A model generated the notes under the pieces. That model saw only the letters and a list, made by a program, of their open reading frames with translations. It was not told the DNA's origin and made no database searches. From positions 1 to 34,575 of the forward strand of contig CAISYL010000026.1 in the NCBI GenBank assembly GCA_903889655.1: a stretch of 34,575 bases of DNA, read 5' to 3'. Within the stretch, counting starts at the first letter, position 1, and each line of letters starts with the position of its first letter. Of the stretch, positions 1-34,575 are shown piece after piece. Made by a program: the position numbers and the translations under genes. The DNA is from an uncultured Alphaproteobacteria bacterium. GTDB taxonomy: Bacteria; Pseudomonadota; Alphaproteobacteria; Parvibaculales; Parvibaculaceae.

Positions 1-2
1 CG

Positions 3-323
3 GTCGTGCCCGATCCCGTGAAGGTGCTGGCCGAGCTCGAGCGTGTCTGCAAGCGGGGCGGGGAAGTCGTCATCGTCAATCACTTCGCGCAGGATCACGG
101 CATTCGCGGCAGGGTCGAACGCTGGATGACGCCGGCGGCCCGCGCGCTGGGCTGGCATCCCGATTTCCGCATCGAGACGATCACCCACATGACGACGCTC
201 GACCTCGTCGGAACGCAGTCGCTGAAGCCGATGGGGCTTTTCACCATGCTGCGCTTCAGGAAACCCGTGGAAGGCGAAAACTCCGCCGGCACTACGGGCA
301 AAGACGCCTGCTGCGCCGGTTGA
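3..323 (+). CDS. pmtA: Phosphatidylethanolamine N-methyltransferase, C-terminal part (5' end outside window)
   Basis: The reading frame is open from the left edge, so this is the last ~106 residues of a longer class I SAM-dependent methyltransferase. Visible are the late Rossmann-fold strand region LAELERVCKRGGEVVIVNHF and the ALGWHPDF segment, which I recall from the Rhodobacter-type PmtA enzymes that methylate phosphatidylethanolamine stepwise to phosphatidylcholine at the membrane. The SAM-binding glycine motif lies off the window, so the assignment rests on the C-terminal half only. The protein ends in an unusual Cys-Cys-Ala-Gly tail. A related ubiquinone/menaquinone-type methyltransferase cannot be excluded. 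The GTG at 6 is probably an internal valine codon, not the start. Confidence 0.68.
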   Translation, partial: VVPDPVKVLAELERVCKRGGEVVIVNHFAQDHGIRGRVERWMTPAARALGWHPDFRIETITHMTTLDLVGTQSLKPMGLFTMLRFRKPVEGENSAGTTGKDACCAG

Positions 324-376
324 GGCGTCGGATCGAGGCTTTTTTCCAGATTTTGCCGGGACTTCGGGCAGTCAGC

Positions 377-405
377 TTGACAGGCTTTCGGCCGCACCCT
401 TATAT
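377..405 (+). promoter_or_regulatory. Sigma70-type promoter for the tRNA-Met gene
   Basis: A perfect -35 box TTGACA (377-382) is followed, after exactly 17 bases, by TTATAT (400-405). The predicted start lies near 412, about 58 bases before the tRNA. It sits in the 146-base gap after the methyltransferase gene, which otherwise holds only the hairpin at 445-463. Confidence 0.6.
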
Positions 406-444
406 CCCGGTCTCTTCGAGGCGGGCCCGCTTGGGCCTTGCCCC

Positions 445-463
445 GCCGGCCTGAAAGGCCGGC
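445..463 (+). repeat. Short perfect hairpin in the tRNA leader
   Basis: GCCGGCCT and AGGCCGGC form an 8-bp perfect stem around a GAA loop, 6 bases before the mature tRNA. No T-tract follows, so it is not a classical terminator. It would form in the 5' leader of the tRNA precursor. Confidence 0.4.
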
Positions 464-469
464 TTATGG

Positions 470-546
470 GGCGGAGTAGCTCAGCTGGCTAGAGCAGCGG
501 AATCATAATCCGCGTGTCGGGGGTTCGAGTCCCTCCTCCGCTACCA
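470..546 (+). tRNA. tRNA-Met (CAT), elongator type
   Basis: All four arms fold. The acceptor stem GGCGGAG pairs with CTCCGCT, with a G-U first pair. The D arm is GCTC/GAGC. The anticodon stem GCGGA/TCCGC encloses loop ATCATAA with anticodon CAT. The T arm is GGGGG-TTCGAGT-CCCTC. A discriminator A and an encoded CCA follow. The first acceptor position forms a G-U pair instead of the unpaired C1-A72 typical of initiator tRNA. The overall sequence resembles alphaproteobacterial elongator tRNA-Met. A tRNA-Ile2 with lysidine-modified CAT is less likely but cannot be excluded by eye. Confidence 0.95.
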
Positions 547-572
547 CTTTCCCCGAACCCGATCAGGAAGCG

Positions 573-1262
573 TCAATCGAGCCGCAGCCGGTAGCCAACG
601 CCCGTTTCGGTCAGGATCAGCTGCGGACGGGTCGGATCGGCCTCGAGCTTTTCCCGCAATTGGCGGATATAGACACGGAGATATTGCACGTCTTCCGTAT
701 GGGCGGGCCCCCATACCTCCTTGAGCAGGAAGCCATGCGTCAGCACCTTGCCCGCATGTGCGATAAGGAGCCGCAAAAGGTCGTACTCCTTCGCGGAGAG
801 CTTCACGTCTTCATCGCCGACCGTCACCACGCGGCGCACGAGATCGACGGACAGCGCTCCGCTGCGGAAGATCGGCGCCTCTCCCTGCACTTGCAACCTG
901 TGGCGCAGGGCGGCACGGACGCGGGCGACCAGCTCCTCCATGCCGAATGGTTTCGTCACATAGTCGTCGGCGCCGAGATCGAGCGCGCGCACCTTGCCTT
1001 GCTCATCGCTGCGCACGGAGAGCACGATGATCGGAACCTGCGATTGCGCGCGCAGGCTTTCGATGACGGAAAAGCCGTCGCCGTCGGGCAGACCGAGATC
1101 GAGGATGACGAGGTCCGGCTTCTCCTTCGTCGCCATCGCCTGTGCTTCGGCTGCATTCACCGCCTCCGTCAGGCGAAAGCCCTGCGCGCCAAGGCTTGTG
1201 CGCAGGAAACGACGGATTTGCGGCTCGTCGTCGACGACGAGGATATGGGTCTGGGCGGTCAT
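573..1262 (-). CDS. kdpE: KdpE, response regulator of the Kdp potassium system
   Basis: This is a 229-residue OmpR/PhoB-family response regulator. The receiver domain (about 5-118) shows the acidic pair D11-D12, the phospho-acceptor D55 in VILDLGLPDGDG, and the conserved lysine in YVTKPFG. A winged-helix DNA-binding domain (about 130-226) ends in the typical ETGVGYRL hairpin. Its start codon overlaps the stop of kdpD by four bases (ATGA), so the sensor and regulator are translationally coupled. It should be phosphorylated by KdpD when potassium or turgor is low and then activate the operon promoter upstream of kdpF. It is the last gene of the operon. No hairpin terminator is visible in the 26 bases before the convergent tRNA. 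Confidence 0.96.
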   Translation of the reverse strand: MTAQTHILVVDDEPQIRRFLRTSLGAQGFRLTEAVNAAEAQAMATKEKPDLVILDLGLPDGDGFSVIESLRAQSQVPIIVLSVRSDEQGKVRALDLGADDYVTKPFGMEELVARVRAALRHRLQVQGEAPIFRSGALSVDLVRRVVTVGDEDVKLSAKEYDLLRLLIAHAGKVLTHGFLLKEVWGPAHTEDVQYLRVYIRQLREKLEADPTRPQLILTETGVGYRLRLD

Positions 1263-3955
1263 GCTTTGCGCTCTGCTACGTCGGAGGAGCCGGCCGGCAG
1301 CGCGATGGTGAATTGCGCACCGCGTCGGTCGCTCCGGTTGGTGGCGATGATGTGGCCGCCGAAGGCTTCGACAAAACCCCGGCAGACGGCGAGGCCGAGC
1401 CCCGTTCCGGCAGGCCGCTGGTCGCCGGCGCGCACGCGGTGGAACTTGTCGAAGATGAGGTCGATCTCGTCCGGCGGTATGCCTTCGCCTTCATCGGTCA
1501 CGCGGATGAGAATTTCTCCGCGGGCGTGATCGGCGTCGACGCGGATGAGGCTACCCGCCGGAGAATATTTCGCCGCATTGTCGAGAAGATTGAAGATGAC
1601 CTGTTCGAGCAGGACCGCATCGGCGCGGACGGGAGGCAACCCCGAGGACAAGTCGACTTCGACGCGATGCTTCGACAGCATGCGCGCGGCGCGGCGCAAA
1701 GCCGTCTCGATCAGTTCGCTGATCTCGACACGGTCGGCACGGATGTTGAGCGCGCCGGATTCGAGGCGTGTGATGTCGAGGAGATTGCCGACGAAACGAT
1801 TGAGACGTTCGGCCTCGTCTTCGATGGTGGCGACGAGCTCGGTTCGCTGCTTGGCGTCGTACTGGTCGAAATAGCTTCGCAGGCTCGACGCCGCACCGAT
1901 GATCGAGGCGAGCGGCGTTCTGAGATCGTGCGAGATGGAGGTGAGGAGCGCGCCGCGCAGACGCTCAGTCTCGCTCATCAGCCGTGCATTATCGACGTCC
2001 TCCCCGAGACGGATGCGCTCGATGGAAACCGCGATCTGGTCGAGCAGGGCGTCGAGAAGCCGGCGTTCGTCGGCCGTAAAAAGCGGTCCCGGCGCTTCGC
2101 GATCGAGGCCGACGACGGCCAGGAGGCCGGTTGCGGTCTTGATCGGCAGGAAGAGACGTTTGGCGCCGGGCAGCGTGTCCGAGCCGCGACCAGCGGCTTG
2201 CTGATGGTCATAGGCCCAGCGGGCGGCGGCGAGATCCGCTTCGTCCGCGACGTCTTCGGGCGGATAGGCGGCGGCGACGCTCATATGTCCTTCGGCAGGA
2301 AAGAGAAAGACCACGCGCAGCTTCAGCATGGACGCGATCTGGAAGGCGGCCGCCCAAAGAAGATCGTCGAGATCGTCGATGCCGGCGAGCTTGCGGCTGA
2401 AGGAGTTGAGTTCCGACGTCGTCTTGACCTGCGATTGGGCGACGACGATCTGGCGTCTCGTGCGTGCTGTCAGATTGCTGGTGAGAACGGCGACGATGGT
2501 GAAGAAAATGAGCGCGAGGATGTTCGCGGGATCGGTGATCGTGAAGGTGTAGAGCGGTGCCAGAAAAAAGAAGTTGTAGGCGAGCGTACTGATCAGTGAG
2601 GCATAGAGTGACGGCCATAGTCCGTAATTGACGGCCGTGTAGAGAATGGCCGCCAGAAAGACGAGGGAGATGTTGGGCAGTGGCACGATGGACTGGATCA
2701 GCTCGCCGATGGCAAGCGCCGCGACGACGGTGAGTGTGCTGATCCCGTAGGGAACGGGATCGATACCGTCGGCTGCAACGCGGGTGCGGACCGGTTTGCT
2801 TGCCGCGCCTTCGTCATCGCCCGGCACGATGTGAATGCCGATCGGTCCGGCGTCGCGAATGAGATTGCTGACGATCGTCGGCCGCAGCATGCCGAACCAA
2901 TGGGCGCCATTTGGCCTGCCGAGTACGATCTGCGTCACGTTATTCTCGCGCGCATAGTCGAGGATCGCCTCGGAGAGCCGTTCGCCTGTCAGCATGACGG
3001 CCTCGCCGCCGAGCGTTTCGGCGAGCCGGAAGGCCTCGCTCATCCTGTCGCGGTCGGCCTCGGTCAACGGAACATGGCCCAGCGTCTCGACATGGATCGC
3101 CGCCCATGTGCAGCGCAGGCGATCGGCCGCACGGCGTGCATAGCGCACCAGGCCGACGGAGGCCGGGCCCCCGTCGATGCAGACGAGAAGCCGCTCGTCG
3201 GTCGCCCAGGGCCCGGCGATCGCATGCGCGCGCATATAGCTCAGCATCTGCTCGTCGACGCGCTGGGCGGTGCGCCGGAGCGCCAGCTCGCGCAATGCGG
3301 TCAGATTGCCGGGCGAAAAATAATGTTTCAGCGCGCGTTGCGCGGCGTCGCGGACATAGACCTTGCCTTCATGAAGACGCTGGATCAGCTCTTCCGGCGT
3401 GATGTCGATGACTTCGATTTCGTCGGCCCGATCGATGATCGAGTCCGGCACCGTCTCGCGGACGCGGATGCGCGTGATCTGGGCGACGACGTCGTTGAGG
3501 CTCTCGACATGCTGGACATTGAGCGTCGTATAGACGTCGATGCCGGCGTCGAGCAGCTCCTCGACATCCTGATAGCGTTTGGGATGGCGCGATCCCGGCG
3601 CATTGGTGTGAGCGAGTTCGTCGACGAGAACGAGGGAAGGGCGGCGCGCAAGCACCGCGTCGATATCCATCTCCTCGAGAATGCGGCCCTTGTAGGCGAT
3701 GCGGGCGCGGGGGAGAGCGTCGAGGCCGCGCGTCAGCCTTTCGGTCTCCGCGCGGCCGTGCGTTTCGACGATGCCGATGACGACATCGATGCCTTCTCTC
3801 TGACGCTGTGCACCCGAACTCAACATCTCGTAGGTCTTCCCGACACCGGGCGCGGCACCGAGAAATATCTTGAGCTTGCCGCGCCCTTCCGCCGCTACCT
3901 GTTCCAGCAAGGCTTCAGGGGTAGGCCGTCTTGCCGTCTGGTCGGTGCTTGTCAT
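1259..3955 (-). CDS. kdpD: KdpD, potassium-sensing histidine kinase
   Basis: This 898-residue membrane histidine kinase has the full KdpD architecture. An N-terminal KdpD domain carries Walker A GAAPGVGKT (33-41) and Walker B LVLVDELAH (108-116). A universal-stress-protein-like domain spans about 255-380. Four closely packed membrane segments span about 405-495, and a GAF-like region about 520-645. The HisKA domain has the phospho-acceptor H676 in SISHDLRTPL. The ATPase domain has the N box (NLLDNAAKYSP) and GTGLGLAVCRGF. It phosphorylates KdpE and controls kdpFABC. It starts 23 bases after kdpC with AGGGAT as ribosome-binding site, and its stop overlaps the kdpE start. Length and domain order match the family. 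Confidence 0.97.
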   Translation of the reverse strand: MTSTDQTARRPTPEALLEQVAAEGRGKLKIFLGAAPGVGKTYEMLSSGAQRQREGIDVVIGIVETHGRAETERLTRGLDALPRARIAYKGRILEEMDIDAVLARRPSLVLVDELAHTNAPGSRHPKRYQDVEELLDAGIDVYTTLNVQHVESLNDVVAQITRIRVRETVPDSIIDRADEIEVIDITPEELIQRLHEGKVYVRDAAQRALKHYFSPGNLTALRELALRRTAQRVDEQMLSYMRAHAIAGPWATDERLLVCIDGGPASVGLVRYARRAADRLRCTWAAIHVETLGHVPLTEADRDRMSEAFRLAETLGGEAVMLTGERLSEAILDYARENNVTQIVLGRPNGAHWFGMLRPTIVSNLIRDAGPIGIHIVPGDDEGAASKPVRTRVAADGIDPVPYGISTLTVVAALAIGELIQSIVPLPNISLVFLAAILYTAVNYGLWPSLYASLISTLAYNFFFLAPLYTFTITDPANILALIFFTIVAVLTSNLTARTRRQIVVAQSQVKTTSELNSFSRKLAGIDDLDDLLWAAAFQIASMLKLRVVFLFPAEGHMSVAAAYPPEDVADEADLAAARWAYDHQQAAGRGSDTLPGAKRLFLPIKTATGLLAVVGLDREAPGPLFTADERRLLDALLDQIAVSIERIRLGEDVDNARLMSETERLRGALLTSISHDLRTPLASIIGAASSLRSYFDQYDAKQRTELVATIEDEAERLNRFVGNLLDITRLESGALNIRADRVEISELIETALRRAARMLSKHRVEVDLSSGLPPVRADAVLLEQVIFNLLDNAAKYSPAGSLIRVDADHARGEILIRVTDEGEGIPPDEIDLIFDKFHRVRAGDQRPAGTGLGLAVCRGFVEAFGGHIIATNRSDRRGAQFTIALPAGSSDVAERKA

Positions 3956-3978
3956 CTATCCCTGTCGGGTCGGAGCGC

Positions 3979-4578
3979 TTATCCCGTCACACCGGCGTCG
4001 AGAGCCATGTTGAGCTTCAGGACATTGACGGTCGGTTCGCCGATGATACCGATCGTTCGTGGCTTCGTGAACTGGTCTACGAGCGCCTGAACCTTGGCTG
4101 GATCGAGATTCCGGGCCTTGGCGACGCGGGGAACCTGGAAAAGCGCCGCGGCGGGCGTGATATCGGGATCGAAGCCGCTCGCCGATGTCGTGACCATATC
4201 GACGGGGACGGGCGCACCGGGATTCTCGGCCTTGAGCTTGTCGACATCGCCCTTGATACGGTCCATCAACGCCTTGCTCGTCGGCCCGAGATTGGAGCCC
4301 ATCGAGTTCGCGGCATTGTTGGGCAGCGAGATCGAATTGCCCTTGTCGTCGGTCCCCGTCGTCGCCGACGGCCGGCCGTGGAAGTATTTCTCGCTCGTGA
4401 AGGTCTGGCCGATGATCTCGGAGCCGATCACGGTGCCGTTCTTTACGATAAGGCTGCCTTCCGCCTGATGCGGAAAGAAGGTCTTTGCGACGCGGGTCAT
4501 GCCGAGCGGATAGGCAAGACCGAGGAGCAGCGTGAAGAGTGCAAGCAGAACGATGGCAGGACGGATTTCTTTCAACAT
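3979..4578 (-). CDS. kdpC: KdpC, accessory subunit of the potassium-transporting ATPase
   Basis: This is a 199-residue protein with one N-terminal membrane helix (about 7-26, rich in Leu/Val/Ala) and a periplasmic domain typical of KdpC, including [19 protein letters not shown] and the [10 protein letters not shown] segment that family members use near the start of the soluble domain. KdpC stabilises the KdpA-KdpB complex and raises its potassium/ATP affinity. It follows kdpB after 11 bases, as expected for an FABC order. Nothing appears truncated. Confidence 0.95.
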
Positions 4579-4589
4579 GGTTCTATTCC

Positions 4590-6677
4590 TCAGACGAGCC
4601 CGATCGTCGTGATGATGACATCGATGAGCTTGATGCCGATGAAGGGGACGATCACGCCGCCGGCGCCGTAAATCAGAAGGTTGCGGACCAGGAAGGCGGC
4701 CGCGCTGCGCGGCGTGTACTGGACGCCCCTGAGTGCGAGCGGGATCAGGGCGATGATGATCAGTGCATTGAAGATGATCGCGGACAGGATCGCGCTTTGC
4801 GGGGTCGCGAGGTGCATGATGTTGAGCACGCCGAGGCCCGGATAGAAGACCGCGAACATGGCCGGGATGATGGCGAAGTATTTCGCGACGTCGTTGGCGA
4901 TCGAGAATGTCGTCAGCGTTCCGCGCGTCATCAGCAATTGCTTGCCGATGGCCACGATCTCGATGAGCTTGGTCGGATCGCTGTCGAGGTCGATCATGTT
5001 GCCGGCTTCGCGGGCGGCTTGCGTGCCTGTCTGCATGGCGACGCCGACATCAGCCTGCGCGAGAGCGGGGGCGTCGTTCGTGCCGTCGCCGCACATGGCG
5101 ACGAGCTTGCCCTTGGCCTGCTCTTCGCGGATGAGGCTCAGCTTGTCTTCCGGCGTCGCCTGGGCGAGGAAGTCGTCCACGCCCGATTCCGCCGCGATGG
5201 CGGCGGCCGTCAACGGGTTGTCGCCGGTGATCATGATGGTGCGGATGCCCATCCGGCGGAGCGCGGCAAAGCGTTCGCGGATACCGCCCTTGATGATGTC
5301 CTTAAGATGGATGACGCCGAGAATGGCGTTGTCCTTCGAGACGGCGAGCGGCGTGCCGCCGGCGCGCGCTATGCGGTCGACAACCTGCTGAAACTCCTTC
5401 GGCACGACGGCATTCGGCGCATTCGTGCTGACGAATTTGAGGATCGAGTCGGCGGCACCCTTGCGGATACGGTGACCGTCGACGTCGATGCCGCTCATGC
5501 GCGTCTGCGCGGAGAAGGGAATGAAGGTCGCATGGAGATTGGCGAGTTCGCGTCCACGCAGGCCGTATTTTTCCTTGGCCAGAACCACGATGGAACGGCC
5601 TTCCGGCGTTTCGTCGCTCAGAGAAGAGAGCTGGGCGGCGTCGGCGAGATCCTGGTCGCTGACGCCGGGCATCGCGACGAATTCGCTGGCGACGCGATTG
5701 CCGAGCGTAATGGTGCCCGTCTTGTCGAGAAGCAGCGTATCGACGTCGCCCGCGGCTTCGACGGCTCGCCCCGACATGGCAAGCACATTGAACTTGACCA
5801 GGCGGTCCATGCCCGCAATGCCGATGGCCGACAGCAATGCGCCGATGGTCGTCGGAATGAGGGTAACAAAGAGCGCAACCAGAACCGTGACCGAGACCGT
5901 GCCGCCGGCATAGGCGGCAAAGCTCGGGATCGTCACCGTCGCGAAGAGGAAGATGATGGTGAGGCCGACGAGAAGGATATTGAGCGCAATCTCGTTCGGC
6001 GTCTTTTGACGCTCCGCGCCTTCGACGAGATGGATCATCCGGTCGAGGAAGGTCGAGCCCTGAGCCGCCGTGATGCGGACCTTGATCTGGTCCGACAGCA
6101 CGCGCGTGCCACCGGTGACAGCCGAGCGGTCGCCGCCGCTCTCGCGGATGACAGGCGCGGATTCGCCGGTGATGGCGGATTCGTCGACCGAGGCGACGCC
6201 TTCGATGACTTCGCCGTCGCTCGGGATCAGGTCATTGACCTCGGCGAGAACGATGTCGCCGACCTTGAGCTGGGCGGCAGGCACGATTTCATACTGGGTG
6301 CCGTCTCTTTTCAGGAGCTTGGCAACGGCTTCGGACCGCGTGCGGCGGAGTGCATCGGCCTGGGCCTTGCCGCGGCCCTCGGCCAGTGCCTCGGCAAAGT
6401 TCGCGAAGATGACCGTGAACCACAGCCAGAAGACGATCTGCACGGTGAAGCCGAGATGGGCGCCGCCGGTTGCGAGGTCACGTACCAGCAAAACGGTCGT
6501 CAGTGCGGCGACGATCTCGACGACGAACATGACCGGATTCTTGATCAGGGTTCGCGGGCTGAGCTTGACGAGGGAGTCGATGATCGCCTGCCTGACGAGG
6601 TCGCCCCGGAAGAGCGACGACGTCTTGATGCGATGAGACGAAGGTTCGCCGGCCATCGGATTGTGAGCGAGTGACAT
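4590..6677 (-). CDS. kdpB: KdpB, P-type ATPase subunit of the potassium pump
   Basis: This 695-residue type IA P-ATPase is the energising subunit of KdpFABC. The phosphorylated aspartate is D318 in [10 protein letters not shown]. The actuator loop TGES lies at 170-173; the serine corresponds to the residue whose phosphorylation inhibits the E. coli pump. The nucleotide-binding and hinge motifs [14 protein letters not shown] and [20 protein letters not shown] are intact. Several hydrophobic segments (about 50-95, 235-285, and 590 to the end) agree with seven membrane helices. It follows kdpA after 9 bases. Confidence 0.97.
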
Positions 6678-6686
6678 GGTTGTTCC

Positions 6687-8414
6687 TCAGTAAAGCGTGC
6701 CGTGGATCATCGAGAAGTGTTCGACGATCGGACCGAGCGAGAGGGCGGGGAAGTAGGTAAGGCCGCCCACGATGATGATGACCGCGATGAGGATCGCGAC
6801 GAAGAGGCCGCCATCCGTCGGGAACGTTCCGGCGGAAGAAGCGACGACCTTCTTGCGGGCAAGGGAGCCGGCGACGGCGAGCATCGGCACGATCATTCCG
6901 AAGCGGCCGATCGCCATCGCGAGCCCGAGCGTGATGTTGTAGAAGGGCGTATTGCCCGTCAGGCCGCCGAAGGCGCTGCCGTTGTTGGCCGTCGTCGAGC
7001 TGAAGGCGTAGAGGATTTCACTGAAGCCATGAGGGCCGGCATTGGCGATGCTCGACACGCCGAAGGGAAGCGAGCTTGCAAGCGCAGTGAAACCGAGCGT
7101 CGAGAAGGGCAGGATGATGATGGCGAGCGCCGTCATCTTGACGTCGTAGCCCTCGATCTTCTTGCCGACATATTCCGGCGTGCGTCCGACCATCAGGCCG
7201 GCGATGAAGACCGCGACCACCGCAAAGAGCAGCATGCCGTAGAGGCCCGAGCCGACACCGCCGAAGATGATCTCCCCGAGCTCCATGTTGACGAGCGGCA
7301 CGAGGCCGGCCAGCGGCGTGAAGCTGTCATGCCAGGCGATGATGGCGCCGCAGGACGCATCCGTGGTGACTGTGGCGAATAGCGCGGAGTTCGCGATGCC
7401 GAAGCGGACATCCTTGCCCTCCATGTTGCCGCCCGGTTGAAACGCTGTCGTCGTCTGATCGACGCCGAGAGCGGCAATATTCGGATTGCCGACCGCTTCG
7501 AAGTGATAGGCGACGAGAGCGCCGACCAGGAACAATATGCTCATGGTGCCGAACAGCGCCCAGCCCTGCCATTCGTTGCCGACCATGCGGCCGAAGACGT
7601 TGGTGAGTGCCGCGCCGATCGCGAAGATCAGAACCATCTGGACGAGATTGGTCAGCGCGTTCGGATTCTCGAAAGGATGGGCCGAATTGGCGTTGAAGAA
7701 GCCGCCGCCATTGGTGCCGAACATCTTGATCACTTCCTGGGAAGCGACCGGACCGACGGCTATGCTCTGATGCGCGCCCTCGATAGTCGTCGCATCGACA
7801 TAGGCGCCGAGCGTCTGCGGCATGCCCTGCCAGATGAAGAAGAGGCCGACGACGATCGAGACGGGGAGAAGCACATAGAGCGAGCACCGGGTGAGATCGA
7901 CCCAGAAATTGCCGAGCCCGTTGGCGGAAGCGCGCGAGAATCCGCGGATAAAGGCAAGCGCCAGCGCGATGCCGGTGGCCGCAGAAACGAAGTTGTGAAC
8001 GGTGAGGCCGGCCATCTGCGTGAAATAGCTCAGCGTCGTCTCGCCGCCGTAATTCTGCCAGTTCGTATTGGTGACGAAGGAGATCGCCGTGTTGAAGGCA
8101 AGCATCGGCTCCACGGCGCCGAAACCCTGCGGATTAAAGGGCAGGTAGCCCTGAAGCCGCAGCATGGCGTAGAGGAGAATGAAGCAGGCGAGATTGAACA
8201 TCAGCATCGCGCCGCCATAGCGGAGCCAATGCTGGTCATCTTTTTCATCGACGCCGGCAAGTTTGTAGAAGACGACTTCGATAGGCCGGAGGATCGGCGT
8301 GAGGAAGACATAGTCTCCCTTGAACACGCGGGTCATGTAGCCGCCGAGGGGGCGGGCCACAAGCAGGATGATCACGCTGAAGATCGCGATCTGGATAAGA
8401 CCGTTGGCTGTCAT
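6687..8414 (-). CDS. kdpA: KdpA, potassium-channel-like subunit
   Basis: This is a 575-residue polytopic membrane protein of the superfamily of potassium transporters, carrying the selectivity filter of the Kdp pump. The four filter repeats are recognisable: [13 protein letters not shown] (113-125), [12 protein letters not shown] (233-244), the region near [11 protein letters not shown], and [14 protein letters not shown]. The first helix begins immediately ([18 protein letters not shown]). Length agrees with the family (about 560-590). It lies 9 bases after kdpF and 9 before kdpB. Confidence 0.97.
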
Positions 8415-8423
8415 TTCGCGTTC

Positions 8424-8513
8424 CTAGAATTTCTCGGGTCGGGCTAGGACCACGAGCAGGTAGCCAAGAATGAAGAGGGCGACCGCGCCCCCCAGAATGA
8501 GATCGATGCTCAT
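8424..8513 (-). CDS. kdpF: KdpF, small membrane subunit of the potassium pump
   Basis: This 29-residue peptide consists of one hydrophobic helix (roughly residues 5-23) followed by ARPEKF, which matches the KdpF pattern of a single transmembrane segment ending in a short basic or polar tail such as (L/A)xPE(R/K)F. KdpF packs against KdpA and stabilises the complex. The ATG at 8511-8513 has GAGG five to six bases upstream. The gene ends 9 bases before kdpA. Confidence 0.9.
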   Translation of the reverse strand: MSIDLILGGAVALFILGYLLVVLARPEKF

Positions 8514-8520
8514 GAGGTCC

Positions 8521-8604
8521 TCACAACCAGTCGCAGAGATAAAGATAGCCAAAGAGCGCCGCGAAGGACGCGAGCGCGAGGGCAAGCATTTCGAGGTCGA
8601 GCAT
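8521..8604 (-). CDS. 27-residue single-helix membrane peptide leading the kdp operon
   Basis: An open frame of 27 codons begins at ATG 8602-8604 with AAGGA about 11 bases upstream, and ends in TGA at 8521-8523, only 7 bases before kdpF. The peptide begins MLDLEMLALALASFAALFGY and ends LYLCDWL. It has one hydrophobic helix flanked by acidic residues, with no basic tail, so it is not a second KdpF. Its tight spacing makes it very likely co-translated with kdpF. I recall similarly placed tiny membrane ORFs near kdp in other alphaproteobacteria, but I cannot name a family. Met6 is an alternative start. It could be an extra pump subunit or a leader peptide. Confidence 0.65.
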   Translation of the reverse strand: MLDLEMLALALASFAALFGYLYLCDWL

Positions 8605-8867
8605 GGGAAGCGTCCTTCGATGAGGTTCCATAGCGTGGCCGGGAGAAGACACCTGCAACGAAACAAAAATCGAGACGGAAACGGGAACGGGAGAATAAAG
8701 ACGGCATAAAGAGAGCGTCCAATTTCAAAGGACGCTTCGAAGCCGGTCGCAGGCCGGAAAGGCGACGCAGAAGGCTACCGTCGAGGGGCTATAACAGGCG
8801 CAAAATGTGCTGCGGTCCAGCCGAAATGGCTGCGCCGTCCCGTTCTCAGTGTCGCATCGCGCCCGTT
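8605..8867 (-). promoter_or_regulatory. kdp upstream region, non-coding
   Basis: These 263 bases hold no convincing gene. Read on the minus strand, the half nearer the operon is T-rich and contains the direct repeats at 8695-8712. Just upstream lies a perfect 7-bp inverted repeat, AGCGTCC (8714-8720) and GGACGCT (8730-8736), separated by AATTTCAAA. The core AAGCGTCCTTCG recurs next to the start of the 27-residue peptide gene (8607-8618). No textbook -35/-10 pair was found. Confidence 0.45.
8695..8712 (-). promoter_or_regulatory. Candidate KdpE operator: direct repeat TCTTTAT with 11-bp period
   Basis: On the minus strand TCTTTAT occurs twice with starts 11 bases apart (forward-strand ATAAAGA at 8695-8701 and 8706-8712). 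OmpR-family regulators such as KdpE bind tandem direct repeats one helical turn apart, and the E. coli KdpE box is likewise T-rich. The site lies about 90 bases upstream of the first gene of the operon. Assignment to KdpE is inference. Confidence 0.4.
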
Positions 8868-9125
8868 TCAGTCGACCGAGTAGCCCTGCGGCCGATAGAT
8901 GAGGCCGGGGTCGAGGATAAACTCGCCAGGCTTCAGACAGCGAAGGTCGTATTTCCCGTCGGGGTAGCAAGCGGCGACGCCGAGAAAATTATAGTGTTGC
9001 TCCGCCTGATCTATGACGACCGAGTAAATTGGATGGCCGGCAAAATGGCCGAGAAGCTGCCCGGCCGACTGGACGTGCCCTAGAATGCGGTGCTCCGTTG
9101 CCTGATCGGAATCTCTTTGTTTCAT
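8868..9125 (-). CDS. Hypothetical 85-residue protein
   Basis: The minus-strand frame has coding-like codon use (C/G-rich third positions in the second half) and a protein-like composition. There is a core GHFAGHPIYSVVIDQAEQHYN, then an LGVAACYPDG turn, and a proline/glycine-rich end, GEFILDPGLIYRP. The pattern suggests a small soluble beta-rich protein. I do not recognise a named family. Only one Met is present, so the start at 9125 is chosen by default and its ribosome-binding site is weak. It is transcribed towards the kdp operon, from which 263 bases separate it. The antisense frame at 8805-9083 lacks such features. Confidence 0.6.
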   Translation of the reverse strand: MKQRDSDQATEHRILGHVQSAGQLLGHFAGHPIYSVVIDQAEQHYNFLGVAACYPDGKYDLRCLKPGEFILDPGLIYRPQGYSVD

Positions 9126-9253
9126 TCTGACGACACAAAAACCAAAGGCACACGTCGTTGGGATCGAACCTCAGGTCATGGAACAAAGATCGGCATAAAA
9201 ATTCGAGACCGTTTCGGACATGACCATATAAAGGCCGGCCCTGTCGGCGTCCC

Positions 9254-10357
9254 TCAGTTGGTCGCGACGGGCAAGTCGCTCGTCGGCCACTTTCGGATTA
9301 TTGCCAGCAGATCGACGGCAGCGGGCAGGATTTGCTGTTTGAAGGCGAAGTCCGCGTAGTCCCAACGCTGGCTCTGATGGAGAGCGATCGTCTGCCGGAT
9401 TTCCCGGGCACTCGCCTCTGACACGGCCGCGATTTTCTCGAGATTGATCTGATCGGAAGGTGGAACCTGATATCGAACGGCGGTGATGTTCGTCCGCACC
9501 CCGTCAAGCTTCGCGATTGCGGCTTGGAGATCCGCCGGCATTTCCTCTCCCGGGCGAGATTCCAGATATCGCGGCAGCGAGGTTTTGAGCTGCCGGACGT
9601 TGCCGCGTAAATCCGCAAGCAGATCGATCACATTGGTTCCGCCCGTTACCCCGTCGGCGGACGGCGCCGACAGGACGGAATTCAAAGTATTCGCCGAGAG
9701 TTTTGTCGCCTGCTCCAGATCGGGTGCGACATGCTCGTCGTAGAACCGCCGGCCCGGATAGCGATCGGCCGTGCCGACGAGATTGGCGATGAGCTCCTGC
9801 TGCGCAGTGATGTCCTTTATAGTCCTCTGCACGGTTGCAAGTTGCAGGAGTTGTCGTCCGTCCGTCCAGGACTCGGATTCTTTTTTCAGCAACTCATTGG
9901 ACGACTTCAGTGCCTGGAGAGATTTCTGCCATTCGATCCTGAACCCTTCGCTGTCTGTAAGAATGTAGCCGCGCAATGCAACGAGGCTCGTCTCGACTGC
10001 GGTATCGATCTTCGATGTGGCCGGTCGATCGTCGGGTTCTGTCCGGTTTGGACCAATCTGTATTGTTGAAACTGGTATTTCAGTGTCAGCGATCGTCGTG
10101 GACGAGGCGTCGCTCTCATGCGCGACGTGCCATTTTTCCGCGGCGTATGCGGCGGCCGATACCCAGACCAGCGCAATCAGACTGACCGACAAGGGGCGCA
10201 CAAACGCGACTCTCGCCGGTTTCAGTATCGCTTCGAGGCCGCGATTGCGCAGCTTGCGGAAACGCTTTGTACGCTGTGCCGCAGTGACTTCTGCAAGAGG
10301 AAGATTGTATCTGGTGCGCCACTGATCCGTATTTCCTGGAAGAATTGCTATAGACAT
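9254..10357 (-). CDS. Membrane-anchored CHASE3-like sensor protein without output domain
   Basis: This is a 367-residue protein. I chose the ATG at 10355-10357 because AGAGGTGA lies just upstream; a start 16 codons earlier has no such site. A basic N-terminal stretch (RTKRFRKLRNR) is followed by one membrane helix (about 54-75, SVSLIALVWVSAAAYAA). The rest is a long, largely helical periplasmic region. It contains ALRGYILTDSEGFRIEWQ, which resembles the start of CHASE3 extracellular sensing domains (usually RGYLLTG). Unlike typical CHASE3 proteins, no kinase, cyclase, GGDEF or methyl-accepting domain follows. It is divergent from a receiver-only response regulator. It may sense a signal and act through a partner, or be a remnant. 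Function unknown. Confidence 0.7.
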   Translation of the reverse strand: MSIAILPGNTDQWRTRYNLPLAEVTAAQRTKRFRKLRNRGLEAILKPARVAFVRPLSVSLIALVWVSAAAYAAEKWHVAHESDASSTTIADTEIPVSTIQIGPNRTEPDDRPATSKIDTAVETSLVALRGYILTDSEGFRIEWQKSLQALKSSNELLKKESESWTDGRQLLQLATVQRTIKDITAQQELIANLVGTADRYPGRRFYDEHVAPDLEQATKLSANTLNSVLSAPSADGVTGGTNVIDLLADLRGNVRQLKTSLPRYLESRPGEEMPADLQAAIAKLDGVRTNITAVRYQVPPSDQINLEKIAAVSEASAREIRQTIALHQSQRWDYADFAFKQQILPAAVDLLAIIRKWPTSDLPVATN

Positions 10358-10440
10358 CGGGTCACCTCTCGCTGGCCGTAGAGGTATTGAGAAATAGTTT
10401 CGCAAGGTGAATCAGAGATTAAAAAGGAGATTTGAAGATG

Positions 10441-10460
10441 TACGTATGAATCAGTACGTA
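10441..10460. promoter_or_regulatory. Inverted repeat TACGTA-N8-TACGTA in a divergent promoter region
   Basis: Two copies of the self-complementary hexamer TACGTA (10441-10446 and 10455-10460) are separated by 8 bases, so centres are 14 bp apart. They sit in the 231-base gap between the sensor gene and the receiver gene, close to where either promoter would lie. They suit a dimeric regulator, which is not identifiable here. The rest of the gap shows nothing recognisable. Confidence 0.4.
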
Positions 10461-10588
10461 GATTCCTCTATTGAGAAGCTGCTGGCCGTATGCGTGATTC
10501 CAGTGGTCGCGTGCAGAAAAAGTTGGAGTGCGTTGTTGCTGTAAATCGCTCGAAAAAACTCAACGATGGACGACCAGGAAAACAGGCC

Positions 10589-10984
10589 ATGCGCGTACTG
10601 GTAATCGACGACAATCAGCAGATTGCCGAAATTGTTGCATCCATCCTGATATCCCAGGGACACGACGTGTCGACGTTCCACGACAGCGTGCGCACCATTT
10701 CCGAGATTCGACAGAAGGATTGGGATCTCGTCGTAACCGACATGTACATGCCGGATTGCGACGGGTTCGATATTCTGCGCGAAGTGAGACACTCGCATGC
10801 GCCGTCTCCGGTGATCGTCATGTCCGGCGGTGAGCGCATCCGAGGCGGTTTCGATCCTCTGCATTGCGCGCGGGAGCTTGGCGCGGCGGCGGTGCTGAGA
10901 AAGCCATTCTGCAAACGGGATCTTCTCGACGCAGTGAGACGGGTGAAGATGTCCGCTCATCGTGTCGCGAAGGAAATGGCGTAA
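10589..10984 (+). CDS. Stand-alone receiver-domain response regulator (CheY-like)
   Basis: This 131-residue protein is nearly all receiver domain. Acidic residues D7-D8 (LVIDDNQQ), phospho-acceptor D51 (LVVTDMYMPDCDGF), the switch serine in VIVMSGG and the lysine in VLRKPF are all present, so it should be phosphorylatable. After the receiver domain only a short helix (HRVAKEMA) remains, with no DNA-binding domain. I chose the ATG at 10589 because the receiver begins there and AGGAAAA lies upstream; the frame is open further upstream to 10490. The next gene starts two bases after its stop, so the two are probably co-translated. No cognate kinase is nearby; the divergent CHASE3-like protein is the only sensor candidate. 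Confidence 0.85.
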   Translation: MRVLVIDDNQQIAEIVASILISQGHDVSTFHDSVRTISEIRQKDWDLVVTDMYMPDCDGFDILREVRHSHAPSPVIVMSGGERIRGGFDPLHCARELGAAAVLRKPFCKRDLLDAVRRVKMSAHRVAKEMA

Positions 10985-10986
10985 TC

Positions 10987-11742
10987 ATGCTCGGCATGGC
11001 GCGGCATATCATCATTGCGGTCTCGAGCGTTTCCGCTTTCGCCGCAGCGTTGCCGGGTAAGCCGACACTGCATGAAGTATCGCGTGTGTCATTCCATTCG
11101 CCGGCGAGCACGCGAGACATGGGCGACTGCCTTGCGCAAGCGGGCGAGACGCGCGCGGCGGAATATCGGAGCATGTGCGCGGATATCGCATCCGTAGTGG
11201 AAGCTCCGTCGAGCGTCGACCGGAACCCGTATCGCATGACCGAGGCAAAATCTCCGCCGTGGCCGCTGGCGAAACCTGAACGGCCAGCACCCGTGCGGGT
11301 GCGTCGCGCCGAAGGCGTAAATCTTGCGCGCCCGACGTCCATGAATGGGAAGTCGCCGGTCTCTCAAGCCTGCACCATCGGTGAAAATGCGCTCGGGTCG
11401 TCCGCCGGGAAACTCATTCCCGTCCAGGGCGGATGCCGCGTTGCCAGCCCCCGCAGCGGCACCGTCGTCTTCGCCGGCTTTTTCAGAGGATATCGCGGTC
11501 TGGTGATCCTCGATATCGGGCAGGGACGCCATTTGATCGTCGGCGGGCTTGGCGAGATTTCCGTAAAGCCGCATCAGATCGTAAATCGCGGGCACTCATT
11601 GGGATTGAGCTCGCGAGACGTGGCGCTCGACCCGCGCGACGAAAAAGGTGCCGCCACCGGCACGATCTTCATTCGCTACAGAAATTCCGCAACCTCTCGC
11701 ATATCCGATGCCGATCGGCCGCGCCGGATGGCGCAGAGATAG
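10987..11742 (+). CDS. Exported EnvC-like protein with degenerate LytM/M23 domain
   Basis: This is a 251-residue protein. An N-terminal hydrophobic segment (ARHIIIAVSSVSAFAAALPG) looks like a signal peptide. A disordered, Pro/Arg-rich middle follows. The C-terminal half (about 138-222) matches the LytM fold as seen in EnvC-type murein hydrolase activators: LIPVQGGCRVASPRSGTVVF, then FRGYRGLVILDIGQGRHLIV and ISVKPHQIVNRGHSLG. The histidines needed for zinc and catalysis in active M23 enzymes are missing (VGGL where HxH is expected), as in EnvC, so it would regulate an amidase and not cut peptidoglycan itself. The coiled coil of classical EnvC is absent. It starts two bases after the receiver gene. 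Family assignment is moderate. Confidence 0.65.
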   Translation: MLGMARHIIIAVSSVSAFAAALPGKPTLHEVSRVSFHSPASTRDMGDCLAQAGETRAAEYRSMCADIASVVEAPSSVDRNPYRMTEAKSPPWPLAKPERPAPVRVRRAEGVNLARPTSMNGKSPVSQACTIGENALGSSAGKLIPVQGGCRVASPRSGTVVFAGFFRGYRGLVILDIGQGRHLIVGGLGEISVKPHQIVNRGHSLGLSSRDVALDPRDEKGAATGTIFIRYRNSATSRISDADRPRRMAQR

Positions 11743-11744
11743 AT

Positions 11745-11800
11745 CGCGGCCGGGTCCGCACCGAAGGCTCTAATGAGCTTCCGGTGCGGGTTCGGCCGCG
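11745..11800. terminator. Long imperfect hairpin at a convergent gene junction, probable bidirectional terminator
   Basis: A 26-base left arm (11745-11770) and a 26-base right arm (11775-11800) are complementary at 21 positions, with most mismatches able to form G-U pairs in one RNA strand, around a TAAT loop. It starts three bases after the EnvC-like gene and its right arm lies inside the last codons of the RND pump gene. There is no T-tract, so termination efficiency is uncertain. Confidence 0.45.
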
Positions 11801-14800
11801 ACGGCCGTCTGTGGCACCAGGCGGCGGATGACGTAGTAGAAGACCGGCGTCAACGCGAGGCCGAAGCCCGTGACTCCGAGCATGCCGGCGAAGACCGCGA
11901 TGCCGATCGCCTGACGCATTTCGGAACCCGCGCCATGCGAGAAGACCAGCGGCGCGACGCCCATGATGAAGGCGAGCGAGGTCATCAGGATCGGACGCAA
12001 GCGCAGGCGGCAGGCTTCGAGCACCGCATGCAGCGGCGTGTCGCCATGAAGTTCCCGCTCGCGCGCAAACTCGACGATCAGGATCGCATTCTTGCAGGCG
12101 AGGCCAACAAGCACGATCAACCCGATCTGCGTGAACACATTGTTGTCGCCACCGGTGAGATGCACGCCCACCAGCGCCGAGAGAAGGCACATCGGCACGA
12201 TGAGAATGACGACGAGCGGCAGGCTCCAGCTTTCATATTGTGCGGTGAGCACGAGGAAGGCGAGGAGCACGCAGAGCGGGAAGACGAAGACGGCCGTGTT
12301 GCCCGCGAGGATCTGCTGATAGGTGAGCTCGGTCCACTCGAACCCCATGCCGTTCGGCAATTCGCGCTTGGCGAGCGCCTCGATCGCATCCTGCGCCTGG
12401 CCGGAGCTGTAGCCCGGCGCCGGCCCGCCATTGATCTCGGCGGTGAGATCAGCGTTGTAATGCATCACGCGGTCCGGACCCGTGATTTCCTTCAAGGTCA
12501 CGAAAGAACCGAGAGGGATCATCTGCCCCGCGCCGTTGCGCGTCTGCAGGCGCAGCACGTCTTCAGGCTGCAGGCGGAAACGCTGATCGGCTTGGACGTT
12601 GACTTCATAGGTACGGCCGAACCGATTGAAGTCGTTCACATAGAGCGAGCCCAGATAGACCTGCATCGTCTCGAAGAGATCGGTGAGCGAAACGCCCTGC
12701 GCGCGTGCCTTGTCGCGGTCGATCCCGGCCGCGATCTGCGGCACGTTGATCTGGTAGCCTGAAAAGACGCCGGTCAGGCTCGGCTCCTTGCTCGCCTTGG
12801 CGACCAGATTTTGGACCTGCTTGTAGAGTTCAGTCGGGCCGAGGCCCGCGCGATCCTCGATCTGCATGCGGAAGCCGCCGATGGTACCAAGGCCCTGCAC
12901 CGCAGGCGGCGGAAAGACGGCGATATTGGCGTCGGAAAGAGCGCCGAACTTCTTGTTGAGCGACGCGGCGAGCGCCCCCGCGGACAAATCATGGCTGCGC
13001 CGCTGTTCGAAAGGCGACAGGCCGATGAAGACGATGCCGGAATTCGGACTGTTGGTGAAGCCGTTGATCGAGAGGCCGGGAAACGCAATGGCGTTGGCAA
13101 CGCCCGGCGTCTTCAAGGCGATGTCGCTCATCGCGCGGATCACGGTTTCCGTGCGGTCGAGCGAGGCCGCATCCGGCAATTGCGCGGCGGCGACGAGATA
13201 GGCCTTGTCCTGCTGGGGAACGAAGCCCGTTGGCGTGATGACGAAGCCGATGGCGGTTGCGGCAAGCAGCACACCGTATATCGCCATGGCCGCGCCGGAA
13301 CGCCCGAGCATCCGCGAAACGCCGCCGACATAGGCATGCGAAGCACGGCTGAAGAAGCGGTTGAACGGACGGAAGAGCCAGCCGAGCGCCGCGTCGATAA
13401 TGAGCTGGAAGCGATCCTTCGGCGCATTATGGGCGCGCAACAGAACGGCCGCGAGCGCCGGCGACAGCGTCAGCGAATTGAAGGCGGAGATAACCGTGCT
13501 GATCGCGATGGTGAGCGCGAACTGGCGATAAAACTGCCCGGTCAGGCCGCTGATGAAAGCGGTCGGCACGAAGACGGCGCAGAGAACGAGTGCCGTCGAG
13601 ATGATCGGGCCGGTCACCTCGGTCATAGCCTTGCGCGTTGCGGCGACCGGCGCGAGGCCGAGCTCGATATTGCGCTCGACATTTTCGACGACGACGATCG
13701 CATCGTCGACGACGATACCGATGGCGAGAACGAGGCCGAACAGAGTCAATGCGTTAAAGCCGAAGCCGAGCGCCAGCATGATCGCGAAGGTGCCGATCAG
13801 CGAAACGGGCACGGCAATCAGCGGAATGATGGACGCCCGCCAGCTCTGGAGGAAGATCACGACGACGATGACGACGAGCAGGATCGCCTCGATCAGCGTG
13901 TGGATCACCGCGTCGATCGAATTGCGCACGAAAACCGTGGTGTCGTAAACGATGCTGTAGTCGACCCCCTCGGGGAAATCCTTCTTGAGGTCCTCCATCG
14001 TGGCGCGGACCTTCTGCGCAATGTCGAGCGCGTTGGAGCCCGGACGCTGGAAAATAGGCAGCGCGACGGCCGACTTGTTGTCGAGCAGCGAACGCAGCGC
14101 ATAATTGTCGGATCCGAGTTCGATGCGGGCGACATCTCTCAGCCGCGTGATCTCGCCGTCGGCACCTGAACGGATGATGATGTTGCCGAATTCGTCTTCG
14201 CTGGTCAGGCGTCCCGGCGCGTTGATGGAGAGCTGGAAGGCTGCCTGGCCAGGCACCGGCGGCGCACCGAGCTGGCCCGCCGCGACCTGCACATTCTGTT
14301 CGCGTATGGCATTGATGACGTCTCCGGCCGAAAGTCCGCGCGCGGCGACCTTCTCGGGATCGAGCCAGATACGCATCGAGTAGGGACCGGCGCCGAAGGT
14401 CTGGACGTCGCCGACGCCGTCGATGCGCGCGAGCCGGTCATGCACATGCAGCTGCGCATAATTCGACAGATAGAGCATGTCGTAGCGATTGTCGGGCGAC
14501 AGCAGATGGACGACCAGCGTCAGGTCGGGCGATGCCTTGGTCGTCGTCACGCCGGCGCGCTGCACTTCCGTCGGCAATTTGGCGAGCACCTGCGCGACGC
14601 GGTTCTGCACCAGCACCTGCGCCTTGTCGACATCCGTGCCGAGCGCGAAGGTGACGGTCAGCGCCATCGCGCCGTCCGATGTCGACTGCGACGACTGGTA
14701 GAGCATGCCCTCGACGCCGTTGATCGACTGTTCGAGTGGGGAGGCGACCGTCTCGCCGATAACGGCGGGGCTCGCGCCTGGATATGCGGTGCGCACGACG

Positions 14801-14934
14801 ATCGTCGGCGGCACGACCTCCGGATATTCGCTGATCGGCAGCTGCGGAAGCGCGATCAAACCGGCGATAAAAATAACGATGGAAAGAACCGCCGCGAAGC
14901 GGGGACGCGTGATGAAGAAATCTGAAAAATTCAT
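11770..14934 (-). CDS. RND multidrug efflux pump, inner-membrane transporter (MexF-like, HAE1)
   Basis: This 1054-residue proton-driven trimeric pump starts MNFSDFFITRPRFAAVL, very like MexF/BpeF-type pumps. The two halves each begin with one membrane helix followed by a large periplasmic loop and a helix bundle. The proton-relay aspartates are in LAIGIVVDDAIVVVENVERN (near 407-408), and the essential lysine is in VLVGLACKNAILIVEFARE in the second half. Further family signatures are SPLEQSINGVEGMLY and FQRPGSNALDIAQKVR. Length is normal. It lies 79 bases downstream of the membrane-fusion gene, with a strong hairpin in between. No outer-membrane channel gene follows, so it probably shares a TolC/OprM-type channel encoded elsewhere. 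Substrates cannot be told from sequence. Confidence 0.95.
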   Translation of the reverse strand: MNFSDFFITRPRFAAVLSIVIFIAGLIALPQLPISEYPEVVPPTIVVRTAYPGASPAVIGETVASPLEQSINGVEGMLYQSSQSTSDGAMALTVTFALGTDVDKAQVLVQNRVAQVLAKLPTEVQRAGVTTTKASPDLTLVVHLLSPDNRYDMLYLSNYAQLHVHDRLARIDGVGDVQTFGAGPYSMRIWLDPEKVAARGLSAGDVINAIREQNVQVAAGQLGAPPVPGQAAFQLSINAPGRLTSEDEFGNIIIRSGADGEITRLRDVARIELGSDNYALRSLLDNKSAVALPIFQRPGSNALDIAQKVRATMEDLKKDFPEGVDYSIVYDTTVFVRNSIDAVIHTLIEAILLVVIVVVIFLQSWRASIIPLIAVPVSLIGTFAIMLALGFGFNALTLFGLVLAIGIVVDDAIVVVENVERNIELGLAPVAATRKAMTEVTGPIISTALVLCAVFVPTAFISGLTGQFYRQFALTIAISTVISAFNSLTLSPALAAVLLRAHNAPKDRFQLIIDAALGWLFRPFNRFFSRASHAYVGGVSRMLGRSGAAMAIYGVLLAATAIGFVITPTGFVPQQDKAYLVAAAQLPDAASLDRTETVIRAMSDIALKTPGVANAIAFPGLSINGFTNSPNSGIVFIGLSPFEQRRSHDLSAGALAASLNKKFGALSDANIAVFPPPAVQGLGTIGGFRMQIEDRAGLGPTELYKQVQNLVAKASKEPSLTGVFSGYQINVPQIAAGIDRDKARAQGVSLTDLFETMQVYLGSLYVNDFNRFGRTYEVNVQADQRFRLQPEDVLRLQTRNGAGQMIPLGSFVTLKEITGPDRVMHYNADLTAEINGGPAPGYSSGQAQDAIEALAKRELPNGMGFEWTELTYQQILAGNTAVFVFPLCVLLAFLVLTAQYESWSLPLVVILIVPMCLLSALVGVHLTGGDNNVFTQIGLIVLVGLACKNAILIVEFARERELHGDTPLHAVLEACRLRLRPILMTSLAFIMGVAPLVFSHGAGSEMRQAIGIAVFAGMLGVTGFGLALTPVFYYVIRRLVPQTAVAAEPAPEAH

Positions 14935-14963
14935 GGCGGTCTATCCGGAAAGAAAAAGGGGGA

Positions 14964-15002
14964 GCGGCCGCGCCATGAGGGGGGAGGTGATGGCGCGGCC
15001 GC
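14964..15002 (-). terminator. Intercistronic hairpin with T-rich tail between the two pump genes
   Basis: GCGGCCGCGCCAT (14964-14976) and ATGGCGCGGCCGC (14990-15002) make a perfect 13-bp GC-rich stem around a 13-base loop. Read in the transcribed (minus) direction the stem is followed by TCCCCCTTTTTCTTT, which resembles an intrinsic terminator, although the gene downstream clearly belongs to the same operon. The loop on that strand reads CACCTCCCCCCTC, whose CACCTCC equals the anti-Shine-Dalgarno sequence. It is probably an attenuator or mRNA processing/stability element. Confidence 0.55.
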
Positions 15003-15013
15003 ATGGGCGAGGG

Positions 15014-16159
15014 TCAGCGTTCGATGACCGCCCGCTCTTCGAGGCTTGCCGTGCGCTCTGGCACCGGCAGGCGAACTGGAGAAACCGCATCGCCCGGCTT
15101 CACTTTCTGAAGACCGCTGACGATTACGACATCGCCGGGCTTCAGGCCGTCCCGCACGATGCGCTGGTCGCCAAGGAGCGGCCCGAGCGATACGGGGCGG
15201 TATTCGGCCTTGTTCTCGCGATCGACAACCAGCACGAACTTCTTGCCGAGATCGGTCGCGATAGCGCGGTCGGAAATGAGGGCAACCGTGTCCGCTTTTT
15301 CGCTCACCAGCTTGATGCGGGCGAAGAGGCCGGGCGTGAAGCGTCCGTCGCGGTTGTCGAAGATCGCGCGACCCTTGATGGTGCCGCTGCCGGCATCCAT
15401 CGCGTTGTCGATGAACTGCAGCTTGCCCTCATGCGGATATCCGTCTTCCGTCATCAGGCCCATATAGACGGGAATGGCCTTGTCGCGTTCGGCGGCCGCA
15501 TATTTGAGATAGGCCTGTTCGTCGGCATTGAAGGACGCATAGATCGGCGCGTCGGAGACGACGGTCGTCAGCAGGCTCGCATTCGTGACGAGATTGCCCC
15601 GTGTGATAAGCGCGCGCGACACGCGCCCGTCGATTGGCGAGGTGATGTGCGTGAAGTCGAGGTTGAGCTTCGCCGTCTCGAGCGCGGCCTGCGCCGCCGC
15701 GAGGTCGCCTTTGGCGACCAGTTCGGTCGACTGAAGGCTGTCGAAGGTGCTGTGCGAAACGAAGCCGCTTCCGACGAGCTGCCGGCCGCGTTCGAGATTG
15801 GCGCGGGCAAGCCGGAGCCTCGCTTGCGACTGCTGGACCAGAGCGGCGGTGCGGTCGACTTCAGCCTGGAACGGGCGCGGGTCGATCTGGAAGAGAAGGT
15901 CGCCCTTTTTCACCCGGGTACCCTCGCGGAAGGCGATGTTGTCGATATAGCCGCCGACCCGCGGCCTGACCTCGACGCTCTCCACGGCCTCCAATCGACC
16001 TGAAAATTCATCCCAGGAGCGGAGCGCTTCGAAATTAACTTGCGCTACCCCGACTTCGGGAACGGGCTTCGCCTCACTGGTCTGGGCTTCGTCGCAACCT
16101 GTCAGGAAAACGGAAAGAGCGAGGAATCCCAATGAGATAAGAAGATTTCTGTGACGCAT
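15014..16159 (-). CDS. RND efflux membrane-fusion lipoprotein (MexE-like)
   Basis: This is a 381-residue periplasmic adaptor. The N-terminus is a lipoprotein signal with lipobox LTGC, making C22 the lipidated residue. The order expected for the family follows: a lipoyl-like half (RPRVGGYIDNIAFREGTRVK), a helical hairpin (about 100-165, QSQARLRLARANLERGRQL), the second lipoyl half (FTHITSPIDGRVSRALITRG), and the beta-barrel and membrane-proximal domains. It links the inner-membrane pump to an outer-membrane channel. It is the first gene of the operon, 187 bases from the divergent TetR gene. The ATG at 16157-16159 has AGGAG upstream. Confidence 0.93.
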   Translation of the reverse strand: MRHRNLLISLGFLALSVFLTGCDEAQTSEAKPVPEVGVAQVNFEALRSWDEFSGRLEAVESVEVRPRVGGYIDNIAFREGTRVKKGDLLFQIDPRPFQAEVDRTAALVQQSQARLRLARANLERGRQLVGSGFVSHSTFDSLQSTELVAKGDLAAAQAALETAKLNLDFTHITSPIDGRVSRALITRGNLVTNASLLTTVVSDAPIYASFNADEQAYLKYAAAERDKAIPVYMGLMTEDGYPHEGKLQFIDNAMDAGSGTIKGRAIFDNRDGRFTPGLFARIKLVSEKADTVALISDRAIATDLGKKFVLVVDRENKAEYRPVSLGPLLGDQRIVRDGLKPGDVVIVSGLQKVKPGDAVSPVRLPVPERTASLEERAVIER

Positions 16160-16346
16160 GACTCACTCCTGCCCGGCGGTGAGGACCAAATGCCGCGCCT
16201 TTGGGAGACGCCGGCTTGAACCTTGTGGTGGGGAACGGCTTGACGTCTGGTGATTGAATGACAATCTAGCGAATGTGACGGTACCGTTCGGTATCACGTG
16301 AGATACTGACCGGTCGCTCACCTTTCAAGGGCAAGGACAACAAAAA
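16160..16346. promoter_or_regulatory. Divergent promoter region with palindromic operators for the TetR repressor
   Basis: Two palindromes lie on the regulator side. TACCGttCGGTA (16282-16293) has perfect 5-bp arms, and GACCGGTC (16308-16315) is a perfect 8-bp palindrome. They also form part of a larger imperfect inverted repeat, 16284-16313, whose 12-base arms match at 10 positions around ACGTGA. Such sites in a divergent TetR/efflux gap are the usual operator location. The RND-proximal part shows nothing else recognisable. Confidence 0.55.
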
Positions 16347-16973
16347 ATGTCCACGAGGAAAATCGACCAGGAAAAACAAGAGCGTGACGGCCTGATATCC
16401 CGCCGCCCCGCGCGTGACCGGATTTTCGAATCCGCCAAGGATCTGTTCTACCAGCATGGCATTCGTGCGGTCGGCGTCGACGCGATCGCCGCCGAAGCCG
16501 ATGCGACGAAGATGACCCTCTACCGGAATTTTCCTTCGAAGGACGATCTGGTCGCGGAGGTCCTGCGCGAGCAGGTCAAGGAATATTGGGAGTGGTGGGA
16601 CGAAATCACAGTGCCGCATGCGGGAAATCCGCGCGCGCAACTTGAGGCGATCTTTGACGCTTTCGAGACAAAGGCCTGTGTCGAAGACATCTACGGGTGT
16701 CCTCTCGCCAATGCGGCGATCGAGCTTCATGAACTGGATCATCCGGCGCGCATGGTCTCGGTCGAGCACAAGCGCGAACTGCATCAGCGTTTGAGCGAGC
16801 TTGCGAAGCAGGCCGGCGCGCCGGACGAGGATCTCGCGGACGGGCTGATGCTGCTGATGGAAGGCGCCTATGTGGCCCGCGTGACCCTCGGCGGCAAGGG
16901 ACCGGTTCACGCCGTGGCACGGGTGGCGCGTCAGTTGATGGATCTTCATCTGAAGCACCGCAAGCGCAAATAA
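16347..16973 (+). CDS. TetR-family transcriptional repressor of the efflux operon
   Basis: This is a 208-residue regulator. The N-terminal helix-turn-helix (about 16-62) is clear: ARDRIFESAKDLFYQHG, then GVDAIAAEADATKMTLYRNF with the recognition-helix signature TLYRNFPSKDDLV. The C-terminal ligand-binding domain is all-helical and contains a Cys pair (ACVEDIYGCPLANAA) also seen in other TetR members with this domain type. The start ATG at 16347 lies behind a purine-rich AAGGACAACAAAAA. Divergent orientation to the MexEF-like operon and the palindromes between them indicate that it represses the pump and its own gene until a ligand binds. The ligand is unknown. Confidence 0.9.
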   Translation: MSTRKIDQEKQERDGLISRRPARDRIFESAKDLFYQHGIRAVGVDAIAAEADATKMTLYRNFPSKDDLVAEVLREQVKEYWEWWDEITVPHAGNPRAQLEAIFDAFETKACVEDIYGCPLANAAIELHELDHPARMVSVEHKRELHQRLSELAKQAGAPDEDLADGLMLLMEGAYVARVTLGGKGPVHAVARVARQLMDLHLKHRKRK

Positions 16974-17075
16974 CGGCACGCTGCTTGCCTTGAATGGGCT
17001 GGATCCCCCGCGGGACAAGGGCTGTTAAGCCATTTGTGTCCCAAGCGGGGCCATGCGTGTCACAAGGTGAGACAG

Positions 17076-17318
17076 ATGAAGATGTTTCTTTCTCGGCGAT
17101 GGTTGCTTCTGGGCGGCGCGGCGAGCCTTGCCTCGGCCGTTCTGCTCTATGCGTTTGCCACGGCGACGCCGGCTCTGGCCTGCTCGATGGGAGATACCGG
17201 TTCCAACGGGACGTGGAACTGGAACTTCAATTCGAACTCCAACAGCAATTCGAACAGCAACTCCAATAGCAATTCGAATTCGAACAGCAACACGGTCGAG
17301 CTTCGCACCGGTTCCTGA
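17076..17318 (+). CDS. Secreted Asn-Ser repeat peptide, function unknown
   Basis: This is an 80-residue protein starting at ATG 17076, five bases after AAGGTGA. Residues 1-35 form an export signal with a twin-arginine-like motif (LSRRWLLLGG), a hydrophobic stretch and a cleavage site ATPALA before C36. The mature part is only about 45 residues: CSMGDTGSNGTWNWNF, ten Asn-Ser dipeptides, then NTVELRTGS. I do not recognise a family. Other frames through the repeat are arginine-rich and implausible. The DNA of the repeat mixes AAT/AAC with TCG/TCC/AGC, so it is not a simple DNA repeat. A Tat route would be unusual for such a small protein. It lies after the TetR gene and is convergent with the pseudouridine synthase gene. 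Confidence 0.65.
   Translation: MKMFLSRRWLLLGGAASLASAVLLYAFATATPALACSMGDTGSNGTWNWNFNSNSNSNSNSNSNSNSNSNSNTVELRTGS
17229..17288 (+). repeat. Ten-unit Asn-Ser codon repeat
   Basis: Ten hexanucleotide units encode (Asn-Ser)10. Units use both Asn codons and Ser codons from both the TCN and AGC boxes, so neighbouring units differ by up to four bases while the dipeptide stays constant. Confidence 0.8.
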
Positions 17319-17333
17319 GATCGCGTCACGCCG

Positions 17334-18005
17334 TCAGAAGGGGCAGGGGACCGTGAAGAGGCATTCCTCTCCGCTCGACGGGTGGAAGAAGCTCAACCGT
17401 TCCGCATGAAGCTGCAGCCGCTCGGCGGCGGCAAAGGCCTCTTCATGCGCATAGAAATTGTCGCCGAGGATCGGATGGCCGAGGCTCAGCATATGGACGC
17501 GCAATTGATGCGAGCGTCCCGTGGCCGGCGATAGCTCGACGCGCGTCGCATCTTCCTCGCGCGCAAGAACCGACCAGCCTGTCTGTGCGGGCCTCCCGTT
17601 TTCAGGATCGACCATCTGCTTCGGCCGGTTCGGCCAATCGCAGGCGATGGGCAGGTCGACCAATCCGCTTTCCTCCGCCATGCACCCCCAAACGCGCGCG
17701 ACATAGACCTTCCGTGTCAGCCGCGTTTCGAACTGCTGGCTCAGATGCGCATGCGCCTTCCGGTTCATTCCCATGACGACGACGCCCGACGTATCCTTGT
17801 CGAGGCGGTGCACCGTCATCGCGCCGGCGAAAGCCTGCTGCGCCCGCGCCTCGAGGCAATCCGCATGTTCGGCGGGCTTGCCCGGCACATGAAGAAGCCC
17901 GCTCGGCTTTGCAAGCACCAGCACATCGTCGTCGTGGTGGACCACGGAGAGATAGGGCTCCATCGGCGGCGCATAATGAAAAGGTCGGGGCGATCCCATC
18001 GGCAT
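17334..18005 (-). CDS. RluA-family pseudouridine synthase
   Basis: This 223-residue enzyme isomerises uridine to pseudouridine in structured RNA. The catalytic motif MTVHRLDKDTSGVV holds D69. Other RluA-family signatures are VLAKPSGLLHVPGK (motif I), RKVYVARVWG, the RNA-binding GRSHQLRVHM and LGHPILGDNFYA. The short length without an S4 domain and the GHPILGDxFYA ending resemble RluA itself (23S U746 / tRNA U32), but substrate cannot be fixed by sequence. The start was placed at ATG 18003-18005, seven bases after the slyX stop. A Met at residue 15, in front of EPYLSVV, is an alternative, and neither has a strong ribosome-binding site. It probably forms a transcription unit with slyX. Confidence 0.9.
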   Translation of the reverse strand: MPMGSPRPFHYAPPMEPYLSVVHHDDDVLVLAKPSGLLHVPGKPAEHADCLEARAQQAFAGAMTVHRLDKDTSGVVVMGMNRKAHAHLSQQFETRLTRKVYVARVWGCMAEESGLVDLPIACDWPNRPKQMVDPENGRPAQTGWSVLAREEDATRVELSPATGRSHQLRVHMLSLGHPILGDNFYAHEEAFAAAERLQLHAERLSFFHPSSGEECLFTVPCPF

Positions 18006-18012
18006 CGTGCGC

Positions 18013-18231
18013 TCAGTAATGCGGTGGCGGAGGTTCGGCGGGGGCGGGAGCATCCGCCTGCTCCTCGACCGCCTCGACCCGGCTCCCAAGCGCCGCGAGT
18101 TTGCGCGTCAGCCGTTCGATATCCGTCCACTGGTCGGCAATGACCTTTTGCAGATCCTCGATCATCTGCTCCTGATGTGCGACATGCGTTTCGAGCCTGT
18201 CGATGCGCTTCAAAATCTCCGTATCGGACAT
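18013..18231 (-). CDS. slyX: SlyX family protein
   Basis: This 72-residue protein opens with MSDTEILKRIDRLETHVAHQ and continues as a coiled coil with heptad-spaced hydrophobics, then IADQWTDIERLTRKLAALGSR. It ends in a Pro-rich tail closing in PPPPHY, the conserved C-terminal signature of SlyX. Molecular function is unknown. The ATG at 18229-18231 is preceded by GAGGGAG. It is transcribed just before the pseudouridine synthase gene, with a 7-base gap. Confidence 0.88.
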   Translation of the reverse strand: MSDTEILKRIDRLETHVAHQEQMIEDLQKVIADQWTDIERLTRKLAALGSRVEAVEEQADAPAPAEPPPPHY

Positions 18232-18254
18232 CGGATGTCGCTCCCTCGAACTCT

Positions 18255-18503
18255 CTAGGCGCCGGCGAGCTTCCGCTTGTCCGCCGGCGAAAGCCGCTTC
18301 AACGCGTGTTCCGCCTTGGAAGCCTCGGAGCGGTTCGGAAAACTTTGCACCAGTACGACACGGCTCGGTGGAAAGCTGCGCGTGAATTTTGCGCCCCGGC
18401 CCTCGGCATGCGCCTTGTAGCGCGCCTCGACGTCGAGCGCGATGCCTGTATAGAGCCGCCCGCCGGCACATTCCAGCATGTAGAGATACCAGGTCTTCGA
18501 CAT
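18255..18503 (-). CDS. GIY-YIG domain protein (UPF0213/YhbQ type)
   Basis: This is an 82-residue protein when started at the ATG before SKTWYLYML; a second ATG four codons upstream (18515) is possible, and neither has a clear ribosome-binding site. The GIY-YIG core is present as WYLYMLEC and GGRLYTGIALDVEARYKAH, with the conserved Arg and, downstream, the Glu in SKAEHALKRLSPADKRKL. Such single-domain proteins are a large family of putative nucleases, mostly uncharacterised. It lies 23 bases upstream of slyX on the same strand and may belong to the same unit. Confidence 0.88.
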   Translation of the reverse strand: MSKTWYLYMLECAGGRLYTGIALDVEARYKAHAEGRGAKFTRSFPPSRVVLVQSFPNRSEASKAEHALKRLSPADKRKLAGA

Positions 18504-18559
18504 GGGCCCCAGCATAGCGCCGAAGCGGCCCGTGGCGAAGCCATCCGGAACGGCAAATG

Positions 18560-18584
18560 AAAAAACCCCGGCGATATGCCGGGG
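18560..18584 (-). terminator. Rho-independent terminator of the FecR-domain gene
   Basis: On the minus strand CCCCGGC-ATATC-GCCGGGG forms a perfect 7-bp GC stem followed directly by TTTTTT. It lies 26 bases after the stop of the FecR-domain gene and before the GIY-YIG gene, separating the two transcription units. Confidence 0.85.
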
Positions 18585-18610
18585 CTTTCCGTCAGATATC
18601 GCGGCGGGGC

Positions 18611-19702
18611 CTAGTTCGGGCTCTGCTGCTGTTGTTGCTGCTGTTGGTTCTGAAGCAGACTGTCGCTACCGCCATTGTTATTGTCGATGCCTCGCGTGCT
18701 TTCCTTCTGCTGGCTGTAGCTGTCCTGCATCTTGGGGTCGCCGGATCCTTCGACGGCGCCATCGATCTCCGTGGCGGTCGTCGGGTCGGACTTGCCGATT
18801 TCGCTGGCGGCATCGGCAAGGCCCTTGCCTGTTGCGGCTTTCAGATTGTCGTCGAAGTATTTGGCGCCGCTGACAATGTCGGAAGCCGCCTCCGCCTGGT
18901 CGACCGAGCCCTGTACATAGTCGCTCACGGCCCTGGACAGATCGTCCGAGCCGACGCCCGCCTGGGCAATGCCGGCGGCGATATCCTGCAGGTTCTGTGC
19001 GGAAGCCTCACTGCCGACCGCGCCGATGGCGGCGAGAATTTGGGCTGCGGTTGCCGCCGGATTGTCCGAACTCTGAATAAGTTTCGCGACTGCGTCCGTC
19101 AGCGAACCGCTCTGGTCGACCGTCGAGCCATCCGGGCCGATGAGAACGAGATTGCCCTTGACCTCCATTGTCGAGGTCTTGCCGTCCTTGCCGGTCACGA
19201 TCGCCTTGCCGTCGGCGAGTACCACGGCCAGAGCGTCGTTGGTGGCGACGATATTGAGGATCGTGCCGCGTACGCCGATGGTGGCGACCGCCGTCTTGAT
19301 CTCGTAATTGCGTGGATCCTGCGCGCCGGTGACGAAACGCAGCGCCCCCTTGGCGACGCCGATGGCGACTGTGCCGGATGATGCGTTCGGGTCGTAGGCG
19401 AATTTGTCGATCTTGACGTCGGAGCCGGGCGCGATCTTGAGGTTCGTCTGGTCGAGGAATAGCAGTTCCGCAGAGCCGGTCTTGCCAGTCCGCACGACGT
19501 CGTTCTCGAAGACGGCGCCTCCGGAAAGCAATGCATGAACAGCCCCTCCGGTCTCACCCTGCACATCGTTCCTGACCGTCGCGACGACGCCGGCCTTCGG
19601 GGCCGCATCGGCGAATGCCGGCTGCGTTGTGGCGATGCCGACGACCAGCGAGGAGATCATGACGAAGCCGTGAAGCTTCGTTCCGCCAAATGAAAAGGTC
19701 AT
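18611..19702 (-). CDS. Exported FecR-domain protein with poly-Gln C-terminus
   Basis: This 363-residue protein starts at ATG 19700-19702, behind CGGGGGCGG. A signal peptide (about 12-32, MISSLVVGIATTQPAFA) precedes a FecR domain (about 45-165): GGAVFENDVVRTGKTGSAEL, LFLDQTNLKIAPGSDVKIDK and AVATIGVRGTILNIV are the standard signatures of FecR domains outside iron-dicitrate systems. The C-terminal half (about 190-340) is Ala/Asp/Ser-rich and helical. It ends in a low-complexity tail with eight consecutive Gln. There is no membrane helix after the signal, so it should be periplasmic or surface-associated, not an anti-sigma factor. It is divergent from the TPR gene and has its own terminator. Confidence 0.85.
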   Translation of the reverse strand: MTFSFGGTKLHGFVMISSLVVGIATTQPAFADAAPKAGVVATVRNDVQGETGGAVHALLSGGAVFENDVVRTGKTGSAELLFLDQTNLKIAPGSDVKIDKFAYDPNASSGTVAIGVAKGALRFVTGAQDPRNYEIKTAVATIGVRGTILNIVATNDALAVVLADGKAIVTGKDGKTSTMEVKGNLVLIGPDGSTVDQSGSLTDAVAKLIQSSDNPAATAAQILAAIGAVGSEASAQNLQDIAAGIAQAGVGSDDLSRAVSDYVQGSVDQAEAASDIVSGAKYFDDNLKAATGKGLADAASEIGKSDPTTATEIDGAVEGSGDPKMQDSYSQQKESTRGIDNNNGGSDSLLQNQQQQQQQQSPN

Positions 19703-19983
19703 GTGCCGCCCCCGAGCGGAAAAAACTGAACTGCCCCGGCGCCACATATCTTCGTGAGTTCCGATGAGCTATCCGCATGCAGCGCTGAATTCAGACCACA
19801 CAATAATTTCAGAGAATTAGATATGAGAAAATCGCATCTCGGCTCATTACGCCGTCCGGATTTTCGAGAGTCGGAAATTTCGCGCGAATATTGCGCAGGA
19901 ATGGTTCAATCTGCTTGTCGAACAGACGCCCAAAACCGCCGACGGGCGGGTTTTTAGCCGACGAATCTACTAAAGGCAGTGTC
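19703..19983. promoter_or_regulatory. Divergent intergenic region between the FecR and TPR genes
   Basis: These 281 bases hold no convincing gene. A stretch around 19795-19890 is clearly richer in A/T than its surroundings and is the likely place for both promoters. On the TPR side lies a terminator-like hairpin (19931-19955). No CRP-like palindrome was recognised. Confidence 0.5.
19931..19955 (+). terminator. Terminator-like hairpin in the leader of the TPR gene
   Basis: The sequence CAAAACCGCC-GACG-GGCGGGTTTTT has a short GC stem flanked by A and T runs, as in intrinsic terminators. It lies 28 bases before the ATG of the TPR gene and points into it. It could be an attenuator or the end of a short upstream transcript. 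The stem is only 5 bp plus A-T pairs. Confidence 0.45.
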
Positions 19984-20265
19984 ATGAAGATTCCAATAGT
20001 GACGATCTTGCCGATTATTCTGATTGCCGCGGCGGGGCAGGTGGCCGCGGACGAACTCGAAACGACTTATGCGGCGCTGATGAGCGACGTGCGGAATACG
20101 TCCCTCAATCTGCGCTATGCCCATCTGGCGGAGGATCAGGGCAAGCTCAAATGGGCGCTGCCCGCCTATGAACGGGCGCTGAGGAACGACCCCGCCAATA
20201 CGGATGCCCGGGCCGGTCTCGTCCGCGTCAGGGCTGCGCTCGCGGCACCGGAGGGGTCAAAGTAA
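19984..20265 (+). CDS. Small exported TPR protein
   Basis: This 93-residue protein starts at ATG 19984-19986 with AAAGG eight bases upstream. Residues 1-22 are a signal peptide (PIVTILPIILIAAAGQVAA). The rest is one and a half tetratricopeptide repeats: LRYAHLAEDQGKLKWALPAY followed by ERALRNDPANTDARAGL, with the expected small residue and Pro positions. The isolated unit resembles the N-terminal TPR section of larger periplasmic proteins encoded near FecR-domain genes, but no such extension exists here. It is divergent from the FecR gene and convergent with the phosphatase gene (7-base gap). It is probably a small periplasmic scaffold. Confidence 0.72.
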   Translation: MKIPIVTILPIILIAAAGQVAADELETTYAALMSDVRNTSLNLRYAHLAEDQGKLKWALPAYERALRNDPANTDARAGLVRVRAALAAPEGSK

Positions 20266-20272
20266 CCGCATC

Positions 20273-21655
20273 TCAGTTCACGGGACCGTAGTGCAGGCTG
20301 AGGCAGGTGATGTCGTCGAATTGCGGCGTCTCGCCGGCAAACGCGTCCACAGCCGCGATGATGGTGTCGATGGCCTGCCGGCCTGGCATCGAGGCGGAGT
20401 GCTTCACCACCTCACCAAGGCGATCGTCGCCGAAGAGCGTCTTGTCGGCGTTGTGCGCCTCGGTAATGCCGTCCGTATAGAGAAAGAGCCTGTCGCCCGG
20501 CTTCATCACCGTCGTGCGGCTTTTGTACGGCGCCTCCTCGAACATGGCGAGCGCGATGCCGGTATTCGTCAGCATCTCGACTGCGCCATCCTTGCGCACC
20601 AGAAGCGGTGGATTGTGCCCGCAATTGCAATAGGTGAACTCGCCCGTGTCGAGATCGAGAATGCCGTAGAAGAGCGTTGCGAACATCGAAGAGACGTTTT
20701 CGGCGCAGAGCAGAAGATTGGCGCGGGCCATGGCCGTCGCGAGATCGAGTTCCTGCCGGACCACGAGACGTGTCACCGTCTGGGTGATGGCCATGAAAAG
20801 CGAGGCAGGCACACCCTTGCCGCAGACGTCGCCGATCGAAACGCCGAGACGCCGCTCGTCGAGTTGCAGCACGTCGTAAAAATCGCCACCGACCTCGCGC
20901 GCGGGCCGCATCTCGGCATGGATGTCAACTTTGCCGATCAGCTCTTCCAGAGCCGTCGTTCGCGGCAGCATGGCGCGCTGGATGAGCGACGCACTGGCCA
21001 TTTCATCGTGCTGGCGCCGCCGCAGAATGATCTGCTCGGCCATCCGCCGGAAGGTCTGTGCGAAGTCGACGAGTTCGGGCACCGGATTGAGCAGCGTGTC
21101 GAGGATCGCGGGATCGAAATCGTGCCGCTCCAAAGCGGCCAGTGCATTGGTGTAAAAGCCGACCGCCTTGTTCACGGCGCCGAGCCGCTGGCCGAGTTGG
21201 CCGATGACCGAAAGCAGCAGGCCTGGATTTGCGCGCCCCGCCTCCAGCAGGGCGCCGCGGCCGAGGCAGAGTACCCGGACCGGTCCTATTGCCCGGAGCG
21301 TCGCGGTGCGGGGCAGGTTGGCGAACACACCGATATCGCCGATCAGGCTCCGGACGGGCAGGCGCGCAAGGGAAACCGCGCCGAAGCTGCTTTCCGCGAT
21401 AACCTCGACTTCGCCTTCGATGACGAAAAAGGCCACATCACTCGGATCCCCCTGCCGGACCAGTACCTCGTCCGGGGCATAGGCGGCGGTCGAGCTTCCG
21501 TCGATCAGCCTGGACAGGGCTCCCTCGGTGAAATCGTTAAAGGCCGGGTGCTGACGGACGAGCCCCTTCAGCTCCGTAAGGTCTACGTCATAAGGCATAG
21601 TCAGCGTCCCGCGCAGCCTTTGGGTGATCGTCGGAGAAATATCTTTCTCGAGCAT
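20273..21655 (-). CDS. cNMP-binding domain / SpoIIE-type serine phosphatase
   Basis: This is a 460-residue soluble protein. A cyclic-nucleotide-binding domain (about 35-140) has VLVRQGDPSDVAFFVIEGEV and the phosphate-binding cassette GDIGVFANLPRTAT (106-119); the cassette Glu is replaced by D107, while R116 is kept. A helical linker (about 145-225) leads to a PP2C/SpoIIE phosphatase domain (about 225-460) with the metal-binding motifs PAREVGGDFYDV (D258), IGDVCGKGVPASLFM (D276), LYTDGITEA and QFDDITCL. Such enzymes usually dephosphorylate anti-anti-sigma proteins; no STAS or anti-sigma gene is nearby. The start at 21655 is chosen for AAGGA upstream. It is divergent, by 115 bases, from the cNMP-binding channel gene. 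Confidence 0.9.
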   Translation of the reverse strand: MLEKDISPTITQRLRGTLTMPYDVDLTELKGLVRQHPAFNDFTEGALSRLIDGSSTAAYAPDEVLVRQGDPSDVAFFVIEGEVEVIAESSFGAVSLARLPVRSLIGDIGVFANLPRTATLRAIGPVRVLCLGRGALLEAGRANPGLLLSVIGQLGQRLGAVNKAVGFYTNALAALERHDFDPAILDTLLNPVPELVDFAQTFRRMAEQIILRRRQHDEMASASLIQRAMLPRTTALEELIGKVDIHAEMRPAREVGGDFYDVLQLDERRLGVSIGDVCGKGVPASLFMAITQTVTRLVVRQELDLATAMARANLLLCAENVSSMFATLFYGILDLDTGEFTYCNCGHNPPLLVRKDGAVEMLTNTGIALAMFEEAPYKSRTTVMKPGDRLFLYTDGITEAHNADKTLFGDDRLGEVVKHSASMPGRQAIDTIIAAVDAFAGETPQFDDITCLSLHYGPVN

Positions 21656-21770
21656 AAGCTGTGTTCCTTCCCCAGCGATTGTCAATGACGGTGCTGGCAA
21701 TCTAGGCTGGAGAGGCCGCTTCCCCGCGTCCCTATCGTTGGGGCATGGAGTGGCAGGGGGCGAAACTCGC

Positions 21771-23201
21771 ATGATCCTGTTCTCCGCCATTGTCGTGGTC
21801 GGCCTGACGCTGCTGCGTTTCTGGGCGTCCGACTGGTTGTTGGCGGTGCTTCCCGCAGCGATGGGGCATTTCACCGTCAACGCGCTCGGCATTTCCCTGT
21901 CGGTAGCGGCGGCCATCCTTGCGGACCAGTTTTTCCGGAACGTTTACTGGAACCGGATTTTTCGTCGAAGAAAGGGGCGCAAGGCCCCGGCTCTTGTCCG
22001 CGACCTCGTGACGACCCTGTTCCTGACGATAGGCCTCTCGACCGGACTTTATTTCGAACTCGGCGTGGCGGCCTCCGGCATCGCGGCGGTCTCCGGTGCG
22101 ACCGCCGTCGTTCTCGGTTTCGCCCTGCAGACGATGATCCAGGATCTCTTTGGAGGTCTCTCCGTCAATCTGGATCGCTCTTATGCGATCGGCGACTGGC
22201 TCACCATTCATCATCCAGATCTCGGCGCGCCCGCTTACGGTCGTGTGGAGGGTATAAGCTGGCGCACGACTTTTTTGTCGCTTCCAGACGGACGCATGCT
22301 GATCGTTCCGAACCGTGTGGTGACCGCCAATCCCCTGACCAATCATAGCCGCCCGTCGGGTGCCAAGCGCCTGACGGTCGATGTTTGCATCGATTTGAGG
22401 GTGCCGTCCGAGCGTGTCGTCAACATTCTGATGGGTGAGGCCTTCAAAGCGGTTCAGGGACCGGGCTTCAGCCAGAAGCCGGCTCCTTCGATTCTGGTGA
22501 GCAAGATCGAGCAGGACGCCGTGACCTATTCCGCCCGCTTCTACGTCGATCCGGATCGGATCGAGATCGAGGTGGCGCGGTCGATCATGTTCCGGGCGCT
22601 TCAGGATGCTATTCGCCGGACCGCGATGCCGACGCCGGTTCAGCAGATCGAGATTACGCAGCCGCCGGCGGGGGTAACGGATTTTGCGGAAGAGGCTCTG
22701 GCCGCGATCGGCCGTGTTCCGCTCTTCGCCGAAACGCTCGGTGAAGAACAGAAGGTTGAACTCGCCGGTCGATGCAGGCACATGTCTCTCCCTGCGGGAA
22801 GTGCCCTTATCCGGCAGGGGGATGGCGGCGGATCGATGTTCGTGATCCTCGACGGCGCGGCGAACGTCACCGTAAAGGGAACTGACGGCGCCGATCAGCA
22901 TGTCAACGTGCTCGCGCTTGGCGACATCGTCGGCGAGATGTCGCTCATGACGGGCACCCCCAGAACCGCGACGGTTCGCGCGGCGACCCCGCTACGGGTG
23001 CTGGAGATCACGAAAGAAGCGATCGAAGGATTGCTGGTGGCCGCACCGGAACTGCTCGAACTCTTCAGCCAGATTCTCGCCGAACGTCAGGCGCAACTCA
23101 ACGAGGCATCGAACAGGCCCGGCAAGTCGAAGGCGGCCGAACTCGACCTCCTGTCGAAGATGCGCATATTTTTCGTGCGAAGCTTCGGAACGGCGGATTG
23201 A
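21771..23201 (+). CDS. MscS-family channel with C-terminal cNMP-binding domain
   Basis: This is a 476-residue inner-membrane protein. Three or four membrane segments occupy about 1-125. The pore-lining helix and MscS signature lie at 100-135 (ASGIAAVSGATAVVLGFALQ, then QDLFGGLSVNLDRSYAIGDW). The beta domain follows (VEGISWRTTFLSLPDGRMLIVPN split over 159-181), then the alpha/beta domain to about 295. Residues 315-430 are a cyclic-nucleotide-binding domain with an intact cassette: GEMSL (388-392, E389) and PRTAT (397-401, R398). This matches the bacterial cyclic-nucleotide-gated subgroup of MscS channels. The ATG at 21771 has GGGGGCG about ten bases upstream; an in-frame GTG seven codons earlier is possible. 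Confidence 0.92.
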   Translation: MILFSAIVVVGLTLLRFWASDWLLAVLPAAMGHFTVNALGISLSVAAAILADQFFRNVYWNRIFRRRKGRKAPALVRDLVTTLFLTIGLSTGLYFELGVAASGIAAVSGATAVVLGFALQTMIQDLFGGLSVNLDRSYAIGDWLTIHHPDLGAPAYGRVEGISWRTTFLSLPDGRMLIVPNRVVTANPLTNHSRPSGAKRLTVDVCIDLRVPSERVVNILMGEAFKAVQGPGFSQKPAPSILVSKIEQDAVTYSARFYVDPDRIEIEVARSIMFRALQDAIRRTAMPTPVQQIEITQPPAGVTDFAEEALAAIGRVPLFAETLGEEQKVELAGRCRHMSLPAGSALIRQGDGGGSMFVILDGAANVTVKGTDGADQHVNVLALGDIVGEMSLMTGTPRTATVRAATPLRVLEITKEAIEGLLVAAPELLELFSQILAERQAQLNEASNRPGKSKAAELDLLSKMRIFFVRSFGTAD

Positions 23202-23208
23202 CGGCGCT

Positions 23209-23595
23209 TCAGCCCTGCGACGCGAGCGCGCCGAGCATCGCGGCGTAGGTCAGGTGGTGGACGAACTGGTCGAAGCCGATCGCATGCCAGAAAGCGGAAT
23301 CAGCCGTCGTCCAGCCATTGGTCCTGACCACGCGCTCCTTGAGCCAGTCGACGTGATAATGGACCGCGAATTCCGCAACGATGAGCCCTGCCGCAAGCGC
23401 CAATGACGGGCCGAAGAGCAGAATGGCCGGCAGCGAGCCGAGCGCATGCAGGCCGGCATGGAGAATGCCGCCCGGGTGCCCGTAAGTACCCTTGTTCTTG
23501 AGCTGATAACCCGTCTGGAAAACGAAATCGAAGAGGAAGTGCTTGAACTGCAGCAAGACGAGTCCGCCCAGTAGCATCGATAGCGGATCGCTCAT
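23209..23595 (-). CDS. DUF3307 membrane protein
   Basis: This is a 128-residue protein with three or so hydrophobic segments. Conserved features of the DUF3307 family are visible: the early KHFLFDFVFQT, the HAGLHALGSLPAILL helix with its histidines, HYHVDWLKE, and the C-terminal FDQFVHHLTY. The conserved His/Asp residues hint at metal binding, but the function is unknown. The start at 23593-23595 (GGGAGCAGGA just upstream) follows the adenylate cyclase gene after 49 bases on the same strand, so the two are probably co-transcribed. A weak hairpin (GCCTGC/GCAGGC, 23617-23634) lies in that gap. The gene is convergent with the MscS gene. Confidence 0.85.
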   Translation of the reverse strand: MSDPLSMLLGGLVLLQFKHFLFDFVFQTGYQLKNKGTYGHPGGILHAGLHALGSLPAILLFGPSLALAAGLIVAEFAVHYHVDWLKERVVRTNGWTTADSAFWHAIGFDQFVHHLTYAAMLGALASQG

Positions 23596-23644
23596 TCCTG
23601 CTCCCGTTACTGTTTCGCCTGCTTCAATGCAGGCAAAGGTGCTT

Positions 23645-25900
23645 CTACTTCTCCGACGCGACGAAGGCGCCGTTCCAGTCGGCGGGCGGAGGTATGCGCC
23701 GGAATTCTGCAATGCGGCTTTCAAAAAGACCATAGAGTGTTTCGAGCGCCGCGATGCCCTTCGACCGGCAGGTCGCCAGCGCGGCTTCGGCGGCGTCCCA
23801 GTCGCGGCTTCTGTACTTCACAAGCAGCGCACCATGCGCGGTGGCGATCTCGCTTTGCTGGTCCGCGCTGCAACCGACCGTATCGAGAAGCGTGTAGAGC
23901 CGCGACGGTCGGGAACGGCCTTTGACCTGAACGAGGTCGATCTCGATCATCGAAAAATCGGGACATCGCGAAGCCGTTCCTTCGCTGACGACCGTCGTGA
24001 GGCCGTAGAATTTCGACAGGCCTTCGAGACGCGAGGACACGTTGACCTCGTCGCCGATGGCAGAATAGTCGAAGCGCTGCGTCGAACCGAGATTGCCGAC
24101 GCAGCAGATGCCCGTGTTGAGGCCGATGCCGATCTTGACCTCCTTGAACGCCCGGCCGTTCGCTTCCGCCTCCGCCCGCCAGCGTTCGTTCAGCGGTTTC
24201 ATCTCCGCGGCAATGACCCGCGCGGCGTCGCAGGCGTGACGGGCATGATCGCCATCGTCCAGCGGTGCGTTCCAGAAGGCCATGACCGCGTCGCCCATAT
24301 ATTTGTCGACCGTGCCCGAGCGATCGAGAATGATGTCGGTGAGCGGCGTGAGAAGCTCGTTGATGAAGCGGGTGAGTTCCGTCGCGGTCAGGCCTTCCGA
24401 GATGCTCGTGAAATTGCGCACATCGCAGAAGAGGATGGTGAGTTCGCGTTCCTCGCCGCCAAGAACGAGCTTTTCGGGATGTGCGATCAGCTGCTGCACG
24501 ACGGTGGGCGACACATATTGTCCGAAAGCGCGACGCACTTCGGCGCGCTGCTGTTCCGTGCGCCGGTACAGATAGGCGGTCGCGCCGGCGACGAGCAGAA
24601 AGAGGCAGAGCGCCGGATAGAGCGGATCGAACAGAAGGCCGGCGCGTGTGAAGGCAAGCCATCCGCCGACCGGCAAGGCGATGAGGAGCGAGAGCGAGAT
24701 CGGCGCCGCGACGAGAGCCGACATGCGCGGCAGCAGAAAGGCGAGCACGGTGCCGAGAACGGCAACGAGCGCCAGTTCCATCGGCAGGGCATAGTCGGGC
24801 CGCGTCAGGAACTTGCCGGACAGGATATGCTCGAGAATCTGCGCATGAACCTCGACGCCCGGCACACCTTGCGCCAGCGGCGTCGCACGAAGATCGATGA
24901 GTCCCGCGGCGCTCGTGCCGACCAGGATGATGCGCCCTGCAATGTCATCGGGATTGAGTGCGCCGGAAAGAATGCGCCACGCCGGAATATAGGCTTCCGG
25001 ATGCGCCTGCCGATACCGGACCCAGACGCCGCCGTCGGCATCCGTCGGCACCTCGAATTGGCCGATCCTGATGTGATTGAGGCCGGTGGCGCGGCCATAG
25101 GTGGATTCTCCGCTCGCATTCGACGCTTTCAGCAGGAAGCTGCTCGCGCCCTGAGCGACGCGAAGGGCCTCGGCCGCCAGCGACGGAACGATGATATCGT
25201 CCTTGGCGAACATCAGCGGCACGCGACGCACGACTTCGTCGCGATCCGGTATCCAGTTGATGGCGCCGAGCCCGGCGGCGGCATTCTGGATTTCCGGCAG
25301 ATTGACCACCGCTCCCGAATAATTCTGCAGGAACGGGCGCGGGTCGTCGCCGGCAATGGCGAAGCCAGCTTTGGATTTGAAATCCGGAGCGCCCTGGCCG
25401 TGGTTGAGCGTCACCGCAAGCACGGTCGGCGCCCGGGCGACGCTTTGCGCGAAGAGCGCATCGTTGTCGGGTAAAGTCCCGACGGCTTTCGTCAACGCCT
25501 CGGCGGCGGGTTTCGGCAGGCCGGCGGCGATCCGGTCGAGCGAGGTGCGGTCGGCCTCTGCGAACATCACGTCGAAGGCGACAACCGCCGCGCCGTCGGC
25601 GGCGAGCTTGTCGCGCAACTCCGCGATCACGCTGCGCGGCCATGGCCATTGCCCAAGCCGCTTCAAGGATTCCTCGTCGATATCGACAATGCGAACGGGC
25701 AGGCTCGGATCGTAAGTGCCGGGCGCGACCTGCTGATAAATGTCGAAGGCAATGAGGCGTAATGCCTTCACCGGAAAGGGATCGCTGACCCGCAGGAAGA
25801 TAGCGGCCGCAATGAAGATGATAACGCCGACGGCATAAAGGGAGGGAAGGCGGACGAACCTGTTGAGCAGGCGCTTCAGCACATCGACATTGCCTGGCAT
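23645..25900 (-). CDS. CHASE2-domain class III adenylate cyclase
   Basis: This is a 751-residue membrane enzyme. Helix 1 (about 20-37) is followed by a periplasmic CHASE2 domain (about 45-365) with signatures IVDIDEESLKRLGQWPWPR, VAFDVMFAE and IILVGTSAAGLIDLRATP. Three further helices (about 371-391, 394-417, 422-445) lead to a cytoplasmic cyclase domain (about 485-670). The catalytic set is complete: metal aspartates D493 (LFCDVRNFTS) and D537 (DKYMGDAVMAFW), purine-specifying K533 and S613, and transition-state N620 and R624 (GDEVNVSSRLE). Lys plus Ser/Thr favours ATP over GTP. It should make cAMP in response to an envelope signal. A helical tail (about 690-751) follows. It is transcribed with the DUF3307 gene. 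Confidence 0.94.
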   Translation of the reverse strand: MPGNVDVLKRLLNRFVRLPSLYAVGVIIFIAAAIFLRVSDPFPVKALRLIAFDIYQQVAPGTYDPSLPVRIVDIDEESLKRLGQWPWPRSVIAELRDKLAADGAAVVAFDVMFAEADRTSLDRIAAGLPKPAAEALTKAVGTLPDNDALFAQSVARAPTVLAVTLNHGQGAPDFKSKAGFAIAGDDPRPFLQNYSGAVVNLPEIQNAAAGLGAINWIPDRDEVVRRVPLMFAKDDIIVPSLAAEALRVAQGASSFLLKASNASGESTYGRATGLNHIRIGQFEVPTDADGGVWVRYRQAHPEAYIPAWRILSGALNPDDIAGRIILVGTSAAGLIDLRATPLAQGVPGVEVHAQILEHILSGKFLTRPDYALPMELALVAVLGTVLAFLLPRMSALVAAPISLSLLIALPVGGWLAFTRAGLLFDPLYPALCLFLLVAGATAYLYRRTEQQRAEVRRAFGQYVSPTVVQQLIAHPEKLVLGGEERELTILFCDVRNFTSISEGLTATELTRFINELLTPLTDIILDRSGTVDKYMGDAVMAFWNAPLDDGDHARHACDAARVIAAEMKPLNERWRAEAEANGRAFKEVKIGIGLNTGICCVGNLGSTQRFDYSAIGDEVNVSSRLEGLSKFYGLTTVVSEGTASRCPDFSMIEIDLVQVKGRSRPSRLYTLLDTVGCSADQQSEIATAHGALLVKYRSRDWDAAEAALATCRSKGIAALETLYGLFESRIAEFRRIPPPADWNGAFVASEK

Positions 25901-25966
25901 CTCGTTCCACCGCCCCCACAGAGTATGAAGAGCATAAAGGAACGAGGTCGGGCTGCGATAGTGGCG

Positions 25967-26890
25967 TTATGAAGACTGTTCGCCCATCAGCACATTCTGC
26001 TGCGCGGCCGTCGTGGCGAGCAGGAATTCGGAAACCGCCTTGACGCGTGCGAAGTTGCGCATTTCCTCATGCACGGCGAGCCAGAACGTCCGCTCGATTC
26101 GGATCTGATCCGGCAGCACACGCACGAGGCTCTTTTCCATGTCGCCGATGAAGCAGGGCAGCACGCAAAGCCCGGCCCCTGCCTTCGTTGCCTGGTACTG
26201 GCCGACGATGCTCGAACTCCTGAGCGTCGGCGAGGGTGTGCCGGGAAGCTCGTTCAGGTAGCGCAGCTTCGGCGAATAGATGAGATCGTCGACATAGGAG
26301 ACGAGCCTGTGGTTCGCGAGGTCGGCGGGCGAGTGGATCGGGGCCATCGATCGCAGGTAGGCCTTCGACGCATAAAGCATCAGCGCATAATTGCTGAGCT
26401 TGCGCGCGACGAGGCGCCCCGCCGTCGGACGCGCGAGCAGGATTGCCATGTCGGCCTCGCGTTTCGACACGCTGAGAAAGCCGCTCGATGCGATGAGATC
26501 GATTTCGAGATCGGGATGCTCTCGGCTAAGCTCGACCAGCGCCGGGGCAATGATGAAGGTGCCGAAGCCTTCCGTCGCGCTGATCCGGACGGTGCCGCGC
26601 GCCGTGCCGCCGGTTCCCTTGATTGCTTCGAGCGCCTGGACACTGGCGTCCTCCATTTGTTCCGCATGGGCGGCGAGGATTTGCCCCATGGGCGTCAGGC
26701 GGAGACCCTGCGGTACGCGCTCGAAAAGGGCGGTGCCCAGCTCGCGCTCGAAACGGCGTAGCCGGCGACCCAAAGTCGTTGGGTCGATCTTCAGCCGCGT
26801 CGCGGCGTCGGCCAGCGTCGAATGCCGTGTCGTTTCGAGGAAGAGCCGCAGATTTTCCCAATCCAGCGGCATGCGATTTTGCAGCTTCAT
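25967..26890 (-). CDS. LysR-family transcriptional regulator, divergent from the valine operon
   Basis: This is a 307-residue regulator with an N-terminal winged helix-turn-helix (about 9-66): NLRLFLETTRHSTLADAATR, then DPTTLGRRLRRFERELGTAL and LTPMGQ. A periplasmic-binding-protein-like effector domain (about 95-295) follows. The variant core TLGRR, in place of the usual VSRQI, places it in the subgroup with atypical recognition helices. It is divergent by 85 bases from mmsA, the standard arrangement for a LysR regulator and its target, so it probably controls the branched-chain catabolic genes. A Met six codons downstream is an alternative start. Effector unknown. Confidence 0.9.
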   Translation of the reverse strand: MKLQNRMPLDWENLRLFLETTRHSTLADAATRLKIDPTTLGRRLRRFERELGTALFERVPQGLRLTPMGQILAAHAEQMEDASVQALEAIKGTGGTARGTVRISATEGFGTFIIAPALVELSREHPDLEIDLIASSGFLSVSKREADMAILLARPTAGRLVARKLSNYALMLYASKAYLRSMAPIHSPADLANHRLVSYVDDLIYSPKLRYLNELPGTPSPTLRSSSIVGQYQATKAGAGLCVLPCFIGDMEKSLVRVLPDQIRIERTFWLAVHEEMRNFARVKAVSEFLLATTAAQQNVLMGEQSS

Positions 26891-26975
26891 GCTGCACTAA
26901 TACCAGTTTCCGTGCGCTGGCGCAGCCGGTAAACAAGGCGCACAGCATCGAAAATCGGAAGGGTCGGAACGAGCC
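26891..26975. promoter_or_regulatory. Divergent LysR/mmsA promoter region
   Basis: The 85-base gap contains a palindrome TGCGCtgGCGCA (26913-26924, 5-bp arms) inside a wider TACC...GGTA pair. It may hold a LysR binding site, but no clean T-N11-A box of high symmetry was seen. Confidence 0.3.
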
Positions 26976-28474
26976 ATGGTCAAGGAACTTACGCATTTCA
27001 TCGGCGGCAGGCATGTGAAGGGCACGAGCGGCCGTTTCCTCGATGTAACCAATCCGAACACCGGCGAGATCACCGCCCGCACGCCGCTGGCGACCGGCGC
27101 CGAGCTTCGGGCCGCCGTCGAGGTGGCCGCGAAGGCTTTCCCCGGCTGGGCGGCAACCAATCCGCAGCGTCGCGCCCGCGTGATGTTCGAATTCAAGCGT
27201 CTCCTCGAAGCCAACATGCAGGAGCTTGCCGAGCTTCTCTCCGCCGAACATGGCAAGGTGATCGCGGATTCGAAGGGCGACGTGCAGCGCGGTCTCGAAG
27301 TGATCGAATTCGCCTGCGGCATCCCGCATCTTCAGAAGGGCGAATTCACGGAAGGCGCCGGCCCCGGCATCGACATGTATTCGATGCGCCAGCCGCTCGG
27401 CGTCTGCGCTGGCATCACGCCGTTCAACTTTCCTGCAATGATCCCGATGTGGATGTTCGGCGTTGCCATCGCCTGCGGCAACACCTTCATCGTCAAACCC
27501 TCGGAGAAGGACCCGTCGGTGCCTCTGCGCCTTGCCGAACTCTTCCTCGAAGCCGGCGCACCTGAAGGCGTTCTCAACGTCGTCAATGGCGACAAGGAAG
27601 CGGTCGATGCGATCCTCACCGACCCGACTATTCAGGCGGTGAGCTTCGTGGGTTCGTCCAACATCGCGCAATATGTCTACGCGACGGGTGCCGCGCATGG
27701 TAAGCGCGTGCAGGCCATGGGCGGCGCGAAGAACCACGCGATCATCATGCCGGATGCCGATATGGATCAGGTCGTGAACGATCTCCTCGGTGCGGGCTAT
27801 GGCTCGGCGGGCGAGCGTTGCATGGCGATCTCGGTTGCCGTGCCGGTAGGCGAGGAGACGGCCGAGCGTCTGGTCGAGAAACTCGTGCCGCGCGTGCAGG
27901 CGCTGAAGGTCGGCACTTCGACCGATCCCGATTCCGATTACGGTCCGGTCGTCAGCCAGCAGCATCTCGACAAGGTGAAGGGCTATATCGATCTCGGCGT
28001 GAAGGAGGCGCGAAGCTCGTCGTCGACGGCCGCGGCTTCAAGCTGCAGGGCTACGAGAAGGGCTTCTTCCTCGGCGGTTCGCTCTTCGACCATGTGACGC
28101 CCGAGATGAAAATCTACAAGGACGAGATTTTCGGGCCCGTCCTCTCGGTTGTCCGCGCCAGGAATTTCGACGAGGCGGCCGAACTGCCGACGAAACATGA
28201 ATACGGCAATGGCGTCGCGATCTACACCCGCGATGGCGATGCGGCCCGGACCTTCGCCTCCAAGGTGCAGGTCGGCATGGTCGGCATCAATGTGCCGATC
28301 CCGGTGCCGCTGGCCTACCATTCCTTCGGCGGCTGGAAGCGCTCGGCTTTCGGCGACACCAACCAGCACGGTACCGAAGGCGTGAAGTTCTGGACCAAGG
28401 TCAAGACGGTGACCTCCCGCTGGCCGACCGGCCTCAAGGAAGGCTCGTCCTTCGTCATTCCGACCATGGCGTGA
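26976..28474 (+). pseudogene. mmsA: Methylmalonate-semialdehyde dehydrogenase (CoA-acylating), interrupted by a -1 frameshift
   Basis: The enzyme oxidises methylmalonate semialdehyde to propionyl-CoA in valine breakdown. The first frame runs from ATG 26976 to about 28008 and includes the NAD-binding fold (ITPFNFPAMIPMWMFG), FVGSSNIAQYVYATG and the catalytic C282 in GSAGERCMAIS. The family sequence then continues in another frame from GAKLVVDGRGFKLQGYEKG to the end at 28474. At 28004-28010 the sequence reads GGAGGCG; one more G at 28007-28008 would restore VKEGAKLVV and give exactly 500 codons, a normal length. Either a sequencing error in a G run or a real mutation would explain it. If real, the truncated 373-residue product lacks the C-terminal oligomerisation region. 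Confidence 0.88.
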
Positions 28475-28582
28475 GCAAGGCATAATCGGGAAACGTATCG
28501 TCGGTTTGGTGGATGTGGAGCACGGCGGCCCCTGTTTGGATGAAGGCCAGCGCCGTGGCTCCTCCCAGAAGGCGCTCAACTT

Positions 28583-28613
28583 GCGCGGGGTCCTTCAGGG
28601 AAGGATCCCGCGC
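28583..28613 (+). repeat. Intergenic hairpin between mmsA and the acyl-CoA dehydrogenase gene
   Basis: Two 13-base arms, GCGCGGGGTCCTT (28583-28595) and AAGGATCCCGCGC (28601-28613), pair fully in RNA if one G-U is allowed, around a CAGGG loop. Only a weak CCCCTTT follows. It is the main feature of the 187-base gap and could partly terminate or stabilise the mRNA. No gene is convincing in that gap. Confidence 0.5.
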
Positions 28614-28661
28614 CCCTTTCCGCCGGACGGGAAACGGAAAAAGATATGAAGGGGGAGTCCA

Positions 28662-29801
28662 ATGTTGTTTGAGCTGACGGAAGATCAGCGCGCGTTCCAG
28701 GACATGGCCCGTGCCTTCGCGGCCGAGGAACTCGAACCGAACGCGGCCGAGTGGGACCGAAAGGCATTTTTCCCGGTCGAGACGCTGCGCAAGGCTGCGG
28801 CGCTCGGCTTTGCAAGCATCTATGTGAAGGAGGATGTGGGCGGCGCGGCGCTCACCCGTTTCGACGCGGCTCTGATCTTCGAGGCATTGTCGGCAGGCTG
28901 CACCTCGACGGCAGCCTTCCTCTCGATCCACAACATGGCCTCCTGGATGATCGATACGTTCGGGTCGGAGGAGCTGCGCCGCAAATATCTGCCGCGCCTC
29001 ACCACCATGGAACTGATCGCGAGCTATTGCCTGACCGAGCCCGGCGCCGGGTCGGATGCGGCGTCGCTGCGCACGCGCGCGGTGCGCGATGGCGATCATT
29101 ATGTCGTCAATGGCTCCAAGGCCTTCATCTCGGGCGGCGGCACCTCCGACATTTACGTCTGCATGGTGCGCACCGGCGAGGCGGGCCCGAAAGGCATTTC
29201 CTGCCTCGTCGTCGAGAAAGGCACTCCGGGTCTCTCCTTCGGCGCGCCGGAAAAGAAGATGGGCTGGAATTCGCAACCGACCGCGCAGGTGATCTTCGAG
29301 GATTGCCGCGTGCCGGTTGAAAACCGTGTCGGCGAGGAGGGCGAGGGCTTCAAATTCGCGATGATGGGTCTCGACGGCGGCCGGCTCAATATCGCCGCCT
29401 GCGCGCTCGGCACGGCGACCTCCGCGTTTAACCGCGCGAAATCCTACATGACCGAACGCCAGCAGTTCGGAAAGCCGCTCGCGAGCCTCCAGGCGCTGCA
29501 GTTCAAGCTTGCCGACATGGCGACGGAGCTCGAGGCGGCGCGGCTCATCCTTTATCAGGCCGCGACGAAGGTTGAGGCGAAAGCGCCCGACGCGACCATG
29601 CATGCGGCTATGGCCAAGCGCTTCGTCACCGACGCGAGTTTCCATGTCGCCAACGAAGCGCTGCAGATTCACGGCGGTTATGGCTATCTCAACGATTTCC
29701 CGCTCGAGCGTCATGTCCGCGACCTGCGCGTCCATCAGATCCTCGAAGGCACCAACGAGATCATGCGCGTCATCATCGCGCGTGAATTGCTGAAGAGTTG
29801 A
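28662..29801 (+). CDS. Acyl-CoA dehydrogenase, probably isobutyryl-CoA dehydrogenase
   Basis: This 379-residue flavoprotein oxidises a short branched acyl-CoA (isobutyryl-CoA to methacrylyl-CoA in the valine route) and passes electrons to ETF. All parts of the family are present: an N-terminal helical domain, the FAD/substrate motif [37 protein letters not shown], and the C-terminal QIHGGYGYL and [12 protein letters not shown] with catalytic E362. The ATG at 28662 follows GGGGGAG. The substrate is inferred from neighbours: hydroxyisobutyryl-CoA hydrolase overlaps closely downstream (gap 5 bases), then mmsB. It could also accept 2-methylbutyryl-CoA. Confidence 0.92.
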
Positions 29802-29806
29802 GCTCC

Positions 29807-30847
29807 ATGAGCGAGGAAGCCGAAGTTCTCTTCTCCCGTGATGGTGTCGCGGGCATCGTCACGCTCAACCGCCCGAAGGCGCTGAACGCGCTGACGTTGA
29901 ACATGGTCCGGCTGATCCATCCGCAATTGCAGGCATGGGCGGCGGATGACGGCGTGAAATGCGTCATCGTCGAAGGCGCGGGCGAAAAGGCCTTCTGCGC
30001 CGGGGGCGACATTCGCGCGCTGCATGACTGGGGGAAGGCGCGGGACCCTCATGTGATCGAGTTCTATCGCGAGGAATATCGCCTCAACACCTATATCAAG
30101 CTCTATCCGAAGCCCTATGTCGCGTTGATGGACGGCATCGACATGGGCGGCGGCGTCGGTGTGTCGGTCAACGGTTCGGATCGCGTCGCGACCGAGCGCC
30201 TGACCTTCGCCATGCCCGAAACCGGCATCGGTCTTTTCCCGGATGTCGGCGGCACCTATTTCCTGCCGCGCTGCCCCGGCGAGATCGGCATGTTCCTAGC
30301 CTTGACCGGCGAACGCCTGAAGGCCGCGGATGCGATCTATGCCGGCATTGCCGACACTTATGTTCCCTCGGACCGGCTCGGCGATCTGAAGGCGCGGCTG
30401 GCAACGGGTGACGATGTCGATGCTGTGCTCGACAGCCATTCCGCTCCGGCGGGCGAACCACCTCTGGCGCAGCATCGCGCCGCTATCGACAGGCATTTCT
30501 CGAAAGCCTCGGTTGCGGAGATCGTCGCGTCGCTCGAAGCGGATAGTAGCGACTGGGCGCAGAAGGCTGCGGCGACGCTTCGCGCGAAATCGCCGACAAG
30601 TCTCCTCGTGACCTACCGGCAGGTGAGGGAAGGCGCGAAACTCTCCTTCGAAGACTGCATGAAGCTCGAATTCAGGCTTACCAACCGTTTCATGCGCGGC
30701 CATGACTTCTACGAGGGCGTGCGTGCCATCATCATCGACAAAGACCAGAGCCCGAAATGGGAGCCGTCGTCGCTCGCAGGCGTGAAGCGCGAAGATGTCG
30801 ACGGCTATTTCGCGTCGCTCGGCGACAACGAGTTGATACTCGGATAA
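29807..30847 (+). CDS. 3-hydroxyisobutyryl-CoA hydrolase
   Basis: This 346-residue member of the crotonase superfamily hydrolyses 3-hydroxyisobutyryl-CoA to free 3-hydroxyisobutyrate, sparing the cell reactive methacrylyl-CoA. Signatures are VTLNRPKALNALTLNMV, the oxyanion-hole segment AFCAGGDIRALHDWG, and the HIBCH-specific MPETGIGLFPDVGGTYFLPR. The long C-terminal extension beyond a 260-residue hydratase (about 250-346, containing SPTSLLVTYRQVREG and KDQSPKWEP) is also typical. I chose the ATG at 29807 because GAAGAG precedes it; an in-frame TTG three codons earlier is less likely. Same operon as its neighbours. Confidence 0.92.
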   Translation: MSEEAEVLFSRDGVAGIVTLNRPKALNALTLNMVRLIHPQLQAWAADDGVKCVIVEGAGEKAFCAGGDIRALHDWGKARDPHVIEFYREEYRLNTYIKLYPKPYVALMDGIDMGGGVGVSVNGSDRVATERLTFAMPETGIGLFPDVGGTYFLPRCPGEIGMFLALTGERLKAADAIYAGIADTYVPSDRLGDLKARLATGDDVDAVLDSHSAPAGEPPLAQHRAAIDRHFSKASVAEIVASLEADSSDWAQKAAATLRAKSPTSLLVTYRQVREGAKLSFEDCMKLEFRLTNRFMRGHDFYEGVRAIIIDKDQSPKWEPSSLAGVKREDVDGYFASLGDNELILG

Positions 30848-30869
30848 TCCGGCGAAGAGGGAGAGAGAC

Positions 30870-31760
30870 ATGGCGAAGATCGGATTCATAGGCCTCGGCA
30901 ATATGGGCGGGCCGATGGCGCGCAATCTGGTGAAGGCTGGCCATGCGCTGAAAGTCTTCGACCTCTCGGGCCCTGCGGTGGCTGGTCTCGTCGAGACCGG
31001 TGCCGAAAAGGCGGCGACGGCCGCCGACGCGGCGAAGGGTGTCGAATTTGTCGTCACCATGTTGCCGGCCGGTGAGCATGTGCGCGCGGTCTATCTCGGC
31101 GACAAGGGCCTGATTGCCGCCGCCGACAAGGGCACGCTCTTCATCGACAGCTCGACCATCGACGTGCCTTCCGCGCGCGACGTGATTGCGGCCGCCGAAA
31201 AAGCCGGCATGGCGATGCTCGACGCGCCGGTCTCGGGTGGCGTCGGTGGCGCGGAAGCGGGGACGCTGACCTTCATGGTCGGCGGCAGCACCGAAGCTTT
31301 CGTCAGGGCGAAGCCGATCCTCGAAAAGATGGGCAAGAATATTTTCCACGCCGGCGCCGCAGGCAATGGACAAGTCGCCAAGGTTTGCAACAACATGATC
31401 CTCGGCATCTCGATGATCGCGGTTTCGGAGGCCTTCGCGCTGGGCGAGAAGCTCGGCCTCGACGCGCAGACGCTGTTCGATATTTCCTCGACGGCGTCCG
31501 GCCAGTGCTGGTCGATGACCTCTTATTGTCCGGTGCCGGGCCCCGTGCCGACCTCGCCCGCCAACCGCGACTACAAGCCGGGCTTTACGGCGGGCATGAT
31601 GTTAAAAGATCTGCGTCTGGCGCAGGATGCCTCCCGGGCCGCGAAGTCGCCGACGCCGCTCGGTGCGCAGGCCGCGCAGCTTTACGCGCTGATGGAAGCT
31701 TCGGGCCATGACGGGATAGACTTTTCCGGCGTCATAAAGCTCATCAAGGGCCAGATTTAA
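30870..31760 (+). CDS. mmsB: 3-hydroxyisobutyrate dehydrogenase
   Basis: This 296-residue NAD-dependent enzyme oxidises 3-hydroxyisobutyrate to methylmalonate semialdehyde, the substrate of MmsA. The nucleotide-binding motif [20 protein letters not shown] opens the protein. The substrate motif [16 protein letters not shown] (118-133) and catalytic K171 with N175 ([12 protein letters not shown]) are intact, and the C-terminal [12 protein letters not shown] completes the family pattern. GAGGGAGAG precedes the ATG. It completes the isobutyryl-CoA to propionyl-CoA route encoded in the cluster. Confidence 0.95.
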
Positions 31761-31783
31761 CCGCGCATTTCGGGAGACGAGAC

Positions 31784-32557
31784 ATGGCTTACGAAACGAT
31801 CCTCACCGAGACGCGCGGCCGCGTCGCCACCATCACGCTCAACCGCCCCCAGGCGCTCAACGCGCTCAATGCGACGCTCATGAACGAGGTTCTGGCGGCG
31901 GCGAAGGGCTTCGACGCGGATGCGGGCATCGGCTGCATCGTCATCACCGGCTCGGCCAAGGCCTTTGCCGCCGGCGCCGACATCAAGGAGATGGCCGAGC
32001 GGCAGGCGACGGAAATGTATCTCCATGACTGGTTCGCGCCTTGGGAAGAGCTGACCCGCGTCAGAAAGCCCATTATTGCGGCAGTCTCCGGCTTCGCGCT
32101 GGGCGGCGGCTGCGAGCTTGCGATGATGTGCGACTTCATCCTTGCTGCCGACAGCGCAAAATTCGGGCAACCGGAAGTGAAGCTCGGCGTGATCCCCGGC
32201 ATGGGCGGCTCGCAGCGATTGACGCGCGCTGTCGGCAAGGCGAAGGCCATGGAAATGTGCCTGACCGGCCGTTTCATGGATGCCGAGGAGGCAGAGCGCG
32301 CCGGCCTCGTCGCCCGCATCGTTCCGGCCGATAAATTGCTCGAAGAGGCCGCGAAACTCGCCGAGACGATTGCAGGAATGTCTCTGCCCGCTACGATGGC
32401 GATCAAGGAGAGCGTCAACCGCAGCTTCGAGGTGACGCTCGCCGAAGGCGTCCGTTTCGAACGCCGTGTCTTCCATTCGGGCTTCGCCAATGCGGACCAG
32501 AAGGAAGGCATGGCGGCGTTTATCGAAAAGCGGGCCCCGAATTTCAAGCACTCCTGA
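31784..32557 (+). CDS. Enoyl-CoA hydratase
   Basis: This 257-residue crotonase hydrates 2-enoyl-CoA esters; in this cluster it would hydrate methacrylyl-CoA to 3-hydroxyisobutyryl-CoA. Both catalytic glutamates are present: E111 ([11 protein letters not shown]) and E131 ([20 protein letters not shown]). The oxyanion hole [11 protein letters not shown] is canonical. Length is exactly that of short-chain hydratases of the mitochondrial ECHS1 type. The ATG at 31784 follows CGGGAG, 23 bases after mmsB. Broad substrate range is likely. Confidence 0.93.
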
Positions 32558-32566
32558 TCGGGCACT

Positions 32567-32581
32567 GGCCCGGAAAGGGCC
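32567..32581 (+). promoter_or_regulatory. Hairpin over the ribosome-binding site of the acetoacetyl-CoA synthetase gene
   Basis: GGCCC and GGGCC pair around a GGAAA loop, so the purine-rich segment GGAAAGGG that best fits a Shine-Dalgarno sequence for the GTG at 32586 is partly in the loop and partly in the stem. It could lower or regulate translation of the last full gene of the operon. Confidence 0.3.
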
Positions 32582-32585
32582 GCAA

Positions 32586-34538
32586 GTGACGAATACCGAT
32601 GCTCCGCTCTGGACCCCGTCGCCCGCCCGCGTCGCGGGGACGAACCTCACCGCCTTCGCCGGCCATTTGACGGCGCGGCACGGCGTCCGCTTCGCCGACT
32701 ACGCGGCGCTCCATCAATGGTCGGTCGATCATCCGGAAGCCTTCTGGGATGCGGTCTGGGACTTTTGCGGCGTCGTCGGAGAGAAGGGCGCGCGTTTCCT
32801 CGTCGATGCCGACAAGATGCCCGGCGCAAAATTCTTCCCCGATGCGAAGCTGAACTTCGCCGAAAATCTTCTCTCGCATGAGGGCGGCGGACCGGCGCTG
32901 CTCTTCAACAATGAAGGCGTCGAGGCGGCGCCCGTCGCCTGGTCCGAATTGAAATCCCGCGTCGCGCGCTTTGCCTCCGTGCTGCGGGGCTGGGGCATCG
33001 AGCCCGGCGACCGCGTCGCGGCCTTCATGCCGAACTGCCCGGACACGATCGTCGCGATGCTGGCCGCGACCAGCCTCGGAGCGGTCTTCTCCTCCTGCTC
33101 GCCGGACTTCGGCGTGCGCGGCGTGCTTGATCGCTTCGGCCAGATCGAGCCCAAGGTGCTCGTCGCCTGCGACGGTTATCGCTACGCGGGGAAGGTGCTG
33201 CCGTCCCACGAAAAGCTCACCGAGATCATCGCAGGTCTGCCGACGCTCGAACATGTCGCCATCGTCCCTTTCATTGGCGAAGGCCCAAAGGGCTTGCCAA
33301 AGGCGGAAAACTTCGAAGACCTCATCAAGCATGCGCCCGTCGCGCCGCTGACCTTCACACGCCTTCCCTTTGCGCACCCGCTCTACATCATGTTTTCGAG
33401 CGGCACGACCGGCGTACCGAAATGCATCGTGCATTCGGCGGGCGGCACGCTGATCCAGCACCTGAAAGAGCACAAGCTCGGCACCGACGTGAAGCCGGGT
33501 GACGTGCTTTTCTACTTCACAACCTGCGGCTGGATGATGTGGAACTGGCTCGTCTCTGGCCTTGCCTCCGATGCGACACTGGCGTTGTACGATGGCTCGC
33601 CGTTCCATCCCTCCGAGCGCGTGCTCTTCGACTATATCGATGCGGCGAAGATCAGGATTTTCGGCACCTCGGCGAAGTTTATCGATGCGGTGAAGAAGTC
33701 GGGTTTCAAGCCGCGCGAGACGCATTCGCTTGCGAGCATGGAAACGATTCTTTCGACCGGATCGCCGCTCGTCGCCGAGAGTTTCGATTTCGTCTATGAG
33801 GACATCAAGGCGGACGTGCAGCTCGCCTCGATTTCCGGCGGCACGGATATTCTGTCCTGCTTCGTCGGCGGATCGCCCTGGCTCCCGGTCTGGCGTGGCG
33901 AGATTCAGGCCAAGGGCCTCGGCATGGCGAGCAACGTCTGGGACGATGACGGCAAGCCGGTCCTGCGGGAGAAGGGCGAGCTCGTCTGCGACGTCCCGTT
34001 CCCCTCGATGCCGATCGGTTTCTGGAACGACGCGGATGGCGCCAAATATCGTGGCGCTTATTTCGAGCGGTTCCCTGGCGTCTGGTGTCACGGCGATTTC
34101 GCTGAGATCACCGCACATGGCGGCTTCATCATCCATGGGCGTTCCGATGCGACGCTCAATCCCGGAGGCGTGCGCATCGGTACGGCGGAAATCTACGCGC
34201 AGGTCGAGCAGCTGCCAGAAATTCAGGAATCGATTGCCATCGGTCAGGACTGGGATGGCGATGCCCGCGTCGTTCTTTTCGTCGTGATGAAGCCCGGCGT
34301 CGCGCTCGACGACGCGCTGCAGGCGAAGATACGCAAGAAAATCCGCGACGGTGCCTCGCCTCGTCACGTGCCGGCGAAGATCGTCGCCGTCGCCGACATT
34401 CCGCGCACCAAATCGGGCAAGATCACGGAACTCGCCGTGCGCGACGTGGTGCATGGCCGCCCGATCAAGAACAAGGAAGCGCTCGCCAATCCCGAAGCGC
34501 TCGATCTCTTCAGCGACCTGGCCGAGTTGAAGAGCTGA
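32586..34538 (+). CDS. aacS: Acetoacetyl-CoA synthetase
   Basis: This 650-residue member of the acyl-AMP-forming family activates acetoacetate to acetoacetyl-CoA with ATP. The family features are in order: an early [19 protein letters not shown] segment, [19 protein letters not shown], the P-loop [30 protein letters not shown], and the hinge and C-terminal lysine region [14 protein letters not shown]. The length is that of AacS and longer than that of most acyl-CoA synthetases in this family. I chose GTG at 32586 because the aligned N-terminus begins there; the frame is open upstream. Its place behind the valine genes suggests use of acetoacetate from leucine or polyhydroxybutyrate turnover. 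Confidence 0.94.
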
Positions 34539-34552
34539 GAGGAGTACCCGCG

Positions 34553-34575
34553 TTGACGAAATATCTTTTTACGCC
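34553..34575 (+). CDS. Start of a further gene, cut by the window edge
   Basis: A strong ribosome-binding site (GAGAGGAG) follows the aacS stop directly, and a TTG at 34553-34555 opens a frame reading MTKYLFT before the window ends. The spacing suggests it belongs to the same operon. Seven codons are too few to identify it. Confidence 0.4.

Follow-up and report, generated by a model that had tools for sequence, protein, structure and literature searches.

Textbooks present the potassium pump Kdp as an assembly of four subunits. KdpG, known from cyanobacterial kdp operons, is encoded by an extra small gene and in that respect resembles the peptide gene described here, which we call X, but its place is between kdpB and kdpC; we found no use of the name KdpG in this sense among the literature matches listed. 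According to the accessible part of one report, the operon starts with kdpF in both E. coli and M. tuberculosis (PMC3618439). X is similar to KdpF in its size of about 26 to 30 residues, in its single hydrophobic helix, and in lying before kdpA in the same operon with close spacing. It differs from KdpF in that no sequence relationship was detected, in that its alphaproteobacterial form has D3, F14, Y20, and C24 and no RPE[RK]F end, and in that many kdp loci contain KdpF where X was not found.

Small membrane proteins of this kind have been described for other systems. MgtR, MgtU, and MgtS are very short (30 amino acids for MgtR and 28 for MgtU), and MgtR and MgtU are produced alongside a P-type ATPase, as described in the accessible text of PMC10710835. 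X is likewise short and single helix, and its gene is also encoded with a P-type ATPase. These three proteins serve other transporters and are likened to X by description, not by sequence, and they contrast with X, which is encoded within the very operon of the partner presumed for it. CydX and AcrZ, one-helix proteins attached to a larger membrane complex in the portions of the literature available to us, are the same kind of object as X, but they belong to other complexes and are likened to it by kind, not by homology.

Among the literature matches listed, which covered sources other than supplements and most subscription journals, we found no description of a conserved peptide before kdpF. 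The main texts of a small-proteome study of S. meliloti (PMC10117765) and of a study of Caulobacter (PMC4117421) contain neither “kdp” nor “potassium,” and the accessible text of a study of small open reading frames in D. radiodurans (PMC9650054) has one “kdp” passage, which names KdpF. In Caulobacter, about 100 nucleotides (nt) of structured 5′ sequence are described before kdpF, and the accessible text mentions no further frame there (PMC8552747).

A 27-codon frame precedes kdpF in the window

The window (the whole stretch of DNA analyzed here, 34,575 nt) carries a kdp operon in which X, kdpF, kdpA, kdpB, kdpC, a kdpD-like gene, and a kdpE-like gene lie on one strand, with X upstream. The features, from upstream to downstream, are the following.

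8613..8617, minus strand: Shine-Dalgarno-like AAGGA, 8 nt ahead of the ATG of X (read from the sequence; motif frequent in relatives)
8521..8604, minus strand: X, single-helix membrane peptide gene, 27 codons (translation, conservation, and codon-level selection)
8518..8523, minus strand: TGAGGA, in which the stop of X and a Shine-Dalgarno-like sequence for kdpF overlap (read from the sequence)
8424..8513, minus strand: kdpF (PF09604, 27.5 bits, cutoff 21.2; TIGR02115, 26.9 bits, cutoff 26.85)
6687..8414, minus strand: kdpA (PF03814, 795 bits)
4590..6677, minus strand: kdpB (TIGR01497, 1054.7 bits, cutoff 527.9)
3979..4578, minus strand: kdpC (TIGR00681, 207.5 bits, cutoff 152.55)
1259..3955, minus strand: kdpD-like sensor kinase (best NCBIfam KdpD model NF007793, 766.7 bits, below the cutoff of 1123)
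573..1262, minus strand: kdpE-like response regulator (best NCBIfam KdpE model NF007820, 258.3 bits, below the cutoff of 325)

The name X refers to the 27-residue peptide encoded at window positions 8521 to 8604 of the minus strand, whose translation is MLDLEMLALALASFAALFGYLYLCDWL, followed by a TGA stop. The original prediction had described a 27-codon frame with a ribosome-binding site, ending 7 bases before kdpF, and we could confirm the AAGGA, the translation, and the spacing, with the 7 bases at 8514 to 8520 separating the stop from the kdpF ATG at 8513. With an in-frame TTG at 8658 as the start, the product would have 45 residues; the conserved N terminus of X relatives starts at the ATG rather than at this upstream TTG. 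The GAGGA that overlaps the TGA of X is a possible ribosome-binding sequence for kdpF, and this overlap suggests that X and kdpF may be translationally coupled. The peptide had also been described as a hydrophobic helix between acidic ends. The helix, assigned here from hydrophobicity only, is indeed flanked by acidic residues in the window copy (D3, E5, and D25), but this does not extend to its relatives, where the C terminus is mostly C[DE]R plus L or a basic tail such as RLRRR.

A promoter scan of window positions 8400 to 9200 found none, and the same interval contains one terminator-like site, inside kdpF, where 0.8 are expected by chance. Only a tRNA was matched when Rfam was run over the window. 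Upstream of the kdp operon and on the same strand lies an 85-codon frame (8868 to 9125, minus strand), which has no Pfam match at an E value of ≤1 and no NCBIfam match at an E value of ≤1e-5.

Conservation and coding potential of X

KdpA-bearing loci were obtained from 4 of 40 genomes of the window's own family (the order-level sample returned the same four), from 42 of 241 genomes of the class, and from 129 of 348 genomes of the phylum, and 80 named loci were retained out of 591. The regions upstream of kdpA were examined at 219 loci, 147 alphaproteobacterial and 72 from other Pseudomonadota; the latter are one per nonalphaproteobacterial KdpA-positive genome of the 348-genome sample, whose additional alphaproteobacterial loci were left out. 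An X-type frame lies upstream of kdpA at 139 of the 147 alphaproteobacterial loci and at 31 of the 72 others, counts in which training and test loci overlap, as both motif and profile were built from these same loci. The 219 loci are also nonindependent: many are rhizobial, L014 is identical to L065, L087 and L168 encode the same peptide on contigs of equal length, and L004 is the window's own locus. Alignment of the region upstream of kdpF in relatives had been proposed as a check on X, and it shows the frame to be conserved; the broken or unconserved frame that was to speak against it was not observed.

X precedes kdpF at every X-bearing locus except L182 and L198, where the order is kdpF-X-kdpA and the scores of X are weak (15 and 19 bits). 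No fusion of X with KdpF was seen among the 219 loci. The distance between the two genes is mostly 7 to 17 nt at 129 alphaproteobacterial loci, and among the 23 other loci with a measurable gap, the frames overlap by 4 nt in nine cases and by 1 nt in eight and abut in three. X was not found at eight alphaproteobacterial loci (L005, L011, L240, L243, L245, L248, L249, and L250) or at 41 of the 72 others, 37 of which have a recognizable kdpF. From these 41 loci it follows that not every Kdp pump needs X.

When a model was trained on loci L035 to L114 alone, scores of at least 12 bits were reached at 28 of 33 and 27 of 34 other alphaproteobacterial loci (one of these held-out loci, L014, duplicates a training locus) and at none of the 67 loci on the reverse strand. 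Just 9 of the 72 nonalphaproteobacterial loci reach 12 bits with this rhizobial model, so that the case outside the class rests on a hand-picked model of its own and on profile comparisons. Residues D3, F14, Y20, and C24 are retained in 62, 60, 61, and 62, respectively, of 63 nonredundant alphaproteobacterial sequences. The conservation of X has no significant helical periodicity (P = 0.24 for positions 5 to 24 and P = 0.19 for positions 2 to 27), and hence no contact face is evident.

At the codon level, X has a pN of 0.064, a pS of 0.286, and a pooled dN/dS ratio of 0.187 (31 independent pairs with 5 to 25% of sites differing), compared with a dN/dS ratio of 0.138 for kdpF (38 pairs). We counted 99 residue changes in X versus 181.9 ± 6.4 under random placement, where the lowest of 500 placements gave 163. 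A Shine-Dalgarno-like 4-mer precedes X in 100 of 107 copies; at six shifted positions, such a 4-mer occurs in only 9 to 16 of the 107. The conserved sequence and position, the codon-level selection, and a Shine-Dalgarno-like motif well above background thus set X apart from chance, and we are highly confident that it is a coding gene. The frame is almost certainly a real small membrane-protein gene, widely conserved and frequently omitted by annotation.

Specificity to kdp loci

At an E value of ≤0.01, profile A1 matched 30 of the 241 class genomes, all of them among the 42 KdpA-positive ones and none among the 199 others; 12 of the 42 KdpA-positive genomes gave no match at this threshold. Beside kdpA lie 31 of the 33 matches. 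The two that lie away from kdp, L137 (G067:C9:84617-84697) and L138 (G256:C3:183729-183809), are stand-alone copies from two related genomes that also have a kdp-linked X, and the DNA upstream of the two copies is alike.

Profile A2, built from the X of other classes and phyla, gave 64 matches over the 348 Pseudomonadota genomes, 43 at an E value of ≤1e-4 and 21 weaker ones (1e-4 to 0.01); at an E value of ≤0.01 it does not recover the window's own X. Of the 43 strong matches, 42 have a KdpA match no more than 400 nt away, and the remaining one is followed by kdpF and then by the end of the contig. The weaker matches lie beside kdpA in 14 of 21 cases, and the 7 found elsewhere look like chance matches. 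KdpA was present in 57 of the 62 A2-positive genomes, the other five being four weak cases (E values of 0.008 to 0.009) and the contig-end case. Across the searched genomes, X is thus almost confined to kdp loci.

Occurrence beyond the Alphaproteobacteria

By hhalign, the alphaproteobacterial X and A2 form a single family (probability of 97.9%, E value of 5e-13), and a probability of 97.9% was also obtained between alphaproteobacterial X and the X of other Pseudomonadota, L027 and L241 included. X-like frames occur before kdpF at plasmid-borne loci of Streptomyces (L258, L265, and L267), Nonomuraea (L268), and Rhodococcus (L259 and L270), as well as in D. radiodurans MP1 (L254) and S. meliloti pSymA (L263, 13.9 bits), and in Arthrobacter (L269) such a frame lies inside a longer annotated frame. 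An X-like frame was not seen in the plasmid kdp loci of Lactiplantibacillus (L260), Halobacterium (L262), and Deinococcus sp. D7000 (L261).

Taken singly, the actinomycete frames score low against X (6.9 bits for L258 and under 3 bits for L259). Combined into a profile of their own, six of them reach probabilities of 76.6% to alphaproteobacterial X, 94.2% to nonalphaproteobacterial X, and 1.2% to KdpF, with at most 6.8% for 20 column-shuffled decoys. The codon test on three Streptomyces copies of X was uninformative, with few differences that do not fall mainly at third positions. In the two Deinococcus plasmids examined, X tracks the type of Kdp and not the genus: it is present beside a KdpA that is 52% identical to that of the window and absent beside one that is 39% identical.

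Proposed role in the Kdp pump

Two alternatives had been put forward for X, either an additional small membrane peptide within the Kdp complex or a leader peptide controlling kdpF, and the former is our best reading. Most likely, X is another small protein with one helix that belongs to the Kdp pump beside KdpF, in a structural or a regulatory capacity, and we infer its mechanism as follows. After translation in step with KdpF, X would insert in the inner membrane with its C terminus in the cytoplasm, bind KdpFABC there as another small component of the KdpF kind, and stabilize the pump or tune its assembly, activity, or turnover. The net charge of X is about −1 at the N terminus and +0.2 (alphaproteobacterial set) or +2.1 (nonalphaproteobacterial Pseudomonadota set) at the C terminus, and an acidic N terminus combined with a less acidic or basic C terminus suggests this C-in orientation.

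It is likely that the partner of X is the Kdp machinery. The explanation as a whole, a true gene for a small inner-membrane protein belonging to the Kdp potassium pump, seems to us reasonably probable, and we lean slightly toward a putative component bound to the pump over a protein acting on KdpD or a protease. Chances are about even that this unnamed family, found in at least three phyla, represents a fifth and mostly unannotated Kdp component, a one-helix peptide that would bind and regulate a P-type ATPase complex and be missing from loci resembling the E. coli type, the type behind the known Kdp structures. If this is true, there is one more component in a large share of Kdp pumps, namely, in those of many Alphaproteobacteria, of other Pseudomonadota including Burkholderiaceae, and of actinomycetes. 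X also illustrates that operon context together with codon-level selection can reveal transporter microproteins omitted by annotation.

X could instead be a nonstoichiometric regulatory protein of the membrane, produced with the pump, that controls KdpD or the turnover of the pump in the way that MgtR, MgtU, and MgtS act on P-type Mg2+ ATPases. We consider this less likely, although small proteins control the P-type ATPases MgtA and MgtB through FtsH (accessible text of PMC10710835) and KdpF reportedly interacts with KdpD in a two-hybrid assay (accessible part of PMC3618439). The patchy presence of X and its stand-alone copies would suit a regulator; the tight pairing of X with kdpF, however, suits coassembly equally well.

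A leader peptide, whose translation would control the translation of kdpF or the transcription of the operon and whose own sequence would be secondary, is improbable. In its favor, no other frame separates X from kdpF in the window, the stop of X overlaps the possible kdpF ribosome-binding sequence, and for Caulobacter kdp both a structured 5′ region and possible attenuation by Rho have been reported (accessible part of PMC8552747). Against this role, the protein-level selection on X is close to that on kdpF, and there is no excess of RNA structure: minimum-energy folding is ordinary both in the window (z = 0.11) and at 57 loci compared with synonymous-codon shuffles (mean z = 0.14). In addition, L137 and L138 carry X away from kdp, and the weakly scored L182 and L198 carry it after kdpF. 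The selection on the protein, the lack of RNA structure, and the stand-alone copies thus favor a small protein of the membrane whose target is the pump, whether as a bound component or as a regulator resembling MgtR and MgtU.

It is likewise improbable that X arose by duplication of KdpF and, though diverged, does the same job. The two share a like size, a single helix, adjacent genes, and the same inferred C-in orientation, but A1 compared with KdpF alignment A3 gives a probability of 0.8% (13.5% and 7.8% with other alignments), no KdpF model (PF09604 or TIGR02115) matches any of the 44 A1 or 30 A2 members at an E value of ≤1, and X lacks the C-terminal RPE[RK]F of KdpF. The profile comparisons lend no support to a common origin of X and KdpF. 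Among solved structures, the sole match of A1 is at chance level (E value of 0.25, to a mitochondrial subunit), and the KdpF of the window found nothing. Finally, a chance open frame without a product would fit the shortness of X and its frequent omission by annotation, but conservation, codon-level selection, the Shine-Dalgarno-like motif, and the kdp-linked profile matches strongly oppose it and make it hardly credible.

Annotation of X and further small frames in kdp loci

No Pfam or NCBIfam model scored above its cutoff for the 74 X members (44 from A1 and 30 from A2). The expectation that gene finders skip so short a frame was borne out in plasmid records: among the 40 listed out of 180 that contain a relative, the position is without a feature in 33, the record is unannotated in 4, and 3 have a “hypothetical protein,” which is X's own frame in two cases and an overlapping frame of the opposite strand in one. 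In another case, the “hypothetical protein” is a longer frame that encloses X. The gene tables behind these counts are incomplete by design, as is that of R. johnstonii pRL11, which lists no gene at X. In Mycetohabitans, X is labeled “potassium ABC transporter ATPase” in 8 of 9 records (e.g., WP_191287747.1).

Other short frames were observed in kdp loci. Three Bradyrhizobium-looking loci (L164, L166, and L169) have an extra hydrophobic frame of 28 to 31 codons between kdpF and kdpA, possibly encoding yet another small peptide, the third linked to Kdp; one of the three was scanned against Pfam and had no match. A different hydrophobic frame of 28 codons lies just after kdpF and before kdpA in Deinococcus sp. 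D7000 (L261). At L248 (G042:C8), a second kdpA, divergently placed and without a recognizable kdpF, is directly preceded by a hydrophobic 38-codon frame with an ACDRL motif. In Phyllobacterium sp. T1018 (L253), a “hypothetical protein” of 57 residues (WP_153669709.1) is encoded between kdpA and kdpB.

Follow-up and report, generated by a model that had tools for sequence, protein, structure and literature searches.

Can neighbouring genes for a receptor cyclase, two different proteins with cyclic nucleotide-binding (cNMP) domains and several predicted envelope proteins be regarded as one cAMP signalling module? The question is raised by a locus in the DNA stretch analysed here (the window: 34,575 nucleotides, positions 1 to 34,575 of contig CAISYL010000026.1, assembly GCA_903889655.1, from an uncultured member of the Parvibaculaceae, G000 in our genome set). 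A preliminary description had proposed that an envelope signal raises the cAMP level, and that cAMP then acts on an MscS-type channel and on a phosphatase, with FecR and TPR proteins as envelope partners. Our comparisons suggest a smaller core: the cyclase and the channel, possibly together with a DUF3307 protein, are likely to form a dedicated cAMP circuit. We consider such a circuit probable because enzyme and channel are paired again in distant bacteria, where the cyclases are different ones.

Layout of the locus

The genes of the locus are distributed over both strands (channel and TPR genes on the + strand, the rest on the - strand; Table 1), and the six genes are not one operon; a single six-gene operon was rejected on the basis of strand. 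There are at least three transcription units: the FecR and TPR genes, which are head to head, the phosphatase and channel genes, also head to head, and the cyclase gene followed by the DUF3307 gene. The starts of the channel (21771), phosphatase (21598), DUF3307 (23592), FecR (19702) and TPR (19984) genes were set from their relatives, and the export and membrane location of the proteins were taken from sequence and family knowledge. All domains named in the preliminary description other than TPR were recovered by Pfam. The TPR gene is present, but it encodes a stub that is below the Pfam cut-off and is not conserved. The region between the phosphatase and channel genes contains a 10-bp block, GATTGTCAAT, which is kept in three species and whose complement contains TTGACA. 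The LysR gene flanking the locus in the window is not conserved.

Table 1. Features of the locus, in window coordinates
Feature	Position	Strand	Evidence or remark
FecR-domain protein, predicted exported, 363 aa, C-terminus Q/N-rich	18611..19702	-	Pfam FecR 2e-13 (ORF 18611-19747)
TPR stub, 93 aa, N-terminal remnant of TPR + beta-barrel-like protein	19984..20265	+	
SpoIIE/PP2C-type phosphatase with N-terminal cNMP-binding domain, 441 aa	20273..21598	-	Pfam N-terminal cNMP_binding 2e-13, SpoIIE 1e-52 (ORF 20273-21916)
Divergent intergenic region common to phosphatase and channel genes	21599..21770	.	172 bp
MscS-type channel with C-terminal cNMP-binding domain (bCNG-like), 476 aa	21771..23201	+	Pfam MscS beta-domain (MS_channel_2nd) 1e-14, C-terminal cNMP_binding 2e-20 (ORF 21624-23201)
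DUF3307 protein, 127 aa	23209..23592	-	Pfam DUF3307 2e-6 (ORF 23209-23733); 52 bp downstream of cyclase
CHASE2 class III adenylate cyclase, 751 aa	23645..25900	-	Pfam CHASE2 3e-60, Guanylate_cyc 1e-15

The CHASE2 cyclase

The cyclase had been called catalytically complete, and a residue check agreed with this: all six class III residues examined (the two metal Asp, the Lys/Asp pair, Asn and Arg; DKDDNR) are intact. The Lys/Asp pair is typical of ATP as substrate, and cAMP is the predicted product. Orthologues were found in G014 (78% identity), G036 (67%), G001 (42%) and G031 (40%). The channel is absent from G001 and G031, and in G031 the cyclase gene is adjoined by a FecR gene and an OmpA-family gene.

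A paralogous CHASE2 cyclase gene of the same organism (G000:C45:5669-7870; L067:5657-7927) has orthologues (L006-L030) in most Parvibaculaceae genomes. In all of them the catalytic residues have degenerated, with G,R,D,E,S,Y as the usual set at the positions of D,K,D,D,N,R (GRDESH in G000), and this family-wide paralogue is a conserved pseudocyclase.

The channel and its pairing with the cyclase

With its MscS beta-domain followed by a C-terminal cNMP-binding domain, the predicted channel fits the bCNG architecture. Its cNMP cassette (GDIVGEMSLMTGTPRTATVRA) is canonical, and the phosphate-binding cassette keeps the Glu and the Arg (GEMSLMTGTPRTAT; VGEMSLMTGTPRTAT); cAMP is the presumed ligand. 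When genome contigs were searched with the channel, one close relative was obtained, from Parvibaculum sedimenti (NZ_WESC01000010.1), the named species found to be nearest to the Parvibaculum-like source of the window, along with two spirochaete matches to the cNMP domain only; a plasmid search gave two Azospirillum channels (34-35%) in unannotated records.

Among 40 genomes of the family, a full-length channel is encoded only in G000, G014 (P. sedimenti) and G036, the phosphatase in exactly those three, and all three carry the orthologous cyclase. The order and orientation of the cyclase, DUF3307, channel and phosphatase genes are identical in G014 and G036. The flanks are kept in G014, whereas in G036 the cluster is set among quite different flanking genes and a FecR/TPR-barrel gene pair is inserted between the channel and DUF3307 genes. 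In Parvibaculum the channel and cyclase genes are convergent, hence they are not co-transcribed.

Channels from outside the family were sought in a class-wide sample of 385 genomes. The best of them, those of G300 and G043, belong to two other alphaproteobacterial families and form with the channels of the three Parvibaculum species (G000, i.e. the window protein, G014 and G036) a clade of five members with a support of 100/100. All five adjoin a CHASE2 cyclase gene and a DUF3307 gene, the DUF3307 homologue adjoining the channel in G014, G036, G300 and G043. In G300 and G043 the upstream cyclase gene overlaps the channel gene by 4 bp (ATGA), the DUF3307 gene is convergent to this pair, and the pair is downstream of a gene for a CHAT/TPR protein; in G300 this gene is itself preceded by one for a ShlB/FhaC-type transporter. 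In the stretches L104:1992-9437 and L105:10566-16261 the genes ahead of the CHASE2 cyclase and channel encode a small exported protein as well as the CHAT/TPR protein, and L104 has the ShlB/FhaC-type transporter.

The cyclases beside these five channels are not one clade: forcing them into one costs 69.5 log-likelihood units (p-AU 6e-5, from a quick tree with long rows omitted). As the channels form one clade and the cyclases do not, the phylogeny indicates that the pairing outlasted a change of the cyclase or arose twice, that is, it formed anew or exchanged one partner. Such a combination is expected where selection preserves the pair although one of its members changes. In the wider channel family two more pairs were found, in G390, together with a Crp-type regulator, and in G750. 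CHASE2 cyclase pairs thus occur at 4 of the 28 MscS-cNMP loci outside the family, where about 0.14 would be expected (P about 2e-5), an excess that is real. At the other 24 loci a CHASE2 cyclase is absent in the DNA examined, some contigs being too short to tell, so the pairing seems to be optional for the wider channel family. Judged by the comparison of gene neighbourhoods suggested in the preliminary description, the proposed wiring is supported in part: linkage of cyclase, channel and DUF3307 genes was seen in three Parvibaculum species and two other families, and that of cyclase and channel genes, without DUF3307, in two further distant genomes.

Two of the distant loci have additional neighbours. 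At L112:5278-10464 three cAMP-related genes, encoding a Crp-type regulator, a CHASE2 cyclase and an MscS-cNMP channel, are close to each other. In G750 (L138:9027-19221) one strand carries all of the genes for FecR, a cadherin/beta-propeller surface protein, an MBL-fold protein, the CHASE2 cyclase and the MscS-cNMP channel; a role as cNMP phosphodiesterase is possible for the MBL-fold protein.

The phosphatase

The phosphatase gene is head to head with the channel gene in three species and two genomic surroundings. In all three linked Parvibaculum orthologues the cassette (SLIGDIGVFANLPRTAT) keeps the Arg and has D where Glu is usual. Full-length orthologues are rare outside Parvibaculum; two unlinked ones, in G185 (class sample) and G751 (phylum sample), keep the usual Glu (GE vs. 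GD), and neither a cyclase nor a channel gene was seen near them. The phosphatase is therefore a conserved neighbour within Parvibaculum (3/3) but not outside it, and its phosphate-binding cassette is atypical. SiaA was the best NCBIfam match, far under the cut-off (66.9 of 700 bits), and no STAS domain was detected among those window genes that were scanned. Because of the exact co-occurrence and the fixed position in the three species, it is plausible that the phosphatase is a second, lineage-specific effector of the circuit.

The FecR and TPR genes

The FecR protein of the window is 67% identical to that of G014. The FecR in the G036 cluster shares 64% identity with a FecR from an exopolysaccharide cluster, against 31% with the window FecR, and on these values the window and G036 proteins were rejected as orthologues; each of the three species has a FecR in its cluster, though not the same one. 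In 106 genomes of the class, a FecR match lies within 5 kb of 23 of the 103 CHASE2 matches, where about 0.6-0.7 would be expected; in the window the distance between the FecR gene and the cyclase is 5.2 kb. FecR thus appears to be a general partner of CHASE2 envelope systems: the association proposed earlier is real, but it is generic rather than specific to this locus.

In alignments the TPR stub covers just the N-terminal part of relatives of 379-431 amino acids (G036; exopolysaccharide clusters of G000 and G014), which have a C-terminal barrel-like region, one of them with a sub-threshold SlipAM match. The stub is absent from the locus of P. sedimenti, and it is probably decaying. Genes for FecR and full-length TPR-beta-barrel proteins are also found head to head at L068:7060-9279 and L070:7828-10047, with adjoining exopolysaccharide-type genes; near L068 there are genes for sugar-nucleotide enzymes and polymerase-like and priming transferase genes. 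A sensory role of FecR and TPR, which the preliminary description implied, should not be the default assumption. In Sinorhizobium meliloti proteins of these two kinds lie on the output side of the cAMP-Clr pathway and are unneeded for perception of the signal (PMC5498481).

Discussion

In the circuit that we propose, the periplasmic CHASE2 domain would read an envelope condition and the cytoplasmic class III domain would make cAMP. Binding of cAMP to the C-terminal domain of the channel would open the channel or shift its tension threshold, and the efflux of ions or solutes would change. The DUF3307 membrane protein would be a constant accessory of the pair. In Parvibaculum there could be a second output, as the N-terminal cNMP domain of the phosphatase may let the same cAMP pool control a partner-switch-like phosphoprotein, while FecR would be part of the general CHASE2 envelope toolkit. 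That the cyclase beside the channel represents a dedicated bCNG-type cAMP circuit, with a phosphatase arm specific to Parvibaculum, seems to us the reading to be preferred, and we hold it with some confidence. It must be noted that several observations speak against it: the 24 of 28 distant loci without a CHASE2 cyclase in the DNA examined, the convergent, not co-transcribed genes in Parvibaculum, the related cyclases of G001 and G031, which have no channel, and the unlinked phosphatase orthologues of G185 and G751. A more far-reaching interpretation is that a receptor cyclase with its own cyclic nucleotide-gated channel makes a hard-wired circuit from envelope to ion flux, similar in logic to animal sensory transduction, which came together on more than one occasion, with DUF3307 as a recurrent partner but with CHASE2 cyclases that differ, and was extended in Parvibaculum by a cAMP-responsive phosphatase; this we put forward tentatively.

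It is also conceivable, but somewhat unlikely, that the functional unit consists of the cyclase and the channel (with or without DUF3307) only, that the phosphatase, FecR and TPR proteins do their own jobs, and that the cNMP domain of the phosphatase is structural or binds another ligand. The lack of linkage of the phosphatase outside Parvibaculum, the GD of the linked and the GE of the unlinked proteins, the low identity of the window FecR to that of the G036 cluster, which resembles an exopolysaccharide-cluster FecR instead, and the missing TPR stub in G014 would all fit such a restricted unit, whereas the head-to-head arrangement in three species, the exact co-occurrence of phosphatase and channel in 40 genomes and the enrichment of FecR near CHASE2 genes do not. 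Shared descent of a few related genomes without any functional coupling could likewise account for the cluster, which within the family is carried by three species only. This we regard as improbable, in view of the different flanks in G036, the orthologous channels adjoining non-orthologous cyclases and the independent pairs in G390 and G750.

The cyclase could instead act in transcription control of the Clr/Crp type known from S. meliloti; FecR would then be an envelope output, as the TPR-barrel protein would once have been, and the channel a minor extra. In S. meliloti the FecR protein SMc02177 is encoded near CyaD1, cAMP-Clr activates FecR and TPR genes (PMC5498481), and the outer-membrane barrel NsrA senses the signal and is needed for its perception (PMC13001267). 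The CyaD1/CyaD2/CyaK - NsrA - Clr system resembles our locus in having a CHASE2 cyclase near a FecR gene and in involving TPR and outer-membrane barrel proteins, and FecR genes near CHASE2 genes are widespread. On the other hand, no Crp-type gene was found among the locus genes examined, the Clr-type site HGTYHCNNNNGRWACA (PMC10127613) is not above chance in the window (two one-mismatch matches, neither at a promoter of the locus genes, vs. four expected), and CRP palindromes gave no match in an exact or a relaxed search. The neighbouring cNMP-domain proteins of the window, which may bind cAMP, are a channel and a phosphatase, the barrel protein is only a stub, and among the partners in the clade the channel is the more constant one. 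A transcriptional role of this kind is thus unlikely to be the main one.

Our preferred cyclase-channel circuit has partial parallels in other systems. SiaA/RsbU-type phosphatases share the SpoIIE/PP2C catalytic domain with the window phosphatase; the input of the latter is a cNMP-binding domain, and a STAS partner was not identified near it. The Burkholderia BiofilmReg operon, consisting of a LysM/FecR protein and a CHASE2 histidine kinase (PMC5192318), likewise places an exported protein of the FecR type next to a CHASE2 sensor, but it acts through a histidine kinase instead of a cyclase and has no channel. The bCNG channels (Caldwell et al. 2010 and Malcolm et al. 2012, as cited in PMC4560390) belong to the MscS superfamily and carry a cNMP domain at the C-terminus. 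The window channel is like them in the MscS core followed by a C-terminal cNMP domain, with a canonical cassette, and differs in having a linked cognate cyclase. We did not find a pairing of CHASE2 cyclase and bCNG channel described in the open-access literature, through whose citations the bCNG papers are known to us.

To our knowledge, neither the role of bCNG channels in their hosts nor the cyclase that feeds them has been established. A channel whose gene is linked to that of a single receptor cyclase, and shares an operon with it in two families, makes the question testable in a few strains. If the circuit exists, it would be a function of a CHASE2 cyclase other than transcription control, and would provide the first context for DUF3307.

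At positions 573-8414, approximately 10 kb from the module, the window carries kdpABC and kdpDE (potassium uptake and its sensor), and kdpA is nearby in P. sedimenti as well.
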